A DNA stretch of 52,692 bases from Cyanobium sp. NIES-981 (lineage in GTDB: Bacteria; Cyanobacteriota; Cyanobacteriia; PCC-6307; Cyanobiaceae): the NCBI GenBank assembly GCA_945901765.1, contig CAMDLO010000009.1, positions 1-52,692 of the forward strand. Reading direction: 5' to 3'. Positions 1 to 52,692 of the stretch are shown one piece after another. Below the pieces are notes generated by a model. That model saw only the letters and a program-made list of their open reading frames with translations. It searched no databases and was not told the origin of the DNA. Position numbers and translations under genes: made by a program. Position 1 is the stretch's first letter. Every line of letters starts with the position of its first letter.

Positions 1-1
1 G

Positions 2-64
2 GGCAACCTCAACGCCCAGCTCCGGCCCGGCACAGCGATCCGCTTCCTGGCGCCGAAATCCTGA
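2..64 (+). CDS. C-terminal end of a biotin-dependent carboxyltransferase-like protein (partial)
   Basis: Only the last 20 codons lie in the window; the gene runs off the left edge and ends at TGA 62-64. The final residues read AQLRPGTAIRF, resembling the RPGD-x-RF tail of the KipA/PxpC (5-oxoprolinase subunit C, allophanate hydrolase subunit 2) family. That assignment rests on a very short stretch and is tentative. It converges on the lyase-like gene that follows. Confidence 0.35.
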   Translation, partial: GNLNAQLRPGTAIRFLAPKS

Positions 65-83
65 GCGCCGCCACAGCCAGCCC

Positions 84-947
84 TCACAGCAGGCCAAGGC
101 GGATGTTGTCGTAATCCACAAAGAAAAGACCCGGCTCGCTCTCTTTGTAAATTCCAAACTTGAGGCGATAGCTATCGGGCGGCGGCGCTGGCGCGGGCAG
201 GCTGCCGGCGCCCGGCTTGGTGGAGCCAATCGCACCATCAAACTCGCCAATCGTCACTCCATCCACCGCAAGATCGATGAACCCGCTGGCCTTTTTCGGG
301 CTGATCTTGAATGCCAAGTCGAATTGATGCCATCGGCCGGGCTTGAGGGTGAATTGCGTGATCACATCCACAGCCTCCTTCAGACCGGTGGGCGTGCTGC
401 GCGACGGCGTGCGCGCGATCAGCTCAAGCGTGTGGGATGTGCCGCGCTTCATGCGCAGGCCCGCGACCGGGGGCAGCGGCGAGGTCTGCCACCACTGCAT
501 GGCGTAGAAAAAACCATTGGTGACAGCCGATCTGGCGGGAATCCGCAGATCAAAGCTGAGGCGGTAGCCACGGTTGAACGCATGGTGCCCCGAGCTGGCA
601 TAGCCGTAGTGGGTGGGGGCGTACTCCGAGCGGTCGATGCCGGTGCCCGATGCCGTCGTGCTGAACGCCAGAAACCGTCTGCCCTTCGGCCCAGCCGTTC
701 TCGGCAGATTGGTGCCGCCTTCCTTGAGCAGAAACAGGGCAGCACCGGCGCCATGTTCGAGATAGTTTCCGCCGCTGCCGATCGCACCGGCATCCCGGCC
801 ATCGGTGATGACCCCTTCGCCGGTCACGGCATAGGGGCGAATGCCGCGGCGACCGTATCGATCAGGCAGCATCCAGGCCGGCAGGATCGCCTGGGGCGCG
901 GGCGTTTCCCGTTCGGGCGCGATGGCCGCCGCCGATCCACTGGCCAC
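84..947 (-). CDS. Polysaccharide lyase-like beta-jelly-roll protein, N-terminus doubtful
   Basis: 287 codons from a GTG start. The second half has the features of concanavalin-like jelly-roll lyases and glycan-binding proteins (heparin lyase I/PF14099-like): a GYRLSFDLRIP strand, FFYAMQWWQTSP with paired Trp, KPGRWHQFDLAFKISP, then DLAVDGVTIGEF and a C-terminal FVDYDNIRLG strand. Such proteins are normally exported, yet this frame has no signal peptide: an in-frame TGA (960-962) lies just upstream of the GTG. A small ORF in another frame (950-1063) encodes exactly such a hydrophobic leader, so a frameshift or coupled translation is possible. Substrate unknown. Confidence is moderate for the fold and low for an enzymatic role. 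Confidence 0.5.
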   Translation of the reverse strand: MASGSAAAIAPERETPAPQAILPAWMLPDRYGRRGIRPYAVTGEGVITDGRDAGAIGSGGNYLEHGAGAALFLLKEGGTNLPRTAGPKGRRFLAFSTTASGTGIDRSEYAPTHYGYASSGHHAFNRGYRLSFDLRIPARSAVTNGFFYAMQWWQTSPLPPVAGLRMKRGTSHTLELIARTPSRSTPTGLKEAVDVITQFTLKPGRWHQFDLAFKISPKKASGFIDLAVDGVTIGEFDGAIGSTKPGAGSLPAPAPPPDSYRLKFGIYKESEPGLFFVDYDNIRLGLL

Positions 948-949
948 GT

Positions 950-1063
950 TCAGGAGCGATCAGAGGAGGAGGGCTGGGCCATGGCCGACCACAACCAGGC
1001 CGCCAGCGAACACACGGCGGCACCAAAGGCCAGGAAGGCGATCAGCAGGTCGGTGCGTTCCAT
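950..1063 (-). CDS. Small hydrophobic ORF, 37 aa; possible displaced signal peptide
   Basis: ATG at 1061-1063, TGA at 950-952. The peptide starts MERTDLLIAFLAFG, has one hydrophobic segment of about 22 residues (residues 6-28), then AMAQPSSSDRS. The A-M-A/Q boundary looks like a signal peptidase I site. It overlaps the end of the upstream NblA-like gene by 22 bases and ends two bases before the GTG of the lyase-like gene. It may be a free-standing small membrane protein coupled to its neighbours, or the leader of the lyase gene separated by a single-base indel. The sequence alone does not decide. Confidence 0.4.
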   Translation of the reverse strand: MERTDLLIAFLAFGAAVCSLAAWLWSAMAQPSSSDRS

Positions 1064-1254
1064 GGGGAGGCCGGCGGTGGGGACATCTGCTGCTGAATCG
1101 CCCAGTTGGTGGCGGCCTTCTGGGTGTGCCAGGCCTGCAGCAGCTGCTTGGCCAGACTACGCAGCTGATCGGCATCAGCGTTGGCATCAATGGCGCGGCT
1201 AAAACGCTCAATCTCAAATTGCTGAGCGATGCTCAGCTCGATCGGGGCATGCAT
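1042..1254 (-). CDS. NblA-like small helical protein
   Basis: 70 aa from the ATG at 1252-1254; a longer in-frame start at 1323 is possible, but the similarity begins at MHAPIELS. The pattern LS-x2-QQF-x4-F near the N-terminus followed by a second helix rich in L/Q (QLLQAWHTQKAATNW) resembles the helix-turn-helix of NblA, the phycobilisome degradation adaptor (PF04485), which opens with L(S/T)LEQQF-x4-F. The second half is less alike, and NblA is usually a little shorter. It could be a related but functionally distinct cyanobacterial family. It overlaps the downstream small membrane ORF. Confidence 0.4.
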   Translation of the reverse strand: MHAPIELSIAQQFEIERFSRAIDANADADQLRSLAKQLLQAWHTQKAATNWAIQQQMSPPPASPWNAPTC

Positions 1255-1417
1255 GGAACACCCATCAATGGTGGTCGCACCGTATTGAGTGCTCCTGTGA
1301 GCAGGCGTAGCAAAAACAACCACCGCGGAGAATTGTGGCGATTTGCTGTCCGAAAGCAGAGCAAAGATCAGAGGGACGAATAAGAGCGATCAGCCCATCT
1401 GATTGCATCAGAAACGC

Positions 1418-1555
1418 CTAGGCCAGTTCCTCGAGATCCTGTAGCAACAGCAGCATCGCGATTCCAAGCAACCCCAGGGCCGTGCCCGTGTTGGCCGGGC
1501 CAACGTTACCGATGGTGCGCGCAGCATCCAGATGCTGAGCCCAGGTGAAGCGCAT
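1418..1555 (-). CDS. Small membrane ORF, 45 aa
   Basis: ATG at 1553-1555, TAG at 1418-1420. The peptide starts MRFTWAQHLDAARTIGNVG and has one hydrophobic C-terminal helix (GTALGLLGIAMLLLLQDLEEL). It fits between the NblA-like gene and the divergent ABC ATPase gene with no competing frame. No family recognised; the soluble head plus a single membrane helix is typical of small cyanobacterial membrane proteins. Confidence 0.4.
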   Translation of the reverse strand: MRFTWAQHLDAARTIGNVGPANTGTALGLLGIAMLLLLQDLEELA

Positions 1556-1674
1556 GGTGCCGTTCCGGTCGTGCGTTTCTAGGGAACCCGGCCGGTGAAC
1601 GCGGCACGCCCCCAGCCGATCCGGGGGTTCCTTTACAAAGGGTCACCGGTTCCGACCGGCGCCAGGATGCCGGG

Positions 1675-2463
1675 ATGACGATGCGTCCTTACCTCGAACT
1701 GGAGGCGGTGGAGGCCTGGCTGGGCCCGCGGCCGGTGTTCGGCAACCTCAACCTGTGCCTGCATCTGGGCGAGCACGCTGTGATCCTGGGCCCGAACGGG
1801 GCGGGCAAGAGCGCCCTGATCAAGCTGCTCAGCCGCGAGCTCTATCCGGTGGTGAAACCGGGCTCCGCCCTGCGGCTGTTCGGCAGCACCCGCGTGAACC
1901 TCTGGGAGCTGCGCTCTCGCATCGGTCTGGTGTCGAGCGATCTGCAGCGGCGCACCGCGGCGGTGGTGCCGGCGGCCGAGGTGGTGCTCTCCGGCTGGTT
2001 CGGCTCGATGGGCATCGGCCGCAGCCAGCAGCCGAACGCGGCCCAGCGGCGGCGGGTGGCAGATCTGATGGCGGAGCTGGGCCTGGCCGAGCTGGCGGAG
2101 CGGCCCTACGGCCAGCTTTCCGATGGCCAGCAGCGCCGGCTGCTGCTGGCCCGGGCCCTGGTGCACGCCCCCGAGGTGCTGGTGCTGGATGAGCCCACCA
2201 ACGGCCTCGACCTGCGGGCCCGCCACCAGCTGCTGACGGCGCTGCGCCGCCTCGCCGGCAGCGGCACCACCCTCTTGATGGTGACCCACCAGCTCAGTGC
2301 GGTGATCCCGGAGATCGAGCGGGTGCTCCTGCTCAAGCAGGGGCAGCTGGTGGGCGATGGGCCGCCGGACCGCCTGCTGACGGATGCGCCCCTCAGCGCC
2401 CTCTTCGACACCCCGCTGCGGGTGGTGGAAGCAGAGGGCTGGCGCCAGGTGCTGCCGGGCTGA
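1675..2463 (+). CDS. ABC transporter ATP-binding protein (ModF/molybdate-iron type)
   Basis: 262 aa, a complete single nucleotide-binding domain. Walker A GPNGAGKS at residues 39-46, signature LSDGQQRR at about 148-155, Walker B VLVLDEPT at about 168-175, and an H-loop in LMVTHQ near 203. The long insertion after Walker A and the pattern SRELYPVVKPGS are those of stand-alone cytoplasmic ATPases annotated as molybdenum or iron ABC ATPases (ModF-like). No permease or binding protein is adjacent, so the transported substrate, or whether it transports at all, is unknown. Two in-frame ATGs (1675, 1681) are equally plausible. DUF427 follows 29 bases downstream. Confidence 0.85.
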   Translation: MTMRPYLELEAVEAWLGPRPVFGNLNLCLHLGEHAVILGPNGAGKSALIKLLSRELYPVVKPGSALRLFGSTRVNLWELRSRIGLVSSDLQRRTAAVVPAAEVVLSGWFGSMGIGRSQQPNAAQRRRVADLMAELGLAELAERPYGQLSDGQQRRLLLARALVHAPEVLVLDEPTNGLDLRARHQLLTALRRLAGSGTTLLMVTHQLSAVIPEIERVLLLKQGQLVGDGPPDRLLTDAPLSALFDTPLRVVEAEGWRQVLPG

Positions 2464-2492
2464 GCGAGGATGGGTGTCACCGCACCGCACCG

Positions 2493-2777
2493 ATGCAGGC
2501 CAGCTGGAATGGCTCCGTGATCGCCCGCAGCGACGACATCGTCACCGTGGAAGGCAACGCCTACTTTCCGCCGGAGGCCCTGGTGGAGGGCTGCTTCCAG
2601 CCTTCCAGCCACCGCAGCGTCTGCGGCTGGAAGGGGGAAGCCCACTACTACGACGTGGTGGTGAACGGCCAGGTGAATGCCAACGCCGCCTGGTTCTATC
2701 CCGATCCCAGCCCAGCTGCTGCCGAGATCAGGGGCCGGGTGGCGTTCTGGAAGGGGGTGCAGGTGAATCAGGGCTGA
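2493..2777 (+). CDS. DUF427 domain protein
   Basis: 94 aa, a single DUF427 (PF04248) domain. The start MQASWNGSVIARS, the central VEGNAYFPPEAL, the WKGEAHYYDVVV strand and the closing VAFWKGVQV match this compact beta-rich family. The molecular function of DUF427 is not established. It shares the strand of the ABC ATPase and may be cotranscribed. Its 3' end overlaps a weak minus-strand ORF by 10 bases. Confidence 0.85.
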   Translation: MQASWNGSVIARSDDIVTVEGNAYFPPEALVEGCFQPSSHRSVCGWKGEAHYYDVVVNGQVNANAAWFYPDPSPAAAEIRGRVAFWKGVQVNQG

Positions 2778-2965
2778 GCGCCGGGCCGACCGGCCGGCAT
2801 GGCCTGCAGCAGCTCATGGGCGAGCAGCAGCTCCATGCCGGCCTTGAACAGGGCCAGGGAAGCGACAACCGCCAGCATCTTCACCACGACCCGACCAGCA
2901 AGAGCCCCAGCAATCTGCCCGGCCTGTCCCGGTGGAACTGTGGCGACCGCTGCTGAGATCAGCAA
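2768..2965 (-). CDS. Possible small membrane protein, 65 aa
   Basis: The frame opens with TTG at 2963-2965; an internal GTG or ATG start before VVVKMLAVVASLALFKAG is as likely. It carries one hydrophobic segment followed by an amphipathic tail (GMELLLAHELLQAM). It lies downstream of another small membrane ORF on the same strand and converges on DUF427. There is no recognised family and no strong start, so it may not be real. Confidence 0.3.
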   Translation of the reverse strand: MLISAAVATVPPGQAGQIAGALAGRVVVKMLAVVASLALFKAGMELLLAHELLQAMPAGRPGAQP

Positions 2966-2989
2966 TCCCTGGCAATCGCCAGCAGGCCG

Positions 2990-3106
2990 TCAGCGGCGAT
3001 CGGGATCGAGGTCGCTGGGGCGACTCAGCACAAACAGCACGGCCCCTGTGAGCAGGGCGCCGACCACCACCATCGCCGTGATCGCCGCCGTGTAATCGAC
3101 CTGCAT
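2990..3106 (-). CDS. Small membrane ORF, 38 aa
   Basis: ATG at 3104-3106, TGA at 2990-2992. The peptide starts MQVDYTAAITAMVVVGALL, has one transmembrane helix (residues about 7-28) and a polar tail ending SRPSDLDPDRR. The size and layout resemble single-helix thylakoid or plasma membrane peptides, but I cannot assign it to a photosystem or NDH family. It lies between the SDR gene and the 2768-2965 ORF on the same strand. Confidence 0.4.
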   Translation of the reverse strand: MQVDYTAAITAMVVVGALLTGAVLFVLSRPSDLDPDRR

Positions 3107-3150
3107 GGCGCCATGACGAAGAACAGAAACCTTAAGCCAGGCGATCGGCC

Positions 3151-4059
3151 TCAGGCGGCAGCGCAGAGTTCCTCGCTCACCTGCCAGAGCCGCTGCCGCT
3201 GGGCCCGGTCCAGGGCAGCAGGCGCGACGCGCACGGCCGTGGGCCAGCCGCGCATCCCGCCCAGCTGATCCGGGCCGTAATGGCCGCCCGGCTCCGCCTC
3301 GGGCGCCGTGGCGGCGTAAAGCTGGGGCAGGGCCCCCATCGCTGCGCTCTGAAACAGCGGACCCATCAGCCGATAGGCGAGTGCCTCCAGGCGCGAACCG
3401 CTCGCTGCCACCGACGCGGGCTGGAGGTTGGTGCGAGCCACGCCGGGATGGGCCGCCAGGGAGCGCACGCCGGTGGAGGCGGCATCCGCGCGGGCCTGCA
3501 GCTCCAGGGCGAACATCACATTGGCCAGCTTGCTCTGGCCGTAGGCCTGCCAGCGGTCGTAGCGCCGCTCCGCCTGCAGATCGTCGAAAGCGATCCGGCC
3601 GAAGTACTGGGCGCCGGAGGTCACACTCACCACCCGGGCGTCAGGGCGACCGGCCATCAGGGGCAGCAGGGCCTGGGTGAGGGCGAAGTGACCCAGGTGG
3701 TTGATGCCGAACTGACTCTCGAAGCCGTCGCGGGTGAGGGTGCGCGGCAGGCCCATCACGCCGGCATTGTTGATCAGCAGATCGAGGCGGCCGTGGCGAT
3801 CCGCCACGGTGGCGGCGGCCCTGCGCACCGAGGCCAGATCGGCCAGGTCGAGGGGGAGCAGCTCCACCACGCCGGCTGCCGCGGCCAGCAGGGTCTGGCG
3901 GGCCTGCTCCCCTTTCTGCTGGCAGCGGCAGCCGAGGATCACCGTGGCGCCGCGGTCGAGCAGGGCCCTGGCCGTTTCCAGACCGAGACCGCTGCTGGCG
4001 CCGGTCACCAGCGCCAGCCGGCCGCTCTGATCAGGGATGGCGGCGGTGGTCCAGGGCAC
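3151..4059 (-). CDS. Short-chain dehydrogenase/reductase (retinol dehydrogenase-like)
   Basis: 302 aa from a GTG start. Classical SDR features: coenzyme motif TGASSGLG at about 19-26, NNAGV in the middle, a catalytic Ser in VSVTSGAQYFG and the active-site pair YGQSK. An arginine-rich stretch after beta-2 (ILGCRCQQKGEQ) suggests NADP(H). Length and the VNHLGHF-like GINHLGHFALTQ resemble retinol dehydrogenase/WW-domain oxidoreductase-like SDRs and protochlorophyllide reductase relatives. The substrate cannot be read from sequence. It stands alone, downstream of the J-domain gene on the same strand. Confidence 0.85.
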   Translation of the reverse strand: MPWTTAAIPDQSGRLALVTGASSGLGLETARALLDRGATVILGCRCQQKGEQARQTLLAAAAGVVELLPLDLADLASVRRAAATVADRHGRLDLLINNAGVMGLPRTLTRDGFESQFGINHLGHFALTQALLPLMAGRPDARVVSVTSGAQYFGRIAFDDLQAERRYDRWQAYGQSKLANVMFALELQARADAASTGVRSLAAHPGVARTNLQPASVAASGSRLEALAYRLMGPLFQSAAMGALPQLYAATAPEAEPGGHYGPDQLGGMRGWPTAVRVAPAALDRAQRQRLWQVSEELCAAA

Positions 4060-4107
4060 GGGGCAGCAGAAGCAGGAGCCGAGACGCTAGGCAGAACCCG
4101 GGCCGGA

Positions 4108-4515
4108 TCAGGCGAGATCGCGGCCGAGGAGCAGGTCGCGGGCGCCGTTCACCAACTGCATCGTGTCGTGGGCACCGCCGCGGTCGGGATGGTGCTCGGC
4201 GGCGCAGCGTTTCCAGGCCTGATTCACCTGGGCGGGCGTGAGCCGGCCGGAGCGGGGCAGGTGCAGACGCTGGCGGGCAATGATCGCCTCGAGATCAGGA
4301 TGCTTGCCGAGGGGGCCCCAGTCGGCTTTGCTCAGCGCGTTGCCGCGCTTCTGGCCCCCCTTGCGTTTGCCGGCTCTGGCGGCCTGCCCGCCGCCGAACC
4401 CCCGGCTGGCGGCCGGCGCTTCACTGGCGGCGCGATCCGAGCGCTCCTCGCGGGGCGTGATCGACAGCAGGGCCGGTTGGCGGGCGGCCGGTTCACGGAC
4501 GGTGGTTTCGGGCAT
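4108..4515 (-). CDS. J-domain protein
   Basis: 135 aa. The N-terminal half is basic and low-complexity (RAGKRKGGQKRGN). The C-terminal half is a J-domain: helix II contains LTPAQVNQAWKRCAAEHHPDRGG with the invariant HPD, followed by a helix III (MQLVNGARDLL). The J-domain stimulates the ATPase of an Hsp70 (DnaK). There is no G/F region or zinc finger, so this is a small type III J-protein whose client specificity would come from the N-terminus. ATG at 4513-4515. The gene lies 56 bases downstream of the hypothetical gene at 4572-4973. Confidence 0.8.
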   Translation of the reverse strand: MPETTVREPAARQPALLSITPREERSDRAASEAPAASRGFGGGQAARAGKRKGGQKRGNALSKADWGPLGKHPDLEAIIARQRLHLPRSGRLTPAQVNQAWKRCAAEHHPDRGGAHDTMQLVNGARDLLLGRDLA

Positions 4516-4571
4516 GGGGCCTCTCCCTCACCCACCAGCTTGCTGCAGCGGCGCCGGCGGCGCGGTGAGCC

Positions 4572-4973
4572 TCAGCACCACGCCGTGAACGTGATCGGCT
4601 CGTACTTGGCGATCGACAGGCTCCAGCCCCGGTTCGCCAGGGCCCGCAACCCCTGCAGCAGGGCGTCGGTGTCGCCGCCGGCCGTCCAGGCCGCCTTGAG
4701 CAGCGGCAGCCGCTCAGCCATCTCCTCCAGGGGCAGCTCCAGCAGCAACAGGCTGTCCGGCCCGGCGGCGCGGCTGAGCTGGCCCTCATCGCTGCGCTGC
4801 CAGATCCGCAGCAGCAGGGCCAGCGCCAGGGCCTGCCCGGCCGCCCCCGGGTCACTGTCGGAGGGAGCGGTGGCGGCGGCGCCGCCGGGCTGCGATTTGC
4901 CGATCAAGGGCAGCGTGCGCCGGCCCTGCTGATCCACCAGGGCCAGGGCAACGAGATAAGGAGCATCAGCCAT
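4572..4973 (-). CDS. Conserved-looking hypothetical protein, 133 aa
   Basis: ATG at 4971-4973. I do not recognise the family. It begins MADAPYLVALALVDQQGRR, has a leucine-rich middle (LALALLLRIWQR; LLLLELPLEEMAERLPLL) and ends in an alpha/beta-like segment WSLSIAKYEPITFTAW. There is no signal peptide or membrane helix; it looks like a soluble cytoplasmic protein. It is upstream of the J-domain gene on the same strand and may share its transcript. A 15-bp tandem repeat lies immediately upstream. Confidence 0.6.
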   Translation of the reverse strand: MADAPYLVALALVDQQGRRTLPLIGKSQPGGAAATAPSDSDPGAAGQALALALLLRIWQRSDEGQLSRAAGPDSLLLLELPLEEMAERLPLLKAAWTAGGDTDALLQGLRALANRGWSLSIAKYEPITFTAWC

Positions 4974-5026
4974 CGGAACGGTTCACCGGCCGCATCACCC
5001 TGGCAGGCCGATGATCACGCGATTGG

Positions 5027-5161
5027 GTTCCTGCAGATGGGGTTCCCGCAGATGGAGTTCCTGCAGATGGAGTTCCTGCAGATGGGGTTCGCTCTGATGA
5101 GCTTCGCTCTGATGGGCTTCGGGTTGATCAGGGCTGGGTTGATCGGGGCTGGGTTGATGGG
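5027..5161. repeat. Degenerate 15-bp tandem repeat, 9 units
   Basis: Nine consecutive 15-base units. The first four are near-identical copies of gttcctgcagatgga; units 5-6 change to gttcgctctgatgag and units 7-9 to ggctgggttgatggg, so the array decays toward its right end. The last unit runs into the 3' end of the tRNA gene. It fills the space between the tRNA and the start of the 4572-4973 gene. A plus-strand frame through it reads as a pentapeptide repeat (MEFLQ), probably only because 15 is a multiple of 3. Confidence 0.9.
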
Positions 5162-5230
5162 GGTCGCGAGGATCGAACTCGCCTAAGGCGGATTATGAGT
5201 CCGCTGCATTCACCAGATTGCTAGACCCCC
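5158..5230 (-). tRNA. tRNA with anticodon CAU (elongator Met or Ile2)
   Basis: A 73-nt cloverleaf on the minus strand. Acceptor GGGGGTC (5224-5230) pairs with GACCCCC (5159-5165), with discriminator A at 5158. The D-arm has a short GCA/TGC stem and the conserved GG. The anticodon arm GCGGA-CTCATAA-TCCGC gives anticodon CAT, followed by a 5-nt variable loop and T-arm GCGAG-TTCGATC-CTCGC. A CAU anticodon can be elongator tRNA-Met or lysidine-modified tRNA-Ile2; the initiator is unlikely given a fully paired acceptor. No CCA is encoded. Confidence 0.92.
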
Positions 5231-5237
5231 GGCCAGG

Positions 5238-5843
5238 TCACCACAGCCCCCGCACGGTCGTGGTGGGCAGGGGGATGGAACCACCTCCAGCACCGCTGAA
5301 ACCCCGGGAGGAATCCGTGCTGAACCGTCCACTCCCGCCGGAGCCGGATGAAGCGCCATCCTGCCAGCCGCCGCCGATGCTGGTGGGGAAACCGTTGGGC
5401 ACATCAGCGGTGCGGCGGGGCACCGGATCACCCTGCTGGTCCAGCAGGAAGCGGGTGGTGTTCTGAATCGCCGTGCTGTCCCAGATGATTGCCTGGTCGG
5501 TGAAGCCCAAACCCATCACCCGGTTGCCGTCGGCACCGCCCATGGCGATCCCGAACAGCTCGGCGATCTGGTTGGGCACGCTCACGGCCCGGGCGAAGGG
5601 GGCGGTGTAGCTGAAGTAGCGGCGCTCCACCAACTCCGGCACGGTCTGCACCGTGTCGCAACGGGTCACCTCCACCGGACCGCTCGGAGCGGCACCGACG
5701 ACACCCGGCAGCGGCGCCTCCAGGGTGGTGGTGCACACCACCGGGCCAGCCTGGGCAGGGGCGGCGGCCGAGGCCAGGGCAGCGGTGAGCGCACCCGCCA
5801 GGAGACTCGCGAAGACGCTCAGCGGGCGGAAGGAAGCTGTCAT
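5238..5843 (-). CDS. Secreted hypothetical protein
   Basis: 201 aa. A signal peptide is clear: [17 protein letters not shown], a hydrophobic alanine-rich core, and a likely cleavage after AQA (about residue 32). The mature part has two Cys (VVCTTT and RCDTV) that could form a disulphide, a central domain with [17 protein letters not shown], and a glycine/serine-rich tail ending in TTTVRGLW. No family is recognised; the layout is common for cyanobacterial periplasmic or cell-surface proteins. It is divergent from pyrE, with 56 bases between starts. Confidence 0.7.
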
Positions 5844-5899
5844 CGGCGCCGGCCGCTACGGACAGCACGCAAACTAGGCAATCCAACGCGCCAGCACCA

Positions 5900-6517
5900 G
5901 TGGTTCATCCGGTTCCCGGGGCGAACAACCCCCCTCCACCACCAGCGGCCACTGCCGACGGGCGGGCGCTCCTGCTCGAGCGGCTGGCCAGCAGGGCCTA
6001 CCGCCACGGCACGTTCACCCTGGCCTCGGGCCGCACCAGCGACCACTACGTGAACTGCAAACCCGTGAGCCTCAGCGGTGAGGGGCTGGCCCTGCTGGGG
6101 GAGCAGCTGCTGGCTCTGGTGGAGCCGGCGGCAGTGGCGGTGGCCGGGCTCACCCTGGGCGCCGACCCACTGGTGAGCGCCGTGGCGATGCGGGCCGCCC
6201 TCGATGGCCGCAGCCTCGATGCCCTGATCGTGCGCAAGGAGGCCAAAGGGCACGGCACCGGCGCCTGGCTGGAGGGTCCGCTGCCGCCGGCGGGCAGCAC
6301 GGTGACGGTGCTGGAGGACGTGGTCACCACGGGCGGCTCCTCGCTCAAAGCCGTGCAGCAGCTGCGTGAGGCCGGCTACGTGGTGAACCGGGTGGTGACG
6401 ATCGTCGACCGGCAGGAGGGCGGCCTGGCGGCGATGACCGCCGCCGGACTGGAACTGCGCAGCCTGTTTCTGCTGGAGGAGGTGGCCGCCGACGCGGCCG
6501 CCGGCGCGGGGCGATGA
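5900..6517 (+). CDS. pyrE: Orotate phosphoribosyltransferase
   Basis: 205 aa from a GTG start. PyrE joins orotate to PRPP to make orotidine 5'-monophosphate in de novo pyrimidine synthesis. The PRPP-binding signature [11 protein letters not shown] sits near residue 137, with the preceding [12 protein letters not shown] flexible loop containing the catalytic lysines. The N-terminal hood ([18 protein letters not shown]) is typical of the family. The stop overlaps the ygfZ start by 4 bases (ATGA), so the two are translationally coupled. Confidence 0.95.
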
Positions 6518-7488
6518 GCGCCGGGGCAGGCCACAGCAGCGTGTGGGACTGGCATCCGGAGGATGCCGCCTTCGCCCGCCAGCCCGCCTGGCTGATCCGC
6601 CTCGACGGCGACGACAGCCGGCGGGTTCTGCACGGCCAGACGAGCGCCGCCATCGAAGCGGCCCGGCCCGGCGACTGGATCCCCACCTGCTGCATCGGAG
6701 CCACGGGCCGGATCACCGCCCTCGCCGAGGTGCTGGTCGATGCAGAGGGCGCCTGGCTGGTGGTGAGCGCCGGCGAAGGTGCGGCGGTGCACCGGGCGCT
6801 GGATCGGGTGCTGTTCCCCGCCGACCGGGTGCGGCTGGGCCCACCACAGCCGGCCTGGTGGCTGCTGCCCGTGGCCGGCCCCGGCGAAACCCTCACGGCC
6901 GCGGCGGGTGGAGGCTGGGCTCCCCTGCCGGCAGGTGGAGGCTGGCAGCTGGGCGAGGGTCCTCTGGGGCACGCGCTGGTGCTGCAGCACGACGCCGCCA
7001 CGCTGCCGGAGGCCTGGGCCGCACGCCGGCCGCTCGAACCGGCTGCCCAGGAGCGCTGGCGGCTGCAGCAGGGGCTGCCGGTCGCACCGGCCGAGCTCAA
7101 CGACGACCACAATCCCTTTGAACTGGGCCTGGCAGCGCGGGTGAGCCTCAGCAAGGGCTGCTACGTGGGCCAGGAAACCCTGGCGAAACTGGCCACCTAC
7201 GACGGTGTGAAGCAGCAGCTGCGCCGCTGGCACTGGACCGCCGCCACCGCCGAGCGGCCGCCCCAGCCCGCTGAGCCCCTCCACGGCGAACCGGGGCAGC
7301 GGCTCGGGCGGATCACCTCCGCGCTCGCGCTGGCCAACGGTGACCGCATCGGCCTGGCGATGGTGCGGCGCCAGGGGCTGGCGCGGAGCGTGCTGGCGGT
7401 GGGCGAAGCGCCGGGTGCGGCCCAGGTGCGGCTGTCCCTGCCGGAGCGATTCGTGGCGCCACCGGTGCGGCCCGCTCAGGGGGTCTGA
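6514..7488 (+). CDS. ygfZ: Folate-binding protein YgfZ (GcvT-like)
   Basis: 324 aa. The diagnostic motif KGCYVGQE with its conserved Cys is at residues 214-221. The N-terminal part has the GcvT-like folate fold ([24 protein letters not shown]). YgfZ proteins support synthesis or repair of some Fe-S clusters in a folate-dependent manner. It is coupled to pyrE by an ATGA overlap, and its 3' end overlaps the convergent nuclease gene by 13 bases. An insertion of glycine-rich sequence (residues about 128-148) looks like a local expansion. Confidence 0.92.
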
Positions 7489-8945
7489 TCGAGCAGCCAG
7501 CGCACCACCGCCCAGGTGGCCAGGTTGTCATCGCGGTTGTACTGGAAGATCCGGCGGAGCCTGGCGGCACCGCCATCGCGGCGCCACTGGCGCCACCAGA
7601 GCAGGCAACGGGCACCATCCACCCCGGCCTGACTCCAGCGGAAGCCCTGCCAACCCGCCACCGCCTTGAGGCCGTAGCTGTTCACCGGCAGCCGCCAGTG
7701 GCCGCGCAGCCGGGCATGCACGTCCACCAGGCGGGTGCGCAGCCCGGCGAGCTCCGCCTCCCGCGCCCCCTGGCGCTCGGCCAGGCGCAGCAGGGCGATC
7801 CGCTCGGTTTCGCCGTAGTGGAGCACGGGCCAGGCGGGGTAGCGGGCGAGATAGCGCCGCAGGCGCTGCCAGAGCCGGGCTTCGCCGTGCTCCTGCAAGG
7901 CCAGCAGCGGCTGGTAGCGCCAGGCCGGATCGGGCCGCACCGGCCAGTCGGTCGCGGTTCGGGGCACCACCACGAAGCCATGCAGGAAGTCGTCGCGGGC
8001 ATCGGGATCCGACTCGATGTCGTAGAGCAGCACCCCCGCAGCCGTGGCCAGCTCCGGCAGGGGCCCCGCCGCTCCGGGATCGGTACCAGCGGCAGGAGCC
8101 GACCGCAGGCGCTCGGGGGCACCGCTGGCCTGCACCCGCGCCTGGGCCACCAGGGTGGCGGCGATCTCGCGGTGCTGCTCCCCATGCACCGCCAACGCCT
8201 CCGCCAGCTGCTCCGGATCGCTGCGGGCCAGCTGGGGCAGGCTGGTGATGCCCTGCTCCAGCAGCAGTTCGCGGCGCTTGCCGCCGATGCCGCTCACCTC
8301 GCTGAGATGACCCTGGCGGGCAGCGTCCTGATCGCACAATCCCCGCCAGCCGCACAACACGCACTTCTTGCGGTCGGCCACCAGGGGCGGCGGCTCGCGG
8401 CGACCGAGCTCGGCCGCGAGCCGGGGCAGCACCTCATCGAGCTGGGCCTGCAGGCCCCCGGACAGGGTGAGACGCTCCCGCTGCAGCCCCCGCCCCGCCC
8501 CGGCCACCACCAGGGCCTGGGGCACCGGTGCCCCCTGCCGCTCCGCCAGCAGCCGCCCCCAGAGGGCCAGCACCAGACGATGCTCGCGGGTGAGGTTGCG
8601 GCCCTGGCGACCCAGCACCGGCCGGTAGGCATGCTCACCCCACACACTCGGCCCACTCACCCGCTCCAGCAGAGCCGGGTGGGCCTGGAGCTCAATGCCG
8701 CCAGGACCGGGCGAGCGCAGCCGCAGTCCCACCACACCGGGCGCGCCGGCGGCGCAGGCCGCCACACCATGGCCGGGACGCTGGGGCAGCAGGCTCTGGA
8801 AACTGGCCAGCTGGTCGCTCAGGGCCAGGGCCCGGTGGGCGGTCCAGAGGCGCTCGCCGGGATCGCCATGCCGATCCAGCCAGGCCCGGCGCCGGCAGCG
8901 CAGCCAGCTGCGCAGCAGCCGGTCGGTGATCACCTTCTGAACCAT
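7476..8945 (-). CDS. TM0106-family RecB-like nuclease
   Basis: About 489 aa from the ATG at 8943-8945. An upstream ATG (8963) is equally possible because an 18-bp tandem duplication carries both. Domains in order: a RecB/PD-(D/E)xK-like region with a C-terminal cysteine set (KCVLCGWRGLCDQD) of the type that can bind an Fe-S cluster; a helix-hairpin-helix segment (LSEVSGIGGKRRELLLEQG); and a C-terminal RNase H-like exonuclease domain with the acidic YDIESDPDARDDF start and a late YNRDD. This matches TM0106 family proteins. The biological role is unsettled, with DNA or RNA processing likely. Confidence 0.85.
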   Translation of the reverse strand: MVQKVITDRLLRSWLRCRRRAWLDRHGDPGERLWTAHRALALSDQLASFQSLLPQRPGHGVAACAAGAPGVVGLRLRSPGPGGIELQAHPALLERVSGPSVWGEHAYRPVLGRQGRNLTREHRLVLALWGRLLAERQGAPVPQALVVAGAGRGLQRERLTLSGGLQAQLDEVLPRLAAELGRREPPPLVADRKKCVLCGWRGLCDQDAARQGHLSEVSGIGGKRRELLLEQGITSLPQLARSDPEQLAEALAVHGEQHREIAATLVAQARVQASGAPERLRSAPAAGTDPGAAGPLPELATAAGVLLYDIESDPDARDDFLHGFVVVPRTATDWPVRPDPAWRYQPLLALQEHGEARLWQRLRRYLARYPAWPVLHYGETERIALLRLAERQGAREAELAGLRTRLVDVHARLRGHWRLPVNSYGLKAVAGWQGFRWSQAGVDGARCLLWWRQWRRDGGAARLRRIFQYNRDDNLATWAVVRWLLDQTP

Positions 8946-8973
8946 GGGATCAGCCTGAACCATGGGATCAGCC
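8938..8973. repeat. 18-bp tandem duplication over the nuclease start codon
   Basis: Two perfect copies of tgaaccatgggatcagcc. Read on the minus strand, each copy contains an ATG in the nuclease frame, giving the repeated peptide MVQADP-MVQ. The duplication therefore leaves two equivalent start codons 18 bases apart. Confidence 0.9.
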
Positions 8974-9042
8974 CGCAACGCAGCCTGGATGGGCCGGCCG
9001 CCCCGCCGGAGCAGAATCAGCCTGTTCCAGCCTGATGCACCG

Positions 9043-10521
9043 ATGGCCTCTGCCCCCCTGCCCCTGGAGGCGGCCCCAATCGCCTTCGGCACCGACGGCT
9101 GGCGCGGCCTGCTGGGCGTGGACATCACCGTGGAGCGTCTGCTGCCGGTGGCCGCCGCCGCCGCCGCGGAACTGGCCTACGCCGCCCCGCCGGGCCTGAG
9201 CAGCCGCGAAGTGGTGATCGGCTACGACCGCCGCTTCCTGGCGCCGGAACTGGCCGCGGCGATCTGCAGCGCCGTGCGCGGCGTGGATCTCGAGCCCCTG
9301 CTCTCCGACTCCCCCACCCCCACACCCGCCTCCAGCTGGGCGGTGGTGCAGCGGGGCGCCCTCGGGGCCCTGGTGATCACCGCCAGCCACAACCCGCCGG
9401 AATGGCTGGGCCTGAAGATCAAGGGCCCCTTCGGCGGCTCGGTGGAGGGGGACTTCACCGCCCGGGTGGAAACGCGCCTGGCCGCCGGCGGCATCAGCGT
9501 GCCGATCCCGCCACCGCCGGCGGGAGAGCACCGTTTTGACGCCCTCGGCGCCTACCTGGCCGGCCTGCGGGCCAGGGTGGACACGGCCTCCCTGGCTGAG
9601 GGCCTGCAACGTCTGGGCCTGCGGGTGATCGTCGACCCGATGCACGGCTCAGCCGCCGGCGTGCTGCCGGCCCTGTTGGGGGAGCAAGCCAGCGCCAACG
9701 GCGTGATCCAGGAAATCCGCGCCAACCGTGATCCGCTCTTTGGCGGCAACCCCCCAGAACCGCTGGCCCCCTATCTGGGCGAGCTGATCGCCGCGGTGCA
9801 GGCGAGCACCGCCGCCGGGCGGCCGGCGATGGGCATCGTGTTCGACGGCGACGGTGACCGCATCGCCGCCATCGACGAGCGCGGCCGCTTCTGCAGCACC
9901 CAGCTGCTGATGCCCCTGTTCATTGACCACCTGGCCCGGGCCCGCCAGCTCCCGGGCACCGTGGTGAAAACGGTGAGCGGCTCCGACCTGATGCAGCTGG
10001 TGGCTGAGGGTCTGGGCCGCACCGTGCTGGAGAAACCGGTGGGCTTCAAGTACATCGCCGCCGAGATGCTGGCCGGCGAGGTGCTGGTGGGCGGCGAGGA
10101 ATCGGGCGGGGTGGGCTTCGGCATGCACCTGCCCGAGCGCGATGCCCCCTTTGCCGCCCTGCTGCTGATCGAGGCGCTGGTGGAGGGGGGCGTGCCCCTG
10201 GGGCAGCGGCTCGATGCCCTGCAGCAGGCCCACGGCGGCGCCGCCCACTACGACCGGCTCGACCTGCGCCTGCCGGACATGGCCGCCCGCCGCAACCTGG
10301 AGGCCCGCCTGGCCCAGGCCCCACCTGCGGAGGTGGCCGGCAGCCCCGTGCAGGAGGTGATCACCGCCGACGGCGTGAAGCTGCGGCTGGGCCCCAGCCA
10401 CTGGCTGATGCTGCGCTTCTCCGGCACCGAACCGCTGCTGCGCCTCTACTGCGAGGCCCCCACGGCCGAGCGGGTGGCCGAGGTGCTGACCTGGGCCCGC
10501 GGCTATGCCCTGAAGGACTGA
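9043..10521 (+). CDS. Phosphoglucomutase/phosphomannomutase family protein
   Basis: 492 aa if started at the ATG at 9043 (MASAPLPLEAAPIAFGTDGWRG). The open frame extends upstream to 8962, but that part overlaps the divergent nuclease start. Alpha-D-phosphohexomutase hallmarks: phosphoserine loop TASHNPPEW (Ser near residue 115), metal-binding loop FDGDGDR at about 267-273, sugar-binding GEESGG near 349, and phosphate-binding RFSGTEPLLR near the C-terminus. It interconverts hexose 1- and 6-phosphates; glucose versus mannose or glucosamine cannot be settled here. rdgB follows after 5 bases. Confidence 0.92.
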   Translation: MASAPLPLEAAPIAFGTDGWRGLLGVDITVERLLPVAAAAAAELAYAAPPGLSSREVVIGYDRRFLAPELAAAICSAVRGVDLEPLLSDSPTPTPASSWAVVQRGALGALVITASHNPPEWLGLKIKGPFGGSVEGDFTARVETRLAAGGISVPIPPPPAGEHRFDALGAYLAGLRARVDTASLAEGLQRLGLRVIVDPMHGSAAGVLPALLGEQASANGVIQEIRANRDPLFGGNPPEPLAPYLGELIAAVQASTAAGRPAMGIVFDGDGDRIAAIDERGRFCSTQLLMPLFIDHLARARQLPGTVVKTVSGSDLMQLVAEGLGRTVLEKPVGFKYIAAEMLAGEVLVGGEESGGVGFGMHLPERDAPFAALLLIEALVEGGVPLGQRLDALQQAHGGAAHYDRLDLRLPDMAARRNLEARLAQAPPAEVAGSPVQEVITADGVKLRLGPSHWLMLRFSGTEPLLRLYCEAPTAERVAEVLTWARGYALKD

Positions 10522-10526
10522 TCGCC

Positions 10527-11162
10527 ATGACACCAAGCCCCCCTGCCGGCGGCCCGCCGGTGCTGGTGATCGCCAGCGGCAACGCCGGCAAGATCCGCGA
10601 GTTCCAGGCGTTGCTGGCGGACCTGCCGGTGCGTGTCCAGCCCCAGCCCGAGGGCCTGGAGGTGGAGGAGACAGGCGAGACCTTTGCCGAAAATGCCCGG
10701 TTGAAGGCCGCCGCCGTGGCCCGCGCCACCGGCTGCTGGGCCCTGGCCGATGATTCCGGCCTGAGCGTGAGCGCCCTGGCAGGTGCCCCCGGCGTGCACT
10801 CGGCCCGCTACGCGGACAGCGACGGGGCCCGCATCGCCCGCCTGCTGCGCGAGCTGGCAGGCGCTGACGACCGCTCGGCCCGCTTCACCGCCGCCCTGGC
10901 CGTGGCCGACCCCGAGGGCACCATCCAGCTGGTCGTGGAAGGGATCTGTGAGGGGCTGATCCTGGAGGAATGCCGCGGCTCGGGCGGCTTCGGCTACGAC
11001 CCGGTGTTCCTGGTGCCCGCGGCCGGCCTCACCTACGCCGAGCTGAGCAAGGAGCTCAAGGGACGCATCGGCCACCGGGGCCGGGCCTTCGCCCAACTGG
11101 CCCCGCAGCTGCAGGCACTGCTGGGTGTGGCATCAGCACCGCAGCGCGATCAACCCGCCTGA
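10527..11162 (+). CDS. rdgB: Non-canonical purine NTP pyrophosphatase (dITP/XTPase)
   Basis: 211 aa. It removes ITP, dITP and XTP from the nucleotide pool. Family motifs are present: VIASGNAGKIREF at the N-terminus, the phosphate/metal-binding ALADDSGLSVSAL, and GSGGFGYDPVF for base recognition. It starts 5 bases after the phosphohexomutase and is probably cotranscribed. Its last 13 bases overlap the convergent carotenoid oxygenase gene. Confidence 0.95.
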   Translation: MTPSPPAGGPPVLVIASGNAGKIREFQALLADLPVRVQPQPEGLEVEETGETFAENARLKAAAVARATGCWALADDSGLSVSALAGAPGVHSARYADSDGARIARLLRELAGADDRSARFTAALAVADPEGTIQLVVEGICEGLILEECRGSGGFGYDPVFLVPAAGLTYAELSKELKGRIGHRGRAFAQLAPQLQALLGVASAPQRDQPA

Positions 11163-12778
11163 TGGGTTGCTGATGGTTGCGCATCGCTCGGCCCCGCCGG
11201 CACCCAGCTGCCGTGCAGCCCATAGGGAATCGCCAGGGGCAGCTCCACCACCGCCAGCTCCGCCAGCGAAGCCGCATCGAGGATCACCAGATCGCTGGCG
11301 CAGCGGGCGCCATTCCACACCAGGCAGAGCACCCAGCCGTCGTCTTCGGCGGGTTCCGGGCCACCGGCCGGAGTGGGGCGGGGCACCATCACCGGCTCGC
11401 TCACGAATCCCCGCGGTGCGGCGCTCCACACCGTGCGTTCGCCGCTGATCAGATCGAGCTTCTTGATCGCTTGCAGCGGATCGTTGCCGGTTTCGCGCTC
11501 CGCCACTGCCATCCAGCCGTAGCGGCTGAACAGCCCCTCCCGGCGCGGGTTCACCATGGCGAACTCACAGCAACGCTCGCTCAGCCGCTCGGTGCGCAGC
11601 GTGCCGCTGGTCAGATCGATTGTGCAGCGTTCCAGCAGACCCTCGGGGATCAGGTCGAAGTCGATCGTGCGGAAGTCGGTGTCCGGACCGATCGAGGGGA
11701 AATCGGCGTAGAAGATGCTCTCCACCACCAGGGCCGGACCCTCCACCCGGCCGCCGAAGCCATCGGGGCCGGCCTCTGTGATCTCCCAGGCGTTGAGGTG
11801 GTGGAACACGAAGCCCTCGGGCGCCGGCACGATCCGCGGCGGCTGACCCGCGTAGGCGCCGCCATCGCGGGGAATCAGCCAGAACTGGGCCTGCCCGCCC
11901 GGCTTGGAGGCCAGGCACTGGGCCGCACCCTTCTGGCCCAGCACAAAGGGCAGCGGGTTGAAGGCGATCGCGTTCTGCAGGAACACCGCCCAGTTGGGGG
12001 TGATGGCGAAGTCGTGCAGGAAGGCAAAGCCGCCGAAGCGATCGGAACGCTCGCTCAGCAGCTGGCCGGCCTTCACGCCGCTGGCCGGGTCGTCGGCCAC
12101 CGCGAACTCCATCAGCCGGATCGTGCTGCGCGGACCGCTCTTCACACCGAACGTCACCATCCGCTCGGTGCCGTGGTGGCCGGGATCAAAGCGGGGATGG
12201 GCACTGAAGGCCTCGCCGGGTCTGAGCACCCCATCGAGCAGCGAGAGGCCCCTGGTGTCGAGCGTGTCGGGATCGAGGGCGTGCGGTGAACTGGCCTCCC
12301 ACAGGGCCAGCAACTGATCACCCAGCTTCACCACGTGGGTGTTGGCGATGTTCTTGAGACGCACGTCGAAGGCATTGGCCAGCAGGCCACCGGGCTTCTG
12401 GCTGCCGAACACACCGCGGTAGAGCGGCTTGCCGGCCTGCTCCTCGGCCAGCCAGCCTTCGGTGCGCACGAAGCGGTTGGTGAGGCTCAGCCCACCCGCT
12501 TCAAAGCGCAGGGCAGTGATCATGCCGTCGCCATCAAAGGGGTGGTGCACCCAGTGGCCGCCGCGCTCCAGCCGGCCAGGTCCGTTGCGGTACAGGGTGC
12601 CCACCAGATCGGCCGGCAGGCTGCCGCGCACCGGCTGCAGGGGCACATCGCTGAGTTCCACGCCCACGTTGCGGAAGGCGCTGGCCCAGTCGTCGCGGGC
12701 GAACCGCTCGCTGGAAGCAGACGCCCCGGTGGGGTTGGCCCCCGGAGCGGAAGACTGGCTGGGCTGGGCGAGGGTCAT
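11150..12778 (-). CDS. Carotenoid oxygenase (apocarotenoid 15,15'-oxygenase type)
   Basis: 542 aa. A carotenoid cleavage dioxygenase (RPE65 family), a seven-bladed propeller that binds Fe(II) through four His. Candidate ligands are in AHPRFDPGHHG, FLHDFAITPNW, VFHHLNAWE and the near-C-terminal YGLHGSWVP. It starts with PVRGSLPADLVGTLYRNGPGR, the usual family opening, and HHPFDGDGM. It resembles cyanobacterial Diox1/ACO, which cleaves apocarotenoids to retinal, rather than a plant NCED; substrate is inferred. It is the last gene of the lipid A operon, its ATG overlapping the stop of the msbA-like gene (ATGA). Confidence 0.92.
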   Translation of the reverse strand: MTLAQPSQSSAPGANPTGASASSERFARDDWASAFRNVGVELSDVPLQPVRGSLPADLVGTLYRNGPGRLERGGHWVHHPFDGDGMITALRFEAGGLSLTNRFVRTEGWLAEEQAGKPLYRGVFGSQKPGGLLANAFDVRLKNIANTHVVKLGDQLLALWEASSPHALDPDTLDTRGLSLLDGVLRPGEAFSAHPRFDPGHHGTERMVTFGVKSGPRSTIRLMEFAVADDPASGVKAGQLLSERSDRFGGFAFLHDFAITPNWAVFLQNAIAFNPLPFVLGQKGAAQCLASKPGGQAQFWLIPRDGGAYAGQPPRIVPAPEGFVFHHLNAWEITEAGPDGFGGRVEGPALVVESIFYADFPSIGPDTDFRTIDFDLIPEGLLERCTIDLTSGTLRTERLSERCCEFAMVNPRREGLFSRYGWMAVAERETGNDPLQAIKKLDLISGERTVWSAAPRGFVSEPVMVPRPTPAGGPEPAEDDGWVLCLVWNGARCASDLVILDAASLAELAVVELPLAIPYGLHGSWVPAGPSDAQPSATHQAG

Positions 12779-14535
12779 GCCGGCGGGGCCGCAACGGCCG
12801 TTGCGAATTGTGTCGAAACTAGGTCGGCGTAGAGGCCGCCGCGGGCGAGCAGCTCCTCATGCCGCCCCGACTCCAGCACCCGGCCCGCTTCGATCACCAC
12901 GATCCGGTCGGCATTCACCACGGTGGAGAGGCGGTGGGCGACCACCAGCGTGGTGCGGTTGGCCATCAGCCGATCGAGCGCCTCCTGCACCACCTGTTCG
13001 GAGGCGCTGTCCAGCGCCGAGGTGGCCTCATCGAGGAACAGGATCGGCGCGTTCTTGATCAGGGCCCGGGCGATCGCCAGCCGCTGGCGCTGGCCGCCGG
13101 AGAGGAGCGTGCCGTTCTCACCGATCAGGGTGTCGTACCCCTCGGGCAGCTCACGGATGAAGCCATGGGCGTTGGCGGCCCGGGCCGCCGCCTCGATCGC
13201 GGCGCGGCTGACGCGCCCCTCCGAGCCCTGGCCGTAGGCGATGTTGTTGGCGATCGTGTCGTTGAACAGAAAGGTGTTCTGATCCACCAGGGCGATCAGG
13301 CGCCGCAGCGAGGCCAGGGACAGGTCGCGCAGATCGATGCCGTCGATGCTGATCCGCCCGGCGGAAGGGTCGTAGAAGCGGCAGAACAGATCGATGATCG
13401 TGCTCTTGCCGCCGCCGCTGGGGCCGACCAGCGCCACCGTGCTGCCCCGCGGAATCACCAGGTCGAGCCCGCGGATCACCGGGTCGCCCGGGTCGTAGCC
13501 GAACTCCACCGCCTCGGCCCGCAGGCCCTGGTGCAGCGCCTGCAGCGACTGGGGCGCGGCGGCCTCCACCGGATCGGCAGGGGTGTCGAGAATGGCGAAC
13601 AGCTCTTCCGCCGCCGCCACCCCCTGCTGCAGGGTGGCATTGGCCTTGCCCAGCCCCTTGAACGGGGCATAGCAGAGGTAGAGCGAGGTGAGGAAGGCGA
13701 AGAAGCTGCCGGTGGTGCGGCTGCCGCCCATCACCGCCTCCCCGCCGTACACCAGCACCGCACAGAACCCGACGGCGCCGAGCAGCTCCATCAGCGGCTG
13801 GTTGATCAGCTTGGCGCGGGTGGTGCGCAGGGCCTGATGGCGCACCGAGCGGTTCTCCCGCTGGAAGCGCTCCAGCTCATAGGCCTGCATCCCGAAGATC
13901 TTCACCACCCGCGCCCCCAGCAGCGATTCCTGCAGGTAGGCCGCCAGCTGGGCCAGCCGGGTCTGCCCCTGCCGGGAGTGGCGCCGCACCTTCTTGGCCG
14001 TGCGCAGCACGGGCCACACCCCCAGCGGAAACAGGAAGAAGGCGATCAGCGACAGCAGCCAGTCCTGGTAAAAAGCCACCACCACCAGTGCCGCCAGGGT
14101 GATGCCGTCCTTGAGCACGGTCGACACCCCATCGACGATGCCGGTCTTGGCCAGGGTCACATCGGTGAGCACCCGCGACACCAGCACCGTGGAGGGGTGT
14201 CGGTTGATGTAGCTCTGCGGCAGATCCAGCACCCGCTGCGCCAGTTCGCCCCGCAGGTCGGCCGTGATCGACTGCCCGACGGTTTCGGTGAGGTAGGAGC
14301 CGAGGAACTGACACAGGGCCCGCACGGCGATCACCAGCACGATCACCACCGGCGCCAGGTAGAGCCGCTGCCGGTCGCCCGCGGGCAGCACGTCATCGAA
14401 CAGGTAGCGGATCAGCAGCGGCACCACGCCGGTGGAGGCGCCGTACCCCACGTTGAACAGCAGCGCCAGAACGAAGGTGGGCCAGACATAGCGCCGGCCG
14501 TAGGCGAGGAAGCGGCGGTAGTGATCGGTCGTCAA
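12775..14535 (-). CDS. MsbA-like ABC exporter (permease-ATPase fusion)
   Basis: 586 aa. An N-terminal six-helix transmembrane domain (residues about 15-310) is fused to an ATPase with Walker A GPSGGGKST near 375, Q-loop VDQNTFLFND, signature LSGGQRQR and Walker B ILFLDEATSALD. The family includes lipid A-core flippase MsbA and multidrug exporters. The position directly after lpxB, with lpxK and waaA upstream, favours a lipid A flippase. The start is TTG overlapping the lpxB stop (TTGA), and the stop overlaps the next ATG. It acts in the inner membrane as a homodimer. Confidence 0.9.
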   Translation of the reverse strand: MTTDHYRRFLAYGRRYVWPTFVLALLFNVGYGASTGVVPLLIRYLFDDVLPAGDRQRLYLAPVVIVLVIAVRALCQFLGSYLTETVGQSITADLRGELAQRVLDLPQSYINRHPSTVLVSRVLTDVTLAKTGIVDGVSTVLKDGITLAALVVVAFYQDWLLSLIAFFLFPLGVWPVLRTAKKVRRHSRQGQTRLAQLAAYLQESLLGARVVKIFGMQAYELERFQRENRSVRHQALRTTRAKLINQPLMELLGAVGFCAVLVYGGEAVMGGSRTTGSFFAFLTSLYLCYAPFKGLGKANATLQQGVAAAEELFAILDTPADPVEAAAPQSLQALHQGLRAEAVEFGYDPGDPVIRGLDLVIPRGSTVALVGPSGGGKSTIIDLFCRFYDPSAGRISIDGIDLRDLSLASLRRLIALVDQNTFLFNDTIANNIAYGQGSEGRVSRAAIEAAARAANAHGFIRELPEGYDTLIGENGTLLSGGQRQRLAIARALIKNAPILFLDEATSALDSASEQVVQEALDRLMANRTTLVVAHRLSTVVNADRIVVIEAGRVLESGRHEELLARGGLYADLVSTQFATAVAAPPA

Positions 14536-15704
14536 GGCCGGCGGGGGGTGGGCGTCGTCATCGGGCCGGAGCGCACCGGACCGAGCAGGGCAAGCAGCTC
14601 ACCGGCGGCCCGCTCTGAGGCCCCAGGCTGGCCCATCCTGCTGCGCAGCCGGGCGATCGAGGCCTCGAACGCGGGGCGCTCGGCGTGCAGGCGCCGCACC
14701 TGGCGCACCAGGGCATCGGAGCGCACCTCACGCTGCACCAGTTCCGGAAACACGGTGCGGCCGAGAATCACGTTCGGCAGCCCCATCATGCGGCGGCCGA
14801 TCACCAGCCGGGCCAGCAGATAGGTGAGCCGCGAAAAGCGGTAGACGATCACCGGCGGACAACCCAGCAGGGCCGCCTCGAGGGTGGCCGTGCCGGAGCT
14901 GGCCAGGGCCACATCGGCCGCCGCCAGCAGGTTGTAGGTGTCGCCCTCGATCACGGGCAGGGGCAGCTCAGCCACCCCAGCCGCCCGGCACAGGCAGGCC
15001 TGATCCACGGTGGGAGCCCGCAGCAGCACCACCTGCCAGCCTTCGGCCCTGAGCTGCCGGGCGGCGCGCAGCAGTTCCGGCAGCAGCAGCCGGATCTCAC
15101 TGCGGCGGCTGCCGGGCATCAGCACCAGCAGGGGCTGGTCGGAGCTGAGGCCATGGACCCGGCGCGTCTCCGCCCGGCCGCGGCTCACCGCCAGCCCGTC
15201 CAGCAGCGGATGGCCCACATAGCGGGCGAAGGCCCGGCCGTGGGCGTTGAAGATCGGCTCCTCGAAGGGAAAGATCACCGCCAGACGGTCGATGATCCGT
15301 GCCATCCGCGCCGCCCGACCACCGCCCCAGGCCCACACCTGCGGGGCGATGTAGAAGAACACCGGGATGCCGCGGCGATGGGCCTCACCGGCCACCATCA
15401 GGTTGAAGCCGGGATAATCCACCAGCACCACGGCATCCGGACGCTGCTGGTCCATGCACCGCTTCAGCCAGCGCATCACCCGCCAGTGGCGGGGAATGCT
15501 GGCGGCGATTTCCACGAGGCCAGCCGCCGAGAGCGCCGCCACGTCGATGCGCACGTCCATGCCGGCGGCCCGCAGGCCCTGCCCGCCCACGCCGATCACC
15601 TCCAGATCCGGCCGCTGACGCCGCAGCGCCGCCACCAGGTGGCCGCCATGCAGATCGCCCGACGCCTCGCCGGCCACCAGCAGCACCCGGGCCCGCTCAG
15701 CCAT
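14532..15704 (-). CDS. lpxB: Lipid A disaccharide synthase
   Basis: 390 aa from the ATG at 15702-15704. LpxB condenses UDP-2,3-diacylglucosamine with lipid X into the beta-1,6-linked lipid A disaccharide. It shows the GT19 opening LLVAGEASGDLHGGHL, VLVDYPGFN, YIAPQVWAWG, and VLMPGSRRSEI before the UDP-binding C-terminal half with SSGTATLEAALLGCP. It overlaps lpxK by 8 bases and the msbA-like gene by 4. The frame extends upstream to 15788 within lpxK, but the family N-terminus fits 15704. Confidence 0.95.
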   Translation of the reverse strand: MAERARVLLVAGEASGDLHGGHLVAALRRQRPDLEVIGVGGQGLRAAGMDVRIDVAALSAAGLVEIAASIPRHWRVMRWLKRCMDQQRPDAVVLVDYPGFNLMVAGEAHRRGIPVFFYIAPQVWAWGGGRAARMARIIDRLAVIFPFEEPIFNAHGRAFARYVGHPLLDGLAVSRGRAETRRVHGLSSDQPLLVLMPGSRRSEIRLLLPELLRAARQLRAEGWQVVLLRAPTVDQACLCRAAGVAELPLPVIEGDTYNLLAAADVALASSGTATLEAALLGCPPVIVYRFSRLTYLLARLVIGRRMMGLPNVILGRTVFPELVQREVRSDALVRQVRRLHAERPAFEASIARLRSRMGQPGASERAAGELLALLGPVRSGPMTTPTPRRP

Positions 15705-16746
15705 GGGGCCTGGCCTCCCCGGCCCGGAGCCAGCCGCGCTCGGCCAGCCGTGCCAGCACCAGCTCCGCCAAGCGCGCCACCACCGCACCCTCCAGCTGCA
15801 GCGGAATCGCCTGCACCCTCGCCGCAGAACGGGAGTCGAGCAGGGGGGCGAGCCGCTGCCAGTCCTTCACCGTGGTGACAAGCGTGGCATTGCCCTTGGC
15901 CTGCGCCAGTGCCAACAGCCGCTCCAGATCCCCCAGAGCATAGGGATGGTGGTCGGCGAACTCCTCGCAGGCCACCAGCCGACAGCCCTCCTGCCGCAGG
16001 GCGGCAAAGAACTTGGCGGGCAGACCGATGCCGCAGAAGGCCAGCAGGGGCACGGTCCGCAGTGCCTCAGGCAGGGCCAGCCGAGCCGGCAGGGCCAGCC
16101 AGGCGCGATGCCGCGGCCAGGGCAGACCGGCAGGATCGGCGGCGCCATCACCACTGAGCACCAGCAGCTGGGCCCGGGCCAGGGCCGTTGCGGGCTCCCG
16201 CAGCGGCCCGGCCGGGAAGGTGAGACCGTTGCCGAGCCGCTGGCGGGCATCCAGCACCGTCAGATCGCAGTCGCGGGCCAGGCGCCAGTGCTGCAGACCG
16301 TCATCCAGGAGCAGCAGGTCCGCGCCGGCCGCCAGGGCGCAGCGGCCCGAGGCCACCCGATCGGAGCCCACCCATACCGCCACCCCCTCTCCGGCCAGGG
16401 CGGCGGCGATCTCCAGGGCCTCATCCCCCACCGCCGCCACCCCGTGTGCTGGCCGCACCTGCAGCGGTTGCCGCCGGCCGCTGCCGTAACCGCGGCTGAT
16501 CACCGCCGGCCGCCAGCCCCGCCCGACCAGCTCCCGCGCCAAGGCAATCACCAGCGGCGTCTTGCCGGTGCCGCCGAGGGTGATGTTGCCGATCGACACC
16601 ACCGGCAGCGGCAGCCGCTCCGGCCGGGTGCTGGCGCGATGCCAGGCCACCGCCCGGCCGTACAGCCAGCCGGCAGGCTGGAGCAGTCGGGCCCGCAGGC
16701 CCGGCCTGGGGCGATACCAGAAGCGGGGGGTCCGCAAGCGGGTCAC
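15697..16746 (-). CDS. lpxK: Tetraacyldisaccharide 4'-kinase
   Basis: 349 aa from a GTG (16744-16746) overlapping the waaA stop (GTGA). LpxK phosphorylates the 4' position of the lipid A precursor. The P-loop SIGNITLGGTGKTP is at residues 51-64, followed by VISRGYGSG, VGDEALEIA and the second-lobe motif LLDDGLQHWRL. Near the C-terminus TLVTTVKDWQRL is also a family hallmark. The frame is open further upstream, but only from the GTG does the family sequence (WYRPRPGLRARLLQPAGWLYG) begin. Confidence 0.95.
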   Translation of the reverse strand: MTRLRTPRFWYRPRPGLRARLLQPAGWLYGRAVAWHRASTRPERLPLPVVSIGNITLGGTGKTPLVIALARELVGRGWRPAVISRGYGSGRRQPLQVRPAHGVAAVGDEALEIAAALAGEGVAVWVGSDRVASGRCALAAGADLLLLDDGLQHWRLARDCDLTVLDARQRLGNGLTFPAGPLREPATALARAQLLVLSGDGAADPAGLPWPRHRAWLALPARLALPEALRTVPLLAFCGIGLPAKFFAALRQEGCRLVACEEFADHHPYALGDLERLLALAQAKGNATLVTTVKDWQRLAPLLDSRSAARVQAIPLQLEGAVVARLAELVLARLAERGWLRAGEARPHG

Positions 16747-18011
16747 CGCAACCGCTCCAGCACCAGCGTGGCAATCGCCCCTGACGGACCCTCCAGCGGC
16801 GGCGGCGGCTCCAGCTGGGGCGGCCGGGCCAGCAGTTGCAGGGCCCGCTCCCAGGCCGCAGCGGTGTCCGCACAGGGCCAGAGCCAGCCCACCTGCTCGA
16901 GCCGCTCGCACAGACCGGCGAAGTTGGCCATGTCCGGTCCGCAGACCACAGGCCGACCACCGCGCACCGGCTCGAGCGGATTGTGGCCACCGATTGTCCG
17001 ACCCGCGGGCCGGAAGCTGCCGCCGATCACCACCACGTCGGCCACGGCGATCCAGCTGCCCATCAGCCCGAGCCGGTCGACCACCACGACCTCAGGCGCC
17101 GCATCCGCCGCCGCCTCGGCGAGGGCCGCCAGCGGCAGCGCCGCCAGTCCCTGCGCCCGCGCCGCCGCCAGCACCTCCGGCACCCGTTCCGGATGGCGCG
17201 GCGCCAGCAGCAGGGCCGCCGGCCGGGGCGCCAGGCGGCGCCGCAGCGCCGGCCAGGCGGCGAGCAGGGCCTGCTCCTCCCCGCCATGGCTGCTGGCCAG
17301 CAGCAGCACCCGCCGCTCCGGCCAGGCGCCCCGCAACCGTGCCACCCAGTCTTCAGCACGCGGCAGCGGCGCCGCGTCCCACTTGGTGGAGCCGATCGCC
17401 CGGGCGGCGGGCGCCCCCAGCTGCCGCAACCGCTCCCCATCCACAGCCGACTGGGGGAAGCAAGCGCTGGCCTGGCCGTACAACCAGCGGCCGAACCAGG
17501 GCAGGCGGCGATGCCGGCGATGGGAGCGGGCACTCATCCGGGCATTGATCAGCACCGGTCCGGCCATGGCCCGGATCAGCTCCGGCCAGAGCTCCGCCTC
17601 TGCCAGCAGGGCGAGGTCGGGTTGCCAGTGCCGGCGAAACAGGCTGAAGGCGAACCAGTGGTCAATCGGCACCAGCTGGTGGATCACGCCCGGCGGCAGC
17701 AGCCGCGGCGCCAGCTCGGCGGCAGTGCGGGTCACGCTGGTGACCAGCAGGGTCGGCGGAGCAGCGGCCTGCTGCAACCGCAGCAGCAGCGGCACCAGGC
17801 TGCTGAGCTCGCCGACGCTGGCCGCGTGCAGCCACACCAACGGACCGGCGGGACGGCGGCGGCTGGCCCAGCCCAGCCGTTCCGGCAGGCGGCGCGGATC
17901 CTCCTTGCCCCGCCAGGCCCTGGCGAGCAGGACCAACAGCAGCAGCGGCGTCAGCAGGCTGACCAGCAGCCGGTACAGCAGCAACAGCGGCTCCAGCCGC
18001 AGCCGTGCCAT
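16743..18011 (-). CDS. waaA: Kdo transferase-like glycosyltransferase (WaaA family)
   Basis: 422 aa from ATG at 18009-18011. An N-terminal hydrophobic anchor (residues 8-30) precedes a GT30-type fold. WLHAASVGELSS carries the catalytic Glu of WaaA (here about residue 68). LLAEAELWPELI, INARMSARS, a STKWD segment in place of the usual GN-K-FD, LLLAPRHPERVPEVL, and GGSFRPAGRTIGGHNPLEP complete the family pattern. WaaA adds Kdo to lipid IVA. Cyanobacterial LPS is often described as lacking Kdo, so the real sugar donor may differ. It is coupled to lpxK and starts just after the DUF374 acyltransferase. Confidence 0.88.
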   Translation of the reverse strand: MARLRLEPLLLLYRLLVSLLTPLLLLVLLARAWRGKEDPRRLPERLGWASRRRPAGPLVWLHAASVGELSSLVPLLLRLQQAAAPPTLLVTSVTRTAAELAPRLLPPGVIHQLVPIDHWFAFSLFRRHWQPDLALLAEAELWPELIRAMAGPVLINARMSARSHRRHRRLPWFGRWLYGQASACFPQSAVDGERLRQLGAPAARAIGSTKWDAAPLPRAEDWVARLRGAWPERRVLLLASSHGGEEQALLAAWPALRRRLAPRPAALLLAPRHPERVPEVLAAARAQGLAALPLAALAEAAADAAPEVVVVDRLGLMGSWIAVADVVVIGGSFRPAGRTIGGHNPLEPVRGGRPVVCGPDMANFAGLCERLEQVGWLWPCADTAAAWERALQLLARPPQLEPPPPLEGPSGAIATLVLERLR

Positions 18012-18015
18012 CGCC

Positions 18016-18720
18016 TCAGGGACCGCCCGGGGCGGTGAGCTGACGGCCGGCCCAGGCGCTGCTGGCGTCCAGCGCCCGGCCGAGGGCCTCGCCGCTCCGT
18101 TCCAGCGAGCACGCACCCGTGGTCGAGGCAGCGGGATCTGCGGCGGGCACCCGCAGCGGCGCCCCGAGGGTGAGCACCACCCGGCCGAACGGCAGGGGCA
18201 GCACCGAGCGGTCCCAGGAGCGCAGCCGCCGCCGCCGGGTGAGGGCCAGCCCCATCGGCACCACCGCACAGCCGGAGCGTTGGGCCAGATGCACCACCCC
18301 CGGTTTCACCTGCCGGGCCGGCCCCTTCGGACCATCGGGGGTGATGCAGACATGCCTCCCGGCAGCCAGCAGCTGCAGCAGCTGCAGAAAGGCGCGGGCG
18401 CCGCCCCGGGTGGAGGAACCCGCCACCAGCTCCACCCCCCGCATGCGGGCCGCCACCCCCACGATCTGGGCATCGCGATGGGCGCTGAGCAGCACCGCCA
18501 CCGGCTGACGGGTGTGCAGACGCAGCATCGGCATGAAAAAAACGTGGCAGTGCCAGAGCGCGAAAATCACCGGCTGCCGCTGCGCCAACAGAGCCTCGGT
18601 GGCCGGATCCACGCGCACCCGGATGCGGCAGGTGACCAGCACCAGTTGTCCGTAGGCATTCAGCAGTGCGCCGGCAGACCAGGCCAGCCAGCTGCGGTTG
18701 AGCAGGGTGCGCTTCTTCAC
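18016..18720 (-). CDS. DUF374 lysophospholipid acyltransferase-like protein
   Basis: 234 aa from a GTG start. It matches DUF374 (PF04028), a branch of the PlsC-like acyltransferases: IFALWHCHVFFMP provides the His-containing block, followed by LLSAHRDAQIVG, GSSTRGGARAF, and ITPDGPKGPARQVKPG. Position as the first gene of the waaA-lpxK-lpxB-msbA operon suggests a late acylation of lipid A, perhaps in place of LpxL. That role is inferred from context. A 15-bp tandem repeat lies just upstream of its start. Confidence 0.85.
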   Translation of the reverse strand: MKKRTLLNRSWLAWSAGALLNAYGQLVLVTCRIRVRVDPATEALLAQRQPVIFALWHCHVFFMPMLRLHTRQPVAVLLSAHRDAQIVGVAARMRGVELVAGSSTRGGARAFLQLLQLLAAGRHVCITPDGPKGPARQVKPGVVHLAQRSGCAVVPMGLALTRRRRLRSWDRSVLPLPFGRVVLTLGAPLRVPAADPAASTTGACSLERSGEALGRALDASSAWAGRQLTAPGGP

Positions 18721-18745
18721 CGCTGGCTGTAGCGGAGCGGCACCT

Positions 18746-18801
18746 CAGCGGCTGCAGGCACAGCGGCTGCAGGCACAGCGGCTGCGAGCACAGCGGCTGC
18801 G
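18746..18801. repeat. 15-bp tandem repeat, about 4 units
   Basis: Units start at 18746, 18761, 18776 and 18791; the first two are identical (cagcggctgcaggca), the third ends gcgagca and the fourth is partial. It lies 25 bases upstream of the GTG of the DUF374 operon and downstream of the psbJ terminator. The ctgcaggca half of the unit recurs in the array at 24601. Confidence 0.85.
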
Positions 18802-18858
18802 GGGAGCCCGTTGCGCTCCGGATCGGCAGGCACGGATCGGGCAGATACGAAAGCCATC

Positions 18859-18893
18859 AAAAAAACCGGATGGAGCCCTGGCCTCATCCGGTT
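18859..18893 (-). terminator. Rho-independent terminator after psbEFLJ
   Basis: On the minus strand a perfect 9-bp stem AACCGGATG / CATCCGGTT with a 12-nt loop (18864-18872 and 18885-18893) is followed by a run of T (7 A residues at 18859-18865 on the plus strand). It sits about 25 bases beyond the psbJ stop, in the correct orientation to end the psb transcript before the DUF374 operon. Confidence 0.85.
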
Positions 18894-18918
18894 CATCCTC
18901 GCAGCAGCAGTGCAGCGA

Positions 18919-19119
18919 TCAGGCGGAACCGACGCCGGTGTAGGAGCCGTAGAAGAACAGGCCCACCACGAAGATCACTGCCATGCCACCGGCCGTGGCC
19001 ACAAGCCACAGGGGCAGGACGCCTTCGGTCCAACGGGAGCGCCAGGCCACAGCCGGGCGACCATCAGGCAGACGGTCGGGAATGCGGCCGTCGGGCAGAG
19101 AGGATTTCTTGCCGCTCAT
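18919..19119 (-). CDS. psbJ: Photosystem II protein PsbJ
   Basis: 66 aa. An N-terminal polar extension ([20 protein letters not shown]) precedes the PsbJ core: [20 protein letters not shown], a single membrane helix, then [11 protein letters not shown], the family C-terminus. PsbJ borders the plastoquinone channel near cytochrome b559. It is the last gene of psbE-psbF-psbL-psbJ and is followed by a terminator. Confidence 0.97.
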
Positions 19120-19132
19120 CGAAAGCTCCGGT

Positions 19133-19258
19133 TCAGTTGAAGAAGTAGCTGGTGAACAGCACTCCGGTCACAAACACCAGCAACAGGCCCAGATAGAGGC
19201 TGGTGCGGTTGAGCTCGACCGGCAGGTTGTTGGGATTGGGATTCCGTTGCAGACCCAT
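19133..19258 (-). CDS. psbL: Photosystem II protein PsbL
   Basis: 41 aa, ATG at 19256-19258, TGA at 19133-19135. The peptide begins [20 protein letters not shown] and its single helix ends [11 protein letters not shown], the invariant PsbL C-terminus. It stabilises QA and PSII dimers. It lies 5 bases downstream of psbF and 13 upstream of psbJ. Confidence 0.97.
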
Positions 19259-19263
19259 GGCAC

Positions 19264-19401
19264 TCAGCGACGAATGAACTGCATGGCGGCCAGGGCTCCC
19301 AGGAAGAACACCGTGGGAATGCCAAGGGCGTGAACCGAAAGCCAGCGCACCGTGAAGATCGGGTAGTTGCGCGGCGTGGTGGAGACAGGGGACTGGGTCA
19401 T
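19264..19401 (-). CDS. psbF: Cytochrome b559 beta subunit
   Basis: 45 aa, ATG at 19399-19401, TGA at 19264-19266. PsbF contributes the second axial His ligand of cytochrome b559: the helix contains [18 protein letters not shown] with that His, and ends AAMQFIRR. It is separated from psbE by 3 bases. Confidence 0.97.
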
Positions 19402-19404
19402 GGC

Positions 19405-19653
19405 TTATTGCAGGCGCTGGTCGAGCTGGGTCTTGCCCTCATACCGCTGGCTCACAACGGGAGCCTTGGACTCCTGGGCCTGGAAGTAGGCGTCAGGACG
19501 GGGCGTGCCAAAGGCGTCGTAGGCCAGGCCGGTGGACACGAACAGGAAACCAGCAAGGAAAATCGCCGGCAGGGTGACCGCATGGATGACCCAGTAGCGA
19601 ATGCTGGTGATGATTTCGAAGAACGGGCGTTCTCCGGTGGAGCCGGCAGCCAT
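19405..19653 (-). CDS. psbE: Cytochrome b559 alpha subunit
   Basis: 82 aa from ATG at 19651-19653 ([14 protein letters not shown]), the normal PsbE N-terminus; another in-frame ATG lies 12 bases upstream. The helix [19 protein letters not shown] carries the heme-ligating His. The lumenal part ends with KTQLDQRLQ. Together with PsbF it forms the b559 heme-binding heterodimer of PSII and is an early nucleus of reaction-centre assembly. It is first in psbEFLJ and sits 106 bases downstream of ycf48. Confidence 0.97.
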
Positions 19654-19759
19654 GGCAACGAGCATTCAGCCCGGAGATCCTAGAAGGCGGTGACCGTGTG
19701 GTGTCCCCTGGCCGGGGCTTGGTTACAGAAGTTGGCGGGCCGGCCAGGGGCTCCGGGCC

Positions 19760-20782
19760 TCAGCCGACCCAGCGCAGCAGCGAACCGCGCTCGCCGAGCA
19801 CGAACCCCTTGCCATCGGCAGTGAAGACGATGCGGGTGAAGTTGGAGGGCTGCTCAGCCCCCACCGGATCGCGCCGCCAGGTGAGACCGCCGTCGTCGCT
19901 GGCGAGGAGAGTGCCGCTGCCGCCGCCGGTCCAGATCGTTCCGCGCGGATCCCAAGCCATGTCGAGGTAGCCGTAGCCATTGGTGATCGGGATGATCGGC
20001 TTGCCCCACTGCTCCGGATCGGCCGGATCCGCGCCGAAGCGCAGCTGTGCCCCGCGGGCCAGCATCCACAGGCCGCCATCGGGCTGAAAACCCATCGACT
20101 GCAGGCGCTGGCTGCTGACCCGCTGGTGCACCTGCCAGCGGGGCTGGCCGGGATCCCAGGTGGAGAAGAAGTTGCCCAGGCCGCTGACGCTCACATAGCG
20201 GCCGTCGCTGGAGCGACGCACTTCCCGAACCGCACCGGCCGCGTCCTCCACGCTGGCCTGCCAGCTGTTGCCGCCATCGGCCGTTGTGTAGATCGCCCCC
20301 ACGTTGGTGGCCAGCTCCGCCTTGCCGCGGCCCTGGGCCGTGATCAGGTATGGCTCGCCGGGCAGTTTGGTGTCGAGGAACAGGCGGGTCCAGTTGCGGC
20401 CGGCATCGGTGGTGCGCAGCAGCAGGCCCGGCTGGCCGGCGATCCAGCCCTCCTGGCCGTCGAAGTCGATGCTGATCAGGCGGAAGTTCTCCTCCTCAGG
20501 CAGATCGAGGGCCCGCTCCTCCCAGCTGGCGCCGCCATCGGCGGTCTCCAGGATCAGCCGGTTGCTGCCGACAAGGAACCCATGGCTGGCATCGGAGAAG
20601 GCCACCGCCAGCGGGTTGCTGCGGGTGTCAAGCGGCACGGCCTGCCAGGGACTGGCCTCAGCCTGCGGCAGGCCGGTGGTGACGCAGCCGCCCAGCCCGA
20701 AGCCGAGGGCCACCACCAGCACCAGGCTGAGCAGCGGGGAGAACAGTCGCCGCAGACGGGCGGCGGGGAGCGGAGCGGACAT
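19760..20782 (-). CDS. ycf48: Photosystem II assembly factor Ycf48/HCF136
   Basis: 340 aa from the ATG at 20780-20782. The N-terminus is a lipoprotein signal: a basic start (AARLRRLFS), hydrophobic core and lipobox LGGC. The mature part is a seven-bladed propeller with BNR-like repeats, seen as recurring D-G-G-x-(S/N)-W motifs (TADGGASWEER, TTDAGRNWTRL, TADGGNSWQAS, SDDGGLTWRRD). Ycf48 binds newly made D1 during PSII assembly and repair. rubA ends 2 bases upstream of its start and psbE lies downstream, the conserved order in oxygenic phototrophs. Confidence 0.95.
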   Translation of the reverse strand: MSAPLPAARLRRLFSPLLSLVLVVALGFGLGGCVTTGLPQAEASPWQAVPLDTRSNPLAVAFSDASHGFLVGSNRLILETADGGASWEERALDLPEEENFRLISIDFDGQEGWIAGQPGLLLRTTDAGRNWTRLFLDTKLPGEPYLITAQGRGKAELATNVGAIYTTADGGNSWQASVEDAAGAVREVRRSSDGRYVSVSGLGNFFSTWDPGQPRWQVHQRVSSQRLQSMGFQPDGGLWMLARGAQLRFGADPADPEQWGKPIIPITNGYGYLDMAWDPRGTIWTGGGSGTLLASDDGGLTWRRDPVGAEQPSNFTRIVFTADGKGFVLGERGSLLRWVG

Positions 20783-20784
20783 CG

Positions 20785-21204
20785 TCAGCGCAGGGAGTAG
20801 AGAGACAGGAAGAAGGCGATGGCAAGGGCGAATCCGCCGAAGATCAGCACATTCTTCTGACCGGGGGTGAGGCGGTTCACGCCGAAGCCGAAATTGAGGT
20901 TCTCCTCGAAACCGCTCGGTTTGTCGCGGGGGCCGATGTCCATGAAGGCCGGCATGCGGCTGCGGCACACCGGACAGCGAAAGCCAACGGGATCCAGCGC
21001 CAGGAAGGGGGTACCGGCCTCGATACCGAACTTTTTCACCCCCTCGGCCGGGTCGTAGACGAAGCCGCAGCTGCGGCACTCGAATCGGTGGGTCGCCGGA
21101 TCCACCTCCACGGCTTCGGCAGTGGAGATGGCGGGAGCGGAATCTGGAGCGTGATCCGGGCCGGACTGGTCCGGTGGGTCCACCTGAGGGGCGTCGCTGC
21201 CCAT
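20785..21204 (-). CDS. rubA: Membrane-anchored rubredoxin RubA
   Basis: 139 aa from ATG at 21202-21204; the frame is open further, but that part overlaps ndhC's upstream region. A rubredoxin domain has two Cys pairs, [10 protein letters not shown] and FRCPVCRS, binding one iron. A linker with the [14 protein letters not shown] block leads to a C-terminal membrane helix ([20 protein letters not shown]). RubA is needed for photosystem assembly in cyanobacteria and chloroplasts. It is cotranscribed with ycf48 and divergent from ndhC; the 94 bases between the starts must hold both promoters. Confidence 0.95.
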
Positions 21205-21298
21205 GCCGGCACCGCAGAGAGCCCCCGAACTGTATCCAGCACGGGCGACCCGCCGCCCGCCGGCGGATGCCAGACTGCAGCCCAGGTTGGTCTGGCCC

Positions 21299-21661
21299 AT
21301 GTTCGTGCTATCCGGCTACGACGCCTTCCTCGGCTTTCTGCTGATCGCAGCGGCCGTGCCGGTGCTGGCGCTGGTGGCCAACAAACTGCTCTCCCCGAAG
21401 AGCCGGCGCGGCGAACGGGAACTCACCTACGAATCAGGCATGGAGCCGATCGGCGGTGCCTGGATTCAATTCAACATCCGCTACTACATGTTCGCCCTGG
21501 TCTTCGTCATCTTCGACGTGGAGACCGTGTTCCTCTACCCCTGGGCCGTGGCCTTTCACCGGCTGGGCCTGCTGGCCTTCATCGAGGCGCTGGTGTTCAT
21601 CGCCATCCTGGTGGTCGCCCTGGCCTATGCCTGGCGCAAAGGCGCCCTCGAATGGAGCTGA
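21299..21661 (+). CDS. ndhC: NAD(P)H-quinone oxidoreductase subunit 3
   Basis: 120 aa from ATG at 21299-21301. Three membrane helices; the conserved loop [20 protein letters not shown] and [19 protein letters not shown] identify NdhC (NuoA homologue). It is part of the membrane arm of the photosynthetic NDH-1 complex in thylakoids, used for cyclic electron flow and respiration. It is first of the ndhC-ndhK-ndhJ operon. Confidence 0.97.
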
Positions 21662-21742
21662 GGTGTACTGCCTGCCCAGCCACCCCAGCGATGCCCCATC
21701 CCCCCTTACGCACCCCTTCTCCGGTCTGACCGCGCCGCAGCC

Positions 21743-22474
21743 ATGACGTCCACCACCCCGTCCATCGACGCGCTCCGGGACCTGCGGGCCGCCAGCTGCA
21801 GCCCGGTGGGAGCCCCCCAGGTGACCTCGGATCTCTCGGAGAACGTGATCCTCACCACGCTCGACGACCTGCACAACTGGGCCCGGCTCAGCAGCCTCTG
21901 GCCCCTGCTTTACGGCACCGCCTGCTGCTTCATCGAGTTTGCGGCGCTGATCGGCTCCCGCTTCGACTTCGACCGCTTCGGGCTGGTGCCCCGCTCCAGC
22001 CCACGCCAGGCCGACCTGCTGATCGTGGCCGGCACCGTGACCATGAAGATGGCGCCCGCCCTGGTGCGGCTCTATGAGCAGATGCCCGAGCCCAAGTACG
22101 TGATCGCCATGGGCGCCTGCACGATCACCGGCGGCATGTTCTCGGCCGACTCCACCACCGCGGTGCGCGGCGTCGACAAGCTGATCCCGGTGGATCTCTA
22201 CCTGCCCGGCTGCCCCCCCCGGCCCGAGGCGATCTTCGATGCGGTGATCAAGCTGCGCAAGAAGGTGGGCAACGAAGCGCTGGCCGAACGGGGCAACCTC
22301 CAACAGACCCATCGCTACTGCACCGTGCCCCACCAGATGACCCTTGAGGAGCCGATCGTGAACGGTCGCTACCTCCAGGCCGAAACCCAGAAAGCCGCCC
22401 TGGCCGCCGCCGCGTCCCTGCCCCTGGGCAATCTCGCCAGCGACACCGCGGCCGTTGCGGCGGGCAACGCCTGA
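21743..22474 (+). CDS. ndhK: NAD(P)H-quinone oxidoreductase subunit K
   Basis: 243 aa. It carries the N2-type 4Fe-4S ligands: the tandem Cys in [10 protein letters not shown], a further Cys in [10 protein letters not shown] and another in [10 protein letters not shown]. It sits at the junction of the peripheral and membrane arms of NDH-1, close to the plastoquinone site. An N-terminal extension of about 30 residues precedes the conserved core, and an Ala-rich tail of about 40 residues follows it. Confidence 0.97.
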
Positions 22475-22544
22475 CCGCAACGGCCGCCTGCAGCACCAGC
22501 CCCTCCCCCACGCCCCGCCACCCGCGTCCGTCGCCACCCCATCC

Positions 22545-23108
22545 ATGTCCGAGGCCACCCCGCAGACCGGCGGCGAAACGATCGCCCCCATCCCGGCAGG
22601 GCCCGTGAGCCAGTGGCTCACCAGCCAGGGCTTTGACCACGAGCAGCTTCCGGCTGATCACCTCGGCGTGGAGGTGATCGGAGTGGAGCCCCCCTTCCTG
22701 CCGCTGCTGGCCACAGCGCTCAAGGCCCATGGCTTCGACTATCTGCAATGCCAGGGTGGCTACGACGAGGGCCCTGGCGGACGCCTGGTGAGCTTCTACA
22801 ACCTGGTGAAGCTCGGCGGTCTGGCCGACCGCAGCGCCACCGTCGCCCATCTTCCCGCTGACGCCAGACCGGAGGAGGTGCGTCTGAAAGTGTTTCTCGA
22901 TCGCGACGGCGACCTCACCATCCCCAGCCTCTATGGCCTGTTCCGCGGTGCCGACTGGCAGGAGCGGGAAACGTTCGACATGTTCGGCATCCACTTCGAA
23001 GGCCACCCCCATCCCAAGCGGCTGCTGATGCCGGAGGACTGGAAGGGCTGGCCGCTGCGCAAGGACTACGTGCAGCCGGATTTCTACGAACTGCAGGACG
23101 CCTACTGA
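22545..23108 (+). CDS. ndhJ: NAD(P)H-quinone oxidoreductase subunit J
   Basis: 187 aa from ATG at 22545 ([10 protein letters not shown]). The 30-kDa subunit signature is [19 protein letters not shown], followed by [17 protein letters not shown]. NdhJ (NuoC homologue) packs against NdhH in the peripheral arm. The upstream in-frame region back to 22455 overlaps the ndhK end and is unlikely to be coding. Its last 7 bases overlap the convergent yvcK gene. Confidence 0.96.
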
Positions 23109-24565
23109 GGAGCGGACGAGGCACGCAGGCTCAGCCCCGGGCGCTGCTGCCGGTAGAAGCGGACCACCGCCAGGGCCAGACTGCGGGGATCATGCCGCAG
23201 GGTCGCGGTCGGACGCCCCCCCTGCAGAGGCGCCTGCATCACGCTGTAGCCGAGGCGCCGCAGGCGGCGGCTGTCACAGATCACCGGCTCGGCACCCTGC
23301 TGGCGGTAATGCTGAAGCAGGGGAGAGGGCGGCAGATCCTCCTGGGCCAGCACGGCGCTGAACAGGCGCTGCTCCACGCCGATGCTGGCCAGCTGGGCCT
23401 CGATCGCCCGCAGATGACCCTCCACATCGAGCCCATCGGTCTCGCCGGGCTGGGTCATCAGGTTGCAGATGAACAGGCGCGGGGCCTTGCTGCGGGCGAT
23501 CGCCTCGACCAGTTCCGGCACCAGCAGGTTGGGCAGCAGCGAGGTGTAGAGGCTGCCGGGCCCGAGCACGATCAGATCGGCATGGGCGATCGCCTCGATT
23601 GCCCTGGGCAGGGCCGGCGGACGCTCGGGGATGCAGCCCAGCCGCACGATCGGACTGGGCGCGTGGCCGATGCAGGATTCTCCCTCGATCCGCTCGCCGT
23701 TCTCCAGTTCCGCCCAGAGGCGCACATCGACGTTGGTGGCGGGCACCACCTGGCCCTGCACCGCCAGCACGCGGCTGGAGGCGGTGATCGCCGCTTCCAT
23801 GCTGCCGGTGATCGCGGTGAGCGCCGAGAGGAACAGGTTGCCAAAACTGTGACCCTCCAGGCCGCCACCGCCCTGGAAGCGGTACTGGAACAGGCGGGTG
23901 AGCAGGGGTTCCTCCCGCGCCAGGGCCGCCAGGCAGTTGCGGATGTCGCCGGGGGGCTGCACCCCCAGCTCCCGCCGCAGCACGCCGCTGCTGCCGCCGT
24001 CATCGGCGACGGTGACGATGGCGGTGAGGTTGGAGCTGTAGCGCTTCAGGCCGCTGAGCAGAGTGGAGAGGCCTGTGCCACCGCCGATCGCCACGATGCT
24101 GGGGCCGCGGTTCAGCCGACCCTGGGCCGCCAGGGCATCCACCAGCAGGGTGTCCTTGTCCGGGGCGAGGGCCTGCTGGATCGAACCGAAACTGCGGCTC
24201 TGACCGAGCCAGATCAGGGCGGCCCCGATCGCCAGCACCAGCGGCCCCGTGATCTCGCGCGGCAGCACGGTGGTGATGTTCTTGAGCAGCCACTGGATGC
24301 CGGCGATGGTCCAGTAGATCGGCTGAAGATCGGCCCACACCGCCATCCCCAGCAGCACGATCAGCAGTCCGAGGCCCGAGGTGAGCATCCAGCGCTTCAC
24401 CACCAGCCCCGGCTGCAGCCAGCGCACCGCCCGGCGGGAGCGGCTGACCAGATCGGTCTGGCGCAGGTCACCACGACCGACCCAACCCGGACGAGTCCGC
24501 AACCGACGGGAACGCCGCCGCTGGGAAGGCGAGGCAGGCTGGGACAAGGGAAGAGAGATCCTCAA
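23102..24565 (-). CDS. yvcK: YvcK/CofD-like protein with N-terminal membrane anchor
   Basis: 487 aa. The C-terminal 330 residues match the YvcK (gluconeogenesis factor, UPF0052) branch of the CofD-like fold: [46 protein letters not shown] and [14 protein letters not shown]. The N-terminal 150 residues carry a basic region and two hydrophobic helices ([17 protein letters not shown] and [14 protein letters not shown]), common in the cyanobacterial form. In Firmicutes YvcK binds UDP-GlcNAc and affects cell-wall metabolism; the cyanobacterial role is less clear. It is divergent from the MlaF-like gene. Confidence 0.9.
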
Positions 24566-24600
24566 TCAACTCTAGGCAGGCCCGATGCCGGCAACGGCGA

Positions 24601-24636
24601 CCTGCAGGCAATCCTGCAGGCAACCCTGCAGGCAAC
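24601..24636. repeat. 12-bp tandem repeat, 3 units, ending at a start codon
   Basis: Three contiguous units of cctgcaggcaac (the first ends in t). The array ends at 24636, directly before the ATG at 24637, so it occupies the whole ribosome-binding region of the MlaF-like gene if that ATG is used. Confidence 0.9.
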
Positions 24637-25500
24637 ATGGAGAAGCACTGCGGCCGTGTCCTGACACCTGCCACCGCTTCCGCCCGGTCGCCGGCTGCCC
24701 GGACCGATGCGTTCGTCGCCGCCGGCGTGCCCGTGGTCGAGCTGCGCGACCTGACGCTTCAGTTCGGCGATCACCGGGTGCTGGATGGGGTCAGCCTCAC
24801 GGTCGGCGCCGGGGAGCGGGTGGTGGTGGTGGGCCCGTCGGGGGCGGGCAAATCGACGATTCTGCGGCTGCTGGCCGGCCTGCAGCTGCCCACCGAAGGC
24901 CAGTTGCTGCTGCACGGTGAGGAGCAGCGCTACCTGCGCCTGGATCAGCAACATCCGCCGGATGTGCGCCTGGTGTTCCAGAACCCGGCCCTGCTCGGTT
25001 CGCTCAGCGTGGGGGAGAACGTGGGCTTTCTGCTCTACCGCTTCAGCGGCCTGAGCGAATCGGAGATCCGCGAGCGCGTCGATCAGGCCCTGGAGGCCGT
25101 GGGCCTGGCTGGCATCAAGAACCAGATGCCGGGGGAGCTGAGCGGCGGCATGCAGAAGCGGGTGAGCTTTGCCCGGGCCCTGATCCAGGACCCCAGCCAA
25201 CCCCGCGACCGGGTACCGCTGCTGCTGTTCGATGAGCCGACGGCCGGCCTCGATCCAGTGGCCTGCACCCGGATCGAGGACCTGATCGTGCGCACCACCA
25301 CGATGGCCGAGGCCAGTTCGGTGGTGGTGAGCCATGTGCACAGCACGATCGAACGCACCGGCGAACGGGTGGTGCTGCTCTACGACGGCCGCTTCCGCTG
25401 GCAGGGCGACCTGGAGGAGTACCGCCACACGGACAATCCCTATGTGGTGCAGTTCCGCACCGCTAGTCTCCAGGGGCCGATGCAACCTGCGGAGGGCTGA
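24637..25500 (+). CDS. ABC transporter ATP-binding protein, MlaF type
   Basis: 287 aa from ATG 24637, but GTG codons at 24727 or 24733 would start right at the ABC core (VVELRDLTLQF). Walker A GPSGAGKST, Q-loop LVFQNPALLGSLSV, signature LSGGMQKR and Walker B LLFDEPTAGLDP. The GGMQKR signature and NVGFLLY segment are those of the Mla/MKL class that powers MCE-protein lipid transport. The next gene, 2 bases downstream, is the MCE partner. The MlaE-like permease is not in the window. Confidence 0.9.
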   Translation: MEKHCGRVLTPATASARSPAARTDAFVAAGVPVVELRDLTLQFGDHRVLDGVSLTVGAGERVVVVGPSGAGKSTILRLLAGLQLPTEGQLLLHGEEQRYLRLDQQHPPDVRLVFQNPALLGSLSVGENVGFLLYRFSGLSESEIRERVDQALEAVGLAGIKNQMPGELSGGMQKRVSFARALIQDPSQPRDRVPLLLFDEPTAGLDPVACTRIEDLIVRTTTMAEASSVVVSHVHSTIERTGERVVLLYDGRFRWQGDLEEYRHTDNPYVVQFRTASLQGPMQPAEG

Positions 25501-25502
25501 AG

Positions 25503-26543
25503 GTGCGCCGCTCCGTGCGCGAGGCGATTGTGGGCTTCTCGCTGCTGGCTGCGGTGAGCAGCGCTGTCGGCATGAGTCTGTGGCTGCGCGGTCTGTCCCT
25601 GACCCGCCAGTACTGGAGTGTGGAAGCCCGCTTCGCGCAGGCCGACGGTCTGGCGGCACGGTCACCGGTGGTCTTTCGGGGCGTGATGGTCGGCAGCGTG
25701 CGTTCGGTGCAGATCACGCCGGAGGCGGTGGTGGCCCAGCTGGAGATCACCAATCCGAATCTGCGGCTGGCCCTGCCCGCCGCCGCCCAGATCGGCCAGG
25801 TGTCGCTGCTGGGCGGTGAGTCCCAGGTGGCATTGGTGAGCGGCGGTAAACCCCTGCCCTCCACGGCTCCGGGCCCCCGCAGCCGCGCCTGCGATCGCCA
25901 GCGCATGCTCTGTGACGGCGCCACGATCGTCGGCCGGGAAGGGGCGAGCCTCACCTCGCTGACCAACCTGATGTACAAGATGCTGAATCAGGTGGAACAG
26001 GAAAACCTGGTCGACAAGCTGGCCAAGGTGGCCACCGGCATCGACAGAACGGCCAACGAAGCCACGGTCTTCCTGCAGGAGGGTCGCGGCCTGATCCGAG
26101 ACGGCAAGGGTCTGGTGGACGGGGGCAAAGGCCTGGTGCAGGGCGGCATCGGCATGGTCGGCGCCATCGAGGCTTCGGTGCAGAAGGCCCAGCCCACGAT
26201 CAGCAACCTCAACGCCAGCTCCGCCCACCTGCGGCAACTGCTGACGGCCCTCGACAACCCGAAGGTGCTGAGCGACCTGCAACGCACCGTGGCCAACGCC
26301 GAACGGCTCACCGCCCAGTGGGAAGCCGTGGGTGGGGATCTGCACCGGCTCACGGGCGACCCTGCCTTCATGGACGGCATGCGCAGCGTTGCCGTGGGGC
26401 TGGGGCAGTTCTTCGACGAGCTCTACCCGGCCCAGACCGGCGCCGCCAGGGACAGGGCGGTCCGCCAACAGCAGCAGGAGCAGCAACAGGAGCCGTTGCG
26501 GCAGGAGAACAGCAGGCCCGCCGGCGCCGCCCCGCCCCGCTGA
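25503..26543 (+). CDS. MCE/MlaD-family lipid transport protein
   Basis: 346 aa from a GTG start. An N-terminal membrane anchor (GFSLLAAVSSAVGMSLWLRG) precedes an MCE domain (residues about 38-145: FAQADGLAARSPVVFRGVMVG, VSLLGGESQVAL). A long helical C-terminus follows with glycine-rich repeats of the type GKGLVDGGKGLVQGG. MCE proteins form periplasmic hexameric rings that move phospholipids between membranes. The gene ends inside a 14-bp tandem repeat, which provides its TGA (26541-26543). It is coupled to the MlaF-type ATPase. Confidence 0.9.
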   Translation: MRRSVREAIVGFSLLAAVSSAVGMSLWLRGLSLTRQYWSVEARFAQADGLAARSPVVFRGVMVGSVRSVQITPEAVVAQLEITNPNLRLALPAAAQIGQVSLLGGESQVALVSGGKPLPSTAPGPRSRACDRQRMLCDGATIVGREGASLTSLTNLMYKMLNQVEQENLVDKLAKVATGIDRTANEATVFLQEGRGLIRDGKGLVDGGKGLVQGGIGMVGAIEASVQKAQPTISNLNASSAHLRQLLTALDNPKVLSDLQRTVANAERLTAQWEAVGGDLHRLTGDPAFMDGMRSVAVGLGQFFDELYPAQTGAARDRAVRQQQQEQQQEPLRQENSRPAGAAPPR

Positions 26544-26578
26544 ATCACTGCCGCTGAATCACTACCGCTGAATCAACC
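26537..26578. repeat. 14-bp tandem repeat, 3 units, containing a stop codon
   Basis: Three units of ccgctgaatcact(g/a), the last ending aacc. The TGA of the first unit is the stop codon of the MCE gene; the other two copies repeat the same TGA downstream. The array fills the space between the MCE gene and the convergent chlD stop. Confidence 0.9.
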
Positions 26579-26587
26579 TCGGCTGCC

Positions 26588-28759
26588 TCATACCCCAGCG
26601 ATCGCCTCCATGGCGATGGCGGCGATCGCCTGATCACTGGCCTTGGGCAACTGCACATACTTGCCGCCGGCGGCCTCGGCCAGGTCCTTGCCCATGCCGC
26701 TGCCGATGAATTTGCGTTCGGTGTCGATCACCAGCAGCTTGATGCCCAGGGCCCGGTAGCGGCTGGCGACCTGCTTCACCTCCTCCTTGAGGTCCACCGG
26801 CTCTTCGCCCTCCAGCTCGGGCTGGCCCAGGGAGCGGCTGAGGGGCACGTTGCCGCGGCCATCGGTGATCGCCACCACCACCACCTGACCCAGATCGCCG
26901 GTGGCCAGGGCATTGGCGCCAACGCGGGCGGCCTGAGAGAGGCCATGGGCCAGGGGCGAGCCGCCGCCGCAGGGCATCGATTCCAGGCGCCGGCGGGCGG
27001 CGGTGATCGAGCGGGTGGGCGGCAACAGCACCTCGGCCTGCTCGCCGCGGAAGGGGATCAGGGCCACCTCGTCGCGGTTTTCGTAGGCCTCGGTGAGCAG
27101 GCGGATCACGGCGCCCTTGGCGCTCTGCATGCGGTTGAGCGCCATCGAGCCGCTGGCATCCACCAGGAAGATCACCAGGGCGCCGGCCTTGCGCTGCATC
27201 TGCTTGGCCCGCAGGTCGCCGTCCTCCACCACCACCCTGCGGTGGGGCTGACGCTCACGGCGGGATTTCTGGTACGGCGCTGCGGCCCGCAGGGTCGCAT
27301 CGACAGCAATGCGCTTCACCGGGCCGCGCGGCAGCATCGGCTTGACGTAGCGGCCGCGGGACTCGCTGAACACCACGGCCCGGCTGCCGCTGCCGCCGGT
27401 TTTCGCCTTGGCGGCACCGAACAGCAGCAGGTCGGGGTCGATCGCCACCGCCTCCGGATCCAGCAGAAACTCCTCCGGCACCTGGGGCGGCGCCTGGTCC
27501 TCGGGGGTGTCGTCCTCCGGCTCGTCGGGCTCGTTGTCGTCGTCGGGCTCGTCGGGCTCCTGCTCGTTCTCGGGCGGCTCGGGATCCTCGGGCGGCTGCT
27601 CCCCCTGGGGCGGCGGCGGTGGCGGCGGCGGCTCAAGGGGCTGCTCGGGGTCGGGCGGCGGCAGCTGGGAGGCGCGCGGGGCGATCACCAGGCGCACGGC
27701 CACCTGCAGATCCTCAGCCTCCACCCGGTCGCGGCCGCTGAGGGCCGCATGGGCGCGGGCGACACGCACGGCATAGAGCTCGCTGCGGTGGCCCTCCACG
27801 CCGCCGCGCAGGGCCTCGTTCACCAGGTAGACGATCTGCTCGCGCGCAATCTGCACATCCGGCAGCCACTGGCGCGCCAGCAGCAGCTGGGTGGCCAGAG
27901 CGTCGCTCTCCTCCTGCCACTTGGCGCGAAAACTGTCGCTGGTTTCGGCGTGCTCGATGGCGGCGCGGCTGATCTCCACCCGCTGCTCCAGCTCCAGCAC
28001 CTGGTTGGCGCTGAGGCAGATGGCGAAGCGATCGAGCAGGTGGTCGCGCACCGCCCCTTCCTCGGGATTGAAGGTGGCGATCAGCAGGCAGCGGCAAGGA
28101 TGGCTGAGGCTGAGCCCCTCGCGCTCGATCCGGTTTTCGCCACTGCCCACCGCCGCCAGCAACAGGTTGGTGATGGTGTCGTCGAGCAGGTTGAGCTCAT
28201 CGACGTAGAGCACGCCCCGATGGGCCTCGGCCAGCAGGCCCGGCTGGAACACCGCCTGGCCACTGGCCAGCGAGGCGGTGACATCCACCGAACCCACCAG
28301 CCGGTCTTCGGTGATGCCCAGGGGCACCTGCACGAACGGCGCCGGGATCACCCTGGTGGGCAGCAGGGCGGCCCTATCGGCGCCGGTGGGGTCGGCGCCC
28401 AGCTCGGTGAGCCGCCGGCGGGTGGGCCCATCCCAGTCATCCGGGCGCTGGGGGTCGATGTTGAGGCCGGCCGGCTCCGGCTGACCAGGGACTGGATGGC
28501 CCAGGTCCAGCACATCGATCGGCGGCAGCAGGGCGTGCAGCCCACGCGCCAGCACCGACTTGCCTGTGCCGCGACCGCCGGCGATCACCACCCCGCCCAA
28601 CCCGGGATCCACCGCCGCCAGCAGCAGGGCCAGTTTGAGGGTGCCGTGGCCGGTGATGGCCGCCAGGGGGAAGGCGCGGGCGGCGGCACTGAAGGCCGAA
28701 GCGGGGCCGGCACTGCCCTCGGCCAGCGATCCGCCTGACACCGATCCGCTTGCAACCAT
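26588..28759 (-). CDS. chlD: Magnesium chelatase subunit D
   Basis: 723 aa from ATG at 28757-28759. ChlD with ChlI forms the AAA+ motor that drives Mg insertion into protoporphyrin IX by ChlH, the first committed step to chlorophyll. An N-terminal AAA+ domain ([14 protein letters not shown] at the P-loop position; [12 protein letters not shown] at Walker B) occupies about 1-330. A proline-rich then acidic linker (about 365-430) is typical of ChlD. The C-terminal VWA domain has the MIDAS motif DASGSMA. The frame is open to 29155, but that region overlaps the divergent MNT gene. Confidence 0.96.
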
Positions 28760-28863
28760 GGAGTAGCCGGAGCCCTGAGTCGTGCGCGTCAGTCTCGCTG
28801 ATGCTGGTGGAGTCCCTGGAGCCTCTGCGCACAATGGAGCTGGCCCGCGTTGCCTCCGGTCCG

Positions 28864-29226
28864 ATGACGAGCTTTGCGACCCTCCGCGCTGAACACCACA
28901 GCCACTGGCTCGAGGAGCTGCGGCGGCGCTGCAGGGAGCTTCTACAGCAGCCCATGGCCGAAGGGGATTGGCCGGATCAGATCTGGTTGTTTGGCTCCCG
29001 CGCCCGGGGGGATTGGGATGGCTGGTCGGATACGGATCTGCTGGTGGTGGCTGCTGAGCAAGCGGTGGCGGGGCGTTGGGCGGATCGTCTGGTCGATGCC
29101 GGCTTCGGTGGTGATGTGATCGCCATGGACCGCGCCCGCTGGCGGGTTTTGCCAACCCATGCTTCCGCCATCTGGCGGGCCGTTGCCCAAGAAGCCATCC
29201 CCCTGCTCAAGCTGGAAGCAGCATGA
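28864..29226 (+). CDS. Minimal nucleotidyltransferase (MNT) of an MNT-HEPN pair
   Basis: 120 aa from ATG at 28864; an in-frame ATG at 28834 is an alternative. The polymerase-beta-like motif [18 protein letters not shown] has the GSxAxG box and the D-x-D metal pair. The frame ends with an ATGA overlap into the HEPN gene. In characterised systems of this type the MNT protein acts as antitoxin, in some cases AMPylating the HEPN toxin. Function here is inferred from gene pairing. Confidence 0.85.
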
Positions 29227-29615
29227 ACGCGCGACCGAAGGCCTGGTTGAGCCAGGCGGAGAACGACCTGGCCCTGGCGCGCCTGGCCTGCGAGAACGGC
29301 CATCTGGCCCAGGCCTGCTTCTTCGCCTCCCAGGCTGCGGGAAAGGCATTGAAGAGCGCCCTGTTGGAATTGGGGCTGGAGCCGCCTCACACCCATGTGC
29401 TCACCGACCTCACCGCCGCCCTGTCCGCCACTGGGTTGGATGTGGCGGCGCTGGAGCGTCTGCCACTGCGCCGCTTGAGCCGCATGGCCGTCACCTCGCT
29501 CTATCCGATGGATGCCACACCACCTTCGGAGCTGTTCGACCGTGATGAAACTGATCAGGCACTGGACACGGCCGCGGCGGTGATCCGCGCCCTGCGGACC
29601 TGTGATCAGCACTGA
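29223..29615 (+). CDS. HEPN domain protein paired with MNT
   Basis: 130 aa, all-helical. HEPN pattern: WLSQAENDLALARLACENG, then CFFASQAAGKALKSALLELG, HTHVLTDL and a late SRMAVTSLYPMD. The usual ribonuclease motif R-x(4-6)-H is not evident: the R near VTSLYP has no suitably spaced His. This may therefore be a non-RNase HEPN protein of the ARYP-type MNT-associated class, or an inactive toxin. It overlaps the MNT gene by 4 bases and folK by 14. Confidence 0.82.
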   Translation: MNARPKAWLSQAENDLALARLACENGHLAQACFFASQAAGKALKSALLELGLEPPHTHVLTDLTAALSATGLDVAALERLPLRRLSRMAVTSLYPMDATPPSELFDRDETDQALDTAAAVIRALRTCDQH

Positions 29616-30201
29616 GGGCTCCGAGTTCAGCCTGGCGGTGGCCCTCGGCGCCAACCTGGCCAGCCCGGTGGGGGAGCCATTGGCCACCCTGCTGGCGCTG
29701 CGGCCGCTACTCACCATCACGCTGCTGCAGCTCTGGGCCGCCTGGGGCGAGGAGCCGCCGGCGCTGCAGTGGTCGCCCCTGTTCCGCACGGCAGCGGTGG
29801 GCGGCCCCCCCGGCCAGCCGGATTACCTCAATGCGGTTCTGCTGGTGCGCGGGGAGGGCACCCCCCAGGAGCAGCGGGCCCTGGAGGTGCTGGCCCGCCT
29901 GCAACAGCTGGAGCACCAGTTCGGGCGCGAGCGCCGCGAGCGCTGGGGGCCCCGCAGCCTCGATCTGGATCTGCTCTGGTGGGGCCCACTGCAGTGCAGC
30001 AGCGAGCGTTTGGTGTTGCCCCATCCCCTGTGGAGCCAGCGGCCGTTCGTGCTGGCTCCCCTGGCGGCGATCAACGGCGACCTGGTGCCACCGGGCGCGT
30101 CCATGACGGTGAACCAACAGCTGGCCGAACTGCAGCGCAGTTCTGGTAAGCCGCCGCCGAAACCCTTGAAGGGCGCAGGCGGCTGGCCTGAGTCGCCCTG
30201 A
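29602..30201 (+). CDS. folK: 2-amino-4-hydroxy-6-hydroxymethyldihydropteridine pyrophosphokinase
   Basis: 199 aa from a GTG start inside the end of the HEPN gene. FolK transfers pyrophosphate to hydroxymethyldihydropterin in folate synthesis. Motifs: VALGANLASPVGEP, SPLFRTAAVGG with PDYLNAVL, and the catalytic ERRERWGPRSLDLDLL with its metal-binding DLD, then LPHPLWSQRPFVLAPL. The shared overlap ties its translation to the MNT-HEPN pair, an unusual arrangement for a housekeeping gene. Confidence 0.93.
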   Translation: MISTEGSEFSLAVALGANLASPVGEPLATLLALRPLLTITLLQLWAAWGEEPPALQWSPLFRTAAVGGPPGQPDYLNAVLLVRGEGTPQEQRALEVLARLQQLEHQFGRERRERWGPRSLDLDLLWWGPLQCSSERLVLPHPLWSQRPFVLAPLAAINGDLVPPGASMTVNQQLAELQRSSGKPPPKPLKGAGGWPESP

Positions 30202-30266
30202 TCGCCCTGGGCATCCACCCTCCGGCAGTGCCTGCGCGATGCTGGCTTCCACGATGCCCGCCGCCG

Positions 30267-30827
30267 ATGGCGCCCCTGCCACCCCCTGAGCCCGCGCGCC
30301 ACCTGGAAACCACCGCCAGCCTCGATGCCCGCAAGCTGCGCTTCGAGATCAACCGGATGGTGCTGCCGATGGGCCTGGAGGCCAGCTTCGGCGTGATCAA
30401 ACATCCCGGCGCCTCGCTGGCGGTGCCGGTACTGGACGACGGCCGGGTGGTGATCCTGCGCCAGTACCGCTTCGCCGTGGCCACCCGGCTGCTGGAGTTC
30501 CCGGCCGGCACCCTCGATCCGGGCGAATCACCTCTAAGCACCATGCAGCGGGAGCTGCAGGAGGAGGCGGGCTACAGCGCCGAGCGCTGGGACCCCCTGG
30601 GGGCGATGCTCCCCTGTCCCGGCTATTCCGATGAGGTGATCCACCTGTTCCTGGCCCGCGACCTCAGCCCCCTGGAGCAGCCCCCCGCCGGCGACGACGA
30701 CGAAGACCTGGAGGTGCTGCTGCTGGAGCCGGAGGAACTGGATCGGCGCCTGGCCAGCGGCAACGAATACCTCGACGGCAAGAGCGTGACGGCCTGGCTG
30801 CGGGCCAAGCAGCTGCTCGGCGTCTAA
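30267..30827 (+). CDS. NUDIX hydrolase, ADP-ribose pyrophosphatase-like
   Basis: 186 aa from ATG at 30267 (MAPLPPPEP). A complete NUDIX box, with the pattern G-x5-E-x7-REL-x-EE-x-GY, spans GTLDPGE through RELQEEAGY. The preceding ILRQYRFAVATRLLEFPAG is the usual ADP-ribose pyrophosphatase lead-in. It hydrolyses a nucleoside diphosphate linked to a moiety; ADP-ribose is the best guess from family. It is 10 bases upstream of the photolyase gene and probably cotranscribed. Confidence 0.9.
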   Translation: MAPLPPPEPARHLETTASLDARKLRFEINRMVLPMGLEASFGVIKHPGASLAVPVLDDGRVVILRQYRFAVATRLLEFPAGTLDPGESPLSTMQRELQEEAGYSAERWDPLGAMLPCPGYSDEVIHLFLARDLSPLEQPPAGDDDEDLEVLLLEPEELDRRLASGNEYLDGKSVTAWLRAKQLLGV

Positions 30828-30837
30828 GAGGGATCGG

Positions 30838-32376
30838 ATGACACCCCCCCGCTGGCTGTTCTGGCACCGCCGCGACCTGCGCCTGGCCGACAATCTGGGC
30901 CTGGCCGCCGCCGCCCGGGCCACCCCGGCCCTCACCGGGGTGTTCGTGCTGGATCCGGCGATCCTGGAGGCCCGCGCCCCGGCGGACATCCCGGGCGAGC
31001 TGGCGGCGGTGGCGCCGGCGCGGCTGTGGTTTCTGCAGGAGAGCCTGCTGGAGCTGGCCGAGGGCTGGCTGGCTGCCGGCAGCCAGCTGCTGGTGCTGCA
31101 GGGGGATCCGGAGCAGGTGCTGCCGCAGGTGGCGGCGGCCCTGGGGGCCGAGGTGGTGGCCTGGAACCGGGATGTGGAGCCCTACGGACGTGAGCGCGAC
31201 CGGCGGGTGGCGCGGGCCCTGCAGGCCGATGGGCGCAAGGTGCTGGCGGGCTGGGACCAGCTGCTGGTGGAGCCCGAGGCCCTCGCCACCGGCGCTGGCG
31301 ACCCCTACCGGGTGTATGGGCCCTACTGGCGCAGCTGGCGGCGGCGCGTGGAGCAACTGGAGGCCCTCGGTTCCGCCGCCTCGGGTGGCCTGGAGCCCCT
31401 GCCGGCGCCGCGTTCCCTGATCGATTGCGATCCCGCCGCGCTCGCCGGCCTGCCCGTGGTGGGCCAGGAGCCCGGCAAGGCCCCGCCTGGCGGCCTGCAC
31501 CATGACTTTTCAGGCCCCGAGCTCTGCCCCTGCCGACCGGGCGAAGCGGCGGCCCAGGCACAATTGGCGGCTTTCTGCACAGGTCTGGCAGGCAGCGGCC
31601 GCAGTGCCCCCCTGCTCAGCTACGACGAGGGCCGCAACGTCCCCGGCGAGGCAGGCACCTCAGCCCTGAGCGCCGCCCTGAAGTTCGGCACCCTCAGCCC
31701 GCGCCAGGCCTGGGCGGCGGCCCAGCAGGCCCGGCAGACCGTGGCGGCCCTCGGGGGCGCAGCAGAAGCGCTGGCCTCGATCCAGGTGTGGGAGCAGGAG
31801 CTGGCCTGGCGCGAGTTCTACCAGCAGGCCCTGTTTCACTTCCCCGAGCTGGCGGAGGGGCCCTACCGGCCCCAGTGGCGCGCCTTCCCCTGGGAGAACG
31901 ACCCGCAGCGCTTCGCGGCCTGGCGCGAGGGGCTCACCGGCATGCCGATCATCGACGCGGCCATGCGTCAGCTCAATGAGAGCGGCTGGATGCACAACCG
32001 CTGCCGCATGATCGTGGCCTCCTACCTGGTGAAGGATCTGATCTGCGATTGGCGCTGGGGCGAAGCCGCCTTCATGGCCCGGCTGGTGGATGGCGACCTG
32101 GCCGCCAACAATGGCGGCTGGCAGTGGAGCGCCAGCAGCGGCATGGACCCCAAGCCCCTGCGCATCTTCAATCCGGCCACCCAGGCCTCGAAATTCGACC
32201 CGGAAGCCCGCTACATCCGCCACTGGCTGCCGGAGCTGAAGCACGTGGCCACCCGCGAGCTGCTCAGCGGCGAGATCGCCCCCCTGGAGCGGCGCGGCTA
32301 CCCGGCGCCGCTGGTGAGCCACAAGCGGCAACAGGCGCACTTCAAGGCGCTCTACGCGTCGCTGCAGTCCCCCTAG
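30838..32376 (+). CDS. phr: Deoxyribodipyrimidine photolyase, class I
   Basis: 512 aa. It repairs cyclobutane pyrimidine dimers with blue light. The N-terminal Rossmann antenna domain opens WLFWHRRDLRLADN (residues about 6-19) and continues to about 165. The FAD domain (about 270-505) has ELAWREFYQQ, IIDAAMRQLNESGWMHNRCRM and GDLAANNGGWQWSAS, the FAD-binding and electron-transfer Trp region. This is the normal domain order, which makes it a useful internal comparison for the 38315-39676 gene. It converges on the DegT aminotransferase, their stops overlapping by 4 bases. Confidence 0.95.
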   Translation: MTPPRWLFWHRRDLRLADNLGLAAAARATPALTGVFVLDPAILEARAPADIPGELAAVAPARLWFLQESLLELAEGWLAAGSQLLVLQGDPEQVLPQVAAALGAEVVAWNRDVEPYGRERDRRVARALQADGRKVLAGWDQLLVEPEALATGAGDPYRVYGPYWRSWRRRVEQLEALGSAASGGLEPLPAPRSLIDCDPAALAGLPVVGQEPGKAPPGGLHHDFSGPELCPCRPGEAAAQAQLAAFCTGLAGSGRSAPLLSYDEGRNVPGEAGTSALSAALKFGTLSPRQAWAAAQQARQTVAALGGAAEALASIQVWEQELAWREFYQQALFHFPELAEGPYRPQWRAFPWENDPQRFAAWREGLTGMPIIDAAMRQLNESGWMHNRCRMIVASYLVKDLICDWRWGEAAFMARLVDGDLAANNGGWQWSASSGMDPKPLRIFNPATQASKFDPEARYIRHWLPELKHVATRELLSGEIAPLERRGYPAPLVSHKRQQAHFKALYASLQSP

Positions 32377-33590
32377 GCAGGCACAGCGGCGGCGAAGCTG
32401 GTGCCCAGCACACGGATGAGTACATCCACCACCCGTTGCTGCTGCATTTCGGTGAGCTCGGGGAAGATCGGCAGACTCAGCACCTCGCTGCACAGCCGTT
32501 CGGTGACAGGCAGGGAGCCCGGGCCATAACCCAGATGGGCATAGGCGGGTTGGCGGTGAATCGGGATCGGGTAATAGATGATCGTGTTCACGCCGGCATC
32601 CTGCAGCTGGCGCTGCAGCCAATCGCGACAGGCGGCCTCCGGCAGGGCGAAGGCGGCGCTGTCGGCCGAAGCGATGCAGGGAGCCAGGGCGGTGCAGGCG
32701 ACTCGCCCGGTCGGGCAGATCGGGATGCGCACCACGAACTGGTTCCAGCTGTGGCCGGCAGGGCCAGCGCCCGGCAAACCGAGCCCGGGCAGGGCATGGA
32801 GTTGGCGGAGATAGCGGCTGGCGATGCCGCGACGGCGCTCGATCCAGCGCGGAAGGTGGGGCAGTTTCACAGACAACACCGCCGCCTGCATGGCGTCAAG
32901 GCGGCTGTTGTATCCGAGGGAGGTGTGCAGGTAGCGGCGCGGCATCCCATGCACGGCCAGCTCCCGCACTGCCTGGGCCAGGCGGGGATCGTGACAGACA
33001 ACGGCGCCCCCATCCCCGGCACCACCGAGGTTCTTGGTGGGGAAGAAGCTGAAACAGCCGAGGTCGCCCCAGCTGCCCACGGGCCGGCCGGCCCAGCTGG
33101 CTCCCGTGGCCTGAGCGCAATCCTCCACCACCTTCAGGCCATGGCGGCTGGCGATCTCGCCGATCCGCTCCATGTTCACCGGTTGGCCGAACAGATGCAC
33201 CGGCAGCAGCACCCGGGTGGCTGGCGTGATCGCCGCCTCGATCCGCTCCAGATCAATCAGGTACGAAGCCGGATCCACATCCACGAACACGGGCGTGGCG
33301 CCGACGGCACTGATCGCCTCAGCGGTGGCGAAGAAGCTGAAGGCGGAGGTGATCACCTCATCACCTGGCCCCACCCCCAAGGCCCGCAACGCCAGGGTGA
33401 GCGCATCGGTGCCGCTGTTGCAGCCGATGGCGTGGGGAACGCCGCAGGCAGCGGCGAAGGCGTCCTCAAATCCCAGCACCACGGGCCCGCCGATGTACTG
33501 GCCGCTTCGCAACACTGCGAGCACCGCCTGGTCGAGATCCTCGCCGAGCTCCCGGAGCTGATCGCTCAGGCTGAAGGGTGGCACATTCAT
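32373..33590 (-). CDS. DegT/DnrJ/EryC1/StrS-family aminotransferase
   Basis: 405 aa from ATG at 33588-33590 (MNVPPFSLSDQ). A PLP-dependent sugar aminotransferase fold: SGQYIGGPVVLGFEDAF, CNSGTDALTLALRALG, EVITSAFSFFATAEA, VEDCAQATGA, and the PLP-lysine site FSFFPTKNLGGAGDGG. Members make amino sugars for surface glycans or antibiotics from keto-sugars. No other nucleotide-sugar gene is adjacent, so the substrate is open. The thioredoxin-like gene lies 33 bases upstream on the same strand. Confidence 0.9.
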   Translation of the reverse strand: MNVPPFSLSDQLRELGEDLDQAVLAVLRSGQYIGGPVVLGFEDAFAAACGVPHAIGCNSGTDALTLALRALGVGPGDEVITSAFSFFATAEAISAVGATPVFVDVDPASYLIDLERIEAAITPATRVLLPVHLFGQPVNMERIGEIASRHGLKVVEDCAQATGASWAGRPVGSWGDLGCFSFFPTKNLGGAGDGGAVVCHDPRLAQAVRELAVHGMPRRYLHTSLGYNSRLDAMQAAVLSVKLPHLPRWIERRRGIASRYLRQLHALPGLGLPGAGPAGHSWNQFVVRIPICPTGRVACTALAPCIASADSAAFALPEAACRDWLQRQLQDAGVNTIIYYPIPIHRQPAYAHLGYGPGSLPVTERLCSEVLSLPIFPELTEMQQQRVVDVLIRVLGTSFAAAVPA

Positions 33591-33623
33591 GCAACAAACA
33601 TTAAGGCGCGCCATCCAGTCAGC

Positions 33624-34226
33624 TCAGCGGGCCCATTCCGGTTCCTCACCCGGTCGCCATTTGATGTTGCAACCGATCGCCGGGCGCTGCTCGGGGTTCA
33701 CGGCGCGTCCAGCCAACACCGCCGCGATGGCGGCGCGGATGTCGGCACCATCACAGGGCTGATCCGCCCCAGGCCGGCTGCCGTCGAACTGGCCGCGATA
33801 CACCAGCCGATGCTGGCCGGACTGCCAGGCATAGAGGAAGGGATCGGGGGTGCAGGCGGCCTGGAAGGCTCGGGCCAGCCGCTGGCTGCCGTCGAAGAGG
33901 TAGGGGAACCGCCAGCCCTGTGCCGCCGCCTGGGCGGCCAGCCCCGCCGGGCCGTCCTGGGGATGGGTGATCGTGCTGTTGCTGGCGATCGCCAGCAGTT
34001 GCAGGGCGGGATGATCACGCACCAGCCGCCCGATCTCCGCCTCCACGTGTTTCACGAACGGGCAGTGGGCGCAGAGGAACAGCACCAGCAGGGGCCGGTC
34101 TGCGACCGGGTCTGCAAACGGCTCGCCGCTCACCGGCCGGGCATCCCCGCCCGCCAGGGCCTGCTGGAGTGCCGCCAGAGGCAGGGGGGTGCCCAGCGGC
34201 ACCATCTGGGAGGGAGTGAGCGCCAT
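33624..34226 (-). CDS. Thioredoxin-like/peroxiredoxin-like protein
   Basis: 200 aa from ATG at 34224-34226 (MALTPSQMVPLG). Thioredoxin fold with LLVLFLCAHCPFVKHVEAEI, where CAHC is a CxxC redox pair followed by the usual Pro. SNSTITHPQDGPAGL, FPYLFDGSQRLARAF, TPDPFLYA and VYRGQFDGSRPG match the AhpC/TSA-like thioredoxin family common in cyanobacteria. No signal peptide. Reductant and target are unknown. The 5' end overlaps the open frame of the divergent lipoprotein ORF, but not its likely start. Confidence 0.88.
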   Translation of the reverse strand: MALTPSQMVPLGTPLPLAALQQALAGGDARPVSGEPFADPVADRPLLVLFLCAHCPFVKHVEAEIGRLVRDHPALQLLAIASNSTITHPQDGPAGLAAQAAAQGWRFPYLFDGSQRLARAFQAACTPDPFLYAWQSGQHRLVYRGQFDGSRPGADQPCDGADIRAAIAAVLAGRAVNPEQRPAIGCNIKWRPGEEPEWAR

Positions 34227-34314
34227 CGGCCGGACCGGAAGTCCTTCCTTGGTAGCGCATGCACTCGCAGCCTTCGGCGCCGTCCTGCAGCATCGGGCGG
34301 TCTGCTGCCTCTCC

Positions 34315-34887
34315 TTGCCCCGCTGCCCGTCCCCACCCATCTGTCTGCCGGCTGTTGCGGTGGCGCTGCTGGCGCTTGCCCTGTCCGCCTGCGTACCAGC
34401 CCACCGCCGGCCCAGCTGGGCGGTGTACCCGCTGCAGCGCCAGCAGCCCCACGATGGCCTGGCCGTGGTCAGCCAACCCGACGGCTACGGCCTGCACATC
34501 TGGCTGGAGACCGACACCAACGCAACCGGGATCTGCCAGCCCCGCTGGATGGTCGACCCGGCCCGGTTGTTCAACGGTGACGGCAGCGCCCCGTTCAGCT
34601 CCGGTCGCGCCAGCCGCGCTGAGTTCTTCGCGGCGGTGGGCCGGGCTGACGTACGCCGTGCCCTGCGGCGAGAGAGCGAGGCGCTGTGCCGGCGCCGCCA
34701 TCCCCAGCGCCGCTTCCGCTGGCTGGAACCGCCCCGCAGCGCCACCGCCCTGCAGGGTGAACTCTGGCCCCTGCTGCAGGAAGCAGACCTGCTGAGCGAT
34801 CCGAAAGCGATCAAGGCGATCGAACAGCAGCTGCTCAACCCCGGCGGCACCAGCAGGAGACCGAGCAGCCCGGCCCGGCGGGACTGA
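34315..34887 (+). CDS. Putative lipoprotein, function unknown
   Basis: About 190 aa if started at TTG 34315; the frame is open from 34189. A hydrophobic stretch (AVAVALLALALSAC) ends in a lipobox-like LSAC, so a membrane-anchored lipoprotein is likely. The mature part begins PAHRRPSWAVYPL and includes GLHIWLETDTNATGICQPRW. No family is recognised. The tail is basic and Ser/Pro-rich. The start codon is uncertain because no good ATG precedes the signal. It converges on frp. Confidence 0.6.
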   Translation: MPRCPSPPICLPAVAVALLALALSACVPAHRRPSWAVYPLQRQQPHDGLAVVSQPDGYGLHIWLETDTNATGICQPRWMVDPARLFNGDGSAPFSSGRASRAEFFAAVGRADVRRALRRESEALCRRRHPQRRFRWLEPPRSATALQGELWPLLQEADLLSDPKAIKAIEQQLLNPGGTSRRPSSPARRD

Positions 34888-34902
34888 TCAGCCCAACGCC
34901 GC

Positions 34903-35235
34903 TCAGAAGCGCGACATCGCCGTGATCTTGGCCAGCTTGTCGGCGTCCAGTCCGCCCAGCTCGTCGATCTCCAGCAGGCTGTCTTTCACCAGGCTGGCGA
35001 ACACGAACAGGATCCCATCCAGACGGAAATCGAACCGGCCCTCCATGGTGTGCCGCTCGATGCTCAGAAAGTCATGCAGTTGCCAGAGGGTATCTGCCGA
35101 GCTGAGAGCGGCGGCACGGGCCTGCACCGCTGCCACCAGCTGATCCACGGCCCGTTGGTAGGCCCGGTCGAAGGCGAGACGGGCGACATCCTGTTCCGCA
35201 TCCGTCCAGCCCTGCAGTGTGGTGTCCATCAGCAC
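34903..35235 (-). CDS. frp: Fluorescence recovery protein
   Basis: 110 aa. The sequence matches FRP: WTDAEQDVARLAFDRAYQR, TLWQLHDFLSIERHTMEGRFD, then ILFVFASLVKDSLLEIDELGGLDADKLAKI. FRP dimers bind the C-terminal domain of active OCP and speed its return to the orange form, ending photoprotective quenching. The gene lies 45 bases downstream of crtW and second after ocp, the arrangement seen in many cyanobacteria that use OCP1. Confidence 0.93.
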   Translation of the reverse strand: MLMDTTLQGWTDAEQDVARLAFDRAYQRAVDQLVAAVQARAAALSSADTLWQLHDFLSIERHTMEGRFDFRLDGILFVFASLVKDSLLEIDELGGLDADKLAKITAMSRF

Positions 35236-35280
35236 AGTCTCCAGGCGACCTGTTCAGGTACGGATAATGGTCTGGTGAGG

Positions 35281-36051
35281 CTAGGCCGGGTGTTGAGGCG
35301 CTGCGAGAGCCCCGGTTCCGGGGCTGCTGAGGCGGTACCGGGCGGGCAGCTGGAACCAGGCCAGATCGGGAGCGCTGTGATGCTCACGGTGGTATCCGAA
35401 GTGGTAGCAGGCCAGCAGCGAGAGCCAGGCGGGCAGGGGGAGATTGTCCGCCGCGGCGTGCTGCAGCGGCGAACGCTGCCGGCGGTGGGGCAGGTAGGTG
35501 CCGACCAGGAACAGCTGCAGGGAACTGAACAGCAGGGGCAGGATGCAGACCACCAGCAGCCGGACGCAGGCCTGACGCCAGCCCGCTGCAGCGAGCGTGC
35601 CGGCCAGCAGAACAAGGATTCCCCAGGCGGCCAGCAGGCGGGCCATCTGGGCCGCGGAGAGATAACCGGCCATGAACCGGCCGTACCAGGCCAGCACCCC
35701 GGCGGCGGGATCACCGTGGAAGTCGGGGTCTGCCGCCGTGGCCGTGCGCTGGTGATGGCGCTGATGGTTCTGGCGGCAGTGGCGATAGGGCAGGCCGGCA
35801 TACAGGGCCAGCACCGCCGCTCCAAGCCGGTCATTCCAGAGTGGTCGCTCCGGCAGCAGCACCCTGTGCATGGCGTCGTGGCCGACGATGAACAGACCGG
35901 TCTGCAGCTGCGTGCGCAGCAGCAGAGCGACAAGCAGCAGGGGGGCGGGAAGCCAGGCCGGCGGTGCTGCCAGCAGCAGCACCAGGCTCAACAGCCAGCT
36001 CAGCAGGATCAGCGCGGCAAAACCGAGCCCCCACCGGGTGGTGCCGCTCAA
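35281..36051 (-). CDS. crtW: Beta-carotene ketolase (CrtW type)
   Basis: 256 aa, membrane-bound di-iron oxygenase. His boxes: FIVGHDAMHR, RHCRQNHQRHHQR and YHFGYHREHHSAPDLAW, with several hydrophobic helices between (SWLLSLVLLLAAP and LLVVCILPLLFSSLQLF). It introduces 4-keto groups into beta-carotene, yielding echinenone or canthaxanthin, the pigments OCP needs. Its start overlaps the ocp stop by 4 bases (ATGA), so pigment enzyme and apoprotein are translationally coupled. Confidence 0.93.
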   Translation of the reverse strand: MSGTTRWGLGFAALILLSWLLSLVLLLAAPPAWLPAPLLLVALLLRTQLQTGLFIVGHDAMHRVLLPERPLWNDRLGAAVLALYAGLPYRHCRQNHQRHHQRTATAADPDFHGDPAAGVLAWYGRFMAGYLSAAQMARLLAAWGILVLLAGTLAAAGWRQACVRLLVVCILPLLFSSLQLFLVGTYLPHRRQRSPLQHAAADNLPLPAWLSLLACYHFGYHREHHSAPDLAWFQLPARYRLSSPGTGALAAPQHPA

Positions 36052-37001
36052 CGGGCGAATTTGAGCAGCTCCGCGGGTGAGGCCAGCAGATCAATCGCCA
36101 CGAAGTAGATCTTGCCCTCGGGATTGAGCAGAAAACGCCAGGCCACGTTCATGCCGATGCCGGCCCCGAACCAGGGGGTCTGCACCTTGCCGGTCACCTT
36201 GATCTGGGTGAAGTCACCGTCCGTCGGCTCGGCATAGCCGCGCTCCGGCAGAAGCTGCAGGTTCTGGCAGTCCTCACGGAAGAAGCGCAGGATCGCCTCG
36301 GTGCCGACGATCGGCTTCTGGAAGGGCGGCTGCAGCGCTCCATCCGGCAGGAACAGCTGAATCAGATTGTCGAAATCATTGGCGTTGAGCAGATCCATGT
36401 AGCTGTTCACCGTTGGATTGATCACCCCCTCGATGAACACCTTCCGGCGCTGCTGCTCGGGCGTGGGCGCCACGACCGGCTCGGCGACCCGCTGGGCTTC
36501 GCCCTTGGCGGGATCAAAACCCATGTCCACCACGAAGTTGCGCAGCAGGGTGATCTGCTGGCCCTGCTCCACGGCCTTGACAGAGCTCAGCACCGCCGAG
36601 GCATTGGCGGACAGCTGATAGCCCTCCGGGATGGGGGCGACGAGGCCGAGGCGCATCCACTCGCCCAGCTGATACCAGAAGCCCAGCTTGATGTTCACCG
36701 ACCAGCAGGCGTAACTGCGCCCGATCGGCGTATCGGACCGGTTGGCCAGATCGCACATCACCTGACTCTGTTCAGTGAAGGTCATCGCCTTGATCTGATC
36801 GAGCACCGGTTCGGCGAACTGCATGCGGGCAGCCCCGGGGGCAGCCACGGTGATGGTGCGGCCCATCTCCAGGTAGGCGTACCAGATCAGGGCCAGCTGG
36901 TCTTCAGCGCTGAGCAGGCGAAAGCGGGCCGTGATGGCAGGCACCACATCGGCGGTGCGGGTGTCGGGAAAGATCTGGGTGGCCCGCTCAAGCGTGAACA
37001 T
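36048..37001 (-). CDS. ocp: Orange carotenoid protein
   Basis: 317 aa, full length. The N-terminal helical domain (residues 1-160) has IWYAYLEMG (the Tyr44 region) and FWYQLGEWM (the Trp110 region). A linker (about 161-190) leads to the NTF2-like C-terminal domain with NSYMDLLNANDFDNL, LQPPFQKPIVGTEAIL and TPWFG (the Trp288 region). Carotenoid contacts in both domains are thus present. OCP quenches phycobilisome energy in strong light. Upstream (37002-37100) is the probable promoter region, which I could not resolve into boxes. An OCP1 subtype is likely given the adjacent frp. Confidence 0.97.
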   Translation of the reverse strand: MFTLERATQIFPDTRTADVVPAITARFRLLSAEDQLALIWYAYLEMGRTITVAAPGAARMQFAEPVLDQIKAMTFTEQSQVMCDLANRSDTPIGRSYACWSVNIKLGFWYQLGEWMRLGLVAPIPEGYQLSANASAVLSSVKAVEQGQQITLLRNFVVDMGFDPAKGEAQRVAEPVVAPTPEQQRRKVFIEGVINPTVNSYMDLLNANDFDNLIQLFLPDGALQPPFQKPIVGTEAILRFFREDCQNLQLLPERGYAEPTDGDFTQIKVTGKVQTPWFGAGIGMNVAWRFLLNPEGKIYFVAIDLLASPAELLKFAR

Positions 37002-37110
37002 GCGCTGTCAATCCCAATTGTTAAAGACGTTTGCAGACCCTAGCCCCTGGGGTGGCGAATTTGGTATTAGCCGCGTCACCTAGCAGCTGCTCTGCCGCGT
37101 CGTTCAGGCC

Positions 37111-37178
37111 GCCATCAGGTCAGCGCCATCAGGTCAGCGGCATTTGGACAGCGGCATCAGGTCAGCGGCATCAGAGCC
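37111..37178. repeat. 14-15 bp tandem repeat, about 5 units, overlapping the PPTase stop
   Basis: Units gccatcaggtcagc at 37111 and 37125, a diverged gcatttggacagcg at 37140, gcatcaggtcagcg at 37154 and a partial unit at 37168. The TGA of the PPTase gene (37157-37159 read on the minus strand) lies inside the fourth unit, so the array supplies its last codons and stop. It fills the gap between the PPTase gene and the ocp promoter. Confidence 0.85.
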
Positions 37179-37849
37179 ACCGCACCTCGATAGCCCTCCG
37201 GCAGCTGCAGGCGCCAGTGGCGCACAGGCCCTGCCGTCGCCCCGGCCCGCAGGCGCTCCAGCGCCGAAAAGCCAGCGCCGCTCGCCTTCAGCTCCGCCTC
37301 GAGCCGGCACCAGCACTGCAGAAATTCCTCCCTGGCTGCCGCCGCAGGCAGGCTGGCCAGGGCCTGCTGCTGCGGCTCCGGCAAAACCCGTCGCGCGATC
37401 GGTTGCCAGTCGAGCGCCGGTCGCAGCTGCTCCACATCCACGCCCACCGCCCGGCGGTGATGGAAGGCGAACACGATCAGATCGCCAGAATGGCTGAGAT
37501 TGAAAGCAGGGCCCGCCGGGCAGTGGGGTTTGCCATGAGCTCCCGCCGCGAGCGGCACGTGGGCGGGATCGCATCCCAGCCAACCTGCCAGCAGCCGCCG
37601 CAACCCACCGCGCGCAAGCAGGAAACGGTCGCTGTCATCAGGGCGCCGATAAGCCCGGTGGCGCTGCTGCTCAGCCGGCGAGAGGCTGGCGAGCAGACCC
37701 TGGCGCTGCCGCGGCGGCAGGGGATCGCAGCGGTTCAGCAGCAGCAGCAGGGGCTGGGGCTGGGGCGGGACCTGCAGCGGCGGTGGTTCCTGCAGCCGCC
37801 AGGGGCGAGGCTGCAGCGGCGGATCCGACGCGCTCCAGGGCTCAGCCAT
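37157..37849 (-). CDS. 4'-phosphopantetheinyl transferase (Sfp/HetI type)
   Basis: 230 aa from ATG at 37847-37849 (MAEPWSASDPP). It activates acyl and peptidyl carrier proteins with phosphopantetheine from CoA. Motifs: GKPHCPAGPAFNLSHSGD, GVDVEQLRP with its metal-binding Asp-x-Glu, and FLQCWCRLEAELKASG. An N-terminal proline- and leucine-rich region precedes the core. The stop codon falls in a tandem repeat, so the C-terminal few residues (LMPLT) are repeat-derived. It overlaps the HIT gene by 8 bases. Confidence 0.9.
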   Translation of the reverse strand: MAEPWSASDPPLQPRPWRLQEPPPLQVPPQPQPLLLLLNRCDPLPPRQRQGLLASLSPAEQQRHRAYRRPDDSDRFLLARGGLRRLLAGWLGCDPAHVPLAAGAHGKPHCPAGPAFNLSHSGDLIVFAFHHRRAVGVDVEQLRPALDWQPIARRVLPEPQQQALASLPAAAAREEFLQCWCRLEAELKASGAGFSALERLRAGATAGPVRHWRLQLPEGYRGAVALMPLT

Positions 37850-38318
37850 CAGCGGCCGGCGGCGGAAACCATTCCAGCAGCTGCCGGCCACGCTCCACCA
37901 GCTGCCGCACCATCCGGGGATCGACCGGTCCGCGCTCAGCGGCGGCCACGGCTCGGTAGTGGTCAGCCACGCCCCAGGCAGCGGTGGCCGGATCGGCGGC
38001 ATGGCGAGGAATCAGATGCAGATGCAGATGCGGCGCCCCCTCCCCGAAAGCGATGGCATACACCCGCTCACAACCGGTGAGGCGTTGCACCAACCGGCTC
38101 GCCTCACGCACGGCCCAACCCCAGCCAGCGGCTTCCCGGTCGTTGAAGGCCAGCGGCCCGCCCAGATGGCGGCGCGCATCGAGCAGCAGCCAGCCGACCA
38201 ACGGCGCCGGGTCGGGATGGTGACGCAGCACCCACCGATCGCAGCGGGCAATCTCCCAGGCCTGAGCGGCGGTGGCATCCGCGTGAAGGGCGCAGACAGG
38301 GCAGGGAAGAACCGTCAT
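37842..38318 (-). CDS. HIT-family hydrolase
   Basis: 158 aa from ATG at 38316-38318. The histidine triad appears as GAPHLHLHLIPRH, preceded by a CPVCAL Cys pair at the N-terminus and WVLRHHPDPAPLVGW. HIT proteins hydrolyse nucleotide phosphoramidates or dinucleoside polyphosphates. The ATG overlaps the stop of the permuted photolyase (ATGA), so it belongs to that operon. Confidence 0.88.
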   Translation of the reverse strand: MTVLPCPVCALHADATAAQAWEIARCDRWVLRHHPDPAPLVGWLLLDARRHLGGPLAFNDREAAGWGWAVREASRLVQRLTGCERVYAIAFGEGAPHLHLHLIPRHAADPATAAWGVADHYRAVAAAERGPVDPRMVRQLVERGRQLLEWFPPPAADG

Positions 38319-39676
38319 GGCCGTGGCACCGGATGGAAGACACCGGCCGGACGGCCCCACACCAGCGGTTCGGCCCGGCGCCAGTAACGGGAGAACCGCC
38401 GCAGATCCGGAGCACCGTCTCCCCGGAGGGGAAGGGACACGAACGGCTCGGGCTCGAGAACCTGCAGCGGCAGCTCCGCCTCCAGTCGCGCCGCGATCAC
38501 GCGGAAACGGGGATCCACCGCCGCACTGGTGACGATGCCGTCGGCACCGGCCGCAGCGGCGGCGGCCAGCAGCTGGGCCGACACCTCCCCCTCCCGCACC
38601 TGCACCGGCAGCTCCGCCACACACTCCCGCAGAAAGCGCAGCCGGCCGGAGGCCAGGGCTGCTCCGCCGGTGGTGGCGGTCGTGCCGGCGATCAGGGCCG
38701 CATCGAACACAAACACCGCTGGTGCGGCCGGATGGGCGCGCAGGGCCGGATTGGCCGGCCCCAGAGCTTCGCCATGCACCCACACCAGCGGCCGCCGCAG
38801 CGGCACTGGCGGCGGCACCCCCGCTGACGGAGGCGGCCCGGGCTGGGGGGAAGCGTGGTGAGGGCCCTCGCGGCGGCGCTCCACCGGCCCGAACAAGCGC
38901 AGCTCCAGCACCTCGTAACTGGCCTCAAACGGACAACCCGCCAGCGCCTTCGGGCAGCCGCGGCAGTAGCGGCCGCCGCCGAAACGCTCCAGGTTGGCCC
39001 GGTTGAACAGGTAAGGCTTGTGGCTGAAGCTGCTGGCGACCCACTGCCAGCTCAGGTTGTTGCTGGCCGGATCACCATCGAGCAGGTGCTGGAGGAACCA
39101 GCGGGCGCCGGCCTGCCAGCGCACCCGCCGCCAGTGCACCACGTAGGACGCCAGCCACATCCGGGCGTGGTTGTGCAGCCAGCCCGTGCCGCAGAGCTCG
39201 GCGGCGAAGCCATCGATGCAGGCCAGCCCTGTGGCAGCGGCGGCGATGTCGGCAGGCAGATCCGGGGCGTAGGCCTCGGCCGGCAGACCGGTCTTGAGCG
39301 GTTCCCGGTCGTGCCAGATGCCATCACCGAGCTGATGCCAGAGGCGCTGCCAGTAATCACGCCAGCCGAGTTCGTTGATCAGCTTCTCACCGGCACGGCG
39401 CTGGGCGGCGCTCCAGCCATGGGCCGGAGGCTGGGCGGCAAACAGCTCCCCCTGCACCGCGGCGTCAGGCGGTGCCATCGCCCGCAGCCGCGCAAACACC
39501 GCGTCGCGCACCTCCGCCAGGGTGAGCACGCCGTGGCGGATGTAGGGAGAGAGCCGGGTCACGGCCCCATCGAGGTGATTGCGACTGGCGCCATAACGGG
39601 CCGGGTCGATGGCCTCCAGCCGCTGCTCCGCCGCACGGCGGCCGCCCCTGACAACGGCACTGGGCGAGCGGGTCAT
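38315..39676 (-). CDS. Photolyase-like protein with inverted domain order
   Basis: 453 aa from ATG at 39674-39676. Residues about 1-260 are the photolyase FAD-binding domain: VTRLSPYIRHGVLTLAEV, GWRDYWQRLWHQLG, TGWLHNHARMWLAS and PASNNLSWQWVASSF. A cluster CRGCPKALAGC (Cys near 238, 241, 247) follows, then a proline-rich linker (about 275-292). Residues about 293-440 look like the Rossmann antenna domain that normally comes first: LVWVHGEALGPANPALR, AVFVFDAAL, RLRFLRECVAEL, DGIVTSAAVDP. Order is thus C-domain then N-domain. No DNA-binding or repair activity can be assumed. The gene sits 38 bases after DUF389 and is coupled to the HIT gene. Confidence 0.8.
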   Translation of the reverse strand: MTRSPSAVVRGGRRAAEQRLEAIDPARYGASRNHLDGAVTRLSPYIRHGVLTLAEVRDAVFARLRAMAPPDAAVQGELFAAQPPAHGWSAAQRRAGEKLINELGWRDYWQRLWHQLGDGIWHDREPLKTGLPAEAYAPDLPADIAAAATGLACIDGFAAELCGTGWLHNHARMWLASYVVHWRRVRWQAGARWFLQHLLDGDPASNNLSWQWVASSFSHKPYLFNRANLERFGGGRYCRGCPKALAGCPFEASYEVLELRLFGPVERRREGPHHASPQPGPPPSAGVPPPVPLRRPLVWVHGEALGPANPALRAHPAAPAVFVFDAALIAGTTATTGGAALASGRLRFLRECVAELPVQVREGEVSAQLLAAAAAAGADGIVTSAAVDPRFRVIAARLEAELPLQVLEPEPFVSLPLRGDGAPDLRRFSRYWRRAEPLVWGRPAGVFHPVPRP

Positions 39677-39714
39677 GGTGAATCCTGAGCAGCAGCGTCT
39701 GGCTCGATCACACC

Positions 39715-40818
39715 TCAATCCCCATCCGGCTGATCATCGCTGGTCTGAGCTTCGGGCAACGGGGGTTGGCTCGGTGGCGGCAGCACCTCCAGTTCGGGAG
39801 GGTTGGGTGCCGTCTCCGGACCGACCAGGTCCACGGCGGTGCGTTGCACCACCAGCCGGAAGCGCAGGGGGGCCTGGCTGCGGTTGACGAACGACTGCAC
39901 ATCCGCCACCTGCCGGGAGGTGGGCAGGGAGGGATCCGTGACCCGCACCCGGGCGCGGATCAGGGGCGGATTCTGCTTCCAGTCGATGGACAGTCCCACC
40001 AGATCAATGGCGGGATCACTGCCGAGGGTGATCGTGTTGCTGCGCAACTGTTTCTCGATGGCCACCTCCAGCAGCTGGGCCTTGCTCTCCTGACGGGATC
40101 GCTGCAGCAGCCGGTAGAAGCTGCTGCCCAGCGGAATCACCAACAGAGCGGTGAGAGCCAGGCTGGTGAGGCCGAGCCGGCTGTGAAACAGGCGGCTCCG
40201 GTACACCTTTTCCAGTGTTCCCAGGGTCCCCATCGCCCCCACCATGATCCCCAGGAGATTGGTGATGAACAGCAGCAGGGCCCCATAGGCCTGGACCCAC
40301 AGGGAAGAGGACAGCAGGATCCCTACCACGCACATCGGCGGCACCAGCGCCACGGCAATGGCCAGGCCGGCCAGGGCCGAGATCGCATCCTTCCGCAGCT
40401 TGGCGTACATGGCCACGGCTCCGGCCACCAGGGCCACGCCGAGGTCGAGCAGGTTGGGGCTGGTGCGGTTGATCACCTCACTGCCGAAGCTGGGGAGCGC
40501 CACCAGATGCCCCACGGCCATCGCCAGCAGCACACACACCACCACACCCAGCATCAGGGTGCGCAGGGCCCGCAGGAACATCGGCAAACGGCCCTGCAGG
40601 ATCTCGAAGGCCATCGCCTGCAGCGGCAGGATCCAGGGGGCCACCACCATGGCGCCGATCACCACGCCGGGGCTGTTGGCCAGCAGACCGAGGCTGGCGA
40701 TCAGGGTGGCGCCCACGGTGAGCACCACGAACACCTGGCTGAAACTGGCCTCGTGCTCGAACTCCTGACGCAGGGCGTCCAGCCGGGCCTGATCAGACGA
40801 AAGCGGGCCACTGCCCAT
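39715..40818 (-). CDS. DUF389 family membrane protein
   Basis: 367 aa. The N-terminal two thirds form a membrane domain with about six helices, including FVVLTVGATLIASLGLLANS and the DUF389 hallmark VVIGAMVVAPWILPLQAMAF. ALAGLAIAVALVPPMCVVGI is a second hallmark. The C-terminal third (from about residue 245) is a soluble alpha/beta region. DUF389 (TIGR00341) proteins have no firm function. The gene precedes the permuted photolyase on the same strand. Confidence 0.9.
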   Translation of the reverse strand: MGSGPLSSDQARLDALRQEFEHEASFSQVFVVLTVGATLIASLGLLANSPGVVIGAMVVAPWILPLQAMAFEILQGRLPMFLRALRTLMLGVVVCVLLAMAVGHLVALPSFGSEVINRTSPNLLDLGVALVAGAVAMYAKLRKDAISALAGLAIAVALVPPMCVVGILLSSSLWVQAYGALLLFITNLLGIMVGAMGTLGTLEKVYRSRLFHSRLGLTSLALTALLVIPLGSSFYRLLQRSRQESKAQLLEVAIEKQLRSNTITLGSDPAIDLVGLSIDWKQNPPLIRARVRVTDPSLPTSRQVADVQSFVNRSQAPLRFRLVVQRTAVDLVGPETAPNPPELEVLPPPSQPPLPEAQTSDDQPDGD

Positions 40819-41014
40819 CCCTTCACCCGGACCGTTGAGCCCGAAACCTGCCTTCGAACGCTAGGCCGTAGCAGCGCTGCGGGCGACCCATTGGCCACCT
40901 GCTTCAGAGCTTCCGCTACCCGGTGCCTCAGAGCGAGGACCTCTGCACCGAGCCAGGCCTGGGGAGCGGCCTGCGGGCCCTGCGAGAGAATCCCCGCACT
41001 CCAACCGGCTCCCC

Positions 41015-41797
41015 ATGCTCCTCGATCTGCGCGGCAAGAAGGCCCTGGTCACGGGCATCGCCAACAACAAGTCGATCGCCTGGGGCATCGCCCAGCAGCT
41101 GCACGCCGCCGGCTGCGAGCTGGGCGTCACCTACCTGCCGGATGAAAAGGGCCGCTTCGAGGGCAAGGTGCGCGAGCTCACCGCGCCGCTGGCCCCCAGC
41201 CTGTTCGAACCGCTCAATGTGCAGGAGCCTGCCCAGATCGAGGCGGTGTTCACCAGGGTGGCTGAGCAGTGGGGCTCGATCGACGTGCTGGTGCACTGCC
41301 TGGCCTTCGCCGGCAAGGAGGAGCTGATCGGCGACTACTCCGCCATCAGCCCCGAGGGCTTCGCCCGCGCCCTGGAGGTGAGCGCCTACTCGCTGGCGCC
41401 CCTCTGCCGCCACGCCAAGCCCCTGTTCAACGCGGGCGCCAGTGTGATCACCCTCAGCTACCTGGGCGCCGAGCGGGCGATCCCCAACTACAACGTGATG
41501 GGTGTGGCCAAGGCGGCCCTGGAGGCCTCGGTGCGCTACCTGGCCGCCGAGCTGGGCCCGGAGAAGCAGGTGCGGGTGAACGCCATCAGCGCCGGCCCGA
41601 TCCGCACCCTGGCCAGCAGCGCCATCGGCGGCATCCTCGACATGATCCACAACGTGGAGGAGAAGGCCCCCCTGCGCCGCACCGTCACCCAGGAGGAGGT
41701 AGGCAGCACCGCCGCCTTCCTGGCCAGCCCCCTGGCTTCCGGCATCACCGGCCAGGTGCTCTACGTGGACGCCGGCTACTGCATCACCGGCATGTGA
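41015..41797 (+). CDS. fabI: Enoyl-[acyl-carrier-protein] reductase (NADH)
   Basis: 260 aa. SDR-type reductase of fatty acid elongation. N-terminal NAD-binding VTGIANNKSIAWGIAQQL is the FabI variant of the SDR glycine motif. The active-site Tyr-x6-Lys lies in NYNVMGVAKAAL, and SAGPIRTLASSAI and LYVDAGYCITGM are conserved. ATG at 41015. A 196-base spacer separates it from the divergent DUF389 gene; nothing else was recognised there. An orphan Nif11 gene converges 8 bases after its stop. Confidence 0.97.
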   Translation: MLLDLRGKKALVTGIANNKSIAWGIAQQLHAAGCELGVTYLPDEKGRFEGKVRELTAPLAPSLFEPLNVQEPAQIEAVFTRVAEQWGSIDVLVHCLAFAGKEELIGDYSAISPEGFARALEVSAYSLAPLCRHAKPLFNAGASVITLSYLGAERAIPNYNVMGVAKAALEASVRYLAAELGPEKQVRVNAISAGPIRTLASSAIGGILDMIHNVEEKAPLRRTVTQEEVGSTAAFLASPLASGITGQVLYVDAGYCITGM

Positions 41798-41805
41798 GCA
41801 GGGCT

Positions 41806-41970
41806 TCAGCCCCGCAGGTGCCGGGCCAGGCTGGCAGCCGAGAACTGGAAGCCCTCATCGCGAGCGATGGCCACCACGGCGCTGCCGTCTGCCGCGGCAT
41901 CGATCCGCTGCTGGAGATCGGGGGTGGCCTCCGCCTTGGCCAGAAAAGCGATTAGCTGCGCTTTTGACAT
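41806..41970 (-). CDS. Nif11-domain small protein without a core peptide
   Basis: 54 aa from ATG at 41968-41970 ([17 protein letters not shown]). The whole protein is a Nif11/NHLP-type leader helix: [20 protein letters not shown], then [18 protein letters not shown]. Nif11 leaders usually end in a double Gly followed by a core peptide that LanM-type or other enzymes modify. Here the chain stops at RHLRG, so no core is present and no modification enzyme is nearby. Either it is a stand-alone Nif11 protein or a relic of a leader gene. The longer open frame to 42165 overlaps hisB and is unlikely to be used. Confidence 0.85.
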
Positions 41971-42073
41971 TGAGATCACCGATAAGTCCAATTTAACCCT
42001 AGGCGGTCGGCGCCGGACCCCGGCCCGGCATGATCGGATCGTGCGATGCAGGACCCCGCGGGCAAGGACAGCT

Positions 42074-42682
42074 ATGCGCACCGGCACCATCCACCGCGTC
42101 ACCGGCGAAACCGATGTGCGCGTGCAGCTCAACCTCGACGGCACGGGCCGCTGCCAGGCCAGCACCGGCGTGCCCTTTCTCGATCACATGCTCCACCAGA
42201 TCAGCAGCCACGGCCTGATCGACCTGGAGATCGCTGCCACGGGCGACACCCACATCGATGACCACCACACCAACGAGGACGTGGGCATCGCCGTGGGCCA
42301 GGCCCTGGCCCAGGCCCTGGGCGAGCGGCGCGGCATCCACCGCTTCGGCCACTTCCTGGCGCCCCTGGATGAGGCCCTGGTGCAGGTGGCTCTCGATTGC
42401 AGCGGGCGGCCGCACCTGAGCTTCGGGCTGCAGATCCCGGCCCAGAAGATCGGCAGCTACGACACCGAGCTGGTGAAGGAATTCTTCGTGGCGGTGGTCA
42501 ACAACAGCGGCCTCACCCTGCACATCCGCCAGCTGGACGGGGCCAACTCCCACCACATCGTGGAGGCCTGTTTCAAGGCCTTCGCCCGGGCCCTGCGGCT
42601 GGCCACCGAGATCGACCCGCGCCGCGCCGGCGCCGTGCCGAGCAGCAAGGGGGTGCTGGAGCAGGCCGGGGCGGGCAACTAA
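42074..42682 (+). CDS. hisB: Imidazoleglycerol-phosphate dehydratase
   Basis: 202 aa from ATG at 42074 ([15 protein letters not shown]). HisB makes imidazole acetol-phosphate in histidine synthesis. Metal-binding histidine clusters are [26 protein letters not shown] and [16 protein letters not shown], the usual pattern of the monofunctional enzyme. It is divergent from the Nif11 gene (103 bases between starts), and its TAA overlaps the convergent lpxI stop. Confidence 0.97.
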
Positions 42683-43509
42683 CCGATGGTGGGACGGGAC
42701 CAGAGGAACAGGCCAAGCCGATCGGCATCGGCCATGGTCTGCTCCGCCTCCAACAGCAAGGCGCCCCGCGCTTCCCAGGCGATGCCGGCAAGCCCTGCCG
42801 CTGCGGCCTTGGCCACGGTGGTGGGGCCGATCGCCGGCAGATCCGTGCGCCGATCCTGCTGAAGCTTGGGGGCTTTGTAGAGAACCCCCGCGCGGGTTCC
42901 GGCGGGAGGCATGTCGCGGCTGGAGGCCACCCAGTCGAGCATCGCATCGGTGCCGGGCAACGCTTCGGTTGCCAGGCAGAGACCACCGGCCACCACGGCC
43001 CCCTGACCGACGTCCACCGCCGAGATCGCCTCGACGATGTACGCGGCTCGCTCCACATCGGCCCGGTCGGTTTCGCTCGGTACCCGGCTGGCGTAAAGGC
43101 CCGGCTCCGGCAGCAGATTGGGGGCCACATCCTCCACGCCCACCACCTCGAGGCCCAGCTCTTCGATGATCTCCATCAGGGCGCGCAGCGAGGCGTCATC
43201 GCCCTTGCGCAGCGAGGCCAGGATCCGGGGTGCGGCCAGCAGCGTGGAACCCTCGAACCGCAGCGGATTGAGATGGCGGGGGCGATGGAACTTGCCAACC
43301 AGCACCACCTGGCGAATACCGCGCTGCTCGAGGGACCGGAAGAAGGAGATGGAGCGCTCGAAGTAAAAGGCCTCGGCCGCGTCCACCGCGACATCCAGAC
43401 CATGGGGGCGGCAGCAGAGATGGCTGCGGCCTGCGGCGGTGAGTGCCCTTGAGAGCATCCGGGGCAAGGCACCGGAACCGGCAATGATGGCGAGGGTCGG
43501 TTCTGCCAT
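42679..43509 (-). CDS. lpxI: UDP-2,3-diacylglucosamine hydrolase LpxI
   Basis: 276 aa. LpxI (DUF1009) cleaves UDP-2,3-diacylglucosamine to lipid X plus UMP, replacing LpxH in many bacteria. Family features: [62 protein letters not shown] and [16 protein letters not shown] near the end. It supplies the substrate for LpxB, encoded 27 kb away in this window. hisS follows on the same strand after 99 bases with no recognised feature. Confidence 0.93.
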
Positions 43510-43608
43510 CAGATCCGTCAGTCAGCTCCAGCACTGCATCACGTGACGGGTGCAGTCAACTGTCCGGCAGCCGGCAGGCGCCGCCGCCAGTGGACACGTG
43601 CTGGGGCG

Positions 43609-44892
43609 TCATGCTGATCCGCCGGCCCGCTGCTGCACCAGCCAGTCCACCAGGGCGGCGATCGGCAGCCGCTGCTCAGCCTGGTGTTGGCGCAGATCCT
43701 TGAGGACCACCTCAGCGGCGGCGGCTTCGGCATCGCCGATCACCGCAGCGAAGCGGGCGCCCGAGCGATCGGCCCGCTTGAACTGCTTGCCGAAGGCGGC
43801 GCCGCTGGTATCGCATTCCACCGCCAGACCCGCCGCACGGCCCTGCCGGGCCAGGGGCAGCACCAGCGCCTCGGCCGCCTCGCCGCGGCTCACCACGTAG
43901 AGATCGAGTGGAGCCGGAGCGCCCGCGGCGGCCGCTGCCGGCATCTGGGCCAGCAACAACACCAGCCGCTCCATGCCGAGAGCCCAGCCGATCGCCGGCG
44001 TCGGCGGTCCACCCAGCTGCTGCACCAGGCCGTCGTAGCGACCGCCACCGCACACCGTGGCCTGGGCCCCCAGCTGGCTGCTGGTGATCTCGAACGCGGT
44101 GTGGCTGTAGTAGTCGAGGCCGCGCACCAGGCGGGGATTGAGCTGCACGGGAATCTCCAGAGCAGCCAGACCGGCCTGCACCTGCTCGAACCTGGCTCGG
44201 CTTTCAGCGCTGAGGCTGGCCGCCAGAGGCGGAGCGGCGGCCAGGGTCGCCTGGGTTTGCGGCACCTTGCTGTCGAGCACCCGCAACGGATTCGTGTTGA
44301 TGCGGGCCTGGGAGTCGGGATCAAGGCCGTCGCGATGGGCCTCCAGCCAGGCCACGAGCCGCTCGCGGTAGCGAATCCGGTCGTCCGGGCTGCCGAGTGT
44401 GTTCAACTCCAGCGCCAGGCCGCCCACCCCAAGATCGGCCAGCAGGTCCCAGGCGATCGCGATCGCCTCCACATCGCTGCGGGCATCCGCCACCCCGAGC
44501 AGCTCCAGCCCGATCTGGTGAAACTGGCGCTGGCGCCCCGCCTGGGGCCGCTCGTAGCGGAACATCGGCCCGCCGTACCAGAGCCGCTGCGGCCCCTGAC
44601 TGAGCAGGCCGTGCTCAATCACCGCCCGCACCGCCGAGGCCGTGCCTTCCGGCCGCAGGGTGCAACTGCGCTCACCGCGATCGAGAAAGGTGTACATCTC
44701 CTTACCCACCACATCGGTGGCCTCGCCAATGCCGCGGGCAAACAGCTCGGTCACCTCCAGCAGGGGGGTGCGGATCTCCTGCACCGCGGCGCGGCGAAAG
44801 TGCTCCCGTGCCACCGCTTCGATGTGCTGCCAGATGGAGATCTGGGCTGGCAGCAGGTCGACCATGCCGCGCAGGCTCTGCAGCGACGCCAA
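43609..44892 (-). CDS. hisS: Histidyl-tRNA synthetase
   Basis: 427 aa. Class II synthetase: motif 1 region [15 protein letters not shown], the [19 protein letters not shown] of motif 2, the histidine-specific [15 protein letters not shown] and motif 3 in [15 protein letters not shown]. The C-terminal 90 residues are the anticodon-binding domain, so it is a true HisRS rather than the HisZ regulatory paralogue. It is 43 bases downstream of the UXS gene. Confidence 0.95.
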
Positions 44893-44935
44893 TCCGGATC
44901 AGGCAAGTGGGATTGAGTCTGCCTGCCGACCGGCC

Positions 44936-45880
<945 letters not shown>

Positions 45881-45884
45881 CCGC

Positions 45885-47315
45885 TCAACCCTCCCCCACG
45901 GTCCAGACGTGCAGGCCGGCAGCCCGCGCCGCGGCGGAGTCGGCCCGCGCCCGCGCATCAAACAACCAGGCCGGCTGGCGCATCACCGCCGCCACCGCCG
46001 GCCAGTCGATCCCGGCGAACTGCTGCCACTCGGTGAGCAGCAGCAGGGCATCGGCACCACTGGCGGCCTGGTGCACATCCGCAACCCGCTGCCAGCTGCC
46101 CTCGCCGCTGCCGGCGCTCTGGCCGAGATCGGCAGCGATCTGCCTCTCAGGCACCTTCGGGTCAAGAATCTGCAGACACGCCCCTTCCTCAAGCAGGTCC
46201 TTGCAGATCCGGATCGCCGGTGATTCGCGCGTGTCGTTGGTGTCGGCCTTGAAGGCGAAGCCGAGCACGCCAATGCGCTTGCCGCTCACCGTGCCGAACA
46301 GCTTGGTGATCACCAGCCGGGCGATGCGCTGCTGCTGCCAGTGGTTAAGTGTGACCACCTGCTCCCAGTAGGCCGCCACCTCTTCGAGGCCGTAGTGGCG
46401 GCAGAGGTACACCAGGTTGAGGATGTCCTTCTGGAAGCAGCTGCCGCCAAAGCCCGGCCCCGCCTGCAGAAACTTGGGGCCGATGCGGCTGTCGGCGCCG
46501 ATCGCCTTGGCCACCTCGCGCACATCGGCGCCGGTGGCCTCACAGAAGGCGGCGATGCCGTTGATCGAGCTGATTCGCTGGGCCAGGAAGGCGTTGGCGG
46601 TGAGCTTGGAGAGCTCGCTGCTCCAGAGGTTGGTGGTGAGGATGCGCTCGGCCGGCACCCACTGGCCGTAGATCGATGCCAGGGCAGCGATGGCCGCGGG
46701 GTCGTCGCCGCCGATCAGCACCCGATCGGGCGCCTCCAGATCGGGGATGGCGGTGCCCTCGGCCAGGAACTCGGGGTTGGAGAGCACCGAGAAGCTGCGG
46801 CGGTCGCCGTTCAGCGAGGCGGCCGCCAGAATCGTCTGGATCACCGCGGCGGTGCGCACCGGCAAGGTGCTCTTCTCGACCACGATCGTGTGCCCGCGAG
46901 CCGCGCGGGCAACGGTGCGGGCACTGGCCTCCACCCACTTGAGATCGCTGGCCTGGCCGGCGCCGAGGCCGCGGGTCTTGGTGGGCGTGTTCACGGAGAT
47001 GAACACCATGTCGGCGGCGGCAATCGCCTCCTCCACAGCGGTGCTGAAGTGCAGGTTGCGGCCCCGGGCCCGGGCGATGACCGCGTCAAGACCAGGCTCG
47101 TAGACAGGCAACCGGCTGAGATCCGCAGCGTTCCAGGCCGCGATCCGTTCGGCATTGAGATCGACCACGGTGACCTGCACGCCGGGGCAGCGGTCGGCGA
47201 TCACCGCCATCGTCGGACCGCCCACATAACCGGCGCCGATACAGCAGATCCGTTGCACGGAGCCGGTGGTGGGAGTGACGGAGTCGATGGCGATGGAACG
47301 GCCAGGCTCGATCAC
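45885..47315 (-). CDS. UDP-glucose 6-dehydrogenase, eukaryote-like form
   Basis: 476 aa. NAD-dependent two-step oxidation of UDP-glucose to UDP-glucuronate. NAD motif GAGYVGGPT at 27-35, [45 protein letters not shown] and the catalytic Cys in [18 protein letters not shown] (near 292), then [16 protein letters not shown]. The wording of these blocks is closer to animal UGDH than to E. coli Ugd. It overlaps the upstream coiled-coil gene by 4 bases and precedes UXS. Confidence 0.95.
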
Positions 47316-48151
47316 GGTTTACCGGACACTGCTGGCGGGACGTTACGACGGGCCTGGCTTGGGGTGAGCTCTGGCATCACGATCTGCCAGCCGATGTCTC
47401 CGATGGCCCCAAAGGAGCGGAACGGCTGGTCTGCGGCAGCCAGCTCGAGCAGGTCGGGACGGCCCGCCCGCAGGCGCACCCCAGAGCCCAGAGGCACGGT
47501 GGTGGTCTGGCCCTGTCGCAGGGTGGTGCCCAGCAGCAGAGTGCCGTCCAGATCACGCACCTCCAGCCAGCACTCGCCCCTGGCCCGCAGGCGGAGCTGC
47601 GGCGCTGCGGGCCGGACCGGAGGCCGGGGCAGAGGCTTCTCCGCAGCGACTGGCCGGCGAGGGGCGGACGCGGGTTGCAGCAGCCGCAGTCCAAGCGCAC
47701 CGATCAGGGCGACACCGCATGCCACCACCAGGCTGACAGCGACCAGGGCACCGGGGCGGCGCAGTAAGGGTGCAATGGCAACCGCCTGCGGGGTTGGGCG
47801 AGACAGGGACGGCTCCGTCGCCACTGCAGGAAGCGAGGTGGGGTCAGCGCCGACCAGCGCACGCTGAATCTGCTCCTGCAGGAGATCACGCTCCTCCATC
47901 AGACGGCGAATCTCCAGGGCCACCTGCTCCACACGCTGGCGGAACTTGGCGGCATAAATCTCAGGCAGCTCCTCGATCAGGCGCTGATATTCATCCAGTT
48001 CGGCCCGCAAACGGGCCAATTCCTGCTGGTTGGCCGAATCGGCATCAGCAGCGCCGGGTGGTTCGCACTGCTGCCCTGCAGTCTGGCCTGTTGCGCCCTG
48101 GGCCACCGCACCCTGATCGGCAGCATCAAACTCAATAGGAAGCGCCACCAT
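47312..48151 (-). CDS. Coiled-coil, single-pass protein with RodZ-like (DUF4115) C-terminal domain
   Basis: 279 aa. Residues about 43-100 form a charged coiled coil (ELARLRAELDEYQRLIEEL, then LEIRRLMEERDLLQEQIQ). A membrane helix lies at about 134-157 (GALVAVSLVVACGVALIGAL). After a proline-rich linker, residues about 187-265 (RGECWLEVRDLDGTLL, GSGVRLRAGRPDLLEL) resemble the periplasmic DUF4115 domain of RodZ. There is no HTH domain. The gene starts 20 bases inside the end of pilQ and overlaps the dehydrogenase gene, so it belongs to the pilus operon. A link to PilP-type or cell-shape function is inference. Confidence 0.7.
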   Translation of the reverse strand: MVALPIEFDAADQGAVAQGATGQTAGQQCEPPGAADADSANQQELARLRAELDEYQRLIEELPEIYAAKFRQRVEQVALEIRRLMEERDLLQEQIQRALVGADPTSLPAVATEPSLSRPTPQAVAIAPLLRRPGALVAVSLVVACGVALIGALGLRLLQPASAPRRPVAAEKPLPRPPVRPAAPQLRLRARGECWLEVRDLDGTLLLGTTLRQGQTTTVPLGSGVRLRAGRPDLLELAAADQPFRSFGAIGDIGWQIVMPELTPSQARRNVPPAVSGKP

Positions 48152-50768
48152 TGGTCACCGAACCGAAGAAATCCCTGCCAGCGGCAGTACCGGGTTGATA
48201 GCCATAACCGTATACGCCACCCTGCTCATCGTTGACAATGCGCGGGGTGACCATAATCACCAATTCACGTTTTTCTTTCTGGCCCGAAGTGGATCGAAAA
48301 AACTGACCAATCAACGGAATGTCTCCGAGAATCGGCCACTTGCTCACCTCCTGCCGATCAAATTCAGAAATCACGCCAGTCATGATCAGGGTCTGACCAT
48401 CGCGCACACGCAAAGCGCCCGTATCCAGACTCCGCACACTGAGAATGTTGAGATTGGAACCGCAGCCCTGAGGCGCCTGTTCAACATCAGTGACCGCCGA
48501 AACACTCGGCGAGAGCACAAACGTAACAAAGCCATTGTCATCGATCTTCTCCACCCGCGCGCCGAGCACAAGACCGGCGGTAGACAACGTTGGCGTGCAC
48601 ACCACATTGCCGCCCTGGGAGGGGGTTTCGGTTTCGTAGCCGGTCACCACGTTTGTACCGACACGCACCACACCTTCATTGGCGCGGCGTCGACCGATGG
48701 CGCTGTCGAGACCGATGTTGACGATTCCCTGACTTGAATTGCCGGAGTCCGTGCCGCTTCCGGAACCGGAAGACTGGCCCGAACTGCCGCTGGAGGAGGC
48801 CGTTTCTGATCCCTCCCGCAACAGCGAAGGATTGTCCTGAAGAATCAATGTGGGACTGGCGATCAACTTCGTACTACCGGACTGGATCTGAGCACGCACG
48901 AAGTCAAAGAATGTGTCGCTGCCATACAGACCACCGGGATTGGGGCGAACTGAACCATCAAATGAGCTGGAAGCATTTGAACTGCTGGAGCGCCTCCTCG
49001 TTGTGGTGACGTCCCGACCGAGACTGCGCTCCAGAATGCGCTCAATACGCCTCTGGGTGCCGTTGCTGATGTTCTCGCTTGAGCCATTCTCCTGCACCAC
49101 CTGCAGGGATTGCCCCTCCTCCAGCCTTTCGAGCCTGAAGCCGCCGATTCGATCAAGCTGTTGATTGATATCCACCACCTGCCGGTCGCTGAGATCCCGC
49201 GTTGTGAGGTTCGTGATCTCCAGGCGGCGATCCGAAGAACTGCTGGAATTCGAGCCGCGGGTGAATCGCTCAACCGGAGGGGCTGTCTGCTGGCTGAAGG
49301 ATCCCTCTCCAGGCGGCAGATTCCGACCAAAAGCCCCAAGCAGGGTGCCATTGTCGCTGACGATAAAATTGTTTCCCCAGCGAAAAGCAAATGAATTATC
49401 GATTTCAGATATATTGGTAAGATTAACATCAAGAATCCGCACATTCAAGGCAACCTGTCGCTGCCTGAGATCGAGCTTTTTCAGATACTGCTCAGCCACC
49501 CCCACGATGGCGGGATCGCCCACCAGTGTGATTGTGCCGAGGCGGGTATCGGTGGTGGCCCGCAGACCGAGCAGGGGGCCGGAGGTGGCGCCGTAGGCCT
49601 CCACGGAGGTGATCGTGGTGGTCTGCGTGGTGGCGCTGTTCGGGGCCCCGGCGGGTTGCTGCAGGTCGCCTCCCTGAGTCACCGCCGTAGTGATCGTGTT
49701 GGTCTTGGTAACCGAAGCGCCGAGATTGGCCAGGTAATCAGCCGCCTGATTCGGCCCCACCTGATTGAGGCGATAGATCTTGGAAAGCTGGGGGCCGAAG
49801 GTCTTGGAGAGGGCATTGGGCCCGGCCAGAATCATGTTGCCTTCACGCTTGCCCTGCAAACTGGCCGCCAGCAGAGCGGTGTTGAAGGCCCGGCCATAGC
49901 TCTCACCCCGGAATGTGAGGGAAATCGGCCGCGACCCCGGATCCTGGCCATCAACCGGGCCGGTGCCAGAACCGCTGCGCTCGGTCTCACCCACATAGGC
50001 AAAGCCATAACCGCCGAGCTGGGCCAGGGCCATCAGGGCATCCTTGGCCGGAGCGTTCTTGAGGGTCATTGTGACCGGTGGCCCCGAAAGATTCACATAA
50101 CCCGGGTTGCGCAGGGTCATCGACCCGACCGCCATGTCGCCGAGGGGCGGGGCAACGGCCCTCGGCTGCAGGGGGGGGGCGTAGGTGGGCAGGGGCACCG
50201 CGCCGGGCTGGGCCAGGTTGGCCCGGCTCACCTCCAACCGTGCCTGGGACACCGGCGAGGCGAAGGTGAGAATCAGATTGCGCCCATCAGCGCTGACCAC
50301 CGGCCGACCGAGGTTCACGCCGGGGCTTGGGTTCACGGTCAGGGAAAACACCCGACCTGCCCCCGTGAAGCCGATCGACTGGAGGCCGACCTCGGGCAGG
50401 GACAACTGCTGCGGACCAACCCGCAGGGCGGCAGGCGCAGAGGTGATCACCTGGCCCTGCCAGGCCGCACCGCCACCGTTACTCTGCTGGAGCTGGGGAC
50501 CGGGCCCGGTGCCCTCGATCACCAGCTCGATGGCATTGGGAAGCCGCCGCACCTTGAGCTGAACCGTGGTGGCGGCGTCCACCCGTTGAGACTGCGGAAC
50601 GGGGGCGGTCTGGGCGATCAGCGCTTCGCCATCAAAACCGCCAGCCACGGCTGGGAGGGTGGAAAGCCCGGGAGCAGCAAGCAGAACCAAAGTGGAGCAG
50701 ACAGGTGCTGTCCCGACGGGGAAGCCCACCAACCTCAAGTCCGCGAAATGGGGGGACTTTAACGACAA
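48132..50768 (-). CDS. pilQ: Type IV pilus secretin
   Basis: Up to 878 aa. The track-long frame starts at TTG; GTG codons shortly after are possible. A signal sequence (CSTLVLLAAPGLSTLPAVAG) is followed by an AMIN domain (VRRLPNAIELVIEGTG), an STN/N0 segment (VTMTLKNAPAKDALMALAQLGG), an N1 domain (IYRLNQVGPNQAADYLANLG) and the secretin C-domain with GALRVRDGQTLIMTGVI and KEKRELVIMVTPRI. It forms the outer-membrane pore for pili. Ser/Gly-rich linkers are long, and the 3' end overlaps the next gene. Confidence 0.93.
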   Translation of the reverse strand: MSLKSPHFADLRLVGFPVGTAPVCSTLVLLAAPGLSTLPAVAGGFDGEALIAQTAPVPQSQRVDAATTVQLKVRRLPNAIELVIEGTGPGPQLQQSNGGGAAWQGQVITSAPAALRVGPQQLSLPEVGLQSIGFTGAGRVFSLTVNPSPGVNLGRPVVSADGRNLILTFASPVSQARLEVSRANLAQPGAVPLPTYAPPLQPRAVAPPLGDMAVGSMTLRNPGYVNLSGPPVTMTLKNAPAKDALMALAQLGGYGFAYVGETERSGSGTGPVDGQDPGSRPISLTFRGESYGRAFNTALLAASLQGKREGNMILAGPNALSKTFGPQLSKIYRLNQVGPNQAADYLANLGASVTKTNTITTAVTQGGDLQQPAGAPNSATTQTTTITSVEAYGATSGPLLGLRATTDTRLGTITLVGDPAIVGVAEQYLKKLDLRQRQVALNVRILDVNLTNISEIDNSFAFRWGNNFIVSDNGTLLGAFGRNLPPGEGSFSQQTAPPVERFTRGSNSSSSSDRRLEITNLTTRDLSDRQVVDINQQLDRIGGFRLERLEEGQSLQVVQENGSSENISNGTQRRIERILERSLGRDVTTTRRRSSSSNASSSFDGSVRPNPGGLYGSDTFFDFVRAQIQSGSTKLIASPTLILQDNPSLLREGSETASSSGSSGQSSGSGSGTDSGNSSQGIVNIGLDSAIGRRRANEGVVRVGTNVVTGYETETPSQGGNVVCTPTLSTAGLVLGARVEKIDDNGFVTFVLSPSVSAVTDVEQAPQGCGSNLNILSVRSLDTGALRVRDGQTLIMTGVISEFDRQEVSKWPILGDIPLIGQFFRSTSGQKEKRELVIMVTPRIVNDEQGGVYGYGYQPGTAAGRDFFGSVTNGGASY

Positions 50769-50816
50769 AGGATGATCTGCCCGACTTGGTGTGGAACTGA
50801 AAAAAAGCGGTCAAGC

Positions 50817-51599
50817 TCAGCTTTCGGGCTGCTTGCTGGCCGCGGGGACAGTGGCGCTGGTGGCAAGTCCGGAGGGAGGAGTTCGGTAATAGGTGAAAAC
50901 GAGCTTCATCTCTGGAATCGTCGCCTTACCGGGCGCTGCGGCAGCACCACTGGAACCTCCGGCTGAACCTGCGCTGGCTGCAGGCGAGACGGTGACGCGT
51001 TCGAGCGAAAAATCGCTGGGCACCACCAGCAGACTCAGCTGTTCAACGGAACGGAGAAAACCGAGCAGGCTCGGATAGCTGCCGCGCGCAGACAGCAGCA
51101 CCCGTTCAGCCGCCAGACCCGCGGCCTGCAGGGGATCCTGAGGAGGGGGTGGCGGTGCAGCCTCATCCCCTTTGCTGTTCGCTCTTTTGGCGGCGCCTTT
51201 GTCGGCCGGCGCCGCCGCTGCCGGAACTGCGGCCACCGGTTCAAACAGCTCAAGCTTGAGGCCATTGCGGGCGGCTTCCCGATCAAGCTGGGCAAGGAAG
51301 GTGGTGAATTCGCCGCTGCCCTCGATCAGTTGCAGCACCCGTCGCTGGCGCTGCTCCGCCTGCTCCTGGTTGGTGCGGATCACCAGCAGCTGGGACCGCA
51401 GAATCGGAATGCGGCGCTGCAGGGCCTCGAGCTTCTCGACCGTGGCGCTGGCGGCCTGCAGGCGCATCCAGCTAGGCGCCGTCTGGAACGTGGTGATCGC
51501 CGCAGCCAACAGCGCTCCCAGCAGCACAGGAGCGCCCAGCAATGCGCGCCGGCGCCAGATGAACTGGGAGCGATTGGCGGCGGCTTGAAGGTTGGTCAT
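50817..51599 (-). CDS. pilO: Type IV pilus assembly protein PilO-like
   Basis: 260 aa. A short cytoplasmic tail, one membrane helix (ALLGAPVLLGALLAAAITTF), then a coiled coil (ASATVEKLEALQRRIPILRSQ) and an alpha/beta domain with LLSARGSYPSLLGFLRSVEQL, the PilO ferredoxin-like fold. It pairs with PilN in the inner-membrane platform of the pilus. A low-complexity Ala/Lys/Pro insertion lies at about 120-150. ATG overlaps the pilN stop. Confidence 0.88.
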   Translation of the reverse strand: MTNLQAAANRSQFIWRRRALLGAPVLLGALLAAAITTFQTAPSWMRLQAASATVEKLEALQRRIPILRSQLLVIRTNQEQAEQRQRRVLQLIEGSGEFTTFLAQLDREAARNGLKLELFEPVAAVPAAAAPADKGAAKRANSKGDEAAPPPPPQDPLQAAGLAAERVLLSARGSYPSLLGFLRSVEQLSLLVVPSDFSLERVTVSPAASAGSAGGSSGAAAAPGKATIPEMKLVFTYYRTPPSGLATSATVPAASKQPES

Positions 51600-52306
51600 C
51601 GCAGCAGCCCCTCCTTCTGCAACAGGGTCAGGCGACGCGCCAAGCCCTGGGAGCCCAGTTCCTCCAGCAGTCGTTTTTCAGCCTGGGGCGAGATGGTGTT
51701 GGCCGGACGGAAGCGAACGGCCAGTTCGAAGGACACCAGCCGTGGGCCCGGCTCAGTCCCGCCCTCTTGCTTCTCCCGCAAAGCCTTGCGCAGCACGACT
51801 CCGGCAGGATCGACGAGCGGAGAGCGTTTCAGCTGGAGTTGCAGGGCATTGATGGCGGCAAAGGGCTGGGGCTCGTCGGCCACGCCCTTGAGCACCAGTT
51901 CAACGCCGGCACCCTGCGCCTTGGCCTCGGTCAGCTGAATCCCCTGCGGCACCCGCCGTTGCAGGTCACGCAGCAGGGCGGATCCCGAGCGCACCGCCAG
52001 CAGCCCCTTCACCAGGGCCCCGTTGGCCTGCCCCACCTGGGCCAGCTTCGCCTGTTCAGTGCGCACACTGCCTTCGAACTGGGCGACCTCCCCCTCCACC
52101 GAGGCGAGATTGGCCAGCGCCGAGGCCACCATGGCGCTGCGCAGGCCGACCAGACCGGCGGCCCCCAGCGCCAGACCAAGCAGGACTGAGCCGATCGTCA
52201 ACCCTCTGAGCAGGCTCTGCCGGTACAACCGGCCCGCCTCTGCAGGCTCCGGCAGTCCCAGCTCGAGCCGTTTCTCACGCAGCAGATCAAACGGGGTTGA
52301 ACTCAT
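51596..52306 (-). CDS. pilN: Type IV pilus assembly protein PilN-like
   Basis: 236 aa. A cytoplasmic N-terminal segment with FDLLREKRLELG (PilM-binding region), a membrane helix (GLTIGSVLLGLALGAAGLVGL) and a coiled coil (ASVEGEVAQFEGSVRTEQAKL). Then a domain with LRDLQRRVPQGIQLTEAKAQ and VELVLKGVADEP, typical of PilN/GspL periplasmic parts. ATG overlaps the pilM stop by 4 bases. Confidence 0.88.
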   Translation of the reverse strand: MSSTPFDLLREKRLELGLPEPAEAGRLYRQSLLRGLTIGSVLLGLALGAAGLVGLRSAMVASALANLASVEGEVAQFEGSVRTEQAKLAQVGQANGALVKGLLAVRSGSALLRDLQRRVPQGIQLTEAKAQGAGVELVLKGVADEPQPFAAINALQLQLKRSPLVDPAGVVLRKALREKQEGGTEPGPRLVSFELAVRFRPANTISPQAEKRLLEELGSQGLARRLTLLQKEGLLR

Positions 52307-52692
52307 CGCACCAGCAGCAGTTCTCCCAGACCCGCCAGGTGCAGTGAACCGTACTCACCCCTGTCCACCAGTTCCACCGGCAGATCCAGGCGCTCCTCCA
52401 GAACAGACGCCTGCTGCAGCGGTTCAGCCTGCAGCAGCCGCAGGGGCCCATCGCCGAGCTGACTCCGACAGAAGTCCACGACCTGAAGCAGAGCCTGGAG
52501 CATCGCCTCGGGGTCAGCCGGGAGCCTCTGCTCAAACTCCGGCACCCCATCCCGCCAGATCAGCAGATCAACGCCGTCCGCCAGCGGCTGCAGCAGCGCC
52601 ACCAAGACGTCAGGCTCACTGCGATCCAGCAGCGACTGCAGGGCCATGTGCACACAGGCCTGGGAGGGGATCAGATGGCGCAACGCCGTGCC
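52303..52692 (-). CDS. pilM: Type IV pilus assembly protein PilM, C-terminal part
   Basis: The frame is open to the right edge, so the N-terminus is outside the window; the TTG at 52681-52683 is an internal codon, not a start. At least 129 residues, including DVLVALLQPLADGVDLLIWRD, are the actin-like ATPase tail of PilM. Gene order pilM-pilN-pilO-pilQ supports the call more than any single motif does. Confidence 0.75.
   Translation of the reverse strand, partial: GTALRHLIPSQACVHMALQSLLDRSEPDVLVALLQPLADGVDLLIWRDGVPEFEQRLPADPEAMLQALLQVVDFCRSQLGDGPLRLLQAEPLQQASVLEERLDLPVELVDRGEYGSLHLAGLGELLLVR

Follow-up and report, generated by a model that had tools for sequence, protein, structure and literature searches.

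The window analysed here, a stretch of 52,692 nucleotides, carries on its minus strand a phr6-type gene encoding a 453-aa photolyase homologue with its two domains in reversed order (38315-39676). The ORF runs from an ATG at 39676 to a TGA at 38315-38317, exactly the interval given in a preliminary description, which named no strand; an alternative TTG start at 39718 would give 467 aa. The FAD-binding catalytic domain comes first (residues 1-262; 38891-39676, minus), followed by a proline-rich linker recognized from the sequence and from low pLDDT (about residues 263-295; 38792-38890, minus), the length of which varies across 23 fused rows, and by a C-terminal antenna-type alpha/beta domain (residues 296-442; 38351-38791, minus) closing with RRFSRYWRRAE. 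The preliminary description had read the product in this way, with the FAD half first, the antenna-type half second and a proline-rich linker between them, and this reading was borne out. The reversed order has already been published for picocyanobacteria as Phr6 when fused and as Phr4 plus Phr5 when split (Haney et al. 2022, PMC9426592, available as an excerpt); in 81 picocyanobacterial genomes and other model strains, the excerpt reports a protein with four cysteines, fused as Phr6 in two Cyanobium strains and encoded by neighbouring phr4 and phr5 genes in marine Synechococcus. The gene at 38315-39676 is another Phr6, and the architecture itself is known. To judge from titles and abstract openings, none of the other open-licence PMC articles listed describes a photolyase with reversed order or with two subunits.

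An ordinary class I photolyase of the Phr3 type is encoded at 30838-32376 on the plus strand and served for comparison; PF00875 and PF03441 were both over cut-off, and the best NCBIfam match, TIGR03556, reached 609 bits, under its cut-off of 884.6. The Cyanobium genome has four FAD_binding_7 matches, namely this Phr3, a protein on contig C63, the phr6 product, and an Fe-S protein of the Phr2 type on contig C64. Directly downstream of phr6, a HIT-like ORF (37842-38318, minus) starts within the phr6 stop codon (ATGA, 4-bp overlap); its histidine-triad motif was recognized by eye, with no Pfam or NCBIfam match at E 1e-4. As it adjoins in just one of the 199 loci compared, the HIT-like gene was rejected as a partner of phr6. 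A fabI-like match (41015-41797 in the window) was a common neighbour, present in 138 of 199 loci by tblastn at E 1e-6, a count that could include other short-chain dehydrogenases. An orange carotenoid protein gene (36048-37001; PF09150, E 1.2e-62) lies close to phr6; none of the remaining 198 loci, many of them with short flanks, gave a match.

In Pfam, PF03441 (FAD_binding_7) matched residues 100-222 of the phr6 product (E 9e-22), and the top match of the FAD half in a PDB profile search was residues 209-409 of 1owl (E 1.1e-25). The FAD-domain profile begins near the N-terminus, with no alpha/beta domain ahead of it. As a single sequence, the C-terminal half matched PF00875 (DNA_photolyase) at E 0.069, under the cut-off, and a profile of 53 relatives of this half matched residues 4-117 of 1owl at E 0.034. 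Compared by hhalign with a profile of PF00875-type N-domains (30 rows, taken from the same phylum), the C-half profile scored 97.9% with E 4.6e-13 over 133 columns, and the match took in the F-x-x-(Y/F)-W motif at the end; a control against the FAD-domain profile gave E 0.16, and chance likeness was rejected on these two values. The homology of the C half with the photolyase N-domain, for which the preliminary description had proposed a profile test, was therefore upheld, and hhalign paired the segments named there with those of the Phr3 in the window. The fold comparison proposed alongside gave weak support. The C half was modelled by AlphaFold with a pLDDT of 89.7, and Foldseek with this half alone ranked photolyases first (1qnf, TMq 0.60; 1owm, 0.58) and universal stress proteins, which have the same broad fold, below them (TMq 0.34-0.42), with no match under E 0.001. 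The whole product was modelled with a pLDDT of 91.0 and a pTM of 0.90 from an alignment in which just 17 of 90 rows besides the query were fused, and these values suggest that the two halves have a defined mutual placement. All 50 whole-chain PDB fold matches listed were photolyases or cryptochromes, with 241-310 columns aligned, as expected because a sequential aligner was used on a reordered protein. The NCBIfam matches were partial and far under every curated score; TIGR03556 gave 65.4 bits against its cut-off of 884.6, so that the score of a class I CPD photolyase was not reached.

Four cysteines of the FAD half are predicted Fe-S ligands: C153 (39218-39220, minus), and C238, C241 and C248 (YCRGCPKALAGCP; 38933-38965, minus), each of which is Cys in 199 of 199 loci. 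The latter three are the trio that had been noticed as a possible cluster or metal site; they form part of an Fe-S ligand layout whose fourth member, C153, had been overlooked. The layout equals that of the Phr2 of the same genome and that of PhrB, for which the excerpt of PMC3204975 gives cysteines 350, 438, 441 and 454. One locus outside the 199 set (L240, genome G507) encodes a Phr4 with none of the four Fe-S cysteines yet with Phr5 adjoining, a natural cluster-less pair. For FAD binding, lesion contact and electron transfer, positions were assigned roles after those of the E. coli and A. nidulans photolyases. R106 and W105 were conserved in 198 of 198 loci, E102 in 197 of 198, and N206, W210, W187, N169 and W212 each in 199 of 199; M173 was present in 186 of 199, with Leu otherwise, and the outermost Trp of the triad was replaced by Tyr in 196 of 199. 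The CPD lesion-contact residues E102, W105, N169, M173 and W212 are present and conserved, and the lesion pocket is predicted from them to be of the CPD type.

A family search of 300 genomes gave some match in 230, the weaker of which were taken as other photolyases. Among the 120 strongest, 34 were fused and 86 split, the splits comprising an in-frame stop (18), frame 1 (14) and frame 2 (54). One locus counted as split (L102, genome G297) has its frame break inside the antenna half and is otherwise like the fused form; it was left out of all later counts. When 84,980 species' genomes were scanned, 584 relatives were confirmed and the 80 best of them kept: 17 were fused, 47 were split and 16 had no second half in the fetched stretch. 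In these 16, the downstream sequence extended over 0.2 kb (L168), 1.5 kb (L203) or about 4-5 kb (the other 14), and all 16 genomes had a Phr5 match elsewhere, in one case (G636) merely a few kb past the fetched stretch. The two sets overlap in some genomes (e.g. L007/L127 and L029/L139). The earlier suggestion of a domain permutation or a fusion of separate parts proved right on both counts, the order being reversed and the halves being separate genes elsewhere, adjacent or unlinked.

The co-occurrence of the two halves was examined in 386 cyanobacterial genomes with cut-offs of E <=1e-6 for the Phr5 profile and E <=1e-60 for the Phr4 profile. Phr5 was present in 83 genomes and Phr4 in 82; 84 genomes had either half and 81 of these had both (Fisher p 4e-80, which overstates the association because the genomes are not phylogenetically independent). 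Phr5 stood alone in two genomes and was partial in both: in G047 it is cut off by the contig end, and in G627 (L239) it consists of two short ORFs, with no Phr4 match, and looks like an orphaned, decaying partner. The single genome with a Phr4-like protein alone (G325) encodes a Cys-less SPL with a different C-terminal domain, and 18 more genomes with Phr4-profile matches of E 1e-33 to 3e-31 carry Phr7-type proteins and had no Phr5 match. The two genes lay within 10 kb of each other in 59 of the 81 pairs; in 12 pairs they shared a contig at a distance of 26 kb to 4.9 Mb, and in 10 they were on different contigs, where draft breaks may sometimes be the cause. Among 201 Chloroflexota genomes, a sample that includes the carrier centre G628, Phr5 was found in 10 and Phr4 in 9, all 9 among the 10, and Phr5 occurred without detected Phr4 in G718; among 149 Planctomycetota genomes there was one carrier, the centre itself. 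Loci that differ more in one half also tend to differ more in the other (r 0.84 between the distances, 180 loci), as shared descent alone would also produce. That 81 of 84 genomes have both halves, even when the genes are far apart, speaks for a photolyase of two subunits.

Thinning the 199 loci at 90% identity and filtering them by length left 120 for a tree; on this quick tree, with long branches flagged, the fused state required at least seven changes, two of them forced by starred branches. Outside cyanobacteria, the best 80 of 584 relatives included fused loci in a Rhodospirillales assembly (L159), in Planctomycetaceae (L167 and L177) and in Litorilinea of the Chloroflexota (L165, start lost at the contig end), and four more fused loci (L318-L321) came from genomes in the class of the L159 genome. 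On Deinococcus plasmids of 380-670 kb (L294, L295, L296 and L297), three loci were fused and one was a split pair; the split pair of Deinococcus QL22 has a 4-bp overlap, and reversed-order photolyases of Deinococcus are annotated as 'FAD-binding domain-containing protein'. Fused forms reach assemblies of Chloroflexota, Planctomycetota and Pseudomonadota as well as Deinococcus plasmids, although several of the non-cyanobacterial fused loci come from metagenome assemblies and may be mis-binned. A locus from a MAG labelled Tatlockia (Legionellaceae; L147) falls within the cyanobacterial sequences in the tree and is probably a mis-binned contig. Of 26 pattern-matched stretches in viral_contigs, none was confirmed by tblastn as a viral relative, and of the three matches that a BFVD fold search gave under E 0.001, two carry the name photolyase.

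The FO synthase CofH was sought at E 1e-10 in 30 genomes (29 carriers), with three plasmid records kept apart. CofH was not found at this threshold in 14 carriers, namely G112, G162, G350, G645 and 10 other Chloroflexota; G112 and G162 are 100% complete and stand beside named Synechococcus in the tree. Ten cyanobacterial carriers had a match, eight of them over the cut-off, with G140 and the window's own genome (361 bits against 374.1) below it; five other carriers also had matches below the cut-off. With CofH not found in 14 carriers at this threshold, 8-HDF is unlikely to serve generally as the chromophore, barring its uptake or synthesis by another route.

We consider it probable that the phr6 product is the single-chain form of a two-part Fe-S photolyase of the SPL branch, which would perform light-driven repair and whose halves would be separate subunits in most relatives. 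The N-terminal half would bind FAD, the predicted four-Cys cluster and the UV lesion and would carry out the repair chemistry, while the C-terminal antenna-type half, held by the flexible proline-rich linker, would pack on the catalytic half and probably pass light energy, absorbed by a putative chromophore, to FAD. In most relatives the halves, encoded by adjacent or unlinked genes, would be separate polypeptides expected to form a non-covalent heteromer, and the fusion state appears to have changed several times in evolution. The two-subunit reading gives the split phr4/phr5 pairs a testable mechanism.

That a sequencing or assembly artefact joined two genes into the phr6 ORF, the outcome named in the preliminary description as fatal to its reading, deserves practically no credence: fusions in the same order occur in 34 of the 120 family loci and in 17 of the 80 loci of the other collection (overlapping sets), and nothing was found in its support. 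For the split pairs, Haney et al. considered both a heterodimer and a +1 frameshift (PMC9426592, excerpt). If programmed +1 frameshifting joined phr4 and phr5 into one protein, phr6 would encode the same protein without the frameshift; the excerpt reports a spacing of seven G-C base pairs in all of their split strains, and in our data only 45 of 131 loci show an SD-like motif, as recognized by a simple pattern, ahead of the start of phr5. These 131 junctions were resolved out of 132 split loci (L116 was left out), with start codons set by one chosen rule. Measured from the stop of phr4 to the start of phr5, however, the offset took 39 distinct values from -4 to +413, with +7 in only 7 of the 131 loci, and all three frames were used (76, 37 and 18 of 131), an in-frame stop separating the halves in 18 of the 86 family splits. 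The chosen phr5 start was ATG in 122 of the 131 loci and 44 starts overlapped the phr4 stop. At the junction of Synechococcus WH7803 (L139), an in-frame TGA is followed by an ATG at +30, or alternatively by a GTG directly after the stop (L029), which differs from the constant junction stated in the excerpt of PMC9426592. With three frames and 39 spacings, and with partners kept even when far apart, frameshifting is disfavoured as a general explanation and two interacting chains fit better; it was rejected as a general mechanism on the variable junctions and the unlinked phr4/phr5 pairs, and we hold it very unlikely that the split pairs are made as one protein.

For the two-part photolyase proposed here, the substrate and the role of light were also weighed. 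The active site of the phr6 product contains HNH, not the HH of the Fe-S Phr2 of its own genome, an HH pair in the active site being a feature of Fe-S (6-4) photolyases. Haney et al. infer a (6-4) photolyase from the Fe-S cysteines, and the four-Cys layout common with PhrB-type (6-4) enzymes, the match of the FAD-half profile to PhrB structures (E 4e-5) and a phenotype biased to UV-C (PMC9426592, excerpt) agree with them. The CPD-contact positions are nevertheless kept, and PF04244, the PhrB-type N-domain, had no match in the phr6 product up to E 10 in the Pfam search, against E 3.1e-67 for the Phr2 as positive control. Because the HH pair and PF04244 of Phr2 are both absent from the phr6 product, and the excerpt of PMC9649867 presents SPLs as CPD enzymes carrying an Fe-S cluster, CPD is the more likely substrate to judge from these features, and a (6-4) specificity, while conceivable, appears unlikely. 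As for light, the excerpt of PMC9426592 reports that phr4/phr5 of strain RS9916 raised the UV-C survival of an E. coli phr lexA strain 10-20 fold, with no significant difference, unlike for phr1-phr3, between cells in light and in dark, and that the same region did not protect after UV-B. Light dependence is a hallmark of photolyases; its absence in this test speaks most strongly against a light-driven enzyme and would fit a product that protects or signals without photorepair, as a cryptochrome-like sensor or a dark-acting lesion-binding flavoprotein; the best partial NCBIfam match of the phr6 product, TIGR02765 (DASH cryptochrome; 77.5 bits), points the same way but lies far under its cut-off of 317.05. 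Against such a role, the lesion-contact and electron-transfer residues are kept, and the antenna-type half, which would have little point without light, is retained in nearly all carrier genomes. It is possible that the chromophore or cluster was missing from the E. coli construct, or that lesion binding helped in the dark, and we regard a function without photorepair as improbable. Between signalling and repair, the two functions first suggested, the conserved FAD and lesion-contact residues favour repair, even though the published protection is light-independent.

Compared with the class I CPD photolyases (Phr3; 1owl and 1qnf), both domains are homologous and the active-site residues are common, but in the phr6 product the order is reversed, four extra cysteines are present, and a short linker takes the place of the long inter-domain segment. 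PhrB, the Fe-S (6-4) photolyase, has the four-Cys layout in common with the phr6 product (PMC3204975, excerpt), whereas PhrB-type proteins have the ordinary order, a PF04244-type N-domain, seen in this genome in Phr2, and the HH motif. With the Phr6 and Phr4-Phr5 proteins of Haney et al., the present locus has in common the domain order, the four cysteines and a nearby phr3; their excerpt describes one constant junction, while the junctions here vary, the genes are sometimes unlinked, and other phyla have fused forms as well. What is added to the published Phr6 is that fused, adjacent and unlinked forms coexist.

SPLs are said to be without the alpha/beta domain and have been proposed as ancestors of the photolyase family, and S. 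elongatus is said to have one (PMC9649867 and PMC9178010, excerpts). Like an SPL as described there, the phr6 product starts with the FAD domain and has the Fe-S ligands; unlike it, it is not devoid of an antenna domain, since an antenna-type domain stands behind the FAD domain or, in split relatives, is supplied in trans. Phr7 and the SPLs with a 'Z-domain', from Prochlorococcus-type genomes and Ruegeria, likewise have the FAD domain first and the extra domain last, but the 18 Phr7-type sequences lack the Fe-S Cys motif and are each one long ORF. By hhalign, the Z-domain matched Phr5 weakly, with E 0.0015 for G325, 0.012 for five alphaproteobacterial rows and 0.013 for Persicobacter, each scoring above 60 of 60 column shuffles, and E 0.27 for the Prochlorococcus-type set, which had no shuffle control. 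Mixed Z-domain sets scored high because fused Phr6 rows were among them; without these rows, the sets gave E 0.065 or worse against ordinary N-domains, and by hhalign alone the Z-domain as a relative of Phr5 is not significant. The Persicobacter (Bacteroidota) locus (L299, 1722-3062) is an unannotated SPL on a plasmid, the C-terminal domain of which closes with YWKKA, reminiscent of Phr5. As the antenna half is present in this branch, its 'short' photolyases do not lack that half; that the SPL branch is on the whole not antenna-less, with a partner that is separate or fused behind, and that the Cys-less single-strand-DNA SPLs carry, as their Z-domain, a decayed form of this same partner, we put forward tentatively, as somewhat less than an even prospect. 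These comparisons bear on the proposal that short photolyases represent a pre-antenna state: the antenna half is here just encoded elsewhere.
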